64,000 bases of DNA, taken from Methanolobus chelungpuianus (GTDB lineage Archaea > Halobacteriota > Methanosarcinia > Methanosarcinales > Methanosarcinaceae). The notes below the pieces were generated by a model, which was not told where the DNA came from, ran no database searches, and saw only the letters and a program-made list of their open reading frames with translations. This document shows, piece after piece, positions 1 to 64,000 of the stretch; the first letter of the stretch is position 1; each line of letters starts with the position of its first letter. A program made the translations under genes and the position numbers. Where the stretch lies: contig NZ_JTEO01000002.1 in NCBI RefSeq assembly GCF_024500045.1, positions 62,001 through 126,000 on the forward strand. Reading direction: 5' to 3'.

Positions 1-528
1 CACCTGCAGCAGGTTAAGCGCATCCTGCAGGGAGAGCGGCATTACCGCCAGTTTTGCAATATCCGCGCCGAGTTCAAAGGAACATTCAAGGATGGCCTTC
101 ATCTCTTTAACTGTAGGCGTAGACTTAAAATCGTGCGAGGAGACTATCAAGGTCTTTCCTGCAGCCCTTATAAGTTTTATAAATGAATCCCTCAAGTCCT
201 CATCTGCTGCAATTTCAATATCGACAGCGTCAATGAACGGAAGAGCCTGCTTCAGCAGTTCTATCCTGGCTTCCTCGCTTCCCTGCCATTTGCCACCATC
301 TGCTTGTAATCTGTTGGTTGCAATACATGGAAGTCCTGTGCCGGACTTTATCCTTTCAATGGTCCTTTTCATCTCGTCCGGGCTGCCGAACTCCAGCATA
401 TCAAGGCGGAGTTCCAGCAGGTCGGCACCAAGCCATTTAGCGGCCCTGGCACTTTCCACCGGCTCATCAGATATGACCGCGACGATTCCCGGTCTTTTTC
501 CAAGGTCAAGGCTGCCTATTCCCACCAT
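1..528 (-). CDS. aroD: 3-dehydroquinate dehydratase, type I (partial, 3' end outside window)
   Basis: Dehydrates 3-dehydroquinate to 3-dehydroshikimate in aromatic amino acid synthesis, by a Schiff-base mechanism in the cytoplasm. About 176 residues are visible. They begin MVGIGSLDLGKRPG and contain the barrel segments LGADLLELRLDML, VSSHDFKSTPT (the conserved HDF with the catalytic His region) and the start of the lysine segment GADIAKLAVMP, all typical of type I enzymes. The ATG at 528 has an AGGTG ribosome site 5 bases upstream. It follows aroB' by 22 bases on the same strand, so it is the third gene of the operon. The C-terminus runs off the left edge. Confidence 0.93.
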   Translation of the reverse strand, partial: MVGIGSLDLGKRPGIVAVISDEPVESARAAKWLGADLLELRLDMLEFGSPDEMKRTIERIKSGTGLPCIATNRLQADGGKWQGSEEARIELLKQALPFIDAVDIEIAADEDLRDSFIKLIRAAGKTLIVSSHDFKSTPTVKEMKAILECSFELGADIAKLAVMPLSLQDALNLLQV

Positions 529-550
529 CGTGACACCTGCTGCTGCCTGC

Positions 551-1693
551 TTATTTCTCGATGATCGTTTCCTCTATCTTCATTCCGAAGTGGCGCCCGA
601 TATCCTCGGAGTGTACCAGTATCTCGTCACCGACCTTCAGGTCCGTCACAGCTACTGGTTTCTTGTCTTTTGTCACAAGCTTGATGGTCTCGGCGTTCTG
701 CAGTATGTTCTTGACGATCTTGCCGCCGATATCCGCTTCCACGAGTACCAGGGGTCGTCTCTCGATCTTTACCCTGCCGACGACTCCTGCCCTCTGCCTG
801 CCCTCTGCATCCACGATGGTTATCTCGTCACCTGCCTTCAGTTCGGAAAGGTAGCGGGTCTTCTCGCCAACCTTTACATAGGCATGCACTGCGCCTGCAT
901 TCACCCTGAAAGGACGGGATGCCACATAGGGGCTCTCCTCCGATTCCGAATGTACAAGGAACATACCGTTGGCCTGTGAGCCCACAAGCATGCCCTCTCC
1001 CCTTACCATCAGGTTACATGTGTCCACGCAGACCCTGTCTCCCATGCCGATCGGCTCGACCCTTGTAACAACAGCTGCTTTGAGCTCCAGCTCCTTCACT
1101 CCTGCGCTTTCCACAAGGGCCGCAGTCTTCTTGATCTGGTTCAGGTCCCTCGTATCCAGAAGCACTCCGTCTGTACCATGCTCCATGGTCTCGAAGGCAA
1201 GCTTTGCCTGCTCGGAGCTTTTCACACCGGATATCAGCTTCACGTTCTTTTTCTGTAGTCCTGCTATGAGGTTCTCCAGGGGAATGACCTGCCAGTCGGT
1301 TCCAATGGTGATCAGGTAATCGCATACGCTGCCAAGTTCCGCGGCGAAGTTCTCATAATCCTTATTGCGGATAATTACATACCCGGCAACCTTTACGCCC
1401 TTTTCCTTAAGCCGGATGGCTGATGTGACGTCAAGGGAGCCGCCATAGTCCGGGGGAAGCGGCTTGCTCCCGTCTCCCTCTCCTCCCTTTCCCACTACAA
1501 CGATATCAGCGCCGGATTTATTGTCGTAGGCAAAGGCCGCAACCCTTACGCTCCCGAGCTCCTTTACCCTGCTGACATCCGCTCCGTTGACAAGAATGAA
1601 ATCGACACCAGACTCAATTCCTGTTGTGATCACTGTTTTCCTGTCATCCCAGTTCCCTTCATCGGCCTTTATCCAAATCGTCTTATCCTTCAT
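551..1693 (-). CDS. aroB': 3-dehydroquinate synthase II (archaeal type)
   Basis: Second step of the archaeal alternative shikimate entry: oxidative deamination and cyclisation of 2-amino-3,7-dideoxy-D-threo-hept-6-ulosonate to 3-dehydroquinate, NAD dependent. The 380-residue protein starts MKDKTIWIKADEG and carries the family segments DYLITIGTDWQVIPLENLIAG, GVLLDTRD, GDRVCVDTCNLMVRGEGMLVG and PYVASRPFRVNAGAVHAY. It is full length for the MJ1249 family. It sits 34 bases downstream of the partner enzyme and just before aroD, and this order supports a single transcript. The function is known for the family; nothing unusual is seen. Confidence 0.95.
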   Translation of the reverse strand: MKDKTIWIKADEGNWDDRKTVITTGIESGVDFILVNGADVSRVKELGSVRVAAFAYDNKSGADIVVVGKGGEGDGSKPLPPDYGGSLDVTSAIRLKEKGVKVAGYVIIRNKDYENFAAELGSVCDYLITIGTDWQVIPLENLIAGLQKKNVKLISGVKSSEQAKLAFETMEHGTDGVLLDTRDLNQIKKTAALVESAGVKELELKAAVVTRVEPIGMGDRVCVDTCNLMVRGEGMLVGSQANGMFLVHSESEESPYVASRPFRVNAGAVHAYVKVGEKTRYLSELKAGDEITIVDAEGRQRAGVVGRVKIERRPLVLVEADIGGKIVKNILQNAETIKLVTKDKKPVAVTDLKVGDEILVHSEDIGRHFGMKIEETIIEK

Positions 1694-1727
1694 ATGAGCA
1701 CTTCCGGCTATACTGGCTCTATCCCAA

Positions 1728-2525
1728 TCACTTGAGCATTTCCAGTGCCTCTTCTACTGACCTGTTGAAGTGCACTATCTCTGTTATAGCTTTTGTAATT
1801 TTTGTGGGGTTCTCGTGCTGGAACACATTCCTCCCGATCGCAACACCCCGTGCCCCTCCGTCCATTGCACCCCTGATCATCTCCAGGAATTCCTGGTCGG
1901 TGTTGGTCTTCGGTCCTCCAGCTATCACTACCGGGACGGGGCATCCCCTTACGACATCCCTGAAGGTGTCGGGGTTTCCCGTGTAAAGGGTCTTGACAAC
2001 GTCTGCGCCAAGCTCCGCACCCACCCTTGCAACATGGGCCACAAGTTCGGCGTCATGGGGGTTCTGTATGTCCTTCCCGCGGGGGTACATCATGGCAAGC
2101 AGGGGCATTCCCCAGTAAGTACATTCCTCGGATACCATGCCCAGCTGCTGGAGCTGGTCTGATTCTGTCTCGGAGCCCACGTTGATGTGAATGGATACGG
2201 CGTCGGCGCCCATTTTCACAACCTCCTCCACGGAGCATACCTGCACCTTGTTATTCGGGTCCGGCCCCAGGGCTGTTGAAGCGCTGATGTGTACGATAAG
2301 TCCCACATCGTGCCCGTATCCCCTGTGCCCGTGTATGACTATTCCCTTCTGCATCAGGACCGCGTCGGCTCCCCCTTCAGCGACCTTGTTTATTGAAGCT
2401 GGCACATCTATTAGCCCTTTGATGGGTCCGTTGGATATCCCGTGGTCCATGGGAATGATGACCATGTTCCTGCTGTCCCTGTGCATTATCCTTTCAATCC
2501 GTATCTTCTTTCCTATGCCTGTCAT
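1728..2525 (-). CDS. aroA': 2-amino-3,7-dideoxy-D-threo-hept-6-ulosonate synthase
   Basis: Class I aldolase-like enzyme that makes the seven-carbon amino sugar precursor of dehydroquinate from aspartate semialdehyde and a 6-deoxy-5-ketofructose phosphate (MJ0400 family). It has 265 residues, with the barrel motifs [12 protein letters not shown] near residue 25, [16 protein letters not shown], the lysine segment [14 protein letters not shown] and the phosphate site VVIAGGPKT then [10 protein letters not shown]. The ATG at 2525 has GAGG 8 bases upstream. It is the first gene of the aroA'-aroB'-aroD operon. A TATA-like CTTAAATAG lies at about 2601-2609 on this strand, and a palindrome covers the expected start of transcription. 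Confidence 0.95.
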
Positions 2526-2566
2526 TGCTAATGCCTCTTTATCATCAGTTTATGTGGGGCGCACAT

Positions 2567-2595
2567 CCGTGCTAGTGTGTGACATACTAGCACGG
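2567..2595 (-). promoter_or_regulatory. 10-bp perfect palindrome at aroA' transcription start (putative operator)
   Basis: CCGTGCTAGT (2567-2576) and ACTAGCACGG (2586-2595) are perfect inverted copies separated by 9 bases. The TATA-like box for aroA' is centred near 2605, so transcription should start near 2580, in the middle of the palindrome. Covering the start site is a usual mode of archaeal repression. It could instead act as a hairpin in the 5' leader, which would be about 55 bases long. The function is inferred. Confidence 0.55.
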
Positions 2596-2647
2596 TCAAC
2601 TATTTAAGCTTTTGTGTTATGCCGTTGACAGCTTTAAAAAAGAGCAT

Positions 2648-4015
2648 TCAGTCTTCTTTCCGGAAGCCTGATATCCTTATCCCTTCACCTGTGACCTCGT
2701 ACTGTATAAGGCGCTTCTCGTGGTCAGTTCCGTGGCTTTTAAGGATATAAAAGGATTTTACTATCTCTCCTCCGTTTTCAAGATGCCTCAGGAGCAGAAG
2801 ATTATCAACAATGGGAGAGATCGGGGCCGAAGGGGTAAGCGTGTCCCTTCCGGCTGTCCTGTCATTGCTGATGAACATGGAGGTCACATCACTGTTCTTG
2901 AAAAGCCTGATCAGGTTCAGGATATGTTCTCTCTTTTTAGTGTTATCGTCAAAGACATCGTCAAAACCTGATATGTCGTCAAGGAGTATTCTTCCTGCCC
3001 CCGTTCCCTCGATCATCTGCTTTAGCTGGAGTGCATGCTTGCATGCATTTATCCCGGAAGGAGGAGTATACAGTATACTGACAAGGCCCTTCTCTTCCAG
3101 TCCTTTCAGATCCAGGCCGGCATTTGCCGCATATTGCCTCAACTCCTGCGGCGTTTCCTCAAAACTGCTTATTATGCCAGGTTCTCCGTTCATGGCACCA
3201 TGCACGATGAACTGTAGTCCGAACAGGGTCTTTCCGGTACCCGTATTGCCTTCAATGAGGGTGGAAGACCGTCTGAAAAGTCCTCCTCCCAGAAAGCCGT
3301 CAATCTGCCAGATCCCGAATCCCGTTCTCTCTGCGTTCCCGTAACTTTCGGTCACCACATGCTCCAGCCTCGGATACAGCTTCATTCCTGACCCTGATAT
3401 CTCAAATGAGTGCTCTCCCTCAAGATAGCCGGCGCTGTTGAACTTGACGATCTTGAGGCGGCGGTCATTATACGCTTTACCTATATTCTGGGAGAGATAT
3501 ATGACCCCGTCGGCAATATCACTGATAACGGACCTGCATACCTCGGAGGTTGTCATGGTGCCTGTCAGGTACACAATTGCATTCCATTCCCCCATTGCAG
3601 AATTGAGCGAGTACATGAACCTTCTTCTTTCAGCTTCAGGGAAGCCGAATCCTATGGGGGTGACCGGATCGATCATCACCCGGTCAGGTTTCATGCCTGC
3701 AACGGCGTTCCCAAGGTCAACCAGCATGGTAAGCGGATCCCTTTCCACGGAGCTGATGCTGTATGTACGGATATTCAGAGAATCATTGTAGAACTCGTAT
3801 CCTTCCAAGGAATCCCTTACAGCTTTCTCTGATTTCGAAGTAGGGCACACGTAGAGAACCTTCTCCCCTTCAGAGGCTGCATGGCAAAGGCTCTGTAACC
3901 CAAGTGTGGTTCTTCCTGATCCCGGGTTCCCGGCGAGAAGCACGGTCGAAGGCCTTGGGATACCTCCCCCCAGTATCTCGTCCAGGCCTGGAATGCCTGT
4001 AGGTTTTAATTCCAA
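2648..4015 (-). CDS. KaiC-like tandem RecA-fold ATPase
   Basis: Two RecA/KaiC modules in one 455-residue protein. The first has DEILGGGIPRP then GNPGSGRTT at residues 29-37, where the usual Walker A lysine is an arginine. The second has IDGFLGGGL then EGNTGTGKT, an intact P-loop, followed by IISSFEETPQEL, typical of KaiC domains. The DNA is open back to a GTG at 4057, but that codon lies inside the TATA-like box (TATATAAAT on the other strand, about 4042-4054). A TTG at 4015 has an AGAGGG site 6 bases upstream, giving LELKPTGIPGLDEIL, so TTG is the chosen start. KaiC-like proteins of archaea often act in signalling or regulation; the role here is unknown. Confidence 0.85.
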   Translation of the reverse strand: MELKPTGIPGLDEILGGGIPRPSTVLLAGNPGSGRTTLGLQSLCHAASEGEKVLYVCPTSKSEKAVRDSLEGYEFYNDSLNIRTYSISSVERDPLTMLVDLGNAVAGMKPDRVMIDPVTPIGFGFPEAERRRFMYSLNSAMGEWNAIVYLTGTMTTSEVCRSVISDIADGVIYLSQNIGKAYNDRRLKIVKFNSAGYLEGEHSFEISGSGMKLYPRLEHVVTESYGNAERTGFGIWQIDGFLGGGLFRRSSTLIEGNTGTGKTLFGLQFIVHGAMNGEPGIISSFEETPQELRQYAANAGLDLKGLEEKGLVSILYTPPSGINACKHALQLKQMIEGTGAGRILLDDISGFDDVFDDNTKKREHILNLIRLFKNSDVTSMFISNDRTAGRDTLTPSAPISPIVDNLLLLRHLENGGEIVKSFYILKSHGTDHEKRLIQYEVTGEGIRISGFRKED

Positions 4016-4237
4016 AATAAACCCTCTTTGAACAATAAGATAAGTATATAAATACACTTTATGCTTATATCAAATTTCCTCTTCCCGATATAGTTTGTAT
4101 GTAGATTTACTTAATACTATGTTCTTTTGCAGATGGGATATGAAACTGTCTTATATTGTAAGGTGGTTAGAACAGCAATATATTAGCCTATAATCTTTAA
4201 ATATCGTTATAAACCATCATAAAATAAGGTCGAACAT

Positions 4238-4807
4238 ATGAGAACACTGAAGATTCTTGTGATCAACAACTATGGTCAGTTCTGTCATCTAATTCATCGT
4301 GCAGTACGTGACCTTGACATGGATACAGGTATAATTCCCAACACCACTCCGGTTGAAGATATCCTTGACCGGGAACCGGACGGGCTGATCCTGAGCGGGG
4401 GTCCGACCATGGAGCGTGCAGGCAAATGTTCGGAATACCTGGAAAGCATCGACATCCCGATACTTGGCATCTGCCTGGGTCACCAGGTGATAGCCAGGAC
4501 CTTCGGCGGCGAGGTGCGCCAGGGAAGTTCCGGAGGCTACGCTGATGTGGAGATCGAGATCGTGGATGAGGACGATATACTCAAAGGCCTTGGCCCAAGG
4601 ACGCATGTGTGGGCTTCCCATGCCGATGAGGTAAGCGTGCTGCCTGAGGATTTCATAAGGCTCGCAAGGTCATCCGTCTGTGAGATAGAGGCTATGAAGC
4701 ATTCAGAGCGGCCTATCTACGGCGTGCAATGGCATCCTGAAGTTGCACACACCGAAAAAGGAGAACAGCTTCTGACTAATTTCTTTAAGGTATGTGAAGA
4801 ATACTGA
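4238..4807 (+). CDS. guaAA: GMP synthase, glutamine amidotransferase subunit (subunit A)
   Basis: Provides ammonia from glutamine to the synthetase subunit that converts XMP to GMP. It is a class I amidotransferase of 189 residues: oxyanion segment [10 protein letters not shown], nucleophile elbow GICLGHQV with Cys79, and the His/Glu pair in [12 protein letters not shown] (His166, Glu168). Archaea often carry the two GMP synthase subunits as separate genes; here the partner guaAB lies 20 kb away at 24874. A TATA-like TTTAAATAT is at about 4196 and an AAGGT site precedes the ATG. The stop codon directly abuts the stop of srp54 on the other strand, with no base between them. Confidence 0.95.
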
Positions 4808-6127
4808 TCACATACCCATTTTCTTCATCATTTTCTGCATATTGAACTTGCCGCCGCGGAATCCTTTCATGGCGGTTTGCATCATCTTGTGGTACCTCAG
4901 GAGTTCCCTGACATCCTCCGCACTGGTCCCTGAACCGATGGCAATTCTCCTTATTCGGGAGCTGCCGATCACCCTGGGGTTGAGCATTTCCTCTTCGGTC
5001 ATGGAATCCATGAGGATCCTGTAACGCTTGAGTTTATCGCCGGTGACCTGGTAGGCATCATCAGGTATCTTAGCCCCGAGTCCTCCCAGAGGCAGCATCT
5101 GCATGATCTGCTTCATTGGCCCGAGCTTGTTGATGCTCTCCAGTTGCTTGTACATGTCCTTGAGGGTGAAGCGGCCCATCATCATGGCCTGCACATCGAG
5201 CTCCTCGTCCGCCAGGGTCTCCTCAGCCTTTTCGATAAGGCTCTTGATATCACCCATTCCGAGCAGTCTGGAAATGAACCTGTCAGGTTCGAACTTCTCA
5301 AGGTCCTCCGGGGTTTCCCCTACACCGATAAAGGCAATGGAGGAGTTTGTTTCGGATACGGCGGAAAGCGCACCACCTCCTTTTGCAGTACCGTCCAACT
5401 TGGAGATGATGACACCGGAGATCCCTATGGACTCATTGAAAGCGCGGGCCTGTTCGCTTGCCTGCTGTCCGATGGCGCCGTCAAGCACCAGCAGCTTGTA
5501 GTCCGGCTTTGCAACTGCATGTATGTCCTCCATTTCCTTGATGAGGTCCTTCTCAAGGGAGTGGCGCCCGGCAGTATCAACTATAATGATATCGGATTTC
5601 TGGAACTCCTTAAGTCCTCTCTCAACTATGCCCACAGCATCGGGATTGCCCTCCTCGCCGTAGAATGCGACATTCAGCTTGGTACAAAGGGTCCTGAGCT
5701 GCTGGTAGGCTCCCGGGCGGAAGGTATCGGCGCATATAACCGCAGGCTTCAGTCCTTTCCTCTGGAAGTAGCGTGCAAGCTTGGAGGTGGTTGTGGTCTT
5801 ACCGCTACCCTGCAACCCGATCATCATTATCCGCTGGGGCTTGAGCGGGATGTCAGTGCTTTTTCCGATGATATTGATTAGTTCCTGGTAGACTATCCTG
5901 ATCACATGTTCCCTGGGACTCATGCCCGAGGGAACCTCTTCGTTGAGTGCCCTCTCCTTGATGTGCTTTGACATCTCCATGACCAGTTTGACATTGACGT
6001 CTGCCTGGAGAAGGGCTCTCTGGATGTCCTTGACTACCTCGTTCACAGTCCGTTCATCGATACGCCCTGATTTTACCAGTTTCTTGAGGGCATCCTGCAA
6101 GGAGCTACCTAATTTATCCATAACCAT
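4808..6127 (-). CDS. srp54: Signal recognition particle 54 kDa protein
   Basis: GTPase of the signal recognition particle. It binds 7S RNA and signal peptides and delivers ribosomes to the membrane receptor. It has 439 residues: N domain, G domain with P-loop [10 protein letters not shown] near residue 105, [21 protein letters not shown], and a methionine-rich M domain ending [10 protein letters not shown]. The length is typical for archaea. ATG at 6127 or the ATG two codons later are both possible starts. A TATA-like TTAAATAT lies near 6180-6188 on this strand. Confidence 0.97.
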
Positions 6128-6244
6128 TGAAGGATCATCCTGTTCAGTTCACTCTATGAGCTAATAAAAGGACAGTTCATATTTAACCCTAGTGGAAATA
6201 CGGCCCTTTCCGTAAAAGGCGGACCTTTTCAGTATGTCGGCAAA

Positions 6245-6291
6245 TTGTCCGGTCACCGCAAGCTCTGGGGACAAGAAGCCACACCGGACAA
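6245..6291. repeat. 9-bp perfect inverted repeat, TTGTCCGGT / ACCGGACAA
   Basis: The arms are at 6245-6253 and 6283-6291, with 29 bases between. They lie between the 3' end of the DUF5654 gene and the srp54 promoter. A smaller hairpin AAAAGG-CGGA-CCTTTT lies close by, near 6212-6227. On the minus strand a T-rich run (about 6292-6306) follows the DUF5654 gene and could end its transcript, so the inverted repeat may be a 3' structure, a short RNA or an operator for srp54. I cannot decide which. Confidence 0.35.
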
Positions 6292-6321
6292 AAGAAAAAA
6301 GAGAAAGTAATGCTCTTACTC

Positions 6322-6543
6322 TTATTTTGATTTCTCTGCCATCCTTCCAATCCATATGGTTGCAACAACCGCAAGGATAGTGACAAATATCGCATAAGCC
6401 CATATTCCCCAGCTGGCAAGGAAATAGAGCGGTCCCCCTTCCATGAACAGTGACTTTATGGCGTCATTCCATGCAAGGGCTGCTATCAGTCCGAATGCTG
6501 CAGTCATGAGTGCAGCTAGTTTATCGACTACTTCTCCTTTCAA
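6322..6543 (-). CDS. DUF5654 family small membrane protein
   Basis: A 73-residue protein with two predicted membrane helices, LAALMTAAFGLIAALAW and FLASWGIWAYAIFVTILAVVATIWI, and a basic C-terminus RMAEKSK. This matches the DUF5654 family of small archaeal membrane proteins, whose function is not known. The start is a TTG at 6543 with a strong GGAGG site 8 bases upstream, and TTTATATCC near 6592 is a good TATA element. It is a single-gene transcript. Confidence 0.8.
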   Translation of the reverse strand: MKGEVVDKLAALMTAAFGLIAALAWNDAIKSLFMEGGPLYFLASWGIWAYAIFVTILAVVATIWIGRMAEKSK

Positions 6544-6848
6544 CGGTAAGTCCTCCTTTTTTTAAAGGCAGGATATAATTGGAACGACACGGATATAAAT
6601 ATTCTGTTTATGTATTAAAAACGTCACTGATATGTCAGAGTATTACCGGTCCTGTGTAAATGCCCTGTTTCTCAGGCTATAAGAACAACAACAGCCGTTA
6701 TTGCAGCTGATTGCTCGGTGGTTACATGATTGCTTTTTTGAGAATTACTACTGAAGCAATGATGTCACAGTTCTTTGTTGCAAGGATCCGTCTGTTCGAT
6801 CAGGATAACGACTGGTCGGAGAAAAGATCGTCCTTTGCTGAAACTTAG
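6544..6848. other. Intergenic region between DUF5654 promoter and tRNA-iMet
   Basis: The first 60 bases hold the minus-strand promoter and ribosome site of the DUF5654 gene. From about 6610 to 6848 I see no gene, repeat or convincing hairpin. This stretch is downstream of the minus-strand tRNA and may include its trailer. Confidence 0.6.
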
Positions 6849-6923
6849 TAGCGGGGGATGGATTCGAACCATCGGTCTACGGGTTATGAGCCCGTCGGGA
6901 TCTCCTGGCTACCCCACCCCGCT
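6849..6923 (-). tRNA. tRNA-Met, initiator (anticodon CAT)
   Basis: 75 nt cloverleaf. The acceptor arm AGCGGGG pairs with CCCCGCT, giving an A1:U72 pair, and the anticodon stem has three G:C pairs (GGG-CTCATAA-CCC). Both are marks of the initiator species. The T arm is GATGG-TTCGAAT-CCATC. CCA is not encoded. It is transcribed on the minus strand, divergent from the phosphoribosyltransferase gene. Confidence 0.96.
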
Positions 6924-7059
6924 TCATTTATCGTTTCAGTCAGTGAGGGCACTCCTTAAGAAGAGTATCATTGCAGATAAAGGTTGCGTATGGAATACCG
7001 AAAGCGAAAGAATATATGTCATTTCTGTCTAAATATATCAAAATCCGGAGGGAAGAGAA

Positions 7060-7758
7060 ATGGCATTGCCTGACAAGTTTAAATGTGTAGTTACTAACTG
7101 GGATTATATTTACGACCTCTGCAGGAACGTTGCAGATCAGGTAAAGGATTCCGGCTATCAGCCTGACATGATAATCGCCCTTGCAAGGGGCGGCTGGTTC
7201 GCAGGGCGCGTGCTGTGTGATTTCCTTGGACTGGATGACCTTACCAGCCTGAAGATAGAGCACTACATCGGCACTGCACTTGCAGGCACAGAGCCCCGGA
7301 TACGCTATCCTCTGGCCCATAATGCCGTTACCGGAAAGAACGTCCTGATAGTTGACGATATAACCGACACCGGTAAAAGCCTCCTGCATTCAAGGGAGTA
7401 TGTGCTGAAGCAGCAGCCCCGGGAGGTCAGAACAGCGACTCTCCAGTACCTGGACTGTTCGGTCTTCGATCCGGACTACTGCGGGGAGCGCCTCGAGGAA
7501 TGGGCGTGGGTGGTCTATCCGTGGAACTTCATGGAAGATATGATGGATATCATCTCCAGGCTCATGACCAAGGAAAACCGCTCTGCCTGGGACATTGCCT
7601 CTATAAGGCACGGCCTTTACGTATACCACTCACTGGATTCCTTCTCCTTTGAGATAGCACAGCCGGGCAGGCTCCCGGAGATCATGGCAGAGATGACACG
7701 CAGAGGAACCGTGAAGCAGCTTATGGAGAATGGTAAGCCTTCCTGGCAGCTGGCGTGA
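7060..7758 (+). CDS. Phosphoribosyltransferase (purine salvage type)
   Basis: Type I phosphoribosyltransferase fold: ALARGGWFAGRVLCDFLG near residue 42, and the PRPP-binding motif VLIVDDITDTGKSLL near residue 92. The protein has 232 residues, longer than the common 150-190 of hypoxanthine or xanthine phosphoribosyltransferases, with an extra C-terminal helical part of about 70 residues. The base substrate cannot be read from the sequence. The next gene, an MTA phosphorylase that releases a free purine base, fits purine salvage. GGAGGGAAGAGAA precedes the ATG, and TATA-like AAATATATC is at about 7031. Confidence 0.85.
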   Translation: MALPDKFKCVVTNWDYIYDLCRNVADQVKDSGYQPDMIIALARGGWFAGRVLCDFLGLDDLTSLKIEHYIGTALAGTEPRIRYPLAHNAVTGKNVLIVDDITDTGKSLLHSREYVLKQQPREVRTATLQYLDCSVFDPDYCGERLEEWAWVVYPWNFMEDMMDIISRLMTKENRSAWDIASIRHGLYVYHSLDSFSFEIAQPGRLPEIMAEMTRRGTVKQLMENGKPSWQLA

Positions 7759-7792
7759 GTAGGAACAGGGGAACACAACAATCGGTGGTAAC

Positions 7793-8656
7793 GTGACTGA
7801 TAAAGTTGATATTGCGATCATAGGCGGAAGCGGCATCTATGATACGAACATGCTGGACAGGGTAAGGACCGTTGATATGGATACTCCCTTCGGGAAGCCC
7901 TCCGATTCGATCACCATAGGGGAACACGGCGACAGGACCGTATGCTTCCTTCCAAGGCATGGCACAGGGCACAGGATATCTCCCTCGGAGATCAATTCAA
8001 GGGCAAACATCTTCGCGCTCAAGAAGCTGGGCGTGAGACGCATCATAGCCGCATCTGCAGTAGGCAGCCTGAAGAAAGAACTGGCACCGCTGGATATCGT
8101 CATACCGGACCAGATATACGACCGTACCCGTTCAAGACCGTCCACTTTCTTTGAGGACGGGATAGTTGCACACATAGGATTTGCCGATCCTTTCTGTCCC
8201 GAAATGTCATCTGCCATCGCCGATATTGCCCGTTCCGGGGGTTACAGCGTAAAGGAGGGCGGAACCTATGTGTGTATGGAAGGCCCGCAGTTCTCAACGC
8301 GTGCGGAGTCAAGGGTTTACCAGGCCCTGGGTTTTGATATCATTGGCATGACGGCAATACCCGAGGCCAAGCTGGCACGCGAGGCTGAGATATGCTATTC
8401 CATGATAGCTACTGTGACTGATTATGATGTATGGCACGAGGAAGACGTCACCATTGAGCAAGTTATCGGGAATGCCGTGAAGAACGAGGCCGCTGTGAAG
8501 GATATAATTGTAGAGGCCATCGAAAAGATAAGCCCGGAGCAGCATTGTATGTGCAGGGATGCCCTTGCAGGTGCCATCACGACAGCCCCTGAGATGATAT
8601 TCCACGAGACCAGGAGAAGGCTTGATCCTCTTATAGGAAGATATCTTAAAAAATGA
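7793..8656 (+). CDS. mtnP: S-methyl-5'-thioadenosine phosphorylase
   Basis: Phosphorolysis of methylthioadenosine (or a related thioinosine in some methanogens) to the base and methylthioribose-1-phosphate, for purine and methionine salvage. It has 287 residues with the family signatures IIGGSGIYD, FLPRHGTGHRISPSEIN, CMEGPQFSTRAESR and GMTAIPEAKLAREAE, then TVTDYDVWH. The start is a GTG with GGTGGTAAC before it, 34 bases after the phosphoribosyltransferase, so the two are probably one operon. Whether adenine or hypoxanthine is the product is not visible. Confidence 0.92.
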   Translation: MTDKVDIAIIGGSGIYDTNMLDRVRTVDMDTPFGKPSDSITIGEHGDRTVCFLPRHGTGHRISPSEINSRANIFALKKLGVRRIIAASAVGSLKKELAPLDIVIPDQIYDRTRSRPSTFFEDGIVAHIGFADPFCPEMSSAIADIARSGGYSVKEGGTYVCMEGPQFSTRAESRVYQALGFDIIGMTAIPEAKLAREAEICYSMIATVTDYDVWHEEDVTIEQVIGNAVKNEAAVKDIIVEAIEKISPEQHCMCRDALAGAITTAPEMIFHETRRRLDPLIGRYLKK

Positions 8657-8725
8657 TATCCTGTGCTGATTTGAGATTATCGCAAGGATTTTAATATACA
8701 TAGTGCTTATATAAACCGGTGAACC

Positions 8726-9199
8726 ATGCCTCACAAGTGCACGCGATGTGAATCAATATTCGAAGACGGTGCTCCCGTTATACTTAGCGGATGTCCTAGC
8801 TGTGGATGGAACAAGTTCCTCTATGTAAAGGATGAAGAGCCGGAGCTATCCGATAAAGAGGAAGCTGGAATTGTTGCAGATGAGGCCGGAGAGACCGGGC
8901 ACCCCGTAGTGATAGATGAGAGTTCAGCATCCAAGGCAGAAGCTGCTTCCACAGGAAAGATAATCAGGGAGATCGACGAGATCATAGGCCCTGAGAAAAA
9001 AGAAAAGCTTCCTTCTGAGGAAGAAGGCGAGCGTGTGGAGTCAGTGCGTATACTGGGTCCGGGTTCCTATGAACTGAACCTTGAATCCCTTCTGGACCGC
9101 AAGGAAATAGTGATGGCGATAAAAGAGGATGGCACTTACGCCCTCCACTTACCCTCGGTCTTCAAGAGGGACAAGGATAAGGAAAAGGACTGGAAATAA
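8726..9199 (+). CDS. Zinc-ribbon protein, OapC/ArvC family (DUF2072)
   Basis: A 157-residue protein with an N-terminal zinc ribbon: CTRC near residue 5 and CPSCGW near residue 29. A very acidic, poorly ordered middle follows (about residues 40-115), then a C-terminal segment ending RDKDKEKDWK. This layout matches the archaeal Zn-ribbon family annotated OapC/ArvC or DUF2072. Its job is not established. It has its own promoter (TATA-like CTTATATAAACC near 8705) and a GGTGAACC ribosome site. Confidence 0.82.
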   Translation: MPHKCTRCESIFEDGAPVILSGCPSCGWNKFLYVKDEEPELSDKEEAGIVADEAGETGHPVVIDESSASKAEAASTGKIIREIDEIIGPEKKEKLPSEEEGERVESVRILGPGSYELNLESLLDRKEIVMAIKEDGTYALHLPSVFKRDKDKEKDWK

Positions 9200-9274
9200 C
9201 CGGTCCGGTACTGTATGCCCTGGAAAAGCACCGGAAATACCGCTGCACCAGCGCATTGATCTTAAGGGGTAAGC

Positions 9275-10066
9275 ATGGACGACATTCTCCATAGGAGGTT
9301 CTGGGAAGTTGACTTTCTCCGCGGTATGGCTATTGTCCTCATGGTAACTTACCATGTGTTCTTCGACATGAGATTTCTGGACATATCCGAACTGGATCCT
9401 AACTCCGGCATCCTGCTGGTGATCGGAAGGAGCGCTTCCATAACTTTCATTTTCCTGGTCGGCCTGTCCCTCACCCTGAGTTATTCCCGGGCAAGGCTAT
9501 TCTCGGGGGAAACTCCCTCTCTCTTTCCCAAATACGTTAAAAGGGGTGCTGCCATATTCTCATGGGGGCTTGTCATTACCCTGGTCACGGGCATACTGCT
9601 TCCCAGAGGCACTATCTTTTTCGGGATACTTCACCTCATAGGCGTTTCCATTATCCTTGCCTATCCTTTCCTTGGCTTCCAGCTGAAGCCCCTTTTCGCA
9701 GGGTGGGCATTCCTGTTTGCGGGATTCTTTACGGAAGGTGCATATGTTGGCTTTCCCTGGCTGCTCTGGCTTGGCCTGAAGCCCTACGGCTTTTACAGCT
9801 ATGATTATTTCCCCGTTATCCCGTGGTTTGGCATGATCCTTCTGGGTGTTTCGGCCGGGAACATCCTGTACCATGGATACAGGAGGCAGTTCGTGTTACC
9901 TGACCTTGAGCAGAGCTCCCTGGTAAAAATCTTTGCTTGCCTGGGCAGGAATTCCCTGTTCATCTATCTGGTACATCAGCCGCTTATCATAGGCTTCCTG
10001 ATACTGGGAGGATTTGCGAATATAGATATTCTGTCTCCCATGTTCCTGACAGGAGCCTCACCCTGA
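9275..10066 (+). CDS. DUF1624 membrane protein (heparan-alpha-glucosaminide N-acetyltransferase-like)
   Basis: Integral membrane protein of 263 residues with about seven hydrophobic segments. It starts with the family signature RRFWEVDFLRGMAIVLMVTYHVFFD, which holds the Asp and His conserved in DUF1624 and related acyltransferases, and ends with SLFIYLVHQPLIIGFL. It is predicted to transfer an acetyl group across the membrane onto a sugar or other envelope component; the substrate is unknown. AAGGGG sits 5 bases before the ATG. Its last 9 bases overlap the end of the convergent pirin gene. Confidence 0.85.
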   Translation: MDDILHRRFWEVDFLRGMAIVLMVTYHVFFDMRFLDISELDPNSGILLVIGRSASITFIFLVGLSLTLSYSRARLFSGETPSLFPKYVKRGAAIFSWGLVITLVTGILLPRGTIFFGILHLIGVSIILAYPFLGFQLKPLFAGWAFLFAGFFTEGAYVGFPWLLWLGLKPYGFYSYDYFPVIPWFGMILLGVSAGNILYHGYRRQFVLPDLEQSSLVKIFACLGRNSLFIYLVHQPLIIGFLILGGFANIDILSPMFLTGASP

Positions 10067-10972
10067 GCTTTCTGTAAAGCGTACGTCTTCTTTCACGAAC
10101 CTGTTCTCCCTGTATTCCTCGAAAGCCTGCCTCAGTTCCTCCTCCGTGTTCATCACCACAGGCCCTCGCCATGCAACCGGTTCATCCAGGGGCTTTCCTG
10201 ACAGCAGAAGATACCTTAAGCCTTTGTCTCCTGCTTTAATTTCTGTCCAGTAATCGCTGTCGAATACAATCAGGTTCCCGCTTCCAGCGGACGATCCGCT
10301 GGGGTCAAAATAACCTTCCCCTTCCAGGACGTATGCAAGCACTGTATCCGATGGCTGTGTAGGGTGCCTGTAGGAGGCATCAGCCGGTATGGTAACATCC
10401 AGGTATTCTATCTCTGTCATGATATCCTTCACAGGACCACGCATGCCATCGACCTCGCCGCATATCACTTTGATTTCAGTGCCGTTCATCGTATGTACCA
10501 GGGGTATCTGGTCCTTCTTGATCTCCCTGTATCGGGGAGGCATCATTTTATGCGATGCAGGAAGGTTGGTCCACAGTTGCAGTCCCCACAGTTCTCCATT
10601 ATCGTTCCCCTTTGGCATCTCCTGATGTATTATACCGCTGCCTGCTGTCATCCACTGTATGTCGCCGGGCCCGATAGTGCCTCTGTTCCCAAGACTGTCA
10701 CCGTGCTCGATCACTCCGGAGAGCACGTAGGTTATTGTTTCCATGCCGCGATGAGGATGCCAGGGAAATCCCATTCTGTAATCCTCCGGATCCCTGGAGT
10801 GGAACTCATCCAGCATCAGGAAAGGATCGACCTCCGCTGCTTTGCTTAAGGTGAAGGCTCTCCTCAGATGCACTCCGGCTCCCTCCGTTATAGGTACGCT
10901 CTTGAGCATCTGCCTTACATTGCTGGTATTGCCGCTGATATTGCCGCTCGGATTGTCTCTGTTACTGTCCAT
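10058..10972 (-). CDS. Pirin family protein
   Basis: Bicupin protein of 304 residues. The metal site is visible in FPWHPHRGMETITYVLSG (two His) and GSGIIHQEMP (His and Glu). The C-terminal cupin follows with LAYVLEGEGYFDP. Pirins are metal-binding proteins; some have quercetinase activity, but the role in archaea is not known. The first 20 residues, rich in Asn and Ser, are likely a disordered tail or an over-long start. An AT-rich TATA-like segment lies at about 11025-11040 on this strand. The gene is divergent from the broken alkD gene. Confidence 0.9.
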   Translation of the reverse strand: MDSNRDNPSGNISGNTSNVRQMLKSVPITEGAGVHLRRAFTLSKAAEVDPFLMLDEFHSRDPEDYRMGFPWHPHRGMETITYVLSGVIEHGDSLGNRGTIGPGDIQWMTAGSGIIHQEMPKGNDNGELWGLQLWTNLPASHKMMPPRYREIKKDQIPLVHTMNGTEIKVICGEVDGMRGPVKDIMTEIEYLDVTIPADASYRHPTQPSDTVLAYVLEGEGYFDPSGSSAGSGNLIVFDSDYWTEIKAGDKGLRYLLLSGKPLDEPVAWRGPVVMNTEEELRQAFEEYRENRFVKEDVRFTESSG

Positions 10973-11065
10973 AATCTCCCCAAATGAATATCACCCATAA
11001 GCCGTATTAACCACTTGTGCTCTCTTATCGGTATAATTAAAACAGCATCTCAGGCCGGCGAACAA

Positions 11066-11528
11066 ATGCGTGAAGATCTGATACCTGATATAAGAGAGGA
11101 ACTGGCCCTCAACGCAGACGAGAAGACGAAAACCTCATCTACGCGCTTTTTTAAGGTGTGATATTTTCTCTAATCACTCAGTTGCTGCGTTCATCGAAAC
11201 CTATCCCGGGTACATCGACCGGCTCAAAGAGTGGACCGGCTCCGAGAACCGATGGCTCAGGAGGGCTGCGGCAGTAACACTCGTCCTGCCTGCCAGGAAA
11301 GGGAAGTTTTTGGAGGACGTGCTGGAGATCGCTGACAGGCTGCTTGAGGACGAGGATGACCTTGTGCGCAAGGGCTACGGCTGGATGCTCAGGGAGGCAG
11401 GCAAGGCTCACAGGCAGGAGATATTCGACTATGTGATGGCCAACAGGAAGCTTATGCCAAGAATCTCGTTGAGATATGCGATCGAGAAGTTTCCGGAAGA
11501 TATGAGAAAAAAGGCAATGGAAAAGTGA
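11066..11528 (+). pseudogene. DNA alkylation repair enzyme (AlkD-like), internally deleted
   Basis: Two pieces of an AlkD-type DNA glycosylase lie in different frames. The first, 11066-11161, encodes MREDLIPDIREELALNADEK then SSTRFFKV and a stop, the usual family start. The second, from about 11172 to 11528, encodes SNHSVAAFIETYPGYIDRLK, then RWLRRAAAVTLVLPARKGKF and a normal C-terminus. In intact family members (about 230 residues) roughly 80-90 residues separate these pieces, including the middle HEAT-like repeats. So the gene has lost an internal segment and changed frame, and is probably inactive. Confidence 0.82.
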
Positions 11529-11552
11529 TCTATTTTCGGGAGGCAAGCTTTT

Positions 11553-12752
11553 TCAGGCCGCCTCGCCGAGAACATCTCCCTTTATCTCTTCGAATATGAT
11601 GGCATTTTCCCTTATCCGGGCTTCAGCCTCGCAGAAGTCCATATCCTTGCACTCATTATAGAACCCTATGAACCTTGTAAGCCACATCACCCTCAGGGCA
11701 TCCACAAGACGGACATCGTTTGTCTCGGAATATTCCTCGAACATGCGCCATACGATCTCCGACCATCTTTCCGCGTCAAGATACTGCTTTCCTTCAAGGT
11801 ACGCTCCAAGGTGGTTAAGGATATCCTTGGGCAGCAGCTTTTCATAAATGTCCGAGTACTCTCCGTAGCGTTTGGACACGGTCTCAAGCATCTTTTCCCT
11901 GCTCACCGTCACAGGCACAGGCACAGGGCCGTAGTATTCGGACACTCCTGCTATCTCCGTGGACGCAGGCCTGTGGTTCCTTCCATTATAATAAACTGCA
12001 AGATCGAACATTGTCTTGACAACCTGGCGAAACATCGGGATAAGGGAGGATTCAGGGTCTACGTATTTGGTAGTGGACTCATGGAGTTTTAGCCCCAGCA
12101 TGGCTTCCCTTATCCTGCGCTTCTCAGCAGATGCCACCGTGGTGATGAATATATCTATCCCGAAGTCCGAAGGGAACAGGGGGTGGGTGCGCAGTATCTC
12201 CATGAGCTTGCTGGATATGCAGAACTCTCCTCCGATGGGCTGTCTGATATCGGCTCCATAGTATGCTCTTGTGAAGGGGTAGGCAAGGTTGTTCGTGATG
12301 ACCCCGTCAAATTTGTCACGCACATAGAAAGGCACCACAAGATCCGTCCGGCCGTAGAGCACGGGCCTGACCATTTCCTGTATCCACTCGCCCTTGACCG
12401 AGAGCAGGTCCCCATCCACAAAAGCAACAGCCTTGGAGTTGAGCCTGTGTGCGATCTCCATTACAGTGCGTATCCCTTCTCCCTTTCCAGGGGCGCCCAT
12501 TTGCTCTACAACGATCTTTTTCACAGGCGCCAGCTCGAAAAGTCCTGCAAGCTCCGCTGTCCTGTCCGTCGAGAAGCCATCTGACACTACCACAAGCGTA
12601 TTGTAGGGAGAAAGGTACTGCAATATGCCTTCCCTCACGACGTTCATTACGTGCAGTATCGTAGGCTCGACATTCTTTGTAAGGATTCCCACAACAACAT
12701 CTATCTCTCCTATGTCCTCCAGCTGTTCCTCTATGCCGCGATTGATTTCCAT
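11553..12752 (-). CDS. gpgS: Glucosyl-3-phosphoglycerate synthase-like glycosyltransferase (GT81 type)
   Basis: GT-A fold enzyme of 399 residues with an N-terminal Rossmann-like part (VVVGILTKNVEPTI, VVVSDGFSTDRTAELA), the metal-binding AFVDGDLLSVKGEWI, and FGIDIFITT. This resembles the glucosyl-3-phosphoglycerate synthase of cold- or salt-tolerant methanogens, which joins NDP-glucose to 3-phosphoglycerate on the way to the solute glucosylglycerate. The ATG at 12752 with a GGAG site is preferred over a TTG at 12809. No phosphatase gene (gpgP) is adjacent, so the second step must be elsewhere or the product differs. A cytoplasmic location is inferred. Confidence 0.78.
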   Translation of the reverse strand: MEINRGIEEQLEDIGEIDVVVGILTKNVEPTILHVMNVVREGILQYLSPYNTLVVVSDGFSTDRTAELAGLFELAPVKKIVVEQMGAPGKGEGIRTVMEIAHRLNSKAVAFVDGDLLSVKGEWIQEMVRPVLYGRTDLVVPFYVRDKFDGVITNNLAYPFTRAYYGADIRQPIGGEFCISSKLMEILRTHPLFPSDFGIDIFITTVASAEKRRIREAMLGLKLHESTTKYVDPESSLIPMFRQVVKTMFDLAVYYNGRNHRPASTEIAGVSEYYGPVPVPVTVSREKMLETVSKRYGEYSDIYEKLLPKDILNHLGAYLEGKQYLDAERWSEIVWRMFEEYSETNDVRLVDALRVMWLTRFIGFYNECKDMDFCEAEARIRENAIIFEEIKGDVLGEAA

Positions 12753-12956
12753 GTTATCTCCGCATCTTATTTTTACAGGTTTTAGATTTGCATCGACAGT
12801 TAGCGTCAAATCAGTTAGTTTTTGAGCGAACTTCTACTTAAATAAACTCTTTTAAAAAAAGGATATGTTTTTTTATTGAGGAAGTAAATGTATCATCCCT
12901 TTACGGGCTGTGGTCACTGCAGTATCACGAATATTTGAGAAAAAAGGCCCATCCGT

Positions 12957-12999
12957 TAAAAAAAGTAAGCTTGGGAGCAGGCTCTGTCTGCGATCTCCC
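12957..12999 (-). terminator. Hairpin plus T-run after the methyltransferase/ATP-grasp gene
   Basis: On the minus strand GGGAGATCGCAG pairs with CTGCTCCC (GCAG/CTGC plus GGGA/TCCC, with a 4-base bulge), followed by a run of seven T (12958-12964). It lies about 35 bases after the stop of the gene at 13032. Confidence 0.55.
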
Positions 13000-13031
13000 C
13001 GGCTTTTGATCTAAGCAAGAGCTGTGATTGA

Positions 13032-14948
13032 TCACTTCTGTGAAGAAATTCTTTCATCAGCACTCTTGAGAATACTGAGCAGCATGTCCTCGTATGACAT
13101 ACCTGCAAGCTTTGCCATCTTGGCCAGGTGGCCGTCCCAGCACCATCCCGGGTTCGGGTTCACTTCCAGCAGCTTGGGATTACCTGCGGCATCCAGTCTC
13201 CAGTCAAGGCGGGTATAGTCCCTGCACTCCAGCCTGCTGATAAGCTTGAGGCTGCACTCTATGATCTTTTCCTCGGCATCCCTTGGAAGGTCTGCAGGAA
13301 CCGATTTGATCTTCCAGTAAGGTGATTCCGGTATCCATTTGGCTTCATATCCGCACACCCTTGGCAGGTCTTCAGGAAGCTCGGAATAGTCTTCTTGGAT
13401 GATAGGGAGCACATTATAACTTTCAGGCGGGTTGCCTATGATGCCTATGCTCAGGTCCTTTCCGGTAAGGAATTCCTCAATGAGTATCGGCTTGTCGTAC
13501 CCCAGGCCCTCTCTAATATCATAGATGGCCCTGACAACCTCGTCATAGCTGTTGCATACGCTGTGCTGGTTGAGCCCGAAGCTGGAGTCACCGAAGTTCG
13601 GCTTCACGATGACAGGGAAGCCCATGGGCAGTTCGAACATGCTGTCCTCTGCCTTCACGACTATACCTTCAGGAACCGGGACTCCCAGGTCCTTTGCAAT
13701 TCCTCTCACAAGCGCCTTGTCATAGCAGAAGGCAAGGCACTGCGGTCCTGAGCCTGTGTAGGGAATACCAAGCATCTCCAGCAGTGCAGGCACATGTAAT
13801 TCTCTCCTGGGGTCGTTGCTGTAGCCCTCATCACACAGGTTGAATACGAAATCCACCTTGCCTTTAAGTTTTGCAAGGTCGGAGATCAGTGTGTCGTGGT
13901 TGTTCAGGTATTTGAAAGAATAACCTTCGGCCGACTGGATGCTTCCCTTGAGCTGGTCGATGGTATACAGGTCGTCGTCGTCAAAGACCCCGCAGGGTTT
14001 CAGCTCATCCCTCTTCTTTGGATCGCCGAACACGACCACAACGTTCTTTTCAACGTCCTTTGCCTTCTTTTTCTTCGGCGTCCATTCCTTCTTGAGAGAT
14101 GCGGTGACGAAAATGCGCCTTTCCATCATACCCAGGTCCTGGTTTCTCAGGGTCTCCGACTTAACGAAATCCACGATCTCGACATCGGTAAATTCCGCTT
14201 TCTTCAGAAGTTCCACAAGGCCCTCACTGGTGTACAGGCGCTCTGCGTAGAACTGGTCTGCAATAACGCCTGATGTTTCATTGACAATAACCTCTCTGGA
14301 TATCAGTTTCTGTCCGTCTGTCGATATGGAGCGCTCCCGGCATACGAAGTTGTGCTTGTCTATCCATTCCCATGATCTTGGCTGATAATTCTCCTTCAGG
14401 TAGGAACCGTCAGCAACGTCGAGCAGGACCTTTCCCCAGGGTTTGAGTATCCTCTTAACTTCTTTCAGTACCCTCAGGTCCTCCTCCGATGTTTCGAAAT
14501 AGCCAAAACTGTTGCCAAGGAGCATTACTGCATCAAAGGTGTCTGTGGCATAGGGGGTTTTCCTGGCATCCCCTTCCCTGAACTTGACACCAAGCCCTTC
14601 CTTCTTTGCAGTGGCCTTTGCCCTCTGGATAAGATAGTGGGACCTGTCGAGTCCTTCCACATTCTTTACACCTCTTCTTGCAAGCTCCAGCGCATGCCTT
14701 CCCTGCCCGCAGCACAGGTCAAGCACGTGGCTCTCCGGCGTCAGCTTGAGAATATTATGAAAAGTGTCTATTTCCTGCCTGGTGATGGAAGCATCGTCCA
14801 CGATGTCCGCATCGGTCTTCAGGTAAAGGGAATTGAATATTTTTTTCCACCAGTCAGGATTCACATGTTCTTCGAGATGTGAGACAGGCCCGAGTGTCTT
14901 GGGCCTGTTTTTACACTTATTGTGGTAGTTTCTGGCTTTATTTTTCAT
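13032..14948 (-). CDS. Fusion of SAM methyltransferase and D-Ala-D-Ala ligase-like ATP-grasp enzyme
   Basis: A 638-residue protein with two enzymes in one chain. Residues about 30-290 form a class I methyltransferase: motif I VLDLCCGQGRH at 75-85, then FREGDARKTPYATDTFDAVMLL. After a basic linker (KKKKAKDVEKN, near 300), residues about 305-638 form an ATP-grasp ligase of the D-alanine-D-alanine ligase type: NLCDEGYSN, GIPYTGSGPQCL, GFPVIVKPNFGDSSFG, ILIEEFLTGKDLS and LLEVNPNPGW. Archaea lack murein, so it more likely joins and methylates a small peptide-like or amino acid product. The substrates are unknown. TATA-like GTTTAAATG is near 14988 on this strand, and a terminator follows. Confidence 0.88.
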   Translation of the reverse strand: MKNKARNYHNKCKNRPKTLGPVSHLEEHVNPDWWKKIFNSLYLKTDADIVDDASITRQEIDTFHNILKLTPESHVLDLCCGQGRHALELARRGVKNVEGLDRSHYLIQRAKATAKKEGLGVKFREGDARKTPYATDTFDAVMLLGNSFGYFETSEEDLRVLKEVKRILKPWGKVLLDVADGSYLKENYQPRSWEWIDKHNFVCRERSISTDGQKLISREVIVNETSGVIADQFYAERLYTSEGLVELLKKAEFTDVEIVDFVKSETLRNQDLGMMERRIFVTASLKKEWTPKKKKAKDVEKNVVVVFGDPKKRDELKPCGVFDDDDLYTIDQLKGSIQSAEGYSFKYLNNHDTLISDLAKLKGKVDFVFNLCDEGYSNDPRRELHVPALLEMLGIPYTGSGPQCLAFCYDKALVRGIAKDLGVPVPEGIVVKAEDSMFELPMGFPVIVKPNFGDSSFGLNQHSVCNSYDEVVRAIYDIREGLGYDKPILIEEFLTGKDLSIGIIGNPPESYNVLPIIQEDYSELPEDLPRVCGYEAKWIPESPYWKIKSVPADLPRDAEEKIIECSLKLISRLECRDYTRLDWRLDAAGNPKLLEVNPNPGWCWDGHLAKMAKLAGMSYEDMLLSILKSADERISSQK

Positions 14949-15116
14949 CAGGTATTTCCCTCTGAATTGTGAACTGTATCAGTCGATACATTTAAACTGG
15001 AAATACGAATCCTAAGAATAAAAATCTATGTTCACAAAGGAATTTTTCAGGATGCTGCATATTTTATATTACATGGAATTTAAATATCTGCAAAAACCAC
15101 TGGGAAAAAACCGGCA

Positions 15117-16202
15117 TCAGAAGTCAGTGAGAAAAGTCTGCCTTTCATCTATCCTGTCGAGCTTGCTAACTCCCACTCCCAGCAGCCTGAACCTGCCGCA
15201 TCCCATGAATTCCTCCATAAGCTCGATAGCTACCTTTGCTATGGATTCCCTGTCATTGGTAGCTGCATGCAGTGTCCTGGCGCGGGTATAGGTCCTGAAG
15301 TCTTCAAAACGCACCCTGATACTGACCGTCCTGAACCTGAACCTCTTTTTTTCAAGGTCGGTATGCACCTTTACGGCAAGTTCGCGCAGGACCTTTTCTA
15401 TGATCGCAGGATTGGAGATATCCTCATCAAAGGTATCCTCGGTGCTGATGGATTTTACTTCCTCTCTCTCCTTTACCTCCCTCAGGTCAATACCGTTGGC
15501 AAGCTGGTTCATTACAATGCCATATCTTCCAAAGCGGGATATGAGGAACTGCACGTCTGCACCGGCAAGCTGCCCGACTGTCTCTATGCCAATCTCCTTC
15601 AGCAAAGGTTCTGTCTTCTTACCGATACCGGGTATCCTTGACACAGAAAGAGGGTGCAGGAAACTTCTGACTTCTTCTGGCCTCACCACGGTCAGACCAT
15701 CGGGCTTGTTCATGTCGGAAGCTATCTTGGCTATGACCTTGTTGGGTGCGACACCCACCGAGCAGCTCAGTCCCTGCCTGCGCATCACCTCGTTCTTGAT
15801 CTTCCGTGCAAGCAGGGTGGCTGACAGGTAATCCTCTATGCTGTCGCCCACATCCAGATAGGCTTCATCGACGCTGACCTGCTGGAACCTGTCCGCAAAC
15901 ATGCGCAGCACTTTCATGATCCTGTCCGAGGTTTCCTTGTATAGCTGCATATTCACAGGCAGGTAGACCGCTTCGGGGCAGAGTCTATACGCCCTGGATA
16001 TGGGCATTGCGGAGTGGATGCCAAACTTCCTGGCCTCATACGAACAGGTACTGACAACCCCTCTCCCTTTCCCTCCCTTTGGATCGGAACCCACCACAAC
16101 AGGCAAACCCCTGAGTTCGGGGCGCTCCCTTACCTCCACGGAAGAATAGAAGCTATCCATGTCCACATGCATTGTTATCCTGCTGCGCGATGGGCCGTTC
16201 AT
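15117..16202 (-). CDS. dinB: DNA polymerase IV (Y family)
   Basis: Translesion polymerase of 361 residues. The catalytic acids are in HVDMDSFYSSVE (near residue 12) and SVDEAYLDV (near 105); the dNTP-binding YEARKFGI, the helix-hairpin-helix SRIPGIGKKTEPLLKEIG and the little-finger domain RFRTVSIRVRF are also present. The length matches archaeal Dpo4-type enzymes. CAGGT precedes the ATG. No sliding-clamp PIP box is obvious at the C-terminus, which ends DERQTFLTDF; the QTFLTDF end could act as one (Q..L..F), by inference. Confidence 0.95.
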   Translation of the reverse strand: MNGPSRSRITMHVDMDSFYSSVEVRERPELRGLPVVVGSDPKGGKGRGVVSTCSYEARKFGIHSAMPISRAYRLCPEAVYLPVNMQLYKETSDRIMKVLRMFADRFQQVSVDEAYLDVGDSIEDYLSATLLARKIKNEVMRRQGLSCSVGVAPNKVIAKIASDMNKPDGLTVVRPEEVRSFLHPLSVSRIPGIGKKTEPLLKEIGIETVGQLAGADVQFLISRFGRYGIVMNQLANGIDLREVKEREEVKSISTEDTFDEDISNPAIIEKVLRELAVKVHTDLEKKRFRFRTVSIRVRFEDFRTYTRARTLHAATNDRESIAKVAIELMEEFMGCGRFRLLGVGVSKLDRIDERQTFLTDF

Positions 16203-16250
16203 TTACCTGTTTTTATATAATAACTACTTTAATTAAATTATGGCTAGCGT

Positions 16251-16273
16251 CCTGAAAGTGTTTGTCTTTCAGG
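16251..16273. promoter_or_regulatory. 8-bp perfect inverted repeat between dinB and a small membrane gene
   Basis: CCTGAAAG (16251-16258) and CTTTCAGG (16266-16273) flank a 7-base spacer, in the divergent intergenic region, about 45 bases before the start at 16317 and about 50 bases before the dinB start. An operator or a leader hairpin is possible; nothing else supports either. Confidence 0.3.
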
Positions 16274-16316
16274 GTCCGAAATATTATTAAGGCTTTAACT
16301 GAGTTTCAGGTGAATA

Positions 16317-16604
16317 ATGTACATATATATTGCAATGTCTGCTTATCTGGTCGTTCTCTTCCTGACCCTGCGCGATATCCGCATATACAGGCGCACAGGC
16401 CTGGCGTCTTACAGGAAAGGGGCCTTTAAAGGCCTTATAGCTTCAACTGTGGTGCTTGCGGGTACCCTGCTTACCCCCGCACTGCCTGAACCGGGGCTAC
16501 TTATAGTTTTTATCGGGCTCTTCATAAACCGTAAAGGTATCCGGGAAAAGGTGTTCAGGGACGCAGGTACCATGGACAGGCTGCTTGGCAAGACCGACAT
16601 CTAA
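16317..16604 (+). CDS. Small membrane protein of unknown function
   Basis: A 95-residue protein. I do not recognise the family. The N-terminal helix YIAMSAYLVVLFLTL and a second hydrophobic stretch (GLIASTVVLAGTLL followed by GLLIVFIGLFI) suggest two or three membrane segments, with basic loops (RDIRIYRRTG, NRKGIREKVFRD) on the cytoplasmic side. AGGTGA lies 3 bases before the ATG. It is divergent from dinB and upstream of S17e, with no clear functional link. Confidence 0.6.
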   Translation: MYIYIAMSAYLVVLFLTLRDIRIYRRTGLASYRKGAFKGLIASTVVLAGTLLTPALPEPGLLIVFIGLFINRKGIREKVFRDAGTMDRLLGKTDI

Positions 16605-16724
16605 CTAAGGTTTAAGGTCAACTCCGGCAATCCAAAAGGTATAAATGTAAGTGTATTTATTATAAGCCGTTACAACTTATTGTCATAAAGTTTACAGTTT
16701 CATCACTACCAATGGAGAATCATC

Positions 16725-16919
16725 ATGGGAAATATAAGACAGAACAATATCAAGACTATCTCACTCCGCTTAATTGACAAGTATGGCGACTCCTTTACAG
16801 GGGACTTCGACGCAAACAAGCTCCTTGTAACAAAGTACACCACCATCGAGAGCAAGGTTATCAGGAACCGTGTTGCAGGTTACGTAACAAGAAAGATCAC
16901 ACACAAGCCCAAAGAGTAA
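16725..16919 (+). CDS. rps17e: 30S ribosomal protein S17e
   Basis: Small-subunit protein found in archaea and eukaryotes. It has 64 residues, [20 protein letters not shown] onward, with the conserved [22 protein letters not shown] and a basic C-terminus. GGAGAATCATC precedes the ATG. The gene is 19 bases before dapA, and the S17e-dapA-dapB order suggests one operon. Confidence 0.96.
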
Positions 16920-16938
16920 GCCTTTGAAGGGATGCCCC

Positions 16939-17814
16939 ATGTTCGAAGGAGTTCTACCTGCGCTTGTAACCCCCTTCACAAAGGACAATAAGATCGACTG
17001 CGAAAGTTTCAGGAAGATCGTCTCCTTTGTGGAAGAAGGCGGTGTTTCAGGCATCGTGGCCTGTGGCACGACCGGTGAATCGGCAACCCTCTCAATGGCG
17101 GAACATAAGCAGCTCATTGACCTTTCCATTGACTGCGCCAATGTTCCGGTTGTAGCCGGAACGGGTTCCAATAACACGGTGGAAGCGATAGAACTTACGA
17201 AACATGCGGCTGATGCAGGGGCTGATGCAGCTCTTGTGATTTCTCCCTATTATAACAAGTCCAACAGGGCAGGGCTTCTTGCTCATTTTAAGTCCATAGC
17301 GGACTCTGCTGACATCCCTATCATTTTGTATAACGTACCTTCCCGCACCGGGCAGGATATTTCCGCAGAGCTCATCGCCGAGCTTGCAAAGGTGGGCAAT
17401 ATCGTGGCTGTCAAGGAGGCAAGCGGAAGCGTTGAGAAAGTCTCCCGTATCCTTGAACTTACCGCAGATGAGGATTTTGATGTCCTTTCCGGTGAGGATG
17501 GCCTGACACTCCCAATACTATCTGTGGGCGGCGTGGGTGTCATCTCAGTTGTCGCGAACGTGGTGCCCGGTATGATGGTAAGGCTCGTGGACGCAGCCTG
17601 TAAGGGCGACCTGAGGACTGCGAGGGAAATGCATTTCAAGATGGCTCCCCTCACGCGCGCTCTGTTCTCCGAGACAAACCCCATACCTGTCAAGCGTGCC
17701 ATGGAACTCATGGGACTCTCAAGAGGCGATCTCAGGCTCCCGCTGGCACCGCTCAGCGAAGAGAATGACAGGATACTGAAAAGCACACTTCGTGAACTCG
17801 GGTGCATAGCATGA
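16939..17814 (+). CDS. dapA: 4-hydroxy-tetrahydrodipicolinate synthase
   Basis: Condenses pyruvate with aspartate semialdehyde in lysine synthesis. It has 291 residues from the ATG at 16939; an in-frame TTG at 16924 would add only five. Motifs: GTTGESATLS (pyruvate-binding Thr pair), ISPYYNKSNRAGLLAHF, ILYNVPSRTGQD with the catalytic Tyr, and VAVKEASGS with the Schiff-base Lys. Its stop overlaps the dapB start (ATGA), so the two are translationally coupled. Confidence 0.97.
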   Translation: MFEGVLPALVTPFTKDNKIDCESFRKIVSFVEEGGVSGIVACGTTGESATLSMAEHKQLIDLSIDCANVPVVAGTGSNNTVEAIELTKHAADAGADAALVISPYYNKSNRAGLLAHFKSIADSADIPIILYNVPSRTGQDISAELIAELAKVGNIVAVKEASGSVEKVSRILELTADEDFDVLSGEDGLTLPILSVGGVGVISVVANVVPGMMVRLVDAACKGDLRTAREMHFKMAPLTRALFSETNPIPVKRAMELMGLSRGDLRLPLAPLSEENDRILKSTLRELGCIA

Positions 17815-18602
17815 TCAAAGTAGCAGTCACAGGCGCTTCAGGAAAGATGGGCAAGCTCATTCTTTCCAATATCCTCAGATTTGAGGATCTTAAGCTTTCA
17901 GCAGCTTTTGACTTGGTCAATATAGGAATGGACGTGGGAGAGGTTGCCCAGCTAGGCACACTGAACGTCCCGATCTCCGATATAAAGGACCTGGAATCCG
18001 TACTGAAGTCTTCAGGCACGGACGTACTGATCGATTTCACAATCGCCCAGGCAACCATCGTCAATGCTCCAAGGGCTGCAGCATGCGGTGTCAGTCTTGT
18101 CATCGGTACCACCGGTCTGAGCGATGAGCAGAAAGCAACCATAAACGATGCAATCCTGAAGAACAATGTTGCAGGCATCATATCTCCCAACTACTCTGTA
18201 GGTGTCAGTGTCTTCTTCCGGATATTGAAGGAGGCAGCCAAGTATCTGGGGGAGATGGATGTGGAGATCATCGAAGCCCATCACAACCAGAAAAAAGACG
18301 CTCCAAGCGGCACTGCGCTCAAGGCTGCTGACGTTATCAGCGAGGTCCTTGGCGGCAGGGAATATGTTTACGGCCGCGAGGGAATAGCCCCAAGAGGCAG
18401 GGAAATAGGTATTCATGCCGTGCGCGGCGGGGATATCGTGGGTGACCACACAGTGCTTTTCGCAGGCGATGGCGAGAGGATCGAGATAAAACACCAGGCT
18501 CATTCCCGTCAGGCTTTTGCAGGCGGTGCGGTGAAAGCGGCTCTCTGGATAGGCAGTGCGAAACCCGGTGTCTATACCATGGAAGACATCCTCGGATTGT
18601 AA
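17811..18602 (+). CDS. dapB: 4-hydroxy-tetrahydrodipicolinate reductase
   Basis: NAD(P)H-dependent second step after DapA. It has 263 residues, with the Rossmann motif VAVTGASGKMGK at the N-terminus, VLIDFTIAQAT, IGTTGLSDEQ, and the catalytic EAHHNQKKDAPSGTALK. The ATG at 17811 overlaps the dapA stop by 4 bases. T-rich sequence just after the stop (about 18610-18626) could end the transcript. Confidence 0.97.
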   Translation: MIKVAVTGASGKMGKLILSNILRFEDLKLSAAFDLVNIGMDVGEVAQLGTLNVPISDIKDLESVLKSSGTDVLIDFTIAQATIVNAPRAAACGVSLVIGTTGLSDEQKATINDAILKNNVAGIISPNYSVGVSVFFRILKEAAKYLGEMDVEIIEAHHNQKKDAPSGTALKAADVISEVLGGREYVYGREGIAPRGREIGIHAVRGGDIVGDHTVLFAGDGERIEIKHQAHSRQAFAGGAVKAALWIGSAKPGVYTMEDILGL

Positions 18603-18841
18603 AAGCCGGTTTTCTTTCCTTTTTTGCTGTCTGACAAGTGTGTTTAAAAACAACGCACTTTATATTCATCTTTTATTAATATAGTTATTATATATTCTCA
18701 TAAATGCTTACAAACCATAGCATTTTGCATAGATTAAAATTATATATTTAGTATTATATATAGCCTCATGTAGAAGCTGACTCCACATCAGACTCTGCCT
18801 ATATTGATACCTCCAAATCCTGTTTCTATTTATTTTATCAA
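18603..18841. other. AT-rich intergenic region between convergent dapB and pyrI
   Basis: About 240 bases of very AT-rich DNA. It holds the T-rich tail after dapB and no convincing gene or hairpin. Confidence 0.5.
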
Positions 18842-19306
18842 TTACAGCAAGTGTTTTGCAATATCCTCGGAGATTGACCTTCCGCAATATGTGCATCTCA
18901 GTCTCAGGCTCTCCTCTACAGAAACATCGAACTTGGAAGTAACCGGCTCATTGCTGTTCGATATGCAATTTGGGTTCACGCATCTGACAACACCTTCCAC
19001 AAAGGTCGGGATATGCACTTTCTTTTTCTGGGAAACATTGAAGTTGCGGATGATGTTGATAGTGGCATTGGGTGCTATCAGGGCTATCTTGTCCACTTCA
19101 CGGACGTTCAGCTCCCTGTTCTCTATCTTGACAACGTCCTTGATGCCGAACTTACCGGGCGAGTTCAGGAGCACGCTCACAACACCCTGTGAGGAGTCCG
19201 GGATGCCAAGGATCTTTAGCACATTGAGGGCCTGGCCCGCATTAATGTGATCTATCACAGTGCCGTTCTCTATCCTCTTGACCCTTAGTTCCTGCTCTTC
19301 GTTCAT
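18842..19306 (-). CDS. pyrI: Aspartate carbamoyltransferase regulatory chain
   Basis: Regulatory, nucleotide-binding chain of aspartate transcarbamoylase. It has 154 residues from the ATG at 19306, with an N-terminal allosteric domain (VKRIENGTVIDHI, ALNVLKILGI) and the zinc domain with four cysteines, CVNPNC and CTYCGR. An open frame upstream runs inside pyrB, but the ATG overlapping the pyrB stop (ATGA) is the natural start. It is the second gene of the pyrBI operon. Confidence 0.97.
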   Translation of the reverse strand: MNEEQELRVKRIENGTVIDHINAGQALNVLKILGIPDSSQGVVSVLLNSPGKFGIKDVVKIENRELNVREVDKIALIAPNATINIIRNFNVSQKKKVHIPTFVEGVVRCVNPNCISNSNEPVTSKFDVSVEESLRLRCTYCGRSISEDIAKHLL

Positions 19307-20232
19307 ATCTCGATCGCCCCCAATACGAGTGCAAGCAGCGCCATCCTGACAGGCACTCCGTAGAAAGCCTGCTTGAAATAGCATGCATGTTGTGTTTCGT
19401 CCACTCCTGTGTCTATCTCGTTGACCCTGGGGAGCGGGTGCATTATCCTGAGTTCCGGCCTGGCATCTGTCAGCAGTTCCGGCGTGATTTTCAACCTGTT
19501 GGCTACCTTCTCGTACTCGGCGGGATCGGGGAACCTTTCTTTCTGGATGCGGGTCATATATATCACATCGACCTCGTTGATGGCATCCTCTATGGTATCA
19601 GTTTCTGTGACCTTTGCGCCCCTTTTCTCAAGGTCGCTTATTATCTCCTCGGGCATCCTGAGCTCCCTTGGTGATATCAGGGTGATCTCCGCACCGTAAA
19701 GGGATAGCGCATAGCACAGTGAGTGGACGGTCCTGCCGTATTTCAGGTCTCCTGCAAGCGCGATCTTGAGCCCCTCGAGGCGGCTTTCCCTCTTGATGGT
19801 GTACAGGTCGAGCAGGGTCTGGGTCGGATGGTGGCCTGCCCCGTCGCCTGCATTCAGTATGGGGATAGTGGAGAACTCTGCTGCAAGCTGTGCGGCTCCT
19901 TCCTTTGGATGCCTGAGCACAATAGCATCAGCATAACCGTCCACGACCCTTATTGTATCTGCAAGTGTCTCTCCCTTTGCGATAGAGCTGGCATCCACAG
20001 ATCCCAGGTTGAGCACATCCCCTCCCAGACGGTACATTGCCGTTTCAAAGGACATGCGTGTCCTTGTGCTGGGCTCAAAGAAAAGCACTGCCAGGATCTT
20101 GCCTGTGAGCAGGCCGGACCTCTGTTTGCCAAGAGCTATCGGCTCCATTCTTTCTGCTGTCTCCAGGATGCTGTCGATCATGTCCCTGGAGAACGATGTC
20201 ATTGAGATGATGTGGTGGCCCTTAAATTTCAT
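19303..20232 (-). CDS. pyrB: Aspartate carbamoyltransferase catalytic chain
   Basis: Makes carbamoyl-aspartate, the first committed step of pyrimidine synthesis. It has 309 residues: FFEPSTRTRMSFETA (carbamoyl phosphate site), ADAIVLRHPKEGAAQLAAE, NAGDGAGHHPTQTLLDLYTI, KYGRTVHSL and MHPLPRVNEID. It overlaps pyrI by 4 bases. A short imperfect hairpin (GGAACAC...GTGTAGTTCC, near 20275-20292) lies upstream, but no clear attenuator is seen. Confidence 0.97.
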   Translation of the reverse strand: MKFKGHHIISMTSFSRDMIDSILETAERMEPIALGKQRSGLLTGKILAVLFFEPSTRTRMSFETAMYRLGGDVLNLGSVDASSIAKGETLADTIRVVDGYADAIVLRHPKEGAAQLAAEFSTIPILNAGDGAGHHPTQTLLDLYTIKRESRLEGLKIALAGDLKYGRTVHSLCYALSLYGAEITLISPRELRMPEEIISDLEKRGAKVTETDTIEDAINEVDVIYMTRIQKERFPDPAEYEKVANRLKITPELLTDARPELRIMHPLPRVNEIDTGVDETQHACYFKQAFYGVPVRMALLALVLGAIEI

Positions 20233-20391
20233 CGGGTAATAAAGGAATTACATGAGATAAATGTTTACTGATGGGAACACTCCCGTGTAGTTCCAGAAGG
20301 GCCTTTCTTTTATCTTCCGGATTATTTACCAAGATTAGATTTATAGGTTCTAAAGTATTTACTAGTACAGAAAATAAATGAAGGTGATCTT

Positions 20392-21672
20392 ATCAGACCC
20401 ATAATCCAGGTTGCACTCGATCTCCTGGAAACTGACCGTGCCATCCGGATAGCCACAGAGGCTCTGGAAGGGGGCGCGGACTGGATAGAGGCAGGCACCC
20501 CTCTGATCAAAAGCGATGGAATGGATGCCATAAGAAGGCTCAAAACAGCATTCCCCGAAAGGACTCTGGTGGCCGACATGAAGATAGCCGACACCGGAGC
20601 CATGGAAGTGGAGATGGCGGCAAAAGCGGGTGCGGATATTGTGGTTGTTCTCGGAAGTGCTGATGATTCCACAGTACTTGAGGCTGTAAGGGCTGCAAAG
20701 AAATACGGTGTCAGGATCATGGCCGACCTGATCTCGTCACCGGAGCCCGTATCCCGTTCAAAGGAGCTTGAGCGGATGGGTGTTGACTACATAAACGTCC
20801 ATGCCGGTATCGATCAGCAGATGACTGGCCGTGACTCGCTCACCATTATGAAGGAAGTCGTGAAGGAGGTGAGTATCCCTGTTGCGGTTGCAGGAGGTCT
20901 TGATGCATCCTCGTGCGCATGGGCAGTGAATGCCGGCGCCAGGATAGTGATCGTGGGAGGCAACATCGTCCGCTCATCGGATGTGATCTCTTCTGCCAGG
21001 GCTGTAAGGACCAGCATTGATGCGCCTTGCAGTATATCTGACTCAGGAAAAAGCCGCAAGGATGAGATACGGGACATCTTCATGTCTGTCTCCACTCCTA
21101 ACATATCCGACGCCATGCATCGCAAGGGTGCCATGCAGGACATCTTTCCCATGCTGAGTGGAAAGAAAATGGTGGGTACCGCAGTCACGGTCCAGACCTT
21201 CAGAGGTGACTGGGCAAAGCCTGTTGAGGCTATTGATGTGGCTGGCAGGGGTGATGTCATAGTGATATACAACGGCAGCAGGCATATTGCTCCTTGGGGC
21301 GGCCTTGCCACCCAGAGCTGCCTGGGCAAGGGAATCGCGGGCGTGGTGGTTGACGGGGCCGTGCGGGACATTGACGATATCAGGAAAATGGACCTTCCCG
21401 TGTTTGCCACATGCCATGTCCCCAACGCAGGGGAACCCAAGGGTTTTGGCGAGATAAACTCTGAGATCGTATGCGGTAACCAGGCAGTAAGGCCCGGCGA
21501 CTATATTGTGGGAGACGACAACGGTGTCGTTGTCATCCCCCGGGAGCGCGCCTATGAGATAGCAAGGCGTGCAAAGGAAGTTGAAAAGACCGAGCAACGC
21601 CTGTCCGAGGAGATAAGGAGAGGAGCCACCTTATCCGAGGTCATGCAGCTGAAAAAATGGGAAAAACATTGA
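20392..21672 (+). CDS. Bifunctional 3-hexulose-6-phosphate synthase / RraA-like protein, no canonical start codon
   Basis: Fusion of a hexulose-phosphate synthase domain (residues about 1-210; [38 protein letters not shown]) with an RraA-type domain (about 230-426; [35 protein letters not shown]). In methanogens the first domain can supply pentose phosphates by the reverse ribulose monophosphate route. Coding similarity begins near 20392, but from the in-frame stop at 20344 to the first ATG at 20521 there is no ATG, GTG or TTG in frame. An ATC at 20392 has AAGGTGA 4 bases upstream. The ATG at 20378 is in another frame and stops after eight codons. Confidence 0.85.
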
Positions 21673-21700
21673 AAGACCTTGTAAAACGGAGATACCGCGA

Positions 21701-22462
21701 ATGATGGAACTGCTTAAAGTGCTTGCCTGCATGCCTTTTTTACTCTACGCCTGCTACTCCGACATAAAGAGCCGCAGGGTCGTGAACGAGGTATGGGTGG
21801 CGATGTTTGGTGTATGCTATGTGTTCATCCTCTACGACTTCATGACACTCGGGATGCCGTACCTTATCAGGAACTTGCTGACATTTGCGCTGATCTACCT
21901 TTTCGTGTACGTCCTCTTCTATTTCGGGGCCTTTGGTGGTGCCGACGCCAAGGCGCTCATGGTGATCTCGCTCATTGTGCCGACCTTCCCTGCTATCACC
22001 ATAGCCGGCGCCAGCCTGCCTATTCAGGGGACTCCCCTCTTCGACATTTTCGCATTCAGTGTCTTCGGTAACTCCATCATACTCACAGTAGTGGTTCCCA
22101 TAGGGCTTTTCATTTACAATCTACTCCATAACCCTCTGAGGGAATCGCTTAGAAAACCATTATACATGTTCATCGGCTACAGGACCTCTGTATCCGGACT
22201 TGGTAAAAGTCACATACGCATGATTGAATCCTACAAGGACACACCTAATGGCGTTAAGTTCAGCTTGGCAAGGTCCGGCACCGAGCTGACATCCGACGTT
22301 ATTGCCCAGCTCAGGGGACACGTCAGGGCAGGCAGGATGGAGGACAGCGTGTGGGTAACGCCGGGCCTTCCGTTCATGATACCAATTACTGCCGGATTCA
22401 TCACTGCGGTGGTGTTCGGGGACCTGATATTCTATCTGACCATACAGTTCCTGATGATGTGA
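21701..22462 (+). CDS. A24 family peptidase, preflagellin/prepilin peptidase type
   Basis: Membrane aspartyl protease that would cleave class III signal peptides of archaellins or pilins. It has 253 residues with about six membrane helices. The two catalytic aspartates are in YSDIKSRRV (Asp21) and FGGADAKAL (Asp82), the latter being the GxGD motif. A longer soluble-like part follows the sixth helix (about 145-215), then a final helix pair. No pilin gene is nearby. It starts 28 bases after the previous gene. Confidence 0.85.
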   Translation: MMELLKVLACMPFLLYACYSDIKSRRVVNEVWVAMFGVCYVFILYDFMTLGMPYLIRNLLTFALIYLFVYVLFYFGAFGGADAKALMVISLIVPTFPAITIAGASLPIQGTPLFDIFAFSVFGNSIILTVVVPIGLFIYNLLHNPLRESLRKPLYMFIGYRTSVSGLGKSHIRMIESYKDTPNGVKFSLARSGTELTSDVIAQLRGHVRAGRMEDSVWVTPGLPFMIPITAGFITAVVFGDLIFYLTIQFLMM

Positions 22463-22488
22463 ACAAGTTCGGGCCGCATGGATTGCGA

Positions 22489-24606
22489 TCAGGGTTCATT
22501 TTCCCTGTTCATCATCTCCGCCCACACTTCCCTTATCTCCTCTTCCGAGAAGGAATCTCCCAGCTTGGCTCTTGCCAGGATGACCATTTCCCTTTCAAGC
22601 CCGCTGATGGTCCTCAGGATGGTCTCGCGCTTTGATCCGGGTTTGCCGTCCCCCTTGTCCTTTGTCGGCATCTCCGGAGCCACGAGGTCCTGCATGGTCT
22701 TTTTCTTAAGTGGTGAATGGGCCTTTTCTTCTGGAGTCTTGGGAGAGCCACCGTTCTGCTCCTCGTAGTACTTGCTGATCTCCCTGAGGAAAATGTCCCC
22801 GTACTTTTTCAGCTTATACTCGCCCACGCCTGTTATCCTGAGCATCTCTTCCTTGGTGGAGGGCTTTTTTGCAGCCATCTGCTTGAGGCTTGTGTCCGCG
22901 AACACGATGTAGGGCGGGACATCCTGAAGCTCGGCCATTTCCTTCCTGAGGTTCTTGAGCCGCTCGAAAAGCTTGCTGTCACCGCTCTGCGCAGCTTTTC
23001 TGGGTGGGGCAGCTGGTGGCTTCATTGGCCTGACAGGTATGTCCGGCTCATATATCTCCTCGTCCTCCGGACCCTGCGTGTCAGGGAACTCCAGTGCAGC
23101 TGTCCTTGTGAGGGTTACAGTCCTCGAGCCCTGCATCACTTCCCTGCTGGCCCTGGTAAGTTTCAGAAGAGGGTACCTGCTACCCTCTACAGAGAATATG
23201 CCCTGCTGCACCATCTCCCGTGCGATGTCAAGCCATTCTGATCGGTGGAGGCGGCATCCGGAATTGTAAGTCTCGAGTTTCTCATGCTTCTTTTCCTTGA
23301 TCTTCTTCGTGTTGGCGCCGCACACCACATCGATAACATGGTTCATGCCGTAGCGTTCGCCAAGCTCGTCCACGCAGTTGATAAGCAGTTTTGCCTTATC
23401 GGTCCCGTCGACCTTCTCTTTGGGGCGCAGGCAGGCATCGCATCCTCCGCAGTTATCTGTTTCCAGTTCCTCGCCGAAGTATCTCAGGAGCGTCTTCCTG
23501 CGGCACGTAGTGCCCACGCAGTAGTTCACCATGTCCTGAAGCTGTTTCAGGGCAATGTCCCTTTCCTCTTTCTTTCCTTTCTGCTTGATGAAATACTCTA
23601 TGCGATACCTGTCGCCATGGCTGAAGAAAAGGATGCATTCGCATTCAAGCCCATCCCTGCCTCCCCTTCCGGTTTCCTGGTAGTATCCCTCCAGGTTCTT
23701 CGGAAGATCGTAGTGGATGACAAAGCGCACGTTGGGCTTATCGATACCCATGCCGAAGGCAATGGTGGCAACAATTATGTCTGCATCGTCCTTGATGAAG
23801 GCTTCCTGGTTGATCTCGCGCTGGGTATCGCTCAGCCCTGCGTGATAGGGTAGTGCGTTGAAGCCGTCCCTCCTGAGCTTTGCAGCGATGGTGTCCACGT
23901 TCTTGCGGCTCTGGCAGTAGATTATGCCGCTCCTTCCCCTGTTCTTCCTTAGGTACTGGAGCACCTGGTCATAGGTTTCCTTTTTTGGCCTTATCTCATA
24001 GAGGAGGTTATGCCGGTTGAAGCTTGCCACATAGGTCTTACAGCCTTTCAGTCCCAGCTGGGAGAGGGTATCCTCCCTGACCTTCGGGGTTGCTGTGGCC
24101 GTCAGGGCAATTATCGGGACCTTCGGGAACTTCTGCTTGAGCATGCTCAGCTTGCGGTACTCGGGTCTGAAATCGTGCCCCCATTCGGATATGCAGTGGC
24201 TCTCGTCAATTGCGAACAGGCTTATGTTCGCCTTCGCGATCAAAGCCAATGTGCTGGACATCGTAAGCCGCTCGGGTGCGACATAGAGTATCCTGATATC
24301 GTTCGAGACAATATCATCACAGACCCGCCTGGACTCGGTATAGCTCTGGGTGCTGTTAAGGAATGCCGCATTGATACCATTGGCCTTGAGGCTGTCCACC
24401 TGGTCCTTCATAAGGGATATCAGAGGCGATACAACAACGGTCAGTCCATCCAGAAGCAGCGCAGGCAATTGGTAACAAAGGGATTTCCCGCCTCCTGTGG
24501 GCATGAGAACGAAGGTATCCTTCCCGTCTAGCACGTCCTGGACTATTTCTTTCTGAAGGGGGCGGAACTCAGAATATCCGAAGTACTTCTGAAGGGTTTG
24601 ATACAT
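22489..24606 (-). CDS. recQ: RecQ-family ATP-dependent DNA helicase
   Basis: 3'-5' DNA helicase of 705 residues. Helicase core: MPTGGGKSLCYQLPALL (Walker A, near residue 37), SPLISLMKDQV, FAIDESHCISEWGHDFRPEY, GFGMGIDKPNVRFVIHYDLP and QETGRGGRDG. The RQC zinc site is CRRKTLLRYFGE followed by CGGCDAC. A Pro-rich linker (near 520) leads to an HRDC domain (LFERLKNLRKEMAE onward). The acidic C-terminus includes EEIREVWAEMMNRENEP. It is convergent with the peptidase gene, 26 bases apart. Confidence 0.96.
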   Translation of the reverse strand: MYQTLQKYFGYSEFRPLQKEIVQDVLDGKDTFVLMPTGGGKSLCYQLPALLLDGLTVVVSPLISLMKDQVDSLKANGINAAFLNSTQSYTESRRVCDDIVSNDIRILYVAPERLTMSSTLALIAKANISLFAIDESHCISEWGHDFRPEYRKLSMLKQKFPKVPIIALTATATPKVREDTLSQLGLKGCKTYVASFNRHNLLYEIRPKKETYDQVLQYLRKNRGRSGIIYCQSRKNVDTIAAKLRRDGFNALPYHAGLSDTQREINQEAFIKDDADIIVATIAFGMGIDKPNVRFVIHYDLPKNLEGYYQETGRGGRDGLECECILFFSHGDRYRIEYFIKQKGKKEERDIALKQLQDMVNYCVGTTCRRKTLLRYFGEELETDNCGGCDACLRPKEKVDGTDKAKLLINCVDELGERYGMNHVIDVVCGANTKKIKEKKHEKLETYNSGCRLHRSEWLDIAREMVQQGIFSVEGSRYPLLKLTRASREVMQGSRTVTLTRTAALEFPDTQGPEDEEIYEPDIPVRPMKPPAAPPRKAAQSGDSKLFERLKNLRKEMAELQDVPPYIVFADTSLKQMAAKKPSTKEEMLRITGVGEYKLKKYGDIFLREISKYYEEQNGGSPKTPEEKAHSPLKKKTMQDLVAPEMPTKDKGDGKPGSKRETILRTISGLEREMVILARAKLGDSFSEEEIREVWAEMMNRENEP

Positions 24607-24873
24607 TTTACGACCGCTGCTGTTTTGTTATTTGCCTGTTATCCAATCATTCGTTCATGCCTGTTCATGTCAGTCTGATGTTTATTTTGTTTGACCCCTA
24701 TGCTGCCGGCATATATAACTTGCTTGTAAGCGGAGTGTAAGTATTGACTGCGCATTAAGCATTAATAGCAGATGTCCGTTAAAGTGTCTTCAAAAAGGGA
24801 GCATTAATAAGCACAAACTTATATCCCTAGAGTAAAATCTGAGGAATAAATCCTATTTTCGGAGTTCACATTC

Positions 24874-25791
24874 ATGGTAAAAGTTGATAAATTCATTCCT
24901 AAGGCAATTGAAAAGATGCAGCAGCAGATCACTGACGGCAGGGCCATAATAGCCCTTTCCGGAGGTGTTGACAGCTCTGTATGTGCCGTCCTGGCCCACC
25001 GTGCCATAGGTGACAGGCTGACGCCTATCTATATAGACACGGGCCTTATGAGAAAAGGAGAGACAGAGCGGATAAAGGAAATATTCTGCGACATGAATCT
25101 CGTGGTCGTCGATGCCAAGGACCGCTTCCTTGGAGCCCTGAAGGGAATCACGGATCCCGAGGAGAAACGCAAGGCGGTAGGTGAGACTTTCATCCGCGTC
25201 TTCGAAACGGAAGCAAAGACACTGAAGGCCGATTACCTTATCCAGGGCACCATATACCCTGACAGGATAGAGTCGGAGGGAGGTATCAAGTCCCATCACA
25301 ACGTAGGCGGCCTTCCGTCCGTAATGGACTTCAAGGCAATAGTCGAGCCGGTTGAGGATCTGTACAAGGATGAGGTCCGTGAGGTCGCACGCGCTCTGGG
25401 CCTGCCCCATGAGATCTCCGAGAGGATGCCTTTCCCGGGCCCGGGACTGTCCGTCAGGATAGTAGGCGAGGTCACCGAGGAGCTTGTGAACATTGTCAGG
25501 GAGGCGAATGCAATAGTAGAGGACGAGCTTGTAGAGGCTTTCCATCCATGGCAGACCTTCGCAGCCATTATCGGCAAGGGTACCGGCGTCAAGGGTGATG
25601 TGAGGGTCCACGGCTGGATAGTTGCCGTAAGGGCTGTGGGTTCAAGGGACGGCATGACCGCAGAGGCGCTGGAGCTGCCCTGGCCTGTCCTGAACAGGAT
25701 CGAATCCCGCATATCGGCATCCCTGCCCACTGTTGCAAGGGTCGTTTATGATCTCACCCCCAAGCCACCGGCTACCATTGAGTTCGAGTAA
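24874..25791 (+). CDS. guaAB: GMP synthase, ATP pyrophosphatase subunit (subunit B)
   Basis: Adenylates XMP and aminates it with ammonia from subunit A. It has 305 residues: P-loop [15 protein letters not shown] (near residue 29), [21 protein letters not shown], and the C-terminal dimer domain with [10 protein letters not shown] and the end [13 protein letters not shown] lies 10 bases before the ATG, and TATA-like CTTATATCC is near 24818. Its stop overlaps the next start by one base (TAATG). Confidence 0.96.
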
Positions 25792-26843
25792 TGTCATCAG
25801 ATAAGTCACTCAATACCCTGGTCCTCGACATCAGGAACAGGCAGAAATCCAAGCCAGGGTCTCTTGATGAGCCCTGTGCAATGTGGACGGGGAGCGACCT
25901 GGTCGATGGGAAGAAGCTTGACACCCTTACCATAATCTTCAGGACATCAGGCTGCTGGTGGGGTAAGGCCGGGGGCTGCACCATGTGCGGCTACGTATAC
26001 GATAGTGCACAGGTCTCTCCCTCGGACGAGGATCTGTTCGCCCAGCTCGGGAAAGCCATGAGGAAGGCATCAGGCTTTGAAGAGTTCATGGTGAAGATAT
26101 TCACCTCCGGCAGCTTCCTGGATACCCGGGAGATACCCCTGGAAGTAAGACACAGGATACTGGGCGAGCTTGAAAGCGATTCAAGGGTCGTAAAAGTTCT
26201 GGTGGAGACCAGGCCGGAATTCGTCAGAGAGGAAACGATAGCCGATTGCCGCAACTCCATGAAAGGCAAGCCATTTGAGATAGCTGTGGGCCTGGAAACG
26301 ACTTCGGATATCATCCGCAAGCATTCCATTAACAAGGGTTTCACATTCGAGGACTTCAAAAGGGCGGCCACCATAGCCAGGAACAGCGGGGCCACAGTAA
26401 AGGCTTACCTTATGCTCAAGCCTCCTTTCATCTCAGAGAAAGAAGCCCTGGATGACATGGTCAACTCCATGAGGGAAGCTGCGGCATACGCTGACACTTT
26501 CTCCATCAACCTGTGCAATATACAGAACGGCACATTTGTGGAGAATCTCTGGCAGAAGGGCCAGTATCGCCCTCCGTGGCTCTGGAGTATTGTTGAGATA
26601 CTTAAGAAGGCCAAAGAGGAGTTCCCTGACAAGGTCATCACCTCCGATCCTGTCGGCGCAGGCTCCAGGCGCGGTCCGCATAACTGCAAGGAATGCAGCC
26701 GCGAGGTGGCGGATGCCATAAGGCTTTTCTCGCTGACCCAGGATGTGTCCTGTCTGGATGTGCCCCAATGCGACTGCATGAGCCTCTGGGAATCAGTGCT
26801 GGAACTGGATGGGCACACATTCGGTGCGCCTATAACAGACTGA
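25791..26843 (+). CDS. raSEA: Archaeosine synthase radical SAM enzyme RaSEA
   Basis: Radical SAM protein that, with ArcS, converts the lysine adduct of preQ0 in tRNA (position 15) to archaeosine. It has 350 residues. The cluster-binding cysteines are in RTSGCWWGKAGGCTMCGY (C-x7-C-x2-C), then IFTSGSFLDTREIP, VETRPEFV and AVGLETTSD. A cysteine-rich end (CKECSREVADAI, CLDVPQCDC) is seen. It overlaps guaAB by one base, so co-transcription is likely although the two functions are not obviously linked. Confidence 0.88.
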   Translation: MSSDKSLNTLVLDIRNRQKSKPGSLDEPCAMWTGSDLVDGKKLDTLTIIFRTSGCWWGKAGGCTMCGYVYDSAQVSPSDEDLFAQLGKAMRKASGFEEFMVKIFTSGSFLDTREIPLEVRHRILGELESDSRVVKVLVETRPEFVREETIADCRNSMKGKPFEIAVGLETTSDIIRKHSINKGFTFEDFKRAATIARNSGATVKAYLMLKPPFISEKEALDDMVNSMREAAAYADTFSINLCNIQNGTFVENLWQKGQYRPPWLWSIVEILKKAKEEFPDKVITSDPVGAGSRRGPHNCKECSREVADAIRLFSLTQDVSCLDVPQCDCMSLWESVLELDGHTFGAPITD

Positions 26844-26903
26844 CCCGAAGGAAAAAATATTGGGTGGACAGGCGGCAGGATATGTTCCTGCTCCTTTCCT
26901 TTC

Positions 26904-27788
26904 TCAGTCCTTGCAGACCATCGTGCCTATTCCGGAGTCAGTGAACAGCTCAAGCAGTACTGAATGCGAGACGCTGCCATCGATGATGTGCACGTTCTCA
27001 ACACCACTCTCGACTGCTGTGGCAGCACCCTTCATCTTGGGAATCATGCCGCCTGAGATGACGCCTTCCCTGATGAGCTGATCCACGCCATCAAGGGTAA
27101 CCCTTGAGATCCGGGAGGACTTATCACTGCGGTCCTTAAGTACCCCGGGCACGTCAGTCATCAGGATTAGCTTCTTGGCCCTGAGGGCTGCTGCGATATC
27201 GCCAGCGATAGTGTCGGCATTCAGGTTGAGGGCCTTGCCGTTGACATCCATGGCAATAGGGGATATTACCGGTATGTAGCCTTCCCTTGTGACAATGTTA
27301 AGGATCTCGGTGTTGATCACTTCGGTATCGCCCACCCATCCCAGATCGACCTCGTGCTCCACGTTCTCTATCATTACTTTCTGGAAGGGCTTTTTCTTGG
27401 CTATGATCATTTTTCCATCTTTTCCGGACAGGCCTATGCCCTTGCCACCATGCCTGCCTATGAGCGAAACGATTTCCGTGTTGATGTTGCCGACAAGCAC
27501 CATTCTTGCAATTTCCAGTGTCTCGTCATCGGTAATGCGCAGCCCGCCTACAAATTCGGGCTTCTTGCCCATGCGCTCCATCTTTTCGGTAATCTCCGGT
27601 CCTCCGCCATGAACAATGATAGGGTGGATCCCCACGAATCTCAGCAACACGATATCCTGCACGATGTCGCTCATCACCTGCGGGTTGACCATTGCATGCC
27701 CGCCGACCTTGATTACCATCACTGACCCGTAGAACTCCCTTATGTAAGGAAGAGCCTCTATCAGCACGTTCTCTCGTTTAAGTGTCAT
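26904..27788 (-). CDS. argB: Acetylglutamate kinase
   Basis: Phosphorylates N-acetylglutamate in arginine synthesis. It has 294 residues: VIKVGGHAM near residue 24, PIIVHGGGPEITEKMERMG, NINTEIVSLIGRHGGKGIGLSGKDG, LILMTDVPGVL and GMIPKMKGAATAVESGV. The length is normal. Another arginine-type enzyme, an N-acetyltransferase, occurs at 32789. Confidence 0.97.
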   Translation of the reverse strand: MTLKRENVLIEALPYIREFYGSVMVIKVGGHAMVNPQVMSDIVQDIVLLRFVGIHPIIVHGGGPEITEKMERMGKKPEFVGGLRITDDETLEIARMVLVGNINTEIVSLIGRHGGKGIGLSGKDGKMIIAKKKPFQKVMIENVEHEVDLGWVGDTEVINTEILNIVTREGYIPVISPIAMDVNGKALNLNADTIAGDIAAALRAKKLILMTDVPGVLKDRSDKSSRISRVTLDGVDQLIREGVISGGMIPKMKGAATAVESGVENVHIIDGSVSHSVLLELFTDSGIGTMVCKD

Positions 27789-27913
27789 ATTATTACCTGT
27801 GTATTACATGCACTGCTGCAGGATAGGAAACATTACTGTCCGGTATCCGTAAATGATATTAGAGATACTGAAACGATTTAAAACTTATTTAACAAAGCAC
27901 GTAAGGTGCCGCA

Positions 27914-27943
27914 GAAAAAAGGAAACCCATGGAAAATGGGTTT
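27914..27943 (-). terminator. Intrinsic-type terminator after the MC1 gene
   Basis: AAACCCAT (27923-27930) and ATGGGTTT (27936-27943) form a perfect 8-bp stem with a 5-base loop. On the minus strand the stem is followed after two bases by six T (27915-27920). It lies just downstream of the MC1 stop codon. Confidence 0.65.
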
Positions 27944-27949
27944 GGATGT

Positions 27950-28240
27950 TCAGATCTTTTCCAGCTTGTCAATGCCGACTTTCTTTACGAATGGCTTGTT
28001 GATCTTGTCCGGCATCCAGTCCGGCTTGTTCTTTGGTGCCTCGACCATCTCTCTCCAGCCCTTGAAAACGTGGATCTTCTTTGTTCCGCGCTCACGAAGC
28101 CTGATCTCTTCCGGCTTTGTCTTTGTTCCCTTTCCGCGGTTAGCAACCTTCAGTGCAGCCTGACGTGGCTGTTTTCCGGTGAATACTCCATGTTCGTTTC
28201 CCTTCTTGTCTCTTAACACAAAATTTCTTGTTTCAGACAT
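27950..28240 (-). CDS. Non-histone chromosomal protein MC1
   Basis: Small DNA-binding and DNA-bending protein of Methanosarcinales and haloarchaea. It has 96 residues, very basic, with the family pattern RNFVLRDKKGNEHGVFTGKQ PRQAALKVANRG, then RGTKKIHVFKGWREMV and PDWMPDKINKPFVKKVG. GAGGTGACAAT precedes the ATG. A palindrome GTAATCA-ATATA-TGATTAC lies in its leader, and a strong hairpin terminator follows. Confidence 0.95.
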   Translation of the reverse strand: MSETRNFVLRDKKGNEHGVFTGKQPRQAALKVANRGKGTKTKPEEIRLRERGTKKIHVFKGWREMVEAPKNKPDWMPDKINKPFVKKVGIDKLEKI

Positions 28241-28251
28241 ATTGTCACCTC

Positions 28252-28270
28252 GTAATCAATATATGATTAC
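28252..28270 (-). promoter_or_regulatory. 7-bp palindrome in the MC1 leader
   Basis: GTAATCA (28252-28258) and TGATTAC (28264-28270) are perfect inverted copies around ATATA. The site is downstream of the MC1 TATA box and immediately before the ribosome site, so it could be an operator or a leader hairpin. The function is inferred only. Confidence 0.35.
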
Positions 28271-28329
28271 CACTGCTAATCGTATTTAGTGTATGAAGTA
28301 TATATATTTTTCTTTTAATGTCGCCCTTT

Positions 28330-28403
28330 GTTTCTGTTTTAGCTCAATGTGGCGATTTTTGGTAACGGAAAATGCTGAAATAGCGGGTATTTCAGAATTT
28401 TTT
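28330..28403 (+). ncRNA. Possible short RNA ending in a terminator hairpin
   Basis: A plus-strand TATA-like stretch (about 28296-28304, symmetrical with the MC1 TATA box) could start transcription near 28325-28330. About 50-70 bases later comes the perfect hairpin CTGAAATA-GCGGG-TATTTCAG and a run of six T. There is no open reading frame between. The combination suggests a short transcript, but it is weakly supported. Confidence 0.25.
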
Positions 28404-28662
28404 AGCGGTGTGTCGATTTTGTCTGTGGCCTATCCCGCACCAAGACAATTTTACTTGTTTTATTGCTGCATTTGTTATCCAGTAGCCGGAGGGCGATACA
28501 GCCAAATAGGCAATATTTTTAGAAAATCTGCTCTATAATTTTCAAACTAATTAAATCGTGGATGCTATTAACACAACATTTACATGTAATGAGTCCATTT
28601 CAGGAGGGTATCTACAATATTACTGAACACAGTTCAATTTCTATTCTTATTGAGGTAATATC

Positions 28663-29640
28663 ATGGAAGTTCCAGTCGTCAAACTACCGGACATACAGGC
28701 AAACAGGCCACAGATACCGATTAACCTTACACGAGTAGGTGTCACCAACGTAAAGAAACTTGTGGAGGTCAAGAGAAAGGAAAGACGCCCTATCGTCCTG
28801 ATAGCTACGTTTGACATTTTTGTGGACCTTCCCTCACACCTGAAGGGCGCCAACCTCTCGCGCAACTTCGAAGCAGTGGACGAAGTACTCGAGAAGGCAG
28901 TCAATATGCCTGTATATGAGATCGAGCAGCTATGCAGCGATGTCGCCCAGAGCCTGCTGAACCGCCACGAGTATGCCACCCGTGCAGAGGTCATCCTCAA
29001 GAGCGAATACGTGGTAAAAAGAGAATCCCCCTCCACCAAAATGGAATGCCAGGAGGTCGTGGAGATCTTTGCCGAAGCTATTGCCATGCGTGAGGATGAG
29101 GAGAACATGGTTGTCAAGAAACTCATAGGTGCCGAGGTTGTCGGCATGACCGCCTGCCCCTGCGCACAGGAGATCATGAGGGACAACGCGCGCAAGGAGC
29201 TTGAGGCCATAGGGATAGAAGATATCAAGATCGCTGAGTTCCTGCACAGGGTGCCCATGGCAACCCATAACCAGCGCGGCCGCGGGATAATCTCTATCGA
29301 GGTGGAAGGAAGCAAGTTCGTATCCCTGGACAAGATCATCGAGATCATTGAGAGGTCCATGAGCTCCAGTGTTTTCGAGCTTCTCAAGCGTTCGGACGAG
29401 GCCATGGTAGTCCAAAGGGCTCACAACAACCCGAAGTTCGTTGAGGACTGCGTGCGCACAATGGCCAAGAATGTTGTCAAGGACTTCCCTCTCCTGCCCG
29501 ATGAAGCAGTTGTGACGATCAAGCAGATCAACGAGGAAAGCATACACAGGCACAATGCTTTTGCCGAAAGGGTCGCGACCCTCGGGGAACTCCGCAGTGA
29601 GATCTCCCAGGAGTACATCACAGATATCGTTAAGCATTAA
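28663..29640 (+). CDS. mptA: GTP cyclohydrolase MptA (type IV)
   Basis: First enzyme of methanopterin synthesis in methanogens. It opens GTP to 7,8-dihydro-D-neopterin 2',3'-cyclic phosphate with Fe(II). It has 325 residues: [24 protein letters not shown] at the N-terminus, VPAHLKG-like [32 protein letters not shown] with conserved Cys residues, and [15 protein letters not shown]. It has its own promoter and a GAGGT site. A DUF2098 gene follows 60 bases later. Confidence 0.96.
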
Positions 29641-29700
29641 TGCTGTGACCACGTACTTTACATGGTCGCAAGTTAAAAATAAGCAAAAGGAAGTCATCAC

Positions 29701-30015
29701 TTGGCCGAAGAGCAATCCCTGGAAGCCCTGGACATCAATGGGGATCCCATAAATGCCGGAAGAGCTGTAAGATACCTGAATACCGGCACCACCGGAAGGG
29801 TGCTGGATGTCAGGAAAGATGATGAAGGGACCTGGGCACAGATAGACACAACGGGCCTTTATTACAGAGTCGACTTCCTTGTTATAATTGATCCAAGCGA
29901 GCTTAAAGAGAAGAAAGAGACTGAGAAATCAGTGGACGCCGAGGAACTTGCACGGCGCTATTCACAGAGGGGCCCGCAGAACGTTGACATAGGGCAGGTC
30001 ACCGGCGGCGGATAA
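29701..30015 (+). CDS. DUF2098 family protein
   Basis: A 104-residue protein of the archaeal DUF2098 family: INAGRAVRYLNTGTTGRVLDVR and TWAQIDTTGLYYRVDFLVII form a small beta-rich domain, followed by a charged tail. The start is a TTG with GGAAG upstream. DUF2098 genes often lie near methanopterin or mptA genes, which fits here; the function is unknown. Confidence 0.78.
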   Translation: MAEEQSLEALDINGDPINAGRAVRYLNTGTTGRVLDVRKDDEGTWAQIDTTGLYYRVDFLVIIDPSELKEKKETEKSVDAEELARRYSQRGPQNVDIGQVTGGG

Positions 30016-30053
30016 GGCGCCGGTTGCCTGTATAGTTTCATTTCTGTTACTTT

Positions 30054-31085
30054 TTATATCATACCTTCTGCCTGCAGCAATGTGAGGGAGCGTATCCATT
30101 CTCCCTTCGGCTCCCTGGAGGTACCCACTACAAGCCTCTTGATACTACCTACTTCCTCCACCATGCCGCTGGCCTCAATGACCTCTCCTGCAAGGGCCTG
30201 CCCGGCATAGGTATGCGTATAGGATAATACGTGGTCTATCTCCTCGTGCTCCACCCTGTAGACCGAAGGGCTGTCAAAGGCAAGATCGGCATTGGTGACC
30301 CTTGCCTCTATCTTCATTCTCCTGACATCTTTTCCTCTTCTTACAGGCTCGCTTATCTGTTCCCAGTCCCTAACGAAGAGAAGGTCGAAGTAAGTGCCTT
30401 CGACCATGCCCCTGTTGCCCTTCCTTTTCTCATGGAGCACAAATTCCTCAAAACTGATCTCGGGGATCCTCTTATTGTATATCTTTCTCCACATGTCCTC
30501 GTCAATATCTTCAATGGGCCCTTCTGAGGCCTTTGCTTCCCTGATGGCATCCCTTGCAGTGAACCAGTGGTTGCCGTACACCACAAAATCCACATCCGAA
30601 CCTTCGTTCTGCAATCCGGGCAGGAATGAGCCTGTGACTCCCATCCTGCTCCTGGGCACGCCTGCCTCTTCAAGGGTCCTGGTGATGGCAGCTATCCTGC
30701 TGTCCGACCTGGCCAGTGCGTCTATTACCTCCGGGGGCCTGAGCACCGCCCTGATCTCACTCTCGGGGACGACGTGAACATCCTCCACCCATTCGGGCCT
30801 GTTCTTTCTCATGAAATCAAAGGATACGTCAAAATCATACTTTTTATAACGGACGCCATTGAATTCCCTCTCTCCCTTCTCATCGGGGACGTATCTTAGT
30901 GTGGATCTTATTCCATGGGGGTGGAAATAGTCTGAAACCGCGAATATCCAGCCTTCCTTTGTGATCAGGAAATCCCTTATCCTTGTCTTAATCATTTGCA
31001 TCATCCGGAGGTGTTTTGCTGAGTCATCTGTATTTATGCAGTTATTTGAGATAATCTCTGAATCACTCATATGAGTTAAATACAT
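30054..31085 (-). CDS. Nucleotidyltransferase-domain protein (COG1665-like)
   Basis: A 343-residue archaeal protein. The middle holds a Pol-beta type nucleotidyltransferase motif, VTGSFLPGLQNEGSDVDFVVYG (GS then DVD). The first part has KEGWIFAVSDYFHPHGIRSTLRYVPD. The substrate is unknown. Several ATGs lie close together at the front (31085, 31070, 31004, 30995); similarity starts at KTRIRDFLITKEGW, so the true start may be near 31004. It is divergent from the amidohydrolase gene. Confidence 0.75.
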   Translation of the reverse strand: MYLTHMSDSEIISNNCINTDDSAKHLRMMQMIKTRIRDFLITKEGWIFAVSDYFHPHGIRSTLRYVPDEKGEREFNGVRYKKYDFDVSFDFMRKNRPEWVEDVHVVPESEIRAVLRPPEVIDALARSDSRIAAITRTLEEAGVPRSRMGVTGSFLPGLQNEGSDVDFVVYGNHWFTARDAIREAKASEGPIEDIDEDMWRKIYNKRIPEISFEEFVLHEKRKGNRGMVEGTYFDLLFVRDWEQISEPVRRGKDVRRMKIEARVTNADLAFDSPSVYRVEHEEIDHVLSYTHTYAGQALAGEVIEASGMVEEVGSIKRLVVGTSREPKGEWIRSLTLLQAEGMI

Positions 31086-31131
31086 CGGGTTCTATCCAGT
31101 ATGATGTATCTTTCTTGCACAATGGAACCAG

Positions 31132-32337
31132 GTGAACCCTTTGATCCCCCTCGATGAATGGATAAAAGATCTGAGGCGCGAATTCCACCGGGAACCGGAA
31201 CTGAGCTATACTGAGTACCGGACCCAGGAGCGAATTATGTCTGTTCTCGGAGAACTGGGAATCGGCAGCGAAAAAATAGCCGATACCGGTGTGACGGCTG
31301 ATATCCGGGGCATGGGTCCGGGACCATGCATAGCCATCCGTTCTGATATGGACGCCCTCGCAGTAACGGAGAAACTGACCCTGTCCAACAAAGAGTACAT
31401 ATCCGGTAACAAAGGTGTCATGCATGCCTGCGGGCACGACGGTCACATGGCTATCCTGCTTGGCACGGCACGGCTGCTGAAAGAGCAGCAGGACAGTTTC
31501 AACGGCACTGTGCGCCTGATATTCCAGCCCGCAGAAGAGGTCCCTCCCGGGGGTGCCCGGCGGGTGATATCTCAGGGCGGCCTTGAAGGTGTGGATGCAC
31601 TGATAGGTCTTCATATATTCGGGGATGTGGAAGCAGGTGTCCTCAATATCAGGCCTGGTCCCTGCATGGCAAGCTCCAACCGCTTCAGACTGCACATATT
31701 CGGAAAAGGTGGGCATCATTCAAATCCCGGCTTCTGTATAGACCCTATACTGATAGGCTCCGAGTTTATCACAAACCTTTACTCCGAACTGCCCATGCAG
31801 GTAGGTGCTGAAAGTTTTGTTCTTGGGATAGGTATCCTCAGTTCCGGCACCCAGTTCAACAGGACCCCGGATGAGCTTGAGATGGACGGAAGCTTCAGGA
31901 CCTTTGATGATAACGACTCCATGCAGATCGAGAGTACAATGAGGGGCATTCTTGACAGGCTGGTGTCAGGACATTCAAAGGATGCTTTTTCAGGTCTTCC
32001 GGGGTATGAACTGGATGTGGAACCAGGTTATCCTGTGCTTATGAACGATGAGACTTTCGCGCGGGCTGCTATAAAAGTGCTCAGGGAGAACAATTTTAAG
32101 GTCAATGAGGCCCCTGACAGGATATTCGGCGCAGAGGACTTTGCACTCTATATGCAGGAGGTGCCCGGCATCTTTGCAATTCTTGGTACAAGGAACCCTG
32201 AGAAGGGCATCCTCGAAGGTAACCATTCAAGCAGTTTCGATATCGATGAGGATATCCTTATTACAGGTGTCAGGGCGTTCCATGCCATTGTGACGGACTT
32301 CCTTAAGCATCCGGGGGAATACATTTCACCACGATAG
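31132..32337 (+). CDS. M20 family amidohydrolase / carboxypeptidase
   Basis: Zinc or cobalt amidohydrolase of the hippurate/IAA-amino-acid hydrolase group. It has 401 residues: LRREFHREPELSYTEYRTQE at the front, AIRSDMDALAV, HACGHDGHMAILLGTARLL (metal site), IFQPAEEVPPGGARRVI, GLHIFGD and FGAEDFALYMQEVPG. The start is a GTG. It probably removes an acyl group from an amino acid or small peptide in the cytoplasm; the substrate is not visible. The acetyltransferase gene following it overlaps or abuts its end. Confidence 0.88.
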   Translation: MNPLIPLDEWIKDLRREFHREPELSYTEYRTQERIMSVLGELGIGSEKIADTGVTADIRGMGPGPCIAIRSDMDALAVTEKLTLSNKEYISGNKGVMHACGHDGHMAILLGTARLLKEQQDSFNGTVRLIFQPAEEVPPGGARRVISQGGLEGVDALIGLHIFGDVEAGVLNIRPGPCMASSNRFRLHIFGKGGHHSNPGFCIDPILIGSEFITNLYSELPMQVGAESFVLGIGILSSGTQFNRTPDELEMDGSFRTFDDNDSMQIESTMRGILDRLVSGHSKDAFSGLPGYELDVEPGYPVLMNDETFARAAIKVLRENNFKVNEAPDRIFGAEDFALYMQEVPGIFAILGTRNPEKGILEGNHSSSFDIDEDILITGVRAFHAIVTDFLKHPGEYISPR

Positions 32338-32768
32338 TTCCTTTTTCAGATGACCATGCGTGCAGTGTACGGTCATTGGTACTGGGGGTGCTGGAGGAGG
32401 AAGGATTTGCATACGATCCCGTGAAAGATTCTGATCTTGAGGACATCCCGGCGAGCTATCTTGAGGACGGCGGAGCGTTCTTCATAGCGCTGGAATCCGG
32501 CGAACTGGCAGGGACTGCTGCAGTAAGGAGGACAGGATCAGACGCCTGCGAGATCAGGAGGGTATACGTGCGTAAGGACCTAAGGGGCCGGGGGATTGGC
32601 AGCGCTCTTTTCCGCAGCGCCCTCTCCTGTGCGGAAGGCAGGTACGGGAAGATCACCCTGAAGACCGATACGTCGCTGCATATTGCAATAGGGATGTATC
32701 TTGGATATGGTTTCACAATAGTCCGGGAAGAGGGTACTACCCTCCACCTTGAAAAAACACTTTCTTAA
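32331..32768 (+). CDS. GNAT N-acetyltransferase, start codon missing
   Basis: Acetyl-CoA-dependent transferase of about 145 residues. The CoA motif is IRRVYVRKDLRGRGIGSALFRSAL, then TSLHIAIGMYLGYGFTIVRE. The family-like N-terminus (TIVPFSDDHACSVRSLVLGVLEEEGFAYD, in parts) is encoded from about 32331, in a frame open from 32307. The only canonical start in frame is a TTG at 32376, which would remove the first strand of the fold. An ACG sits at 32331 where an ATG would be expected, so the gene either uses a rare start or has lost it. It overlaps the end of the amidohydrolase gene. Confidence 0.7.
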   Translation, partial: TIVPFSDDHACSVRSLVLGVLEEEGFAYDPVKDSDLEDIPASYLEDGGAFFIALESGELAGTAAVRRTGSDACEIRRVYVRKDLRGRGIGSALFRSALSCAEGRYGKITLKTDTSLHIAIGMYLGYGFTIVREEGTTLHLEKTLS

Positions 32769-32788
32769 TGAATGGCTTTCACAGGGTT

Positions 32789-33241
32789 TCAGAGCTTCCT
32801 TATCATGGCCACTTCATCACAGTTGGGGAATTTAGGGCATTTTATGCAGCCGCTCCATATCTTGTGGGGCAGTGTATGTTTGTCCACCGCGCTGAAGCCC
32901 ATTTTCTCAAAGAAAGGTACGGCGTATGTTAGTGTGAAGACTGTGTTGACCTTCAGTTCCCGGGCATCGTTCAGGCACGCGTCCAGAAGTATGGACCCAA
33001 TACCATGTCTGGTATGTTCGGGCTTGACCGCAAGCGAAAGTACTTCCGCCATATCCTGCCAGCTTACCTGCAGGGCGCAGCATCCTATTATTTCTCCGTC
33101 CTCTTCGCACACGTAGAAATTCCTGATGGATTCGTATAGTTCACTTAAAGGCCGGGGAAGCATGATCTCTTTTTTAGCGTAAGGTTCTATTATGTCCTTT
33201 ATCGCCTGAACATCCTGAACATTTGCTTTCCTTATTGTCAA
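32789..33241 (-). CDS. GNAT N-acetyltransferase, ArgA-like (amino-acid N-acetyltransferase)
   Basis: A 150-residue protein that resembles the short acetylglutamate synthase-like enzymes: TIRKANVQDVQAIKDIIEPY, LRRPLSELYESIRNFYVCEE-like front, EVLSLAVKPEHTRHGIGSIL (CoA loop), TLTYAVPFFEKMGFSAVDK and the cysteine-rich CIKCPKFPNCDE. It could supply acetylglutamate for the arginine pathway, whose kinase ArgB is 5 kb away. The start is a TTG with GGAG 8 bases upstream. The specificity is inferred. Confidence 0.8.
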   Translation of the reverse strand: MTIRKANVQDVQAIKDIIEPYAKKEIMLPRPLSELYESIRNFYVCEEDGEIIGCCALQVSWQDMAEVLSLAVKPEHTRHGIGSILLDACLNDARELKVNTVFTLTYAVPFFEKMGFSAVDKHTLPHKIWSGCIKCPKFPNCDEVAMIRKL

Positions 33242-33282
33242 TTCTCAATCTCCGTTGCGATTGTCCCAAAAGAAGAAAATGG

Positions 33283-33357
33283 CGAGCGTGAAGGGATTTG
33301 AACCCTCGGCTTGCAGCTTAGGAGGCTGCCGCCATATCCTGACTAGGCCACACGCTC
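33283..33357 (-). tRNA. tRNA-Arg (anticodon CCT)
   Basis: Cloverleaf with acceptor GAGCGTG/CACGCTC, anticodon arm GCAGC-CTCCTAA-GCTGC (anticodon CCT) and T arm GAGGG-TTCAAAT-CCCTT. The discriminator base is G, and CCA appears encoded at 33280-33282. No intron is seen. Confidence 0.96.
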
Positions 33358-33417
33358 ACTGTGCGGTATTGTGTAATAGCATCTTGCATTTTAAAGTTGT
33401 TGGTGGGAACGCCTCTT

Positions 33418-34308
33418 TTACTGTCCATTTTCAATTCTTTGAACGAAAGTATTGTTTTTTATCACATTAAGGTTTATGCCCAGCATGTCCGGGGTGAATC
33501 CGAGTGCAAGCCCCAGCAGTTGGGTGTAATGCAACACAGGTATGTTATACTCGATACCTGTAATTCTCCGTATCTCCTCCTGCCCCAGGTCAAACTGCAT
33601 GTGGCAGAAGGGACACGCATTGACTATGCAGTCCACGCCTGCCTCCTTTATCCTTGAAAGCTTATGCTGCGCAAGTCGCAGGGAGTCCTCCTTCAGTGCA
33701 GAACGGACTCCGCCTCCTGCGCCACAGCACTCGGTCTTGTCAGGGTAATCAATACTTGTGGCTCCCAGGGACTCTATCAGTTCATCAAAGAACTCCGGCC
33801 GCTCGAAACTGCCCAGGCCCCTTTCCCTGGAGGGCTTAAGAAGATGGCATCCGTAATGCACGGCCGCCCGTATGTCCAGGGGTCTTTCAACATGCTTCCC
33901 GATACCCTGCGGCCCCAGTTCCCGGTGAAGGTATTCTATGATGTGCCTGATCTCTATGCTGCCTTTGAATTCCCTGCCTATCCCTGCCAAGTGCCTGTTG
34001 ACCTGCTCTCTGAGGGCTTTGTCATCTTTCATGATGCGGTTGGCATCTGCGAGGGTACTGTAACATCCATTGCATACTGTCAGTATGTCCCTGCCCAGTT
34101 CTTCAGAGAGTACTATGTTACGGGCTGCAAGAGCCAGCCAGGCTGTCCTATCAAAGGACCTGAACAGGCCCGGTGCAGGGCAGCAGGAAGCGCCCTTAAG
34201 TTCCACGCAGTCAATGTCCATCTTTGCCAGGCATAGCTTGGTTGCCATCTCTATTCCCGGATACCTGTTTGGGATCACACAGCCAAGAAAAAGTGATAGT
34301 CCTCTCAT
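33418..34308 (-). CDS. hdrB: CoB-CoM heterodisulfide reductase subunit B
   Basis: Catalytic subunit of the soluble heterodisulfide reductase, carrying the noncubane iron-sulfur clusters that split CoM-S-S-CoB. It has 296 residues with two CCG domains: GCVIPNRYPGIEMATK, GASCCPAPG and VCNGCYSTLADAN in the first; HYGCHLLKPSRE, KTECCGAGGG and NACPFCHMQFDLGQ in the second. It overlaps hdrC by 4 bases. There is no hdrA next to it, so a flavin subunit must come from elsewhere. Confidence 0.94.
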   Translation of the reverse strand: MRGLSLFLGCVIPNRYPGIEMATKLCLAKMDIDCVELKGASCCPAPGLFRSFDRTAWLALAARNIVLSEELGRDILTVCNGCYSTLADANRIMKDDKALREQVNRHLAGIGREFKGSIEIRHIIEYLHRELGPQGIGKHVERPLDIRAAVHYGCHLLKPSRERGLGSFERPEFFDELIESLGATSIDYPDKTECCGAGGGVRSALKEDSLRLAQHKLSRIKEAGVDCIVNACPFCHMQFDLGQEEIRRITGIEYNIPVLHYTQLLGLALGFTPDMLGINLNVIKNNTFVQRIENGQ

Positions 34309-34835
34309 GCCGTCTCCGTTTTTGCATTACTCTTATCCCTGTCGCCCGTGAGCCTGTCAAACCCGCACGACTTCAGCAGGGTTCTGACCTCCTCAAGGCC
34401 TTCAGGGCAGCTTTGCACCGTAAGGGGTATCTCGTCGAGCCCCAGTTCTGTTCTCTGTTTCTTCCGCTCATCATCTATGGGCACTGCATGGCCATGCCGG
34501 ATCAATAGTCCGCTTACTCTGCCGTGCTCCGGGAGCATGATGCCTTCGTGCACAGCAATGGACCTCAATGAGAACACTGCTTCCACGATATCAATATTCC
34601 TGGGGCAACGCTCCTGGCAGTTATAGCAGGTAGTGCACATCCACAACTGCTCGTCCTTCAGGACATCGACGGTCCTGGCAGCCTTTTTTACAAGCCTGCG
34701 GATGTTTATTGCCATATGCCTGCCGGAAGGACAGCTGCCGCTGCACACGCCGCACTGCATGCATCTGAGAGTATCTCTGCAGGCAGCCTTCATAGTGTTG
34801 AGAAGATTGGTATTATCGTGAGTGGGTTCAGACAT
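34305..34835 (-). CDS. hdrC: CoB-CoM heterodisulfide reductase subunit C
   Basis: Iron-sulfur subunit that passes electrons to HdrB. It has 176 residues with two [4Fe-4S] motifs, CMQCGVCSGSCP (near residue 25) and CTTCYNCQERCP (near residue 67). The ATG lies right after ATAGG, and a TATA-like TTTATATCC is at about 34859-34867 on this strand. The gene order hdrC-hdrB with ATGA overlap is usual for the soluble complex. Confidence 0.94.
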   Translation of the reverse strand: MSEPTHDNTNLLNTMKAACRDTLRCMQCGVCSGSCPSGRHMAINIRRLVKKAARTVDVLKDEQLWMCTTCYNCQERCPRNIDIVEAVFSLRSIAVHEGIMLPEHGRVSGLLIRHGHAVPIDDERKKQRTELGLDEIPLTVQSCPEGLEEVRTLLKSCGFDRLTGDRDKSNAKTETA

Positions 34836-35177
34836 CCTATGTTCATATTCCTATGTTGGGATATAAATTAGACTGCCTGCCTGGAATGCTCGCCAGTCTT
34901 GCGGCAAGTTAAGAAGCCAGTTTCCGGCATTTCTCTATTTTAGACATGTGGACAGGAAGTTCCGTGATAAGTGCCATGGCTGACTTTAAGGCTTTCTGAC
35001 CGACCCTCAGCCGGCCTGGCGTGGGACTATCCTGTTTTTGAATAAATGTTTATTAGCGAATATTGCTCACTTATTTATGGGGGCAGATCTAATCTAATTA
35101 TTGCAGCCACAGAAAATTATATATAGATGAATGTAGGTAATGGGTTACTTACACCCCTAGAATGGAGGAGTAGTTGT
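34836..35177. other. Divergent intergenic region between hdrC and glnA
   Basis: Contains the hdrC promoter at the left and the glnA promoter at the right (TATA-like TTATATATAG at about 35115-35124, GGAGGAG before the ATG). The middle, about 34890-35090, has no gene or strong repeat. A GGAAGTTCC palindrome is present (about 34949) but lacks the spacing of an NrpR site. Confidence 0.5.
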
Positions 35178-36530
35178 ATGGTAAACTCAAAATCAATACC
35201 AAAGCCCACGACCGTCGAAGACGTGTTGAAGATAGTAGAAGAACGTGATGTGAAGTTCATAAGGACCCAGTTCACAGATATACTGGGCATGGTAAAGAGC
35301 TGGGCGATCCCTGCAACAGACCTTGAGAATGTCTTCAAGAACGGTGTAATGTTCGATGGTTCATCCATTGAGGGCTTTACCAGGATCGAAGAATCTGACA
35401 TGGTGCTCATGCCGGACCCGTCCACTTTCCGGATACTCCCCTGGAGACCCAAGGAAGGCGCAGTCGCACGTATCATTGGCGATGTCAAGAGGCCTAACGG
35501 CAAGCCCTTCGAAGGAGACCCGAGGTTCATATTGAAGAGAGCTATCGCAGAAGCCGACAAGATGGGCTATACAATGAACGTAGGTCCTGAACTTGAGTTC
35601 TTCCTGTTCAAGCTGGATGCTGATGGCAAGCCAACAACCCAGCTCACGGACAACGGCGGATATTTCGACTTTGCCCCCCTTGACCTTGCGCAGGATGTAA
35701 GGAGAGCGATCGACTTTGCACTCGTTGACATGGGTTTCAGGCTGGAGGCGTCCCACCATGAAGTTGCACCCTCACAGCACGAGATCAACTTCAGGTTCGG
35801 CGATGTACTCTCCACAGCTGACAATGTTGTCACTTTCAAGTATGTGGTCAAGTCAGTTGCTTATCATCAGGGCTACTATGCATCCTTCATGCCAAAGCCA
35901 CTGCACGGTGTGAACGGATCAGGCATGCACTCTAACCAGTCCCTCATGACGGACGGTAAGAACGCATTCTACGATCCTGAAACCAGTGACGGTCTCTCCC
36001 AGACTGCCAGATACTACATCGGCGGTCTGCTCAAGCACGTAAGAGAGTTCGCAGCTGTCACCAACTCTACAGTAAACTCTTACAAGAGACTCGTTCCGGG
36101 ATACGAGGCGCCCATCTATGCAGCATGGTCCGCATCCAACAGGAGTGCACTCATACGCATACCGGCAACAAGAGGAATCGGCACAAGGGTAGAGCTCAGG
36201 TGCCCTGACCCCGCATGCAACCCCTACCTGGCATTTGCATCAATGCTGCACGCTGGTCTCGATGGTATAAAGAACAAGATAGAGCCACCGGAGGCAACTA
36301 ACGTCAACATCTTCAAGCTCAGCGAGGAAGAGAAGACAAGGAGGGGCATCGAATCCCTGCCAGGCAGCCTGAGGGAATCACTTGACATCATGAAGGAAAG
36401 CGAGTTCATGAAGAACGTCCTTGGCGAGCACACCTTCAACAGCTTCCTCAAGGCAAAGAACACTGAATGGGATGACTACAAGACAATTGTCCACCCATGG
36501 GAGATAGAGAACTATCTGAGCATACTGTAA
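35178..36530 (+). CDS. glnA: Glutamine synthetase, type I
   Basis: Assimilates ammonia into glutamine with ATP. It has 450 residues from the ATG at 35178, chosen for the GGAGGAG site; the reading frame is open further upstream. Signatures: FDGSSIEGFTRIEESDMVLMPD, NVGPELEFFLF, the ATP and glutamate loop GSGMHSNQSL, NSYKRLVPGYEAPIYAAWS and STRVELR-like RVELRCPDPACNPYLAFA. It is followed by a hairpin terminator and then the glutamate synthase genes. A second synthetase of similar type is encoded at 41783. Confidence 0.97.
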   Translation: MVNSKSIPKPTTVEDVLKIVEERDVKFIRTQFTDILGMVKSWAIPATDLENVFKNGVMFDGSSIEGFTRIEESDMVLMPDPSTFRILPWRPKEGAVARIIGDVKRPNGKPFEGDPRFILKRAIAEADKMGYTMNVGPELEFFLFKLDADGKPTTQLTDNGGYFDFAPLDLAQDVRRAIDFALVDMGFRLEASHHEVAPSQHEINFRFGDVLSTADNVVTFKYVVKSVAYHQGYYASFMPKPLHGVNGSGMHSNQSLMTDGKNAFYDPETSDGLSQTARYYIGGLLKHVREFAAVTNSTVNSYKRLVPGYEAPIYAAWSASNRSALIRIPATRGIGTRVELRCPDPACNPYLAFASMLHAGLDGIKNKIEPPEATNVNIFKLSEEEKTRRGIESLPGSLRESLDIMKESEFMKNVLGEHTFNSFLKAKNTEWDDYKTIVHPWEIENYLSIL

Positions 36531-36572
36531 ACAGAATAAGGGTACATCCCTGTTCTACCCGGTTGAAGAGTA

Positions 36573-36598
36573 AAGGCGGCATTGTTTTCTGCCGCCTT
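36573..36598 (+). terminator. Hairpin terminator after glnA
   Basis: AAGGCGGCA (36573-36581) and TGCCGCCTT (36590-36598) form a perfect 9-bp stem with an 8-base loop, followed by AT-rich sequence. It lies about 45 bases after the glnA stop. Confidence 0.6.
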
Positions 36599-36616
36599 AA
36601 ATTATACTTGTGATGA

Positions 36617-36634
36617 CGGAATCCCATCCTTCCG
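36617..36634 (+). promoter_or_regulatory. CGGAA-N8-TTCCG palindrome upstream of glutamate synthase
   Basis: CGGAA (36617-36621) and TTCCG (36630-36634) are exact inverted copies. The nitrogen regulator NrpR of methanogens binds GGAA-N6-TTCC; the spacer here is 8, so this would be a non-standard site. It lies 73 bases before the gltB1 start, which fits a nitrogen-controlled promoter, but the match is not exact. Confidence 0.35.
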
Positions 36635-36706
36635 CTGGCCGTTGCATGGTTTGGTCTGGCGTGAAGTTGATTACAGGGGTCCAAAAACATAGTCCTAGTG
36701 ATAAAC

Positions 36707-37759
36707 ATGTGCGGAATAATAGGCGTTATCGATCGGACCAAGGCCAGAATGGACGGTTCCAGTATTAAGAGGGCCCTGAGTCTGATGAACGAAAGAGGAA
36801 GTGGAGAAGGAGCAGGATATGTAGCCTATGGCATATACCCTGATTATCCGGATTGTTATGCTATTCATGTGTTTTTCGATAATCTTATAGAACCCAAGTC
36901 CAAGGTAGATGAAGTGCTCCAGAAGTGGGGCAGGATAGTCCATCAGGAAGAGATCCCGACATACGAGCAGCCGGGACTGAAGAAGGAGCATATCCCTTGG
37001 AGATATTTCTATAAGCCATATACCGATTTCATAGTAGGCAGCAATAACCCTGCAGAGGATATAGTTAAGCAGCTTGTGATGACCGTGAACTCTACCATCC
37101 CCGGAGCTCTCATCTTCTCATCCGGAATAAACCTGGGAGTATTCAAGGCGGCAGGATGGCCGGAGGATGTTGCGGATTTCTACAGGATAGAGGATTACAA
37201 GGGTTATATCTGGCTTGCACACAACCGCTACCCGACCAATACGCCAGGCTGGTGGGGCGGCGCGCACCCGTTCAACCTGCTTGACTGGGCGGTTGTACAC
37301 AATGGTGAGATCACATCCTACGGTACCAACAAGCGTTACGTTGAAAGTAACGGCTACAAGTGTACCATGTTCACCGATACGGAGGTTGTAGCTTACCTGT
37401 TCGACCTCCTGGGCAGGCGTCACGGACTTCCTTCCGAGATGGTCGTAGAAGCCCTGGCACCACATTTCTGGGATGAGATAGACCGGATGCCCGAGAAGGA
37501 GCAGAAGCTTCAGCGTACCCTGCGCCTTACATATGGTCCGGCGCTCATGAACGGACCCTTCGCCATCGTGGTTGCAACGAGCAAGGGCATTGTTGGATTC
37601 ACTGACAGGATAAAGCTTCGCCCTCTTGTGGTTGGAGAGAACGGCTCACGTCTCTACATTTCCAGCGAGGAGGCAGCCATCCGTGTGATGGACCCGGAAG
37701 TGAACGCAATATATATGCCAAGGGCAGGCGAGCCCGTAGTAGGGAGGGTTGTACAATGA
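36707..37759 (+). CDS. Glutamate synthase, glutamine amidotransferase domain protein
   Basis: Class II amidotransferase subunit of the archaeal split glutamate synthase; it releases ammonia from glutamine. It has 350 residues from the ATG at 36707, so that Cys2 (MCGIIGVIDR) becomes the N-terminal nucleophile. LAHNRYPTNTPGWWGGAHPF, VHNGEITSYGTNKRYVES and GPFAIVVAT match this domain. A GTG nine bases upstream is in frame but would bury the Cys. It overlaps the next gene by 4 bases. Confidence 0.93.
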   Translation: MCGIIGVIDRTKARMDGSSIKRALSLMNERGSGEGAGYVAYGIYPDYPDCYAIHVFFDNLIEPKSKVDEVLQKWGRIVHQEEIPTYEQPGLKKEHIPWRYFYKPYTDFIVGSNNPAEDIVKQLVMTVNSTIPGALIFSSGINLGVFKAAGWPEDVADFYRIEDYKGYIWLAHNRYPTNTPGWWGGAHPFNLLDWAVVHNGEITSYGTNKRYVESNGYKCTMFTDTEVVAYLFDLLGRRHGLPSEMVVEALAPHFWDEIDRMPEKEQKLQRTLRLTYGPALMNGPFAIVVATSKGIVGFTDRIKLRPLVVGENGSRLYISSEEAAIRVMDPEVNAIYMPRAGEPVVGRVVQ

Positions 37760-39267
37760 GCCTGGGTAGTGTTCCGCTTAAGTACAGGATAAGTATTGAC
37801 CGCGACCAATGCATGAAGTGCATGCGCTGCGTTGATAACTGTTCATATGGGGTTTACAGGATAGAGAACGATAAGATCCTGATCGACTCCCGCAGGTGTA
37901 CTGCCTGCCACCGCTGCATTTCCATGTGTCCCAGGGATGCCATCTCCCTTCAGGAGAAGCCCGTGGACTACCGCAGTCACCCTCTCTGGACAGCACAGGC
38001 CCGTGAGGATATAATAAACCAGGCCCGCACAGGTAAGATCATCCTGGCCGGAATGGGTAACGCGATGGATTATCCTATTATCTTTGACAGGCTGGTGCTC
38101 GATGCCTGCCAGGTAACGAACCCGAGCATCGATCCGCTGAGGGAGCCCATGGAGCTGCGTACCTACCTTGGGAAGAAGCCTGCAAGGCTTGAGTTCACAA
38201 GGGATGACAAGGGCGATATAGAGCTCAAGACCGAACTGGCCCCAAATCTCAAGCTGGAGACTCCCATCATGATAGGCCACATGAGCTATGGTGCCATCAG
38301 CCTGAACGCACAGCTCAGCATGGCCAAGGCAGTAGCAAAGACCGGGACATTCATGGGCACCGGTGAGGGTGGCATGCACGAGTCCCTCTATCCGTACCAG
38401 AACAATATGATTGTTCAGGTCGCATCCGGACGTTTCGGTGTGGACATCAACTACCTGGAGCGCGGTGCGGCAATAGAGATAAAGATCGGGCAGGGGGCAA
38501 AGCCAGGTATCGGGGGCCACCTTCCTGGAGAGAAGGTGTGCCCTGATGTTTCGTGTACACGCATGATCCCTCTTGGATCGGATGCCATAAGCCCTGCCCC
38601 TCATCATGATATTTACAGCATCGAGGACCTTGCACAGCTTGTGCGCAGCCTTAAGGAAGCCACGGAATGGAAGAAGCCTATCTTTGTCAAGATAGCTGCT
38701 GTCCATAATGTGGCAGCCATAGCTGCAGGAATTGCCAGATCTTCAGCCGACGCGGTTGTAATTGACGGTTTCCGAGGAGGTACCGGTGCAGCCCCGAAGG
38801 TGTTCAGGGACAACGTTGGTATCCCGATCGAAGCCGCAGTTGCGGCCGTGGACCAGAAGCTGAATGACCAGGGCGTAAGGAACGAGATATCCGTGATAGC
38901 AAGCGGAGGTATCCGCAACAGTGCGGACCTTGCAAAGTCCATAGCACTTGGCGCGGATGCCGTCTACATAGGCACAGCTTCGCTCATAGCCCTTGGATGC
39001 AGGGTGTGTGGCAACTGCTACCGGGGACTCTGTCCATGGGGTATCGCTACCCAGAGGCCTGACCTGGTCAGCCGCATCGATACTGATGTCGGCGCGGAGC
39101 ATGTTGCAAATCTTATCCATGCCTGGACCCTGGAACTGAGCGAGCTGATGGGTGCTGCAGGGATCAACAGTATTGAAAGCCTGCGTGGTAACCGCGAGAG
39201 ACTGCGCGGCTACATGCTGGACGAAGGCATGCTGAACGTCCTGAAGGTAGACCCTGTGGGGGCCTGA
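37756..39267 (+). CDS. Glutamate synthase, FMN-binding central domain with ferredoxin motifs
   Basis: Synthase subunit that uses 2-oxoglutarate and ammonia on an FMN barrel. It has 503 residues. The front has two [4Fe-4S] motifs, CMKCMRCVDNCS and CTACHRCISMCP. The barrel follows: IGHMSYGAISLNAQLSMAKA, GTGEGGMHESLYPY, DGFRGGTGAAPKVFRD and ASGGIRNSADLAKSIALGADAVYIG, then a [3Fe-4S] loop CRVCGNCYRGLCPWGIAT. This is the archaeal type, fused to ferredoxin domains. Part of a four-gene operon. Confidence 0.94.
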   Translation: MSLGSVPLKYRISIDRDQCMKCMRCVDNCSYGVYRIENDKILIDSRRCTACHRCISMCPRDAISLQEKPVDYRSHPLWTAQAREDIINQARTGKIILAGMGNAMDYPIIFDRLVLDACQVTNPSIDPLREPMELRTYLGKKPARLEFTRDDKGDIELKTELAPNLKLETPIMIGHMSYGAISLNAQLSMAKAVAKTGTFMGTGEGGMHESLYPYQNNMIVQVASGRFGVDINYLERGAAIEIKIGQGAKPGIGGHLPGEKVCPDVSCTRMIPLGSDAISPAPHHDIYSIEDLAQLVRSLKEATEWKKPIFVKIAAVHNVAAIAAGIARSSADAVVIDGFRGGTGAAPKVFRDNVGIPIEAAVAAVDQKLNDQGVRNEISVIASGGIRNSADLAKSIALGADAVYIGTASLIALGCRVCGNCYRGLCPWGIATQRPDLVSRIDTDVGAEHVANLIHAWTLELSELMGAAGINSIESLRGNRERLRGYMLDEGMLNVLKVDPVGA

Positions 39268-39271
39268 TATC

Positions 39272-40012
39272 ATGGAAACAATGGCCATTGACGCAAAGGG
39301 CATGCACTACACGCCTCTGAACAGGATGATACGCGAGGCAGTGGCCTCAGGTGTAAAGGAGATCGTGATAGATAATGTCCTGGGACAGCGCTTCATAGCC
39401 AACGGTCTCCGTGGCGATGTCAGGATAACCATCAACGGCGTGCCGGGAGGCGACCTTGGGATGTTCATGAGTGGCCCTGAGTGTATAGTGCGCGGTGACT
39501 GCGAGCATGCGCCGGGAAACACAATGGACAACGGTACCATTGTCATCCACGGCAGTGCCGGTGACGCGGTGGCGCACAGCATGCGCGGAGGCAAGGTGTT
39601 CGTCAGGGGCAATATCGGATACAGGGGCGGTATCCATATGAAAGAGTACAGCCAGAAGCGCCCCGTGCTTGCAATAGGCGGCACATCTCATGCATTCCTG
39701 GGAGAATACATGGCAGGCGGGATCATCCTTGTTCTCGGAATAGGGCACGAGACCGCACTGGAGGACAGAGGTATCGGCAGTGGCATCCACGGCGGCGAGA
39801 TAATCATCCGCGGAGATGTGGAAGACAGGCTGCTTGGTGTCGGGGCCAGGAAGGTCCGTTTCACCGAGGACGACCAGAAGCGCCTATCGCCTCTGATAAA
39901 GGAGTTCTGTGAACGTATTGAGGTCGATCCAGCCCCGTTCATGGATACGAATTACACGCGCATAGTACCTGCAAGCAGCAGACCGTTTGCAGGCAAGTAC
40001 ACATGGGAGTGA
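39272..40012 (+). CDS. Glutamate synthase, C-terminal GXGXG domain protein
   Basis: Structural beta-helix subunit of glutamate synthase. It has 246 residues with repeated glycine-rich turns (GLRGDVRITINGVPGGDLGM, GNTMDNGTIVIHGSAGDAVAHSMRGG, RGNIGYRGGIHMKEY). It corresponds to the third domain of the large bacterial enzyme, here as a separate polypeptide. It starts 4 bases after the previous stop and ends 4 bases before the next start. Confidence 0.92.
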   Translation: METMAIDAKGMHYTPLNRMIREAVASGVKEIVIDNVLGQRFIANGLRGDVRITINGVPGGDLGMFMSGPECIVRGDCEHAPGNTMDNGTIVIHGSAGDAVAHSMRGGKVFVRGNIGYRGGIHMKEYSQKRPVLAIGGTSHAFLGEYMAGGIILVLGIGHETALEDRGIGSGIHGGEIIIRGDVEDRLLGVGARKVRFTEDDQKRLSPLIKEFCERIEVDPAPFMDTNYTRIVPASSRPFAGKYTWE

Positions 40013-40016
40013 TCAC

Positions 40017-41042
40017 ATGGCAGGTAATAATTATCTTGATCTCAAGGCGGAGGTATGGGAGACGGGCAAGTGCGCCTCATGCGGGGCCTGCGTTGCCGTA
40101 TGCCCTGCCGATGCCATCTACTTCAAAACAGGCAAAGAATCGGCACATCCGCTCAACAGTGGCTACTGCAAGGATGTGAACGATGGCGTGCCTTGTGGTG
40201 CATGCTACAAGGTATGCCCCCGGCTGCACAGGACCACCCCTGAACTGATAGGCAGCTATATTGACATAGTTTCTGCAAAGGCAGAGTTCGGCATACCAAG
40301 GAAACAAAGTGGCGGCGCGGTAACAGCGATACTTGCCAGCGCGCTGGAGCAGGGTATGATAGACGCAGTGGTAACGGTCGTGGAAGACCCGTGGACCCTG
40401 CGGCCGTCGTCAGCCGTGATAACATCCGACGAGGCTCTCATACACCATGCCGGAAGCCGCTATAACTGGTGGGTGCCGCTGGTCGCGTCCCTGAAAGAGG
40501 CCATCATCAACCGTAAGTTCACCAACGTTGCGGTCGTCGGGGTCCCGTGCGTGGTGGAGGCGATCCACCAGATGCGTGAGAGCGACCTTGACCTGCTGAG
40601 GCCTTTCAGGAAATACATCCGCCTTGTCGTGGGCCTATTCTGTACAGAGACCTTCGACTATGAAAAACTCGTGCAGGACAAGCTCATTGCACAAAAGAAT
40701 CTCGATCCTCTGGATATCACCCGTTTCGATGTGAAAGGCAAGCTGGAAATAACACTGAAGGACGGCTCGCTTACGGTCCTTTCCCTCAATGAAGTGGACG
40801 ACTGTGTGCGCCCGGGCTGTAAGATATGTACGGACCTGACCGCCCTCCATTCAGATATTTCCGCAGGCTCCATCGGAAGTCCTCAGGGCTATACAACCCT
40901 GATAATCCGAAACCCCACAGGCAGGCAGTTCGTCACCAGTGCGATAGGGAACGGCAAGCTGTCTCTTGAAAAGGGCGTGAACATGGAATCCATCAAAAGG
41001 CTTTCCGCAAAGAAAATGGAGAGGATGCCAGAGGAATGTTGA
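40017..41042 (+). CDS. FrhB/FpoF-like F420-binding iron-sulfur subunit linked to glutamate synthase
   Basis: Member of the coenzyme F420 hydrogenase/dehydrogenase beta subunit family. It has 341 residues from the ATG at 40017. Two [4Fe-4S] motifs lie at the front, CASCGACVAVCP and CGACYKVCP, then the FrhB domain with RKQSGGAVTAILASALEQG, GVPCVVEAIHQM, GLFCTETFDY, and CKICTDLTALHSDISAGSIG. Its place as fourth gene of the glutamate synthase operon implies that reduced F420 feeds electrons to the FMN subunit. That role is inferred from context and family. Confidence 0.88.
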   Translation: MAGNNYLDLKAEVWETGKCASCGACVAVCPADAIYFKTGKESAHPLNSGYCKDVNDGVPCGACYKVCPRLHRTTPELIGSYIDIVSAKAEFGIPRKQSGGAVTAILASALEQGMIDAVVTVVEDPWTLRPSSAVITSDEALIHHAGSRYNWWVPLVASLKEAIINRKFTNVAVVGVPCVVEAIHQMRESDLDLLRPFRKYIRLVVGLFCTETFDYEKLVQDKLIAQKNLDPLDITRFDVKGKLEITLKDGSLTVLSLNEVDDCVRPGCKICTDLTALHSDISAGSIGSPQGYTTLIIRNPTGRQFVTSAIGNGKLSLEKGVNMESIKRLSAKKMERMPEEC

Positions 41043-41060
41043 AATAGGACATTGGTTTAG

Positions 41061-41128
41061 CGGGCACGGTACCCAACACTTCCTCTATTCTACCTAACCA
41101 TGCAAAGGGTATCCGTGTCCGGTTTTTT
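41061..41128 (+). terminator. Strong terminator after the glutamate synthase operon
   Basis: CGGGCACGGTACCC (41061-41074) pairs with GGGTA-T-CCGTGTCCG (41107-41121), giving 14 pairs with one G:U and one bulged T, a 32-base loop, then GTTTTTT (41122-41128). It starts 18 bases after the operon's last stop codon. Confidence 0.65.
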
Positions 41129-41259
41129 ACATTTCACGCGATATGGCCGCAAATATCAGTTTTCAGTCATGTCCCGCTGTGGATAGAAACGCATCGTTGC
41201 AGTTGCGATATACAAGATGGCGGACTATCTTAAACCTTAGTCGATATCATCATCTTATA

Positions 41260-41778
41260 TTATTGTTTTGCACCTAGCCTTTTCCTGTAGTTGAGGGTAT
41301 TGATGCCTCTGCCCCTGTCATTGAGGATGACGGAATAGACGCCATAACCCATTCTTTGGTAGAATCGGATAGCTGCCTTGTTACCGGACCATGTGCAAAG
41401 ATAGAGCCTGTTAACTCCTCTCTCAAACAGCATATCCTCAAGTCTTACATGCAGCAGCTCCGCTATTCCCTGTTTACGATAAGAAGGATGCGTGCCAAGG
41501 AAGTTTATATAGGCATCATCCTGGTACTGCCACTTCCGGGTGAACCCGACCATTGCAACAAGGCCCTCCAGGAAGTCTGCCGGGTCCGGCTGTGTGAGCT
41601 GTGCAACCACATAATTGGAATTGGCCTTTGAAAGGGATTCCTTGACCCTCGCAGGAATACCTCCGTCTCCCCTCTGGCTCAGAGGGGGACAGAAGTCCCC
41701 GTCAACAAGCTCGATGAAACGCAGGACCCTGCAATAATCCTCTTCAGTTGTTTCCCTGATGACAAGATCCGGTATCAT
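41260..41778 (-). CDS. GNAT family N-acetyltransferase
   Basis: A 172-residue acetyltransferase. Motif A: YINFLGTHPSYRKQGIAELLHVRLE, then LYLCTWSGNKAAIRFYQRMGYGVYSV (motif B). The substrate is unknown. It starts 4 bases after the second glutamine synthetase, with no clear ribosome site of its own, so translation is probably coupled to that gene; this may hint at a nitrogen-related substrate, but that is only context. Confidence 0.85.
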   Translation of the reverse strand: MIPDLVIRETTEEDYCRVLRFIELVDGDFCPPLSQRGDGGIPARVKESLSKANSNYVVAQLTQPDPADFLEGLVAMVGFTRKWQYQDDAYINFLGTHPSYRKQGIAELLHVRLEDMLFERGVNRLYLCTWSGNKAAIRFYQRMGYGVYSVILNDRGRGINTLNYRKRLGAKQ

Positions 41779-41782
41779 TCAT

Positions 41783-43111
41783 TTAGACGGTATTGAGGTA
41801 TCGCTCGATCTCCCAATCATGCACCTGCACGCGGTATGCATCCCACTCGGCCCTTGCAAGCCTGAGGATGTTGTCGTGCACATGCGCTCCGAGCTTCTCC
41901 CTGAGGAATGTATCCTTCTCAAGGTGGTCCGCGCTCTCGTTAAGTGTGCCCGGCAGGGTTTCGATACCCCTTTCCTTGAGTTCTTCCTTTGTCAGTTCGA
42001 AGATGTTGTAATCCACGCTCTTTGCAGGCATTTTCTGCTGCCTGATACCTTCAAGCCCTGCAGCCAGTATTGATGCAAAAGTAAGGTAGGGGTTGCAGGA
42101 AGGGTCCGGGCTCCTGAGCTCTGTCCTTGTGCTGTTGCCGCGCGGTGTGGGTATGCGGATGAGGGAGCTGCGATTCGCACCTGACCATGTGATATATACG
42201 GGCGCCTCGTAGCCGGGAACTATCCTCTTGTAAGAGTTCACAAGCGGATTAGCAATACAGCAGATCGCTTTTATGTGTTCCATCACACCTGCAATGAAAT
42301 ACCTTGCAATATCACTTATCTGCATGTCCTTGTCAGGATCATAGAAAGCGTTCTTTCCATCCTTTGAGAGCGACAGGTTGACATGCATTCCGGAGCCGCT
42401 GTCGTTAAAGATGGGCTTTGGCATGAATGTGGCATGTATGCCATGGATCTTTGCAATGGTCCTGGTAACATATTTGAAAGTCACGACATTGTCGGCTGTC
42501 GTGAGTGCATCGCCGTACTTGAAGTCGATCTCATGCTGCCCGAAAGCACATTCGTGGTGAGAGGCCTCAATATCAAAATCAAGGTCTGTGAGAGTGAGCA
42601 CGATCTCCCTTCTGATGTCCTCGGCAAGGTCGGTGGGTGCAAACTCAAAGTAGCGGCCGTAGTCATTAGGTATTGTGGTGGCCTTTCCGTTCTCCTTGGC
42701 GAACAGGAAGAATTCAAGCTCAGGACCAACGTTAAGCTGGAATCCCATCTCTTCCGCTTCCTTCATGACCTTCCTGAGGACATAGCGCGGGTCTGCTTCG
42801 AAGGGCCTGCCGTCCGGGAGGTGCACATCACAGATCATCCTGGCAACGACGCCTTTATTTCTTCCCCATGGAAGGATCGCGAAAGTTCTGATATCGGGCC
42901 TGAGCACCATATCTGATTCCTGTATCCTTACCATTCCCTCAATGGAGGATCCGTCAAAGGAAATTCCCGCGGTCAATGCCTTCTCTATCTGTGTTACGGG
43001 GATTTCCACATCCTTTACCGTTCCTTGGATATCCGTGAACTGCAGCCTTATGAACTTTACATTATGCGTTTCAATGGCCTTAATAACGTCTTCCTTGTTG
43101 TTGATCTTCAT
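41783..43111 (-). CDS. glnA: Glutamine synthetase, type I (second copy)
   Basis: Second complete glutamine synthetase, 442 residues: FDGSSIEGMVRIQESDMVLRPD, NVGPELEFFLFAKENG, GSGMHVNLSLSKDGKNAF, NSYKRIVPGYEAPVYITWSGANRSSLIRI, STRTELRSPDPSCNPYLTFA. It differs clearly from the copy at 35178 (for example in NxT/ATG regions and the C-terminus), so it is an old paralog and not a fresh duplication. AGGCGATTGA precedes the ATG. The co-transcribed gene is an acetyltransferase. Confidence 0.95.
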   Translation of the reverse strand: MKINNKEDVIKAIETHNVKFIRLQFTDIQGTVKDVEIPVTQIEKALTAGISFDGSSIEGMVRIQESDMVLRPDIRTFAILPWGRNKGVVARMICDVHLPDGRPFEADPRYVLRKVMKEAEEMGFQLNVGPELEFFLFAKENGKATTIPNDYGRYFEFAPTDLAEDIRREIVLTLTDLDFDIEASHHECAFGQHEIDFKYGDALTTADNVVTFKYVTRTIAKIHGIHATFMPKPIFNDSGSGMHVNLSLSKDGKNAFYDPDKDMQISDIARYFIAGVMEHIKAICCIANPLVNSYKRIVPGYEAPVYITWSGANRSSLIRIPTPRGNSTRTELRSPDPSCNPYLTFASILAAGLEGIRQQKMPAKSVDYNIFELTKEELKERGIETLPGTLNESADHLEKDTFLREKLGAHVHDNILRLARAEWDAYRVQVHDWEIERYLNTV

Positions 43112-43293
43112 TCAATCGCCTGTTGTACTTCCTCTTGTTCCTAGACAGTCCATGCAAAAACTGCGCTTGTGTATTATAAAAAGGTAGAGTTATATCTTGC
43201 TGTTAGAAGGTTACATACCTTATTTATATTTGTCTTGGCGAAATAACTGTATTCCTTAGGATCAGCTCTTGCTGAGCATTGGAGGGCGATAAA

Positions 43294-44061
43294 ATGAAAA
43301 AGTTACACAGAATACTGCTTGCTTTTGTCCTGATACTGGCACTGTCCGCAGGAGTGCTTTCTCTGTGGTGGGAAGGCCAGAAGCAGGACATGTATGAGGA
43401 CAGCTTCCAGAGCAGTTATGATTATGAGGTCACATTCACTACGGACTCAGCACTGAGCAATGTCACTCTCTACATTCCCCTGCCGGTGACGAACAACACG
43501 TCTTCTGTAGGTCACTATATAATAGAGCATGATTTCAATAATGATGATCCTTCGTGGGAGTACGCACTGGTGGATACGGAGCACGGGCTCATGCTCTCGG
43601 TAAAGACTGAAAGCATAGAGCCTAAGTTCCGCCCCCTTCCTGTGCCCATATCTGAGGATGATGCTCCTTCTCAGGAAGCAGAGCCCGTTGTCTCCGATGG
43701 ATACTCAGATGAAACGCCCGTGCCGGAATCTATCTATTTTGCAGCGATGGTGCCTGCTGATCACATCATAGATACAAGGAACCCTCTTGCTGATGAGATG
43801 GTGTTGCTTCCGAAATATAATCTCAACAGTTCGCAGGATATCTGCAATTATGAGAGCCGGATATATGCAGAATATGGAAGCTCTCCGGATGCCCTGGTAG
43901 AGATATCCATTAGCATGACAGGATACAATGAGTGGTGGATCCTGGGCTGGCAGTGGAACAGCTACAATGAGTGGATGAATATCCTTTTATCAGGCCCACA
44001 GGAAGGGTGGGTCTCTGTGAACGGTATGCTTGTAACCGGTGAGGGTGTATACAAACAATAA
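43294..44061 (+). CDS. Exported/membrane-anchored protein of unknown function
   Basis: A 255-residue protein not recognised by me. The N-terminal segment LHRILLAFVLILALSAGVLSLWW is a signal peptide or anchor. The remainder is extracytoplasmic, with beta-like stretches (YEVTFTTDSALSNVTLYIPLP) and N-glycosylation sequons (NVT, NNT, NSS). An acidic and proline-rich loop is near residues 115-150. The start at 43294 is chosen for GGAGGGCGATAAA. It begins the accessory envelope region and is divergent from glnA. Confidence 0.6.
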   Translation: MKKLHRILLAFVLILALSAGVLSLWWEGQKQDMYEDSFQSSYDYEVTFTTDSALSNVTLYIPLPVTNNTSSVGHYIIEHDFNNDDPSWEYALVDTEHGLMLSVKTESIEPKFRPLPVPISEDDAPSQEAEPVVSDGYSDETPVPESIYFAAMVPADHIIDTRNPLADEMVLLPKYNLNSSQDICNYESRIYAEYGSSPDALVEISISMTGYNEWWILGWQWNSYNEWMNILLSGPQEGWVSVNGMLVTGEGVYKQ

Positions 44062-44089
44062 TTAAGTCCTTATTCCGGCACTAAGGAAA

Positions 44090-44122
44090 AGGCGGTGCAG
44101 GCAGGTGCATAATATGCCGCCT
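44090..44122. terminator. Hairpin between convergent genes
   Basis: AGGCGG (44090-44095) and CCGCCT (44117-44122) are inverted copies, with partial pairing extending inward. It lies between the ends of the genes at 43294 and 44158, where it could end both transcripts. Confidence 0.35.
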
Positions 44123-44157
44123 ACGACCTGCTTTCCTGATCCGCGTAGTAAGGAAGG

Positions 44158-44754
44158 TCAACCGAAAATTGACCTGATCTTGCTGATCAGACCTGATAAC
44201 AATCCATTGTTCGCTTCACCTGTGGATTCGTTTCCCGTATATCTCCGGGCGTTTTTCTCACCGTTGAAGTTTCTGTCTCCCATGCTTTCGTTCCCGCCCT
44301 GGGAACTGCCCTCTCCGCCGGGACCTCTCATGGTGTTGTTTCCCACGGACATATTACCTCTTCCAGTTTCTCCCATCTGTTCGTTTCCCATAAGCTCTGT
44401 CCTTATCTCTTCGGGAGCATCCTGCATTACCGTCCTGAAGTCCTCCATTATTGCTTTCAGTCCTTCCTCGTCTTCCGCATTCTCAAATCCTGTTTTCAAC
44501 GATTCCATTTGTGCAAGAAGGCTGGTAATGGACTCCTCCAGACCTTCATGGCTCCCGTCAGACTGCATGGCATTGAGAGATTCGATATTCATATCCACAA
44601 TCTCAATACTTCTGTTCTTCATCTTATCAAGATCCATGTATGGGACATCCGTTGCTGCCGGATCATCTGCAGCATATGCCCCGTTCATTGTCACGCTTAA
44701 TAGCAGCAGCAGTACTGTGACTGGCATGCTGACCCTTTTTACTATCTGTCTCAT
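44158..44754 (-). CDS. Exported acidic protein of unknown function (helical family, one unit)
   Basis: A 198-residue protein with a signal peptide (VKRVSMPVTVLLLLLSVTMNGAYA). The mature part is a helical, Met- and Glu-rich unit: MKNRSIEIVDMNIESLNAM, then LEESITSLLAQMESLKTGFENAEDEEGLKAIMEDFRTVM, then a Gly/Asn-rich tail with NRSI, NMSV and NEST sequons. The pattern matches units of the neighbour at 44852 and the protein at 46285, so they form one family. No enzyme motif is seen. Confidence 0.6.
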   Translation of the reverse strand: MRQIVKRVSMPVTVLLLLLSVTMNGAYAADDPAATDVPYMDLDKMKNRSIEIVDMNIESLNAMQSDGSHEGLEESITSLLAQMESLKTGFENAEDEEGLKAIMEDFRTVMQDAPEEIRTELMGNEQMGETGRGNMSVGNNTMRGPGGEGSSQGGNESMGDRNFNGEKNARRYTGNESTGEANNGLLSGLISKIRSIFG

Positions 44755-44851
44755 AGATAATCCTCGGAATGAGCCATGTGGTGTTGAGACAGGATCAGTG
44801 ACCCCGTCTCTTCAGTTGGTATTACACATTGCCCGATCAGGTGCTTTCAGA

Positions 44852-45658
44852 CTATGCGGCTACTTCCTCCTGGCTTCCACGTAGTCGCGGCCCGTGCCTT
44901 CCTTCATTTACAGGCGCCGGCAGAATCTCCCTGACGCTGTCCATTATTTCGGACATGCTCTCTCTGACCTCCTTGATGTCTTCCAGTGTCAGATTCTCAT
45001 TGCTGAGCTTTATCTTGATTTCCTCAAGCTGGCTCAGTACTGCCTCAATATCCTTGCTTGTGATGTTGTCTGGATCTGTCTCTTCGAGTGTGGTGTTCTC
45101 CAGCATCTCAATCATCCTGTCCACTGATTCTTCAGTCCTTGCTTTCTCAAAATCGAGCTGTTCTTCTTCAGTCTCAAACTCCGGCATTTCCATTCCCGGC
45201 CCCTTGCCTCTCATTTCTCGGCCTGGTCCCATTCTCATGGATTCTGACATGAACTCTTTGAGTTCATCAAGGGTTGTTGCGCTGTTGATCTGCCCAAGGA
45301 GTGTTTTCAGTTCGCTCAGTTGTTCTTCAAGGCTTTCTGCAGTAAGGTTCTCATCTCCAATCTCATCAATGTCCTCGATTATGGAAGTTGTTCTTTCGAT
45401 CCTCATCTCCGTGACATTGGTCATCATCTCTTTAAGATACTCGAATTCCTCTTCTTCAGTTTCAAACTCCGGCATTTCCAGAGATGGCTTTTCCATTGGC
45501 CCATGTCCTCTTCCCTTGAATTTACCTTCTGCAAGGTCAGATATATCTGTTGCATTCCGGGAGCTGCTTTCATTGGCAAGTGCGCCTGAAGGTATTATGC
45601 TTAATACCATCAGCAGCATTGAAAAACAGGCCAGTGCTTTCTTTCCGTGTAGCTTCAT
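44852..45658 (-). CDS. Exported acidic protein of unknown function (helical family, tandem units)
   Basis: A 268-residue protein with a signal peptide (KKALACFSMLLMVLSIIPSGALA). The mature part is a tandem duplication of about 80 residues; each unit begins EMPEFETEEE and continues with helices such as NLTAESLEEQLSELKTLLGQI and NLTLEDIKEVRESMSEIM. The start at 45658 has GGAGGAAAAAG upstream. The acidic, Met-rich helices and export resemble metal-binding or chaperone-like envelope proteins, but that is inference. Confidence 0.62.
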   Translation of the reverse strand: MKLHGKKALACFSMLLMVLSIIPSGALANESSSRNATDISDLAEGKFKGRGHGPMEKPSLEMPEFETEEEEFEYLKEMMTNVTEMRIERTTSIIEDIDEIGDENLTAESLEEQLSELKTLLGQINSATTLDELKEFMSESMRMGPGREMRGKGPGMEMPEFETEEEQLDFEKARTEESVDRMIEMLENTTLEETDPDNITSKDIEAVLSQLEEIKIKLSNENLTLEDIKEVRESMSEIMDSVREILPAPVNEGRHGPRLRGSQEEVAA

Positions 45659-46284
45659 TTCACTTTTTCCTCCTTTTTGATTATGTATCACATGTTACCA
45701 GTTTCCTTGGTCACTGGTACTGCATCCACCACACTTCCAGCCGAAAATATAAGCATACTTAGCAAAATAGCGCCAATTAACCTTTTAAGCGAAAATAAAA
45801 ACCTTTAATAAAGTTTTATTGGCAATATGAGAGATATTTATGCTTCAAATACATTTTAGGATCTCAATCTTGTGTTATCTTCCGGTCAGGCCTGGCAAAA
45901 AAAGCATACCTCCGCAGACACATTCAAAAAGTGGGAAAATAGACTTTTCATGCCCTGGTGCCATTCTGAATTTACTGTCTGCTGACCGGTAAACCTGTTA
46001 TTCCTCGTCTGAAATATGCCAGTACGGGTGAAACATGCTTTAAAGGAGGTCGCAGCTTTTAACAGGGAATTTATGCTATTCCGGCTGATTATAAAGGGTT
46101 GATAAGCTTTAAGAAGCTCCTGAACGCTGTATGCGTCAAGCAGAAGGTCAAGTGATTTCTGCTATACTATTAAGTATGTTTATATTCAAAAGAGACTTTC
46201 ATAAAACACAGAGAGACAGGGTCCCATAATGGGCCTTAATCAACACGACGTAAAAATGATCAACATGTCAGGATATGGTTTTGA
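45659..46284. other. Non-coding region between the helical exported proteins and the next gene
   Basis: About 620 bases. The left end holds the promoter and ribosome site of the gene at 44852. In the middle CCGGTCAG (45882-45889) and CTGACCGG (45982-45989) are inverted copies, with a further CAGACA/TGTCTG pair next to them, so a structured RNA or a paired site is possible. I see no larger gene. Near the right end an open frame of 19 codons (46229-46288) overlaps the next start. Confidence 0.5.
45882..45989. repeat. Nested inverted repeat, possible structured RNA
   Basis: CCGGTCAG (45882-45889) plus CAGACA (45915-45920) pair with the contiguous TGTCTGCTGACCGG (45976-45989), leaving a 25-base bulge on one side. 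A TATA-like GATATTTATGC lies about 45 bases to the left on the plus strand. No reading frame is present. Confidence 0.3.
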
Positions 46285-46288
46285 ATGA
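46229..46288 (+). CDS. Possible 19-codon leader peptide before the 46285 gene
   Basis: ATG at 46229 opens MGLNQHDVKMINMSGYGFE, and its TGA overlaps the ATG of the next gene (ATGA). Such an overlap suggests coupling, but the frame has no clear ribosome site, and chance is possible. Confidence 0.2.
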   Translation: MGLNQHDVKMINMSGYGFE

Positions 46289-47223
46289 AGCAGGCGCCGA
46301 TAATATTTGTGATCATCCTTATATCGATGATCCTAGTATCAGCCTTTATTGCTCCGGGCAGTGATATCGGCTCTCCGGAAAGACAGGGAGAAGGTCCTTT
46401 ATCCCAGTCTGAGCGTCCTCATGAGGACAGGCGTCTGGATGACTTTCCGGACAGGTTCTTTATCCGGAACACACAAGTGCCCTCAGACCGGGCAATGCTT
46501 GAGGATATTATCACCAAGTCCGAAAAGATGTCCCGGCGCCTTGCAGTGAGTATTGCCATGCTGGAACAGGAAGGTGAGGACGTAAAAGACATGGAGTCTC
46601 TCCTCGAGGAGTACATCCTGCTGGTAAGCGATGCCCGGATGTATCTGGAAATGTCTGACATGTCAGCAGGTGCAGATTCAGTTAACAGCTCCCAGAATAA
46701 CTCCCTGAACGGTTCCCTCACGTGCCAGAGCGAGGAGGAATGCCTGGAAAGATCAAGGGAGAGCATCACTCAGGCCAACTTACGTCTTAAGAGCATATTT
46801 GGCAGATTAAGCCCGTATCTTGCTTCTCACGCGGTGATCCCGGAGAATGGCACCCTGCATGCACAGGGTAACGGCACTATAGTCCTTTTTGGTGATCTTG
46901 ATGTCCGTCTGTATGTTTCCCATGGTAACATTTCTTATACCGATTTCAACAGCGATCTGACCGTCCGGCTGGAAAACGATCCCACGCCTTCCATATCAAG
47001 CACAGAGACGGGACAGGAAATAGTATCCTATAAAAATATGACCGGTGGTGTTTCTTTATCCGGCTCGGGTTTCATGGTTGAGGTCGCAGGAGAGGACATC
47101 TCCCTGATTGCAACGGGAAAAGGCAGGTCAGAACTCTTCGGTAATGGTATCTATTACTTCGAAGAAGGAAACGTCGCCGGAAAAAAACAAATATGGAAAC
47201 CGCCTCTTTTTGAGAATGATTGA
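46285..47223 (+). CDS. Exported protein with helical unit and beta domain, function unknown
   Basis: A 312-residue protein with a signal peptide or anchor (APIIFVIILISMILVSAFI). Residues about 65-125 repeat the helical pattern of the neighbouring exported proteins (DRAMLEDIITKSEKMSRRLAV, then MESLLEEYILLVSDARMYLEM). The C-terminal 130 residues form a Gly-rich beta pattern: HAQGNGTIVLFGDLDVRLYV, GSGFMVEVAGEDISLIATGKG, ELFGNGIYYFEEG. Many N-glycosylation sequons are present. It is followed 27 bases later by a membrane regulator, so the pair probably works together. Confidence 0.62.
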   Translation: MKQAPIIFVIILISMILVSAFIAPGSDIGSPERQGEGPLSQSERPHEDRRLDDFPDRFFIRNTQVPSDRAMLEDIITKSEKMSRRLAVSIAMLEQEGEDVKDMESLLEEYILLVSDARMYLEMSDMSAGADSVNSSQNNSLNGSLTCQSEEECLERSRESITQANLRLKSIFGRLSPYLASHAVIPENGTLHAQGNGTIVLFGDLDVRLYVSHGNISYTDFNSDLTVRLENDPTPSISSTETGQEIVSYKNMTGGVSLSGSGFMVEVAGEDISLIATGKGRSELFGNGIYYFEEGNVAGKKQIWKPPLFEND

Positions 47224-47250
47224 TATAGCAAAAAGCAATTATTGATTTGA

Positions 47251-48264
47251 ATGAAATTTATATTTTACATAAGTTGCGTCGCTGTATTGCTTTCCCTGTC
47301 AGGCATCTGCATGGCCTCGGGGATAGCGACAGTGCACGGCGTTGCTTATGAATGGAGTACCTTTGAACCACTTGACAATGCGGTAATAGAGGTGAACACA
47401 ACCCCCGTACAGTCTCTAGTGGCAAAATCAGGAGTATACTCCTTTGACCTCTCCAACGGTACGTATCTGGTAAAGGCCACCTATTACCAGAACGGCACTC
47501 TGACCCATTACGGGGAGGAGGTCATCACAGTTTCCGGAGAAGGTAACTATGTTGTGGACCTGCTTCTTCTCCCGTCCTATACTGCCAGCCAGCTCGATTC
47601 TACTGAAAGCAGCCCTGAGAGAACGGGCCTGAACGTAAGCGGCTCATCTGCAGGGGATAACAGCGCAATACTGATAGGCGTCTCACTGACCCTTGTTTTA
47701 GTCCTGCTCATCCTATTTTACCAGGTACGCTATAAGAGAGAGGCATCTTCAGCCGTCTCCCCACGGAGAACAGAACATTCCGCTGATGATCCCGTTGTAC
47801 CTGTATCGCCTGCACTTGAGCCTGCCATATCCGGAAGTTCTTCTTTCTCCCCTGAGCCTTCCGGTGAAAAGTTCCCGGGGCCTACTCGTGAAGTGCCTTC
47901 AGGGATTACTTTCACTGAGCCCGAAGAGAGTCCCGGGCTACATAAATATCATGAGCACCCCACGGAAGAGGATGTTGCGGATGACAATTATCCTGAAACC
48001 GGTGTCATCTCAGGGACAACGGTCCAGGAGGCAGAGAAGCATACGGAAAGAGTTTCAGGACCAGTGCCAGCAGATCTGCAGGAGATACTGGATATCCTTG
48101 TGTCCCAGGGAGGCAGGATGACCCAGAAAGACATGCGTAAACGCCTCAGGTACTCCGAAGGCAAGGTAAGCCTGATGCTTCTTGATCTGGAAAAAAGAGG
48201 AAAGATCCAGAAATTCAAAAAGGGCAGAGGGAACATCATTTTCCTGGTTGGGGAGGAAAAATGA
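47251..48264 (+). CDS. Membrane-anchored winged-helix regulator with an outside sensor domain
   Basis: A 337-residue protein. A signal peptide (FIFYISCVAVLLSLSGICMA) is followed by a carboxypeptidase-regulatory-like beta domain (VHGVAYEWSTFEPLDNAVIE, SGVYSFDLSNGTYLVKATY), one membrane helix (AILIGVSLTLVLVLLILFYQV near residue 145), a long Ser/Pro/Glu-rich linker, and a C-terminal winged helix: LQEILDILVSQGGRMTQKDM and SEGKVSLMLLDLEKRGKIQKF. So it senses outside and would bind DNA inside as a one-component system. The targets are probably nearby envelope genes, but that is inferred. Confidence 0.75.
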   Translation: MKFIFYISCVAVLLSLSGICMASGIATVHGVAYEWSTFEPLDNAVIEVNTTPVQSLVAKSGVYSFDLSNGTYLVKATYYQNGTLTHYGEEVITVSGEGNYVVDLLLLPSYTASQLDSTESSPERTGLNVSGSSAGDNSAILIGVSLTLVLVLLILFYQVRYKREASSAVSPRRTEHSADDPVVPVSPALEPAISGSSSFSPEPSGEKFPGPTREVPSGITFTEPEESPGLHKYHEHPTEEDVADDNYPETGVISGTTVQEAEKHTERVSGPVPADLQEILDILVSQGGRMTQKDMRKRLRYSEGKVSLMLLDLEKRGKIQKFKKGRGNIIFLVGEEK

Positions 48265-48578
48265 GTTTTTCTTCGTATCTGTAAACCTGTTCTCCTGAAC
48301 TCTGTCACGTGAGGCCATGATCATTCTCACACTCCTGCACTTTTCCTGGCTTTTATTCATTAGCTTGTCGGCAGATCATTTTTCTTATATATGGAAAACG
48401 CCTTACCGGTCTTTTTCTGTATGTCAAACCTTTATAGACTCTCTAATATGACCTATTTCCTGGTCTAAAGCATTGGTTATACATAAGTAGCTCTATAAAG
48501 TTTTATTTATGCATAATACTTCCTTTTTAGCCTTTGTTTGTAAGTATGCTTTTATTTAAACTTGCTAATTCAGGGTTT
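48265..48578. other. Intergenic region upstream of the structured leader
   Basis: No gene or strong repeat is seen between 48265 and about 48480. A TATA-like element CTATAAAG (about 48491) should start transcription near 48515-48520, some 60 bases before the first leader hairpin. Confidence 0.5.
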
Positions 48579-48752
48579 GTCAGCAAGACAATTGCTGACG
48601 AGTATCGCCCACCCCCGCGAAGTGGCACCCACGGATGCCAGTAACATGGCCCGTAGTGCCACTGAGCACACAAAGTACCACCATGTATAACCACTCTCTC
48701 GTACAGGAGGCATCTTTCAGATAAGGATGCCTCTTGCGAGTTTAGGAGGCAT
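48579..48752 (+). promoter_or_regulatory. Structured 5' leader with three hairpins and a switchable Shine-Dalgarno
   Basis: Hairpin 1: GTCAGCAA (48579-48586) with TTGCTGAC (48592-48599), 8 perfect pairs. Hairpin 2: 48621-48663, AGTGGCAC with GTGCCACT outside, then ACGG with CCGT and GCCA with TGGC inside, 16 pairs and a 6-base loop. Hairpin 3: GAGGCATC (48707-48714) with GATGCCTC (48726-48733), extended outward by three pairs (one G:U). The 3' arm of hairpin 3 can equally pair with GAGGCAT (48746-48752), which holds the ribosome site of the 48756 gene. The two stems exclude each other. This has the shape of a riboswitch or other cis-acting translation switch; the ligand is unknown. Confidence 0.6.
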
Positions 48753-48755
48753 TGC

Positions 48756-48923
48756 ATGAAAGATACATTCAAGCAATTAATTGAACTTCGCACTCAGGCG
48801 ATGATCAACGAGAACAACATCTACGTTGCATCGGCCCTCATCAGAAAACTGACGCCTGAGCAAATGGATCGCCTGTTGAAAATATCTCCCCCGGGAGAAA
48901 GAGGCCAAGACTTTCACTGGTAA
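48756..48923 (+). CDS. 55-residue protein of unknown function
   Basis: Small gene with a strong site (AGGAGG 6 bases before the ATG). The product begins MKDTFKQLIELRTQAMINEN and continues through VASALIRKLTPEQMDRLLKI to GERGQDFHW, a soluble helical protein by appearance. It is the first gene after the structured leader and 20 bases before an ABC transporter ATPase. A 10-codon frame (48727-48759, MPLASLGGIA) ends across its start codon (ATGA). The family is not recognised. Because the leader controls this gene, it may be a regulator or accessory factor of the exporter. Confidence 0.65.
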   Translation: MKDTFKQLIELRTQAMINENNIYVASALIRKLTPEQMDRLLKISPPGERGQDFHW

Positions 48924-48943
48924 GCCGGTCTCAGGAGAAAAGC

Positions 48944-49711
48944 ATGAAGGATAGCATGGAGAATAATCTCAGTATATCGTCAGGTTCCGGGCCTATTCAG
49001 GCAAACGACAGTGAACCCTTGCTGAACCTGCGCAATGTCTGGAAAACGTACCAGATGGGTGAGGTCACCTTTGATGCCCTCAAGGACGTGAATCTCACTA
49101 TAGACAAAGGTGAGTTCGTTGTCATTCTCGGGCCAAGCGGCAGCGGAAAAAGTACGATGATGAACCTTATAGGCTGTCTCGATCTTCCCAGCAGGGGTAT
49201 AGTGGAGCTGAACAGCAGGGATATCTCCACATTGGGGGAATCCGAACTTGCACAGATAAGGGGACAGATGATAGGTTTCATTTTCCAGCAGTTCAACCTC
49301 ATTCCCACACTCAACACGATAGAGAATGTAATGCTCCCGCTTGAGTTCCAGGAGGCAGATCCCGCATTTGCCAGAAAGAGGGCGGAGGAGCTGCTGGCAG
49401 TTGTAGGACTTTCCGAGAAGAAGAATAACCTTCCTTCACAGCTGTCAGGCGGACAGAGGCAGAGGGTCGCAATAGCAAGATCGCTTGCAGTAAATCCCAA
49501 AGTGATTCTTGCGGATGAGCCGACAGGCAACCTTGACAGTAAGACCGGCAGTTATATCCTCGAATTCCTGAGCGACCTGCATAAGAGGGAAGGAACTACG
49601 ATCATAATCGTCACCCATGACCTGAAGCCTGTGCAATACGCTGACAGGGTGGTTCATATCAAAGACGGCATGGTCGAAAAAGTAGAGACTATCCACAGAG
49701 AAGCAATGTGA
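48944..49711 (+). CDS. ABC transporter ATP-binding protein, MacB/LolD type
   Basis: A 255-residue ATPase. Walker A GPSGSGKSTMMNLIG near residue 65, Q-loop FIFQQFNLIPTLNTIENVMLP, signature LSGGQRQRVAIARSL, Walker B ILADEPTGNLDSKTG, and the H-loop IIVTHDLKP. This type drives mechanical transmission or export by FtsX-like permeases without moving substrate through the membrane. AGGAG lies 6 bases before the ATG. The permease is encoded two genes later. Confidence 0.94.
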   Translation: MKDSMENNLSISSGSGPIQANDSEPLLNLRNVWKTYQMGEVTFDALKDVNLTIDKGEFVVILGPSGSGKSTMMNLIGCLDLPSRGIVELNSRDISTLGESELAQIRGQMIGFIFQQFNLIPTLNTIENVMLPLEFQEADPAFARKRAEELLAVVGLSEKKNNLPSQLSGGQRQRVAIARSLAVNPKVILADEPTGNLDSKTGSYILEFLSDLHKREGTTIIIVTHDLKPVQYADRVVHIKDGMVEKVETIHREAM

Positions 49712-49733
49712 TTACGTAAACAATGTGATTGAA

Positions 49734-51098
49734 ATGAGAAAACTTTTGATATTCGTATTATTCCTGATCTTATCAGCTACTTCATCATCCGCAGCCATAT
49801 CCAACAGCGCGAGTGGAGTAGATATAAATGTTATGAGCCAGAGCCCGAGTCCTGCAAGACCGGGTGAGGTTGTTGAACTTACACTGACCGTGCAGAACGT
49901 GGGAAATAAGGACCTTTCCAACGTGGTCATTACGGTAGATCCTGAATATCCTTTCTCTCAGGCTTCAGGAGAGTCGCTTTCAAAGACCATCTCCTACATG
50001 AAGGCCCGCCAGAGCGAGGATGACGCCACCACGGTCAAGTTCAAGCTCAAGGTAGATGCCGATGCTGCAAAGAAGACCTATGACCTCAATATCTATGTCA
50101 AGGACAGCAGTAGTGATGCATCTGTGAAAACTACGGTGGCTGTGGATGTACAGGGCAAGGAATATGCACAGATCGTCACGATCAGCAAATCCAGCATTGA
50201 CCTTGCCACTGTGGAACCCCTGGAGTTCATCATAACCAATACCGGTACCTCTCCTCTCAAGAACATGGCAGTGTCCTGGGAAGACTCAACAGGCACCATC
50301 CTCCCGGTTTACTCTGACAATACAAAATACATAACTTATCTTGGTGTAGGCGAGTCAGTGACAGTTGCTTATTCTGTCATGGCTAACGTGAACGCTGACC
50401 CTGGACTGTACCAGCTTGATATCACGCTCAACTTCCAGGATTATGACTCCAATGAGAGCACCATCAAGACAAAGGCCGGTCTCTTTGTGGGAGGCGGTAC
50501 GGACTTCGACGTGACTTATTCCGAGAGCAGTGCAGGAGAGGTCTCATTGTCACTGGCGAACGTGGGCAACAACCAGGCATATTCTGTCAAGGTCTCAATA
50601 CCTGAACAGGAGAACTTCAGGGCAACGGGCAGCACTTCCACCATCGTTGGGAACCTTGAGAAAGGGGACTACACTATCACATCCTTCTCTGTAACTTCTG
50701 CCAGTATGATGTCGTCAGGCTCATCCGGTGAAAGGCCGGGACAGGCACAGGCAAGTTCCTCCAACACTACCCAATCCCAATCTTCCGGTTCAAGGAATAA
50801 CCTGCTTGTCCTGATAGAGTACACTGATTCCACGGGACAGAGATTGTCTGTGGAAAAAAGTGTTCCCATTGAGTTATCCTCCACAGGGACAACAGCTGCA
50901 GGCATGGGTCCTGGCGGAAGGTCCCAGCAGTCATCGACCGGTACTTACCTGAAGTACGGCCTGGCAGCGATAGTTCTTGCAGGGATGTTTCTCTATTACA
51001 GGAAGAGGAAAGCAGGTCAGTCCAATGAGGATATTCGTGGTGAAATATCAAACCGCATGAGGGGACTGAAGAGGAAGATGTCGAAGGAAGGGCAATGA
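49734..51098 (+). CDS. Exported CARDB/S-layer-like partner protein of the MacB exporter
   Basis: A 454-residue protein with a signal peptide (RKLLIFVLFLILSATSSSAA), then several CARDB-like beta domains: PARPGEVVELTLTVQNVGNK, EPLEFIITNTGTSPLKNM, EVSLSLANVGNNQAYSVKVS. A Ser/Gly/Gln-rich linker leads to a C-terminal membrane helix (YGLAAIVLAGMFLYYRKRK) with the tail inside. It overlaps the permease by 4 bases. Its position suggests an envelope scaffold or adaptor for the exporter, in the place of bacterial MacA. That is inference. Confidence 0.75.
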   Translation: MRKLLIFVLFLILSATSSSAAISNSASGVDINVMSQSPSPARPGEVVELTLTVQNVGNKDLSNVVITVDPEYPFSQASGESLSKTISYMKARQSEDDATTVKFKLKVDADAAKKTYDLNIYVKDSSSDASVKTTVAVDVQGKEYAQIVTISKSSIDLATVEPLEFIITNTGTSPLKNMAVSWEDSTGTILPVYSDNTKYITYLGVGESVTVAYSVMANVNADPGLYQLDITLNFQDYDSNESTIKTKAGLFVGGGTDFDVTYSESSAGEVSLSLANVGNNQAYSVKVSIPEQENFRATGSTSTIVGNLEKGDYTITSFSVTSASMMSSGSSGERPGQAQASSSNTTQSQSSGSRNNLLVLIEYTDSTGQRLSVEKSVPIELSSTGTTAAGMGPGGRSQQSSTGTYLKYGLAAIVLAGMFLYYRKRKAGQSNEDIRGEISNRMRGLKRKMSKEGQ

Positions 51099-52333
51099 GA
51101 CGAAGGACATATCTTAAGCTTGCAACCAACATCCTGCTGCACAGCAGGATCAGGAGCTGGCTCACTATAATCGGTATCGTCATTGGTGTGGGTGCAGTGG
51201 TCACCATCATGTCCATCAGCGACAGCATGTCGGCAGATATGGAAAGCCGCCTTGCTGACATGGATCTTACCACAATCACCGTTACTCCGGGCAATACCAG
51301 GGCATTCTCGGCCATGGGACCGGGAGGTGGTGGAGGCGGTGGTCTCTCGTCTTCCTCGGAGGACGCGGAACTTACAGACAAGGATCTCCGGGCTATCAAA
51401 CTGGTGGATAACATCGACTCTATGTACGGCAAGATCTCCGGAAGGGAATCCGTGTACTACATGGGTGAATCCGCAGAACTTTCCATAACAGGTGTCGATT
51501 CCCAGGTATGGCAGTACACGGTCACCTATGATCTTGAATCGGGAAGGCTGCTGGAGCCTGCGGACAATTACGTTGCTGTCATCGGCTACAGGATAGCCAA
51601 TGAGATGTACGATACCCAGATAGGTCTCAACAGGGTCATAACCATCAACGGAAAATCCGTGAGGGTCGTAGGGATACTTGCATCCGGTGAGGACGACAAT
51701 GCAGTGATAATGCCTATAGATGCTGCAGTCGAGCTGATAGAAGATGCAGAGCCTGATGTTTATGATTCCATTGTCATCAAGGTCAATGACGTAGAAAATG
51801 TCGAGACAGTGGTCACAGATGTAGAGGAGAAACTCATGATATCAAGGCATGTCATGAATGAGAAAGACAGGGACTTCAGTGTAAGCGATTCGTTGTCAAT
51901 GGCTGAGTCTGCCAGTGAGATGATGTCGTCAATGAGCCTTTTCCTGGGGGCCATAGCAGGGGTCTCCCTTGTAGTGGGATCAGTAGGTATTGCAAACACG
52001 ATGTTTACCTCGGTAATGGAGAAGACGCGGGAAATAGGCACCATGAAAGCCATCGGGGCCAGGAACAGGGACATAATGATGATATTCCTTGTCAACTCGG
52101 CACTTGTAGGATTTGTCGGAGGGGTGCTCGGTATCGTACTGAGCCTCGGGCTGACGTCAATGCTGCCGTCGCTGGGACTGACAATGATGAGATCATCCAT
52201 GGGTTCAACTCTCTCGCCTGAGCTGATGCTGCTGGGTATTTTCATCGCTGTCCTCATAGGCATAATCTCAGGCGTGGTGCCTGCCTACAATGCCTCGAAG
52301 ATGAGGCCGGTGGATGCGTTGAGGTATGAATGA
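51095..52333 (+). CDS. ABC transporter permease, MacB/FtsX type
   Basis: A 412-residue permease with the MacB layout: N-terminal helix RSWLTIIGIVIGVGAVVTIMSI near residue 28, a large outside domain (about 55-285) with a Gly-rich loop (GPGGGGGGG, a likely flexible turn), and three C-terminal helices (FLGAIAGVSLVVGSVGIANTMFTSVMEKTREIGTMKAIGA, then VNSALVGFVGGVLGIVLSLG and LLGIFIAVLIGIISGVVPAYNASKMRPVDALRYE). It is co-transcribed with the ATPase and the exported partner. Confidence 0.93.
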   Translation: MRRRTYLKLATNILLHSRIRSWLTIIGIVIGVGAVVTIMSISDSMSADMESRLADMDLTTITVTPGNTRAFSAMGPGGGGGGGLSSSSEDAELTDKDLRAIKLVDNIDSMYGKISGRESVYYMGESAELSITGVDSQVWQYTVTYDLESGRLLEPADNYVAVIGYRIANEMYDTQIGLNRVITINGKSVRVVGILASGEDDNAVIMPIDAAVELIEDAEPDVYDSIVIKVNDVENVETVVTDVEEKLMISRHVMNEKDRDFSVSDSLSMAESASEMMSSMSLFLGAIAGVSLVVGSVGIANTMFTSVMEKTREIGTMKAIGARNRDIMMIFLVNSALVGFVGGVLGIVLSLGLTSMLPSLGLTMMRSSMGSTLSPELMLLGIFIAVLIGIISGVVPAYNASKMRPVDALRYE

Positions 52334-52369
52334 GCAAGGCATGATCTATAAGAAATGCGAGGCTTCGTG

Positions 52370-52388
52370 CGGGCAAATAGCTTGCCCG
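52370..52388 (+). promoter_or_regulatory. 7-bp hairpin between permease and transglutaminase-like gene
   Basis: CGGGCAA (52370-52376) and TTGCCCG (52382-52388) with a 5-base loop. It lies 33 bases before the next start, in the same operon direction. It may be a processing or partial terminator site. Confidence 0.4.
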
Positions 52389-52420
52389 GACGGACACTCT
52401 TTATCTAGAGGTCGATCACG

Positions 52421-53350
52421 ATGGGAAAAGTAGTATTGTCTTTCCTGATGGCAATGATCTTACTATGTTCGGTCTACACGATCGCGCAAGAACAAGCCAC
52501 AGCAAGCCAATTGATTGCAGATGAATTCTCCTCTGCATCATTTCAGGGCAGCCACAGGGCCGCACCTGGTTCAAATATGCAAAGCATGCATCAGTCCCGC
52601 AATAGCAGGATACCGGCTCCGGGTAACTTTCCAGATTCAGATGAAAAGAACGGCATTATCCGACAGCCTGCAGTGGTTGTGCAGGATAGCATGCTCTACA
52701 GGGAAGAACTTGCAGATTTCCTGAAGTGGAACGCTCCCCGGATGAATGGCATCTCATACTTCCAGGAGTATGTCACTCCGTATGATGATGTAATAACCTC
52801 CTATCTGGAAGAGGAAGGCCTGGAAGACAAATATAGTATCTATCAGGCTGCCGTTTCATGGATATGGGTGTCTGATATGACCCTTACGGGAAAGCAGGAG
52901 ACATGGCTGTATCCGTCACAGTTCCTGTACGAAACTCCGTCCAGCAGAACCAATCCTGTTCCGGGTGCCATAGTAAGCGACTGCGAGGACCAGGCCAACG
53001 CACTGGCTTCACTGCTGATAGCATCAGGTGAATATGATGAGAGCACCGTCAGGGTTGCCGTAGGGGAAGTGAGTCTTTCCGGCATGAGCGGAGGTCATGC
53101 CTGGGTGGAGGTTTATGAGAATGACGACTGGTTCCCTCTGGATCCTACTATAGGGCCTTACTACGATGATGAAGCCGGTTGTGTTGCAGGTACTGATGAG
53201 TCTAATTCAGACTTCTATTACTTCAGGGACAGGCAGTATTCTGTCAAAAGCCTCTGGTACTACTACAACAACGAGTATTTCATCGATATGGTTGCCGGAA
53301 AAGGAAATGCTCCCGATAGCTGGAAGGCACAGCCTTCCAGTTATTTCTGA
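52421..53350 (+). CDS. Exported transglutaminase-like (papain-fold) protein
   Basis: A 309-residue protein with a signal peptide (VVLSFLMAMILLCSVYTIAQ). The papain-like triad is visible: Cys in VSDCEDQANALASLL (near 191), His in GGHAWVEVYENDDW (near 228), Asp in FPLDPTIGPYY. The C-terminal part FYYFRDRQYSVKSLWYYYNNEYFID is matched by a decayed copy at 56448. These proteins can crosslink or cut peptide bonds outside the cell. It follows the exporter operon by 87 bases and may act on the exported or surface proteins. Confidence 0.82.
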   Translation: MGKVVLSFLMAMILLCSVYTIAQEQATASQLIADEFSSASFQGSHRAAPGSNMQSMHQSRNSRIPAPGNFPDSDEKNGIIRQPAVVVQDSMLYREELADFLKWNAPRMNGISYFQEYVTPYDDVITSYLEEEGLEDKYSIYQAAVSWIWVSDMTLTGKQETWLYPSQFLYETPSSRTNPVPGAIVSDCEDQANALASLLIASGEYDESTVRVAVGEVSLSGMSGGHAWVEVYENDDWFPLDPTIGPYYDDEAGCVAGTDESNSDFYYFRDRQYSVKSLWYYYNNEYFIDMVAGKGNAPDSWKAQPSSYF

Positions 53351-53784
53351 TTTTCCGGCCCTTTTGAATACTTATAGCTTGGTTTTTACCACAAGAGTTC
53401 ACAGAGGACACAGAGAATGAAGTAGTTTTCAATACCCATCTGTGAACTCTGTGGCCGAGGTTTAGTATGCTTCATGAGCATTTCTATAGAACCGGTTTTC
53501 TATCTCTTTTCAGGATATTCCAGCAAGCATTCAAATAAAGGATGCACAAGGATTGTTTTTACGCTATGGGATATTGATGGCAGGTCCATGTGTTTTTGAT
53601 ATTTCCTTTTATGCAATGCAAAGTATATATGTTGTAATATTATATTTATAATAGTATTTACAGCATTATTAGAATTGTTACTGCATGTTCGAAACTTGTG
53701 GTATTGACGCCGCCACTGTGGATGTGGTTTCGGTACTCACATGTTGCAGACCATGAACATTAACTGTCATCAGGATGCATATTT
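53351..53784. other. Long intergenic region with an inverted repeat and the surface-protein promoter
   Basis: Holds the inverted repeat at 53389-53454. The region from about 53460 to 53620 has no recognisable feature. A TATA-like TATTATATTTATAA at about 53638-53652 suggests a leader of about 110 bases before the surface-protein start. Confidence 0.5.
53389..53454. repeat. REP-like inverted repeat, CCACAGAGTTCACAGA type
   Basis: CCACAAGAGTTCACAGA (53389-53405) and TCTGTGAACTCTGTGG (53439-53454) are inverted copies, 16 pairs with one bulged A. The left arm is followed by GGACACAGAGAATGAAG. Sequences of this ACCACAGAG...ACACAGAGA type occur as dispersed intergenic repeats in many archaea and bacteria. 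It lies downstream of the transglutaminase-like gene and can fold into a long hairpin. Confidence 0.6.
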
Positions 53785-56325
53785 ATGATGGGATTACAGA
53801 GACATTGCATAATTTCAATACTTTTTGCATGCATATTACTAACATGCACAGGAACAGCTACAGCAGTCGCTTACTCCGGCGGCAGCGGGACTAATGGAGA
53901 TCCGTATTTGCTTTCAACTGACAGCGATATTGATACATTGTCATCAACTTCCGCTGACTGGGGCAGTTACTTCAGACTTATGCAGAACATCACGCTTGAG
54001 GGAAATCACACTCCGATTGGTAATGGCACCATACGTTTCACCGGCAATTTTGACGGAAGCGGATTTGTAATAAAGAACCTGACTATTTATCATACCACTG
54101 ACCATGCCGGGCTCTTTGGCTATGCAAACGATGCTGATATCTATGATCTTGGAGTAGAGACAAGCCTCGATGGTGTTGTTTCAACAGGAGACTTAGTCGG
54201 CGGTCTGGTTGGCTATATTGCATATAGCAATGTAAGGAACTGTTATGCCACCGGCAATGTCACCGGTCGTTACGATGTCGGTGGTTTGGTTGGTTATATT
54301 GAGAGTTCCACTGTGAGCAACAGTTATATCATTGGTAATGTCACCGGTGATTCCGGTGTCGGTGGTCTTGTCGGATCCAATTATGGTGGCGCTGTGAGCA
54401 GCAGTTATGCCACTGTTAATGTCATTGGTGCAAGCTCTGTCGGTGGTCTTGTCGGGTCTAATGGCGTCGGTACTGTGAGCAACTGTTTTGCCACCGGCAA
54501 CGCCACTGGTACTTACTATGTCGGCGGTCTGGTTGGCCGTATTGAAAACGGTGCTGTGAGCAGCAGTTATGCCACTGGCAATGCCATCGGTGATTCCTAT
54601 GTCGGTGGTCTTCTCGGGAGTAATGGTGACACTGTGAGTGTGAGCAACTGTTTTGCCACTGGCAATGTCATCGGTGATTCCTATGTCGGTGGTCTTGTCG
54701 GGCTTAATATCAGCGCTGTGAGCAACTGTTATTATTCCGGCACTCCGGCTTCTGGTGCTGGCATTGCTACTTCCTATGGCAACTTCACCAGTTTCACATT
54801 TGTTTCCGGAGATACGGGCCTTGCCTGGAATGCAGGCGGCAATATCATTACAACGGCTGATAATTCCGTTTTCGTCTGGAAAATAGATGATGGTTTCTCT
54901 CTTCCGTACTTCCAGAATCAAAACATTCCGGGTACCCTTCCTGTGAACTCATCGGTAAGTGGTGCATGGGTTTATGTAAATGGTACCAATCAGACGGTGC
55001 AGACCAACACAATCCTTAGCCTAAGGCCGGGATACTATAATATAACGATAATGAAGCAGTATTATGAGACACCTGCCACCCAGACGGTGAATGTAACTGA
55101 GGGTGAAAATACAGGAATTGAATTCACTCTGGTTCCTTCTCTGCCGGTTACAGGCTTTATGTCAAATGTAAGTTCCGGTATGGCCCCGCTATCAGTTAAT
55201 TTCACAGACCAGTCTGTGGGTATTGTAGATTCATGGTTCTGGAACTTCGATGATGGCAACACATCAACCGACCAGAATCCGACCCATATCTACATGGATG
55301 TAGGCACTTATGATGTCAGCCTGACTGCAACAAACATTGCTGGCAGTAATATCAGCACTCAGCTCTCGTACATCACGGTTGCCATTGCCCCGGTTGCCAA
55401 CTTCACGGCTTCCGCAACTTCAGGGACAGCACCGTTTGCGGTCACTTTCACTGATAATTCAACCAATACCCCCACTTTATGGGCATGGAACTTCGGTGAT
55501 GGTGCGACCTCTTCGGTTCAGAACCCAAGCCACACCTATACAAGTGCAGGTACATACACTGTAAGCCTGAATGCGTTAAATGCAGGTGGCTATAACATAA
55601 GCACGCAGACCGTTTACATCACTGTTGCCCCGGGCAGTTCAGGCAGTTCCGGTTCAAGCACCCGTGTCTCTGTTAGCCCCGGCCAGCCTCCCGAGAGCGT
55701 CACTTCCACCTACACAGCAGTAAAACATGTACTGGGCGGCTCAAGTGTTGAGTATGATCTCTCCGGCACCGGCAGTCCGGTAATTGGTATCAGCTTTTAT
55801 GCAAAGGACAATGAAGGTCTTGTGGTTGCAAAGGTACAGGTGCTCTCAGACAAGCCAGAAGGCATTCCCAACCCGCCAGGCAACTCATACCAGCTCATGA
55901 GCATCGATGTGGGAAGCCAGGGTACTATATCAATCCATAATGCAGACAACATCCTGATCCTTTTCAAGGTTAACAGGCAGTGGATAGAGGAGAACAACAT
56001 CGACGTATCTACTATCCGCATGACCAGATTCCACGAAGGTCAGTGGAATAATCTGCCTACATATAAGGAGAGAGAAGAAGACGATTACATCTACTTCTAT
56101 TCTGAAACACCAGGATTCTCTATTTTTGAAGTTGTAGGGGACGGCATCTATATACCACCTGAGGATGCTCCTTTTCATGTGAAGTCTCCTGTATCTTTTA
56201 AAGAGGAGACACCTGTTGAGGATAAAGACGGTTTCGGATTTGCCTACCTGATACTCGGTATCATGGTCGTGATAGGTGTTGGGTATGTGGTAATGAAGAA
56301 ACAGAAAAGTGGTGGGGAGCAATAA
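53785..56325 (+). CDS. Large surface protein with GLUG repeats, PKD domains and PGF-pre-PGF domain
   Basis: An 846-residue exported protein. Signal peptide (CIISILFACILLTCTGTATAVA), a beta-helix N-terminus with NGTIRFTGNFDGSGFVIKNL, seven GLUG-type repeats (residues about 136-320), a PEGA-like domain (YNITIMKQYYETPATQTVNVT), two PKD domains (WFWNFDDGNTSTDQNPTHIY and LWAWNFGDGATSSVQNPSHTY), a PGF-pre-PGF-like domain (EYDLSGTGSPVIGISFYAKD), and a C-terminal membrane helix (YLILGIMVVIGVGYVVM). It is anchored to the outside and may act in adhesion or the cell wall. Confidence 0.88.
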   Translation: MMGLQRHCIISILFACILLTCTGTATAVAYSGGSGTNGDPYLLSTDSDIDTLSSTSADWGSYFRLMQNITLEGNHTPIGNGTIRFTGNFDGSGFVIKNLTIYHTTDHAGLFGYANDADIYDLGVETSLDGVVSTGDLVGGLVGYIAYSNVRNCYATGNVTGRYDVGGLVGYIESSTVSNSYIIGNVTGDSGVGGLVGSNYGGAVSSSYATVNVIGASSVGGLVGSNGVGTVSNCFATGNATGTYYVGGLVGRIENGAVSSSYATGNAIGDSYVGGLLGSNGDTVSVSNCFATGNVIGDSYVGGLVGLNISAVSNCYYSGTPASGAGIATSYGNFTSFTFVSGDTGLAWNAGGNIITTADNSVFVWKIDDGFSLPYFQNQNIPGTLPVNSSVSGAWVYVNGTNQTVQTNTILSLRPGYYNITIMKQYYETPATQTVNVTEGENTGIEFTLVPSLPVTGFMSNVSSGMAPLSVNFTDQSVGIVDSWFWNFDDGNTSTDQNPTHIYMDVGTYDVSLTATNIAGSNISTQLSYITVAIAPVANFTASATSGTAPFAVTFTDNSTNTPTLWAWNFGDGATSSVQNPSHTYTSAGTYTVSLNALNAGGYNISTQTVYITVAPGSSGSSGSSTRVSVSPGQPPESVTSTYTAVKHVLGGSSVEYDLSGTGSPVIGISFYAKDNEGLVVAKVQVLSDKPEGIPNPPGNSYQLMSIDVGSQGTISIHNADNILILFKVNRQWIEENNIDVSTIRMTRFHEGQWNNLPTYKEREEDDYIYFYSETPGFSIFEVVGDGIYIPPEDAPFHVKSPVSFKEETPVEDKDGFGFAYLILGIMVVIGVGYVVMKKQKSGGEQ
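54190..54741 (+). repeat. Seven tandem GLUG-type coding repeats
   Basis: Seven units of about 81 bases encode variants of VGGLVG...VSNCYATGNVTG. Several units share long identical DNA blocks (for example around 54595-54700), so the array probably changes in length by recombination. It is coding and is not a CRISPR. Confidence 0.8.
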
Positions 56326-56447
56326 GCTCTCATCCTCTCCTTTTATTTTATCTCTGCATTTTTATAACCTTATTTGACTGTCAAAGTGGGGCTAAGTGTC
56401 CTGCCAACCGTGACAACTATTTATATTTTTCAATACATGCTTTCTCG

Positions 56448-56664
56448 TCGGATGCCACGACAGACTCGTATTATGACGGCGAGACAGGCAGTGTTGCAGG
56501 TAACGACTTATAAGCTACTGGTTTCTTATTACTTCAAGGACAGAAACTACTCTGTTTCAAAACAGTGGTATTACTGCAGCAATAACTACTTCGTTGATGT
56601 AAGTTCAGGAACATGAAATGCACCCTATAACTGGAAGTTTGTGCCTTCAGGTTGTTCTTATCTT
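56448..56664 (+). pseudogene. Remnant of a transglutaminase-like gene (C-terminal part)
   Basis: Pieces in different frames match the C-terminus of the protein at 52421: DATTDSYYDGETGSVAGND at about 56451, then SYYFKDRNYSVSKQWYYCSN and NYFVDVSSGT, a stop, then NAPYNWKFVPSGCSY and a stop. The catalytic front is absent. A frame change after the first piece and an in-frame TGA show that it is decayed. A TATA-like element upstream (near 56408) may still be active. Confidence 0.7.
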
Positions 56665-56711
56665 TGACTTTTTCAGGACACTTATGATACTGGATATGGC
56701 AGGAGTCTTTT

Positions 56712-56759
56712 TATAATAGTTTCACGTTAAACAGTTTTGTTTCAGATGAAACTATTATA
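56712..56759. promoter_or_regulatory. 13-bp perfect inverted repeat at the marR promoter (operator candidate)
   Basis: TATAATAGTTTCA (56712-56724) and TGAAACTATTATA (56747-56759) are exact inverted copies, 22 bases apart. The left arm is itself the likely TATA region of the regulator gene and the right arm lies just before its ribosome site. A dimeric regulator binding there would block transcription of marR and the MATE gene after it, so autoregulation is likely. Confidence 0.6.
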
Positions 56760-56775
56760 TTCACAGGTGCATTCC

Positions 56776-57222
56776 ATGATACCGCCCGAGACCATCGGCA
56801 AAAGGATAGGCTTCATCGCCTCACATAACCACCTCTATATTGACAGAGTGCTTGAACCCTATAAGCTGAAAGGGCCGATGTTCGCATTCCTGCTGACGCT
56901 TTCCCGCTGGGATGGATGCTCACAGGAAAGCCTCGCCAGGCATCTGAACCTCAGCAAGGCTACTGCAACAAGAGCTGTCAGGGACCTCGAAGGTGAAGGA
57001 TATGTCACCCGCACGAGGGACAGGGATGACCGCAGAATATACAGGGTTTTCATTTCTGACAGTGGAAGGCAGCTCATTCCGGTGATACATAAGGCTCTCA
57101 GCAAGTGGAACGGGGTCCTCCTGTCTGCTTTTTCGGAAGGCGAAAAAGAGATGTTTGCCAGGCTGCTTGACAAGGGCCTGGCTACCCTGGAGAAATTTGA
57201 TATAGGCTCTGATACGGAATAA
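56776..57222 (+). CDS. MarR family transcriptional regulator
   Basis: A 148-residue winged-helix regulator. GPMFAFLLTLSRWDGCSQESLARHLNLSKATATRAVRDLEGEGYVTRTRDRDDRRIYRVFI, in parts, is the full wHTH and wing with the conserved DxDDRR. ATG at 56776 has AGGTG 6 bases upstream and is preferred over an upstream TTG in the operator. It is 33 bases before a MATE efflux gene and probably represses both until a small toxic compound binds. Confidence 0.9.
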   Translation: MIPPETIGKRIGFIASHNHLYIDRVLEPYKLKGPMFAFLLTLSRWDGCSQESLARHLNLSKATATRAVRDLEGEGYVTRTRDRDDRRIYRVFISDSGRQLIPVIHKALSKWNGVLLSAFSEGEKEMFARLLDKGLATLEKFDIGSDTE

Positions 57223-57255
57223 GCAGAAATCGGCATCTCATCTCAGGATATCTAT

Positions 57256-58620
57256 ATGAACGGTAAAAGCGAATTTTTGGGAACTCAAAATATTAACAGC
57301 CTGCTCTGGAAGCTCTCCGCCCCGGCTATCATAGGCTTGCTGGTCCATGCATTCTATAATCTTGTGGATACCTTCTTTGTGGGAAGGGCTCTGGGCGAAC
57401 AAAGCGTGCTGGGAATTGCGGGCATATCCATTGCTTTCCCTCTGCAGATGATCATCATGGCAGTGTCTATCGGTATAGGTGTCGGAGGCTCTTCTGTGAT
57501 CTCGCGGATGCTTGGTGCAAAGGATGTGGATAAAGCCGAGAAGACCTTGGGAAACGTCTTCCTCTATACCCTGGCGGCCAGCATACTTCTTCCGATCCTG
57601 TTCTTTTCCAATGTGGATGCCATCCTGAATCTGTTTGGTGCAACAGCGGACAACCTGCCCTATGCAAGGGATTACTCGGTTGTCATACTTCAGGGCACTT
57701 TCGCTTTCACTTTCGGATTCGTGCTGAACAACCTGGTACGGGCGGAAGGCAATGCTAAAGTTGCCATGAACAACATGGTGTTCTCCGGGCTTCTTAACAT
57801 AGTCCTTGACGCCATCCTCATATTCGGTTTTGATATGGGCATCCGCGGCGCTGCCATAGCCACAGTGCTCGCACAGCTGGCAGGCACGGCATATCTTGTG
57901 CACTACTACATTGCAGGCAAGAGCCCCTTAAAACTCAGAATGCGCAATATTGTTCCTGAGTATGTGGCACTGCGGGAGATCACATTCATCGGCTTCGGTT
58001 CCTTTGTCATGGGTGCATCGAGCAGTCTTATGATGCTGGTGCTGAACAACGTGCTCGCTTTTTACGGAGGGGACCTGTCTATTGCCGTATTCGGGATAGC
58101 CAGCCGTATGCTGATGCTTATTCTCATGCCCATCATAGGTGTCTCCCACGGACTGCAGCCGATAGTGGGCTATAATTACGGGGCGCAGAATTTCACAAGG
58201 GTCAACGAGTCAATAAAGCTGTCACTGAAGATCACTACAGTGATCGGTTTTCTTGGATTTGCCGTGCTGTTCATGTTCCCGGGGACATTCTTCAGGATAT
58301 TCAGTACGGACACTGACCTGATAACAAACGGGGAGACCGCCCTGAGGATAATGGTCCTCGCAACCCCGGTGATAGGGATGAATGTTATCAGCACCACAGT
58401 GTTCCAGGCTATCGGGAAAGCAAGGCCTTCATTTATACTCTCCATGTGCCGTCAGATACTTTTCCTCATACCGCTGGTGATACTCTTGCCGCGTTATCTG
58501 GACCTTTCCGGCGTGTGGATGGCTTTCCCGCTATCCGACATCATGGCAGGTCTTCTGAGTGCTTTCCTGATCACGAAAGAGTACAGGCATTTCCAGAGTA
58601 AGGCAGGTCATTTATCCTGA
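57256..58620 (+). CDS. MATE family efflux transporter
   Basis: Multidrug or cation-coupled efflux pump of 454 residues with twelve predicted helices in two similar halves: LSAPAIIGLLVHAFYNLVDTFFVGR and SIAFPLQMIIMAVSIGIGVGGSSVISR in the first, then FGSFVMGASSSLMMLVLNNVLAF and PIIGVSHGLQPIVGYNYGAQN in the second. It belongs to the same transcript as the MarR gene. The exported compound is unknown. Confidence 0.92.
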   Translation: MNGKSEFLGTQNINSLLWKLSAPAIIGLLVHAFYNLVDTFFVGRALGEQSVLGIAGISIAFPLQMIIMAVSIGIGVGGSSVISRMLGAKDVDKAEKTLGNVFLYTLAASILLPILFFSNVDAILNLFGATADNLPYARDYSVVILQGTFAFTFGFVLNNLVRAEGNAKVAMNNMVFSGLLNIVLDAILIFGFDMGIRGAAIATVLAQLAGTAYLVHYYIAGKSPLKLRMRNIVPEYVALREITFIGFGSFVMGASSSLMMLVLNNVLAFYGGDLSIAVFGIASRMLMLILMPIIGVSHGLQPIVGYNYGAQNFTRVNESIKLSLKITTVIGFLGFAVLFMFPGTFFRIFSTDTDLITNGETALRIMVLATPVIGMNVISTTVFQAIGKARPSFILSMCRQILFLIPLVILLPRYLDLSGVWMAFPLSDIMAGLLSAFLITKEYRHFQSKAGHLS

Positions 58621-58715
58621 CCGTGTTCTGCTGGGCACCTTGAAATAGTTGTCCTGTTAAACCACGACAATTATTTATATTTTTGACTCCCTGCTTACCT
58701 ATGGGAGGTTAACGT

Positions 58716-59030
58716 ATGCCGGAGAAATCCTGGTTCTTTGCGCTAAAGGAAAAAGACCTGACTGACAACAGCATAGAGTTTGTCAGGGTAAAGGATACTC
58801 CCATAATTCTGTTCAGGAAAAACGGGAACATATATTCTCTTTATGGCAAGTGCAGTCATATGGGCTGCCGGCTTTCCAAGGGCGCCTTCATCGACGAGCA
58901 CACTCTGAAATGCGGATGCCATGGATGGGAATATGATACAAGGACTGGTAAGCACCCCGGAGACAAGGATGCGACCCTTGAGACATATCAGAACAAGGTC
59001 GAAGGAGGAGAGATCCTTGTCATGGTTTAA
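58716..59030 (+). CDS. Rieske [2Fe-2S] protein (first of a pair)
   Basis: Soluble Rieske-type ferredoxin of 104 residues. The cluster ligands are in CSHMGCRLSKG and CGCHGWEYDTRTG (C-x-H and C-x2-H). There is no membrane segment and no oxygenase part. GGGAGGTTAACGT precedes the ATG, and TATA-like ATTTATATTTTT is near 58671. It overlaps the next gene by one base (TAATG). It begins a five-gene redox operon. Confidence 0.9.
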   Translation: MPEKSWFFALKEKDLTDNSIEFVRVKDTPIILFRKNGNIYSLYGKCSHMGCRLSKGAFIDEHTLKCGCHGWEYDTRTGKHPGDKDATLETYQNKVEGGEILVMV

Positions 59031-59371
59031 TGGAAGGTGCCCTACTGACGGAGGTATCAGGCTTGGTGTGGTTCTTCGCAATAAATGAAAACGAGCTGGA
59101 TGATGGCGGAAAGAAGCCTTTGCTGGTGGAGGGGGAAAAACTGCTGCTGATCAGGCAGGAAGGCGGTTTCTATGCAATATCCAACAAATGCCCTCATATG
59201 GACTGCCCTCTCTCGAAAGGAAGCCTTGAGGGGTTTGTTATAAAATGTCCCTGCCACGACTGGCTCTTTGACATACGCAGCGGTGAGTTTCTCAATGCCA
59301 GGGAGATAAAGGTCCCGGCCTACGGTACGAAGGTGACCGAAGGCAAGGTTTACGTTAATATGGAACGGTGA
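59030..59371 (+). CDS. Rieske [2Fe-2S] protein (second of a pair)
   Basis: Second soluble Rieske ferredoxin, 113 residues, with CPHMDCPLSKG and CPCHDWLFDIRSG as cluster ligands and an extra N-terminal part (VSGLVWFFAINENELDDGGK). The two proteins are related but clearly different in sequence, so the pair is old. It may hand electrons to, or receive them from, the reductase subunit encoded two genes later. That is inference from position. Confidence 0.9.
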   Translation: MEGALLTEVSGLVWFFAINENELDDGGKKPLLVEGEKLLLIRQEGGFYAISNKCPHMDCPLSKGSLEGFVIKCPCHDWLFDIRSGEFLNAREIKVPAYGTKVTEGKVYVNMER

Positions 59372-59377
59372 GTTTCA

Positions 59378-59635
59378 ATGAAGAAAGTGGTAATGTACAC
59401 TCTCAGCACCTGTCCCTGGTGCATGAGGGCCAAGAAGTTCTTCAGGGAAAGAGATATTCCCTTTGAGTACATCGATTATGATAAGGCTGACGAGGAGACA
59501 CGCAGGTCTATCCGTGAGGATTGCCTGTCCCATGGGGAGGAGATGTCCTTTCCCTTTGTCAAGATAGGGGAGGACGTGGTAGTGGGCTACAATCCCCAGA
59601 GATATTCCAGTTTGTTGAATCTCCCTGAAAGGTGA
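59378..59635 (+). CDS. Glutaredoxin-like protein
   Basis: An 85-residue thioredoxin-fold protein with the redox motif STCPWCMRAKKFF near residue 11, then FEYIDYDKAD, FPFVKIGEDVVVGYNP (cis-proline region). It is a likely partner of the ferredoxin:thioredoxin reductase-like enzyme encoded next. The stop TGA is 6 bases before the next ATG. Confidence 0.9.
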   Translation: MKKVVMYTLSTCPWCMRAKKFFRERDIPFEYIDYDKADEETRRSIREDCLSHGEEMSFPFVKIGEDVVVGYNPQRYSSLLNLPER

Positions 59636-59641
59636 GTGTCC

Positions 59642-59995
59642 ATGGATACTGAGAAGCGTATGCAGCAATTCAGGACAATGTTCCAGAGGGTCATCGACCC
59701 CCTTGGATATAAATTCAGTCCGGACACGGAACTCGTGGATTTCCTGCTGGAGCAGGAGGTCATGCTGGAAAAGGAGAAGGGCAGCCCTTATTGTCCCTGC
59801 CAGGGATTGACGGGTGAGCGTGAGCACGATATGCAGCTGGTATGCCCGTGCATACCCTTCCACAGGGAGCACTTCGATGCGATGAAGCGCTGCTGGTGCG
59901 GTCTTTATGTCCACAAGGATGTGGATGACCCCGATTCACTGGTGCAGATCTCGAAAAAGGAATTCGAGGCATCGAGAGATAAAGGGCAGGCATAA
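59642..59995 (+). CDS. Ferredoxin:thioredoxin reductase catalytic subunit-like protein
   Basis: A 117-residue iron-sulfur disulfide reductase. The seven-cysteine pattern is visible: CPCQG near residue 53, VCPCIPFHREHFDAMKRCWCGLYVH near residue 70. These bind a [4Fe-4S] cluster next to an active disulfide. In methanogens such proteins reduce disulfides with ferredoxin. The ATG at 59642 has GGTGA upstream and is preferred over a GTG at 59636. The glutaredoxin upstream is a likely substrate. Confidence 0.92.
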   Translation: MDTEKRMQQFRTMFQRVIDPLGYKFSPDTELVDFLLEQEVMLEKEKGSPYCPCQGLTGEREHDMQLVCPCIPFHREHFDAMKRCWCGLYVHKDVDDPDSLVQISKKEFEASRDKGQA

Positions 59996-60107
59996 AAGGT
60001 CCCACGTTAAGAAAGGTAAGGGCAGGGGAAGTACTAAGCCGATGATGATAAAACGAAAAAAGAGAAGTTAAGGAATAAAGAAGAGTAAGTTTATGGGAGT
60101 GAGGTCA

Positions 60108-60689
60108 ATGGCGGGGGAAGACAATGAGATCATACGTAATATAAAAGCACGCCGGAGCGTCCGCAATTATCTTGACAGGCCGGTGAGCGAGGAGTCTGTA
60201 AAAGCGATAATCGATGCGGGAATTTACGCTCCCACCGGATTCGGGTCGGAGCCATGGTTCTTTGTCGTGGTGCAGAACAAGGAAATGATGAAAAGGATGT
60301 CAGACTACTGCAAGCCGAAACTGCTTGCACAGCTTCAGGACATACCCAACGATAATGTGACCGATTTTAAAAAACAGCTGTCACACGAGGATTTTGATGT
60401 ATTCTACGGAGCTCCTATACTTGTCATCGTGCTTGGCAGTAATGCCGGTTTCACTACCGATTACGACTGTGCCATGTGTGCCCAGAACATGATGCTTGCA
60501 GCAACATCACTGGGTATCGGAAGCTGCTGGGTGGGTACGGCATGCTTTATCCAAGATAATGTGGAATTCATGAGCGAGCTGGGGATACCCTACGACTACC
60601 GGGTCATTGCACCGATTGTGTTCGGGTATGAAGGAAAGGCTGCGGGGAGGTCCCCCAGAAAGGAGCCCCGGGCAGTCTGGATAAGGTGA
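60108..60689 (+). CDS. Nitroreductase family protein
   Basis: FMN-dependent oxidoreductase of 193 residues: IRNIKARRSVRNYLDRPVSEE, IIDAGIYAPTGFGSEPWFFVVV, DCAMCAQNMMLAATSLGIGSCWVG and GYEGKAAGRSPRK. The ATG at 60108 has a GGAG site; an ATG at 60093 is also possible. The physiological substrate is unknown. It stands 112 bases after the reductase gene, so it may be the last gene of the redox operon. Confidence 0.88.
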   Translation: MAGEDNEIIRNIKARRSVRNYLDRPVSEESVKAIIDAGIYAPTGFGSEPWFFVVVQNKEMMKRMSDYCKPKLLAQLQDIPNDNVTDFKKQLSHEDFDVFYGAPILVIVLGSNAGFTTDYDCAMCAQNMMLAATSLGIGSCWVGTACFIQDNVEFMSELGIPYDYRVIAPIVFGYEGKAAGRSPRKEPRAVWIR

Positions 60690-60704
60690 TCCCTTATCCT
60701 TTTT
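60679..60704 (+). terminator. Intrinsic-type terminator after the nitroreductase gene
   Basis: GGATAAGG (60679-60686) and CCTTATCC (60692-60699) form a perfect 8-bp stem with a 5-base loop, followed by five T. The stop codon lies in the loop. Confidence 0.65.
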
Positions 60705-60732
60705 CTATCCATTCTGCCTGGCCCAGTATTAT

Positions 60733-62151
60733 TCATGCCTCTGCTGAGTGAAATGTATCCTCGCCGAACGGAACGTAGCTTTCCGGTTCGGACCATTTTT
60801 CAGCAAGCTTCTCCTCCTGAGCTTCCAGTATTGTATTCGTGATCCTGTCCAGCATGTTCATTGCCCCGAGGTACCCAAGGGACAGTATCCTCTGGGCGCC
60901 CACCCTGTCGTGTATGGGGAAACCCACCCTCACAAGTGGTATACCCATCTCCTTTGCAACATACTTCCCGTTAGAGTTGCCAATGAGCATATCGGGCTTT
61001 GCCTTTTTCACTGCATCGTTAAAAGTATCAAAGTCAACATCCTCGAGGATGGTTACATCGCAGTCGGGCTTTACCTGCCTGACCCTCTCCATTGCATGCC
61101 CGGCAAATCCCGGGGACTTGCCGGAAGCTGCCACAAGGACGGGATGCATGCCATTCTCAAGTGCAAGAGACAGCATACCCAGTACATTGTCGGGGTCCCC
61201 GTAGATAGCTACCTTTATACCGTAGACATACTTATGCGAGTCCACCATGGCATCTATCAGGCGGCCCCTCTCCTTCTGGTATGTTTCGGGCACGTCTATC
61301 CCGGCTGTTCCCGATAAAGCGGCCAGCAAACTGTCGGTGTATTCCAGTCCGATGGGAAGTGGCAGGTCCTGCGATGGTATGTCGAAGGCCCGTTCAAGAT
61401 ATCTGACAGCCTTGTTATTATTGGCTATCCCCAGCCCGATGGTCGCAGCGCTGTTCTTCATGTCCGCTATGGCGGAATGAGGCGTCCCTCCGGAGAAGAT
61501 CTTCTGCAGTTCTCCTGTCATTGGAGCATCAAAGGTTTCCGAGATGTCAGGCAGGAGTATGAAGGAGTTGGGACCAATTATGTCTGAGAATATCCTCCTG
61601 AGTTCCCTTGTATCTTCCGGTGACACATTCTCCGAGAGCACCACATTGAGCTTGTTATTGAAAATGCCGCTTCCATGTATTCCACCGGCAGTGAATTCCT
61701 TAACAATGGCCTCCACTGCCTTGATGTACCCGCTGTTATGGCTATCCTCATAGCTCGGTGTCGGTACGGGAATGATCATTACGTCGTAAGCAATGTCCTC
61801 TTCCTCCCTGAATTCCGCAATGATGCGCCCGATATCGTCCCCGATGGTCTCGGCAAGACAGGTGGTGGAAACACCGATGACCTTGGGATTATAGCGCAGG
61901 ATCAGGTTCTTGAGTCCCTTCTTGAGATTCTCGCTTCCTCCATAGACAGCTCCCTTCTCGCTCAGGGAGCTTGACCCGATGTCCACAGGCTCCCTGAAAT
62001 GATGGGCAAGGTGCAGTCTCATGTAAGTGCTGCATCCCTGTGAACCATGGAGCATTACCATGGAGTTCTCTATTCCCTTGAATGCCATCACACTGCCTAT
62101 CGGCTGGCACATGACACAGGGATTGACTGTTGCGTAGTTCCGCTCGGTCAT
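60733..62151 (-). CDS. nifN: Nitrogenase cofactor scaffold protein NifN
   Basis: Partner of NifE in building the FeMo-cofactor precursor. It has 472 residues: NPCVMCQPIGSVMAFKGIENSMVMLHGSQGCSTYMRLHLA (in parts, with cluster-binding Cys), GVSTTCLAETIGDD, PVPTPSYEDSHNSGY and KPDMLIGNSNGKYVAKEMGIPLVRVGFPIHDR. It overlaps nifE by 4 bases and is the last nif gene here. It ends facing the nitroreductase gene. Confidence 0.93.
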   Translation of the reverse strand: MTERNYATVNPCVMCQPIGSVMAFKGIENSMVMLHGSQGCSTYMRLHLAHHFREPVDIGSSSLSEKGAVYGGSENLKKGLKNLILRYNPKVIGVSTTCLAETIGDDIGRIIAEFREEEDIAYDVMIIPVPTPSYEDSHNSGYIKAVEAIVKEFTAGGIHGSGIFNNKLNVVLSENVSPEDTRELRRIFSDIIGPNSFILLPDISETFDAPMTGELQKIFSGGTPHSAIADMKNSAATIGLGIANNNKAVRYLERAFDIPSQDLPLPIGLEYTDSLLAALSGTAGIDVPETYQKERGRLIDAMVDSHKYVYGIKVAIYGDPDNVLGMLSLALENGMHPVLVAASGKSPGFAGHAMERVRQVKPDCDVTILEDVDFDTFNDAVKKAKPDMLIGNSNGKYVAKEMGIPLVRVGFPIHDRVGAQRILSLGYLGAMNMLDRITNTILEAQEEKLAEKWSEPESYVPFGEDTFHSAEA

Positions 62152-63656
62152 GCTACCGACTCCTGCAGTGTGGCGGTGCTGAGATCATGCATGTTCTTTG
62201 CCTCCCTGGCTGTCGCTTCAATTCCTGCTCCTTGCCGGGTTTTTAAGCCGGCTTCATTCTTCCTCGCTGCATCAACTGCCGGCTTAAGCCTGCTTCCATG
62301 GAATTTCCATACGGGACTGTTCATGGAAGCGTCCAGTTCCCTTGCAAAATTGAGGAAGCCGTCATAGCCTTCAAATTCTATTACCCTGTCATGGTTGAAG
62401 TCGCAGAAAGCCACTCCCAGCTTGTATGCGAGGAAGCGCTCCTTGACGCCTGCCACCATCAGGTCCGCCTTCTGCCTTACCAGCAGTTCGGCAAGCTCCA
62501 GGGGATTGGCATCGTCAACTATTACCGTCCCGTCCTTTACCTGGTAGCTGATCTGCCTGTAGTCTTCCTGCTTGCCGGTCTGCGTGCCGATGATCACCAC
62601 TTCCATTCCAAGCTCACGGAAACCCTTGATCAGAGTAAGCGCCTTGGCTGCACCGCCCATGTAGATGGCTGCGGTCTTTCCTCGGACACGGCTGCGGATG
62701 CTCCGGATCTCGGGCATTATCCTCCGGGTCTCGCTCTCGATAATTTCCTCGGCGATTCTCTTCATTTCCCGGGAACCGAAGAACTCTGCTGTTTCCCTCA
62801 GGGCGGTGGCAATATCCTCTATCCCGAAGTAGCTGACCTTCCTGAACGGGATATCGTACTCCTTCATCATCCACTTAGCAAGGTATGTCATGGAGCCTGA
62901 GCACTGCACCAGGTTAAGCTGGGCACCGTGTGCCTTTGAGATACTGTCCGCTGTTGCATCTCCTGTCATGGATGTTATGACCTGTATACCCATCTTCTCA
63001 AAGAGGGGCTTGACAAGCCAGACATCCCCTGCCACATTGTAATCTCCCAGGATGTTGATCCTGTAAGGGGAACTTATCTCAGGTTCCCTTGTTCCGATAA
63101 GCTGCATCAGGGCATTGCAGGCTGCCTTATAGCCGTCGGACTTGGTACCTTTGAAGCCTTCAGACTGTACTGGTATTATGGGTATATCGTGCTGCAGGCT
63201 TGCTTCCCTGCATACTGCCTGAAGGTCGTCGCCGATTATACCGACAATACAGGTGGAATATACGAAAACCACTGGCGGCCTATAAAGTGCAATCAGCTCG
63301 TCAATGCACTTTGACAGTTTCTTCTCACCGCCAAACACCACGTCCAGCTCCTTCATATTACTGGAAAAGCTTGTACGGAAAGTTTCCTTCCCGCTGGACA
63401 GGCTGCCCCTGATATCCCATGTATAGCTTGCACACCCTATAGGTCCGTGGACAAGGTGCACTGCGTCGGTCACAGGATTTAAGGCAACACGTGCACCCGA
63501 GTACACACAGGCCCTCTGGCTCATGGAGCCTGCTATGGATGTATTGTCACAGGCAAGCGTCGTATCCTCTTTCTTTACCTGCTTGAGGGCTATGTATGGC
63601 TGTCTTTCATCCAGCGTGCTGATCACGTTTCTCACCACGCCTGTTATTTCCGGCAT
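62148..63656 (-). CDS. nifE: Nitrogenase cofactor scaffold protein NifE
   Basis: Scaffold alpha subunit for FeMo-cofactor assembly. It has 502 residues: SQRACVYSGARVALNPVTDAVHLVHGPIGCASYTWDIRG (in parts), STCIVGIIGDDLQ, PVQSEGFKGTKSDGYKAACNAL, and AVYMGGAAKALTLIKGFRELGME. After the usual end region (SPVWKF) it carries an extra polar tail of about 50 residues. GGAGGATCAAT precedes the ATG. It follows nifK by 31 bases and overlaps nifN by 4. Confidence 0.94.
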   Translation of the reverse strand: MPEITGVVRNVISTLDERQPYIALKQVKKEDTTLACDNTSIAGSMSQRACVYSGARVALNPVTDAVHLVHGPIGCASYTWDIRGSLSSGKETFRTSFSSNMKELDVVFGGEKKLSKCIDELIALYRPPVVFVYSTCIVGIIGDDLQAVCREASLQHDIPIIPVQSEGFKGTKSDGYKAACNALMQLIGTREPEISSPYRINILGDYNVAGDVWLVKPLFEKMGIQVITSMTGDATADSISKAHGAQLNLVQCSGSMTYLAKWMMKEYDIPFRKVSYFGIEDIATALRETAEFFGSREMKRIAEEIIESETRRIMPEIRSIRSRVRGKTAAIYMGGAAKALTLIKGFRELGMEVVIIGTQTGKQEDYRQISYQVKDGTVIVDDANPLELAELLVRQKADLMVAGVKERFLAYKLGVAFCDFNHDRVIEFEGYDGFLNFARELDASMNSPVWKFHGSRLKPAVDAARKNEAGLKTRQGAGIEATAREAKNMHDLSTATLQESVA

Positions 63657-63687
63657 ATTGATCCTCCATAGGTGGTTTATGAGGCCG

Positions 63688-64000
63688 TTACTGCACGACC
63701 TCCAGCTCTTCTTCGGGAATTGTCCTGTCCTTTATGTCAAGGAAAGTGTTGCCTATCCACTCGACCATCCGTGCTGCTCCCGCATAGCCCATCACAGGGA
63801 AATGGTGCAGGTTCGCCCTGTCCATTATCGGGAACCCTACCCTGATCAGTGGTATATCCTCGGCAAGAGCAATGTGCTTACCATAGGTGTTACCGATAAG
63901 CATATCCACCGGCTCGTTCTTGATTATCTGGTGGAGCGTGAACAGGTCCGCTCCTGTGAGTATGTCTGAATCAGGATAGAGAGGGTGTATAAGCTGTGAC
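63688..64000 (-). CDS. nifK: Nitrogenase molybdenum-iron protein beta chain, C-terminal part
   Basis: C-terminal 103 residues of the nitrogenase beta subunit; the rest lies beyond the right edge. Visible segments: TGADLFTLHQIIKNEPVDMLIGNTYGKHIA, LIRVGFPIMDRANLHHFPVMGYAGAARMVEWIGNTFLD, ending IPEEELEVVQ, all typical of NifK. The order nifK-nifE-nifN on one strand matches methanogen nif operons. Confidence 0.92.
   Translation of the reverse strand, partial: SQLIHPLYPDSDILTGADLFTLHQIIKNEPVDMLIGNTYGKHIALAEDIPLIRVGFPIMDRANLHHFPVMGYAGAARMVEWIGNTFLDIKDRTIPEEELEVVQ

Follow-up and report, generated by a model that had tools for sequence, protein, structure and literature searches.

Structured leaders that regulate gene expression are common in bacteria and, to our knowledge, few have been described in archaea. 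The nearest studied instance of leader-targeted control in the Methanosarcinaceae is that of sRNA162 and the leader of its target MM2442 in Methanosarcina mazei (PMC3510493). It resembles the locus considered here in its family and in working through an extended 5′ leader that contains small ORFs, but sRNA162 is set apart by its description as a separate antisense and trans-acting RNA, and thus a different kind of RNA from the Methanolobus leader. Long, structure-bearing leaders are also documented within the genus: in Methanolobus psychrophilus R15, 24% of 5′ untranslated regions are longer than 150 nt, and the ribosome site of an Hsp20 leader has been predicted to be buried (PMC5378194). The worked cases in that study concern temperature-dependent start choice rather than an exporter leader, and a term search of its main text found neither ABC transporters nor small proteins mentioned. 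A third point of comparison is the group of orphan riboswitch candidates and structured leader motifs, which share with our locus covarying hairpins, conserved unpaired bases between promoter and Shine–Dalgarno (SD) sequence, and recurrence before paralogous operons. Unlike those candidates, the Methanolobus leader is archaeal, is without an Rfam match or known ligand, and has unpaired stretches that are nearly free of G.

The locus lies in a 64,000-nt stretch of Methanolobus chelungpuianus (GCF_024500045.1, NZ_JTEO01000002.1, positions 62,001–126,000, forward strand), hereafter the window, in whose coordinates all positions are given unless another genome is named. We read the segment as a ~175-nt structured 5′ leader RNA that acts in cis, has three hairpins and G-poor single-stranded joints, and would be read in trans and serve an exporter operon within a local regulon of three promoters. 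To this explanation as a whole, we assign a probability of about 0.52.

Results

The leader is encoded on the forward strand. The first hairpin, H1 (48579–48599), sits where the transcript's 5′ end is predicted, with arms GTCAGCAA and TTGCTGAC at 48579–48586 and 48592–48599. In alignments, it is followed by the unpaired H1–H2 spacer CGCCCACCCCCGCG (48605–48618), the counterpart of ACCACCC in other leaders, and by H2 (48621–48663), whose arms AGTGGCAC and GTGCCACT (48621–48628 and 48656–48663) contribute a GTGGCAC/GTGCCAC stem. A conserved linker, GTACCACCAT here (48675–48684) and GTACCAACAACC in other leaders, leads to H3, which the predicted fold and covariation place at 48694–48740 together with a CTCG/CGAG closing base. 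The H3 arms CAGGAGGCATC and GATGCCTCTTG occupy 48704–48714 and 48726–48736 (14-nt arms in a repeat scan) and include GAGGCATC at 48707–48714 and GATGCCTC at 48726–48733. The SD AGGAGG (48744–48749) and the start codon ATG (48756–48758) complete the arrangement, with a second GAGGCAT at 48746–48752 falling within the SD region. The sequence and the repeat scan, which recovers the three hairpins and the ATGCCTC/GAGGCAT alternative, place these hairpins and pairings exactly where an earlier note on this DNA had drawn them.

The segment 48560–48790 has a minimum free energy of −85.5 kcal/mol, versus −56.0 ± 4.7 kcal/mol in 200 dinucleotide shuffles (z = −6.25). With the compensatory changes described below, this bears out the structured leader RNA proposed in that note as real and beyond chance. 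The predicted default fold already leaves the SD partly paired, with CTCT (48694–48697), just 5′ of H3, opposite its GGAG. The SD core is unpaired with a probability of 0.24 in the window; across leaders the mean is 0.30, versus 0.39 for a background of other genes (p = 0.08), and occlusion of the SD by the pyrimidine tract 5′ of H3, drawn in many folds, is not clearly above background. A search of the window against Rfam at the gathering score returned two tRNAs only, and relaxing the threshold to E = 1 gave no match in 48560–48780 or in four related loci. The fold had been suspected to lie outside the recognised riboswitch classes, and indeed no known riboswitch or Rfam family matches it; a limited literature search found no publication describing this leader RNA. 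On the best reading, it belongs to a new family of structured 5′ leaders that act in cis.

Upstream of H1 is the promoter element AAGTATGCTTTTATTTAAA (48542–48560, forward strand), a TATA-like core with a conserved upstream AAGTATG, which recurs in identical or nearly identical form 5′ of every leader found. Given the usual archaeal TATA-to-start spacing, transcription would begin near 48580, well upstream of 48740. The motif AAGTATGCTTNTATTTAA, allowing up to two mismatches, occurs three times in the genome, always inside the window, at 45743–45760 (reverse strand), 46172–46189 (forward) and 48542–48559 (forward); shuffles of the window predict 0.17 occurrences at up to three mismatches. Because all three copies fall within 3 kb, they suggest a private regulon of the adjoining DUF7343 membrane regulator. 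The second unit of this putative regulon (46172–48264, forward), which lies 5′ of the leader, comprises a lipoprotein-like gene (46285–47223) and the gene of a DUF7343 winged-helix membrane protein (47251–48264), the likely regulator. The third (44852–45760, reverse) encodes a secreted Met/acid-rich protein of 279 residues (44852–45691), and this gene and its promoter are also present in relatives. There, the regulator gene pair is duplicated in tandem along with leader/small-protein modules.

Downstream of the leader, and on the same strand, are genes for a 55-residue small protein (48756–48923), an ABC ATPase of the LolD/MacB type (48944–49711; Pfam ABC_tran, 4.5e-33; best NCBIfam match LolD, with a score below that family's cut-off), an exported CARDB/NEW3-like, S-layer-like protein (49725–51098; Pfam and NCBIfam), a MacB/FtsX-type permease (51095–52333; Pfam MacB_PCD, 3.6e-32, and FtsX, 3.2e-22) and a transglutaminase-like protein. 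The small protein matches no Pfam or NCBIfam family. Its homologues, which follow most leaders, share the recurring core L..KL.PEQM.RL..ISP, and dN/dS values of 0.10–0.20 in the window clade, where defined, indicate that it is under purifying selection. A separate observation concerns the ABC ATPase of L120, L122, L126 and L128, which carries an N-terminal extension (such as MTLTEIIENFKTKLNPS...). Kinship between the small protein and the Methanosarcina ATPase N-terminus is unsupported, with an hhalign probability of 0.5%.

Homologous leaders are present in 19 of 27 Methanolobus genomes, in up to three copies each. In a DNA search, four genomes yielded full-length relatives at 78–93% identity and most of the others yielded fragments, often 2.5–3 kb apart; the relatives are laid out as promoter AAGTATGCTTTTATTTAAA, H1, ACCACCC, H2, linker GTACCAACAACC, H3, SD and small ORF. 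A covariance model built from 13 leaders, none of them from the window, matches 15 of the genus's 27 genomes; it lists at most three copies for any one genome, and some of these are antisense echoes. The window leader belongs to a diverged subtype found in five species (G000, G017, G008, G005 and G011), which we call the window clade, and a model trained without this clade finds it weakly, at 48608–48749 (E = 0.0028, 19 bits), a score no higher than the 18–27 bits of antisense echoes of other hairpins. Because such echoes reach similar bits, homology is better argued from the promoter, gene order and small protein that the leaders have in common. In G005, probably M. psychrophilus R15, the orthologous leader is at C1:1348363–1348745 on the minus strand. 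The permease occurs in 20 Methanolobus genomes, of which 19 have the leader; the twentieth, G013, offers only a truncated permease match at a contig edge.

Beyond the genus, two copies were found in G081, from another genus of the family (probably Methanosarcina). Under stricter filters, the model matched no further genome among the 186 searched in the order, only Methanolobus and G081, and a search for the conserved H2-loop pattern across 84,980 species found matches in Methanolobus only. All the homologous leaders have the promoter and the three hairpins, and what follows them is mostly a 55–80-residue protein, a MacB-type exporter or both. In G015, the leader lies 37 nt 5′ of the ATPase with no intervening small protein, one leader in G020 has no clear ORF after it, and those of G081 precede unrelated genes. 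The leader thus does not require the small protein, and the cases of G015 and G081 identify the RNA as the conserved unit. The G081 copies (L075, 7840–7972 and 10478–10610, reverse strand) sit beside genes for a TAT-signal flavoprotein and a ferredoxin and are followed by an 11-codon frame, MKIMGCTYYSK, in place of the small protein.

Compensatory changes among the homologous leaders, for which the earlier note had proposed a covariance search, are present in H1, H2 and H3; in the alignments they support all three hairpins, H3 most strongly. Across 29 leaders, 93.7% of H3 cells are paired, with 53 double changes versus 20 in shuffles and a covariation of 0.399 versus 0.254, a level reached by none of 500 shuffles; when the partner is slid as a control, pairing falls to 35–54%. 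For H2, 98% of cells are paired over 33 leaders (8 double changes versus 1.3 in shuffles). The corresponding figure for H1 is 93.5% over 25 main-clade leaders (17 versus 4.7), and H1 is predicted as a hairpin in 33 of 33.

Main-clade leaders are 84–96% identical in pairwise comparison, and the 110 nt 5′ of their promoters 55–75%, with one pair at 93%; in the window clade, the ranges are 67–91% and 52–88%, respectively. The unpaired main-clade sequences ACCACCC, CCAACCACAUCCAGCC, GUACCAACAACC and CCUAUCC hardly vary and contain little G. Paralogous leaders within one genome have the loops CCAACCACAUCCAGCC, GUACCAACAACC and CCUAUCC in common while their stem sequences differ, a pattern that a single common reader would predict. 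In the window clade, the fold and the linker are retained and the loop sequences of H2 and H3 are not; since loops that are invariant elsewhere have been lost there, its trans factor would have to differ.

Conserved unpaired bases together with covarying stems are also what a small-molecule or ion riboswitch would display, with the unpaired stretches, H2 and H3 forming a pocket and so governing how accessible the SD is. The position of the leader directly 5′ of the SD and its modular use before other genes in G081 fit such a device, but, in contrast to compact aptamers, its invariant stretches are rich in C and A with hardly any G, the window clade does not retain its loops, neither a pseudoknot nor a long-range pairing was found, and there is no metabolic gene. 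We consider a riboswitch unlikely.

If instead the hairpins merely shield the 5′ end or keep the SD insulated, without regulation, H1 is well placed at the predicted 5′ end, and stems would be kept while their sequence varies, as they are. The same exporter operon in other genera (Methanococcoides, Methanosarcina and others) has the same kind of promoter and different strong folds at the same site, which such a passive role would also accommodate. Near-invariant unpaired sequence across paralogues would be left unexplained, however, and we regard protection or insulation alone as distinctly unlikely. Across genera, the structured state of the operon-head position is conserved and the fold is not. 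Among the folds seen elsewhere are a 17-bp long-range stem, CTCCCTCTCAAGGTGGC...GCCACCTTGAGAGGGAG in L111, with near-copies in the other Methanococcoides loci of the set L111–L114, 5′ of the ABC ATPase, and a recurrent hairpin, GAGGCACC...GGTGCCTC, ~250–420 nt 5′ of the ATPase in the Methanosarcina-like L122, L126 and L128. The latter resembles the window's H3 and lies in apparent long leaders.

The exposed loops, almost devoid of G, might alternatively belong to a trans-acting small RNA processed from the leader, whose C-rich loops bind the rRNA tail or G-rich ribosome sites on other mRNAs. The main-clade H2 loop AUCCAGCC (for example, in L045 and L047) is complementary to the 16S tail GGCUGGAU beside the anti-SD, a tail sequence that we confirmed, and the leaders of G081 and G015 that lack the small protein would suit this reading. 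The window clade, however, does not have AUCCAGCC, which is moreover altered in L009, L015, L038, L055 and G081, and no terminator-like end is seen after H3. We regard a processed small RNA as very unlikely.

A translational switch had also been proposed for this locus, in which the 3′ arm of H3 would pair by turns with GAGGCATC and with the GAGGCAT that contains the SD, and so expose or mask the ribosome site. As in bistable SD-masking riboswitches, the window allows an alternative arm:SD pairing to be drawn; unlike in those systems, it is not conserved across relatives and lacks compensatory support, and the claim of mutually exclusive hairpins is not supported. The arm:SD duplex is strong in the window clade (−15.8, −15.8, −16.9, −10.8 and −12.7 kcal/mol in the five leaders, a range of −10.8 to −16.9 with z of −2.5 to −4.5) and moderate in L008, L010, L039 and L053 (−10.4 kcal/mol), but it is near chance in 19 of the 28 leaders scored. 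No double changes preserve the pairing, and L004 and L005 break its centre with an A:C mismatch. The cost of forcing it is 5.4 kcal/mol for the window and 6.0, 3.1, 6.2 and 4.3 kcal/mol for the rest of the clade. In the window, the alternative state is predicted to lie just 5.4 kcal/mol above the optimum because the released ATCTTTCA (48712–48719) can pair with TGAAAGAT (48757–48764) at the start codon.

With H3 forbidden as a control, the penalty in the window is 8.2 kcal/mol, matched by 7 of 100 shuffled downstream sequences; over the window clade, 7, 18, 10, 66 and 72 of 100 downstream shuffles equal the real sequences, and in seven main-clade leaders, 78–99 of 100 are stronger competitors of H3 than the real sequence is. 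H3 moreover lies upstream and would fold first. Given these controls, the lack of any double change preserving the alternative and the break in L004 and L005, the arm:SD pairing is best seen as a by-product of the resemblance, in the window clade, between the H3 arm and the anti-SD, and a switch of this kind is highly improbable. The 10-codon frame that the earlier note described across the start codon is present (ATG at 48727, TGA at 48757–48759) but not conserved, being broken in three of four close relatives (stop lost in L003, ATG lost in L004 and L005), and we rejected control by a leader peptide encoded at 48727–48759.

Discussion

The promoter, hairpins, covariation, conservation and gene context described above are read from sequence, and from this anatomy we infer a mechanism that includes a start site, a trans factor and an effect on translation or stability. 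In the preferred reading of a structured 5′ leader read in trans, transcription would start just 5′ of H1, at a promoter that two neighbouring units have in common with the leader and that is probably controlled by the adjoining membrane-bound DUF7343 winged-helix regulator. The hairpins would then expose fixed single strands for a trans factor to bind, a protein being the likeliest candidate, and this binding would set the translation or stability of the exporter operon, atop local transcriptional control. H3 would act as a constitutive hairpin beside the SD rather than as the arm of a switch.

A broader proposal, which we advance only tentatively, is that this RNA represents a previously undescribed, archaea-specific class of leader in the Methanosarcinaceae. 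Its three hairpins would display nearly G-free strands to a dedicated reader, whether protein or ligand, and so add a second, post-transcriptional layer over a local regulon governed by a membrane regulator and serving an envelope exporter.

The leader combines clear covariation over 33 distinct copies with paralogues in the same genome that can be compared with one another, and it is accompanied by a three-promoter regulon with a candidate membrane regulator. One relative is found in a probable Methanosarcina, a genetically tractable genus. Whether archaea use dedicated classes of leader RNA with readers of their own thereby becomes a testable question.
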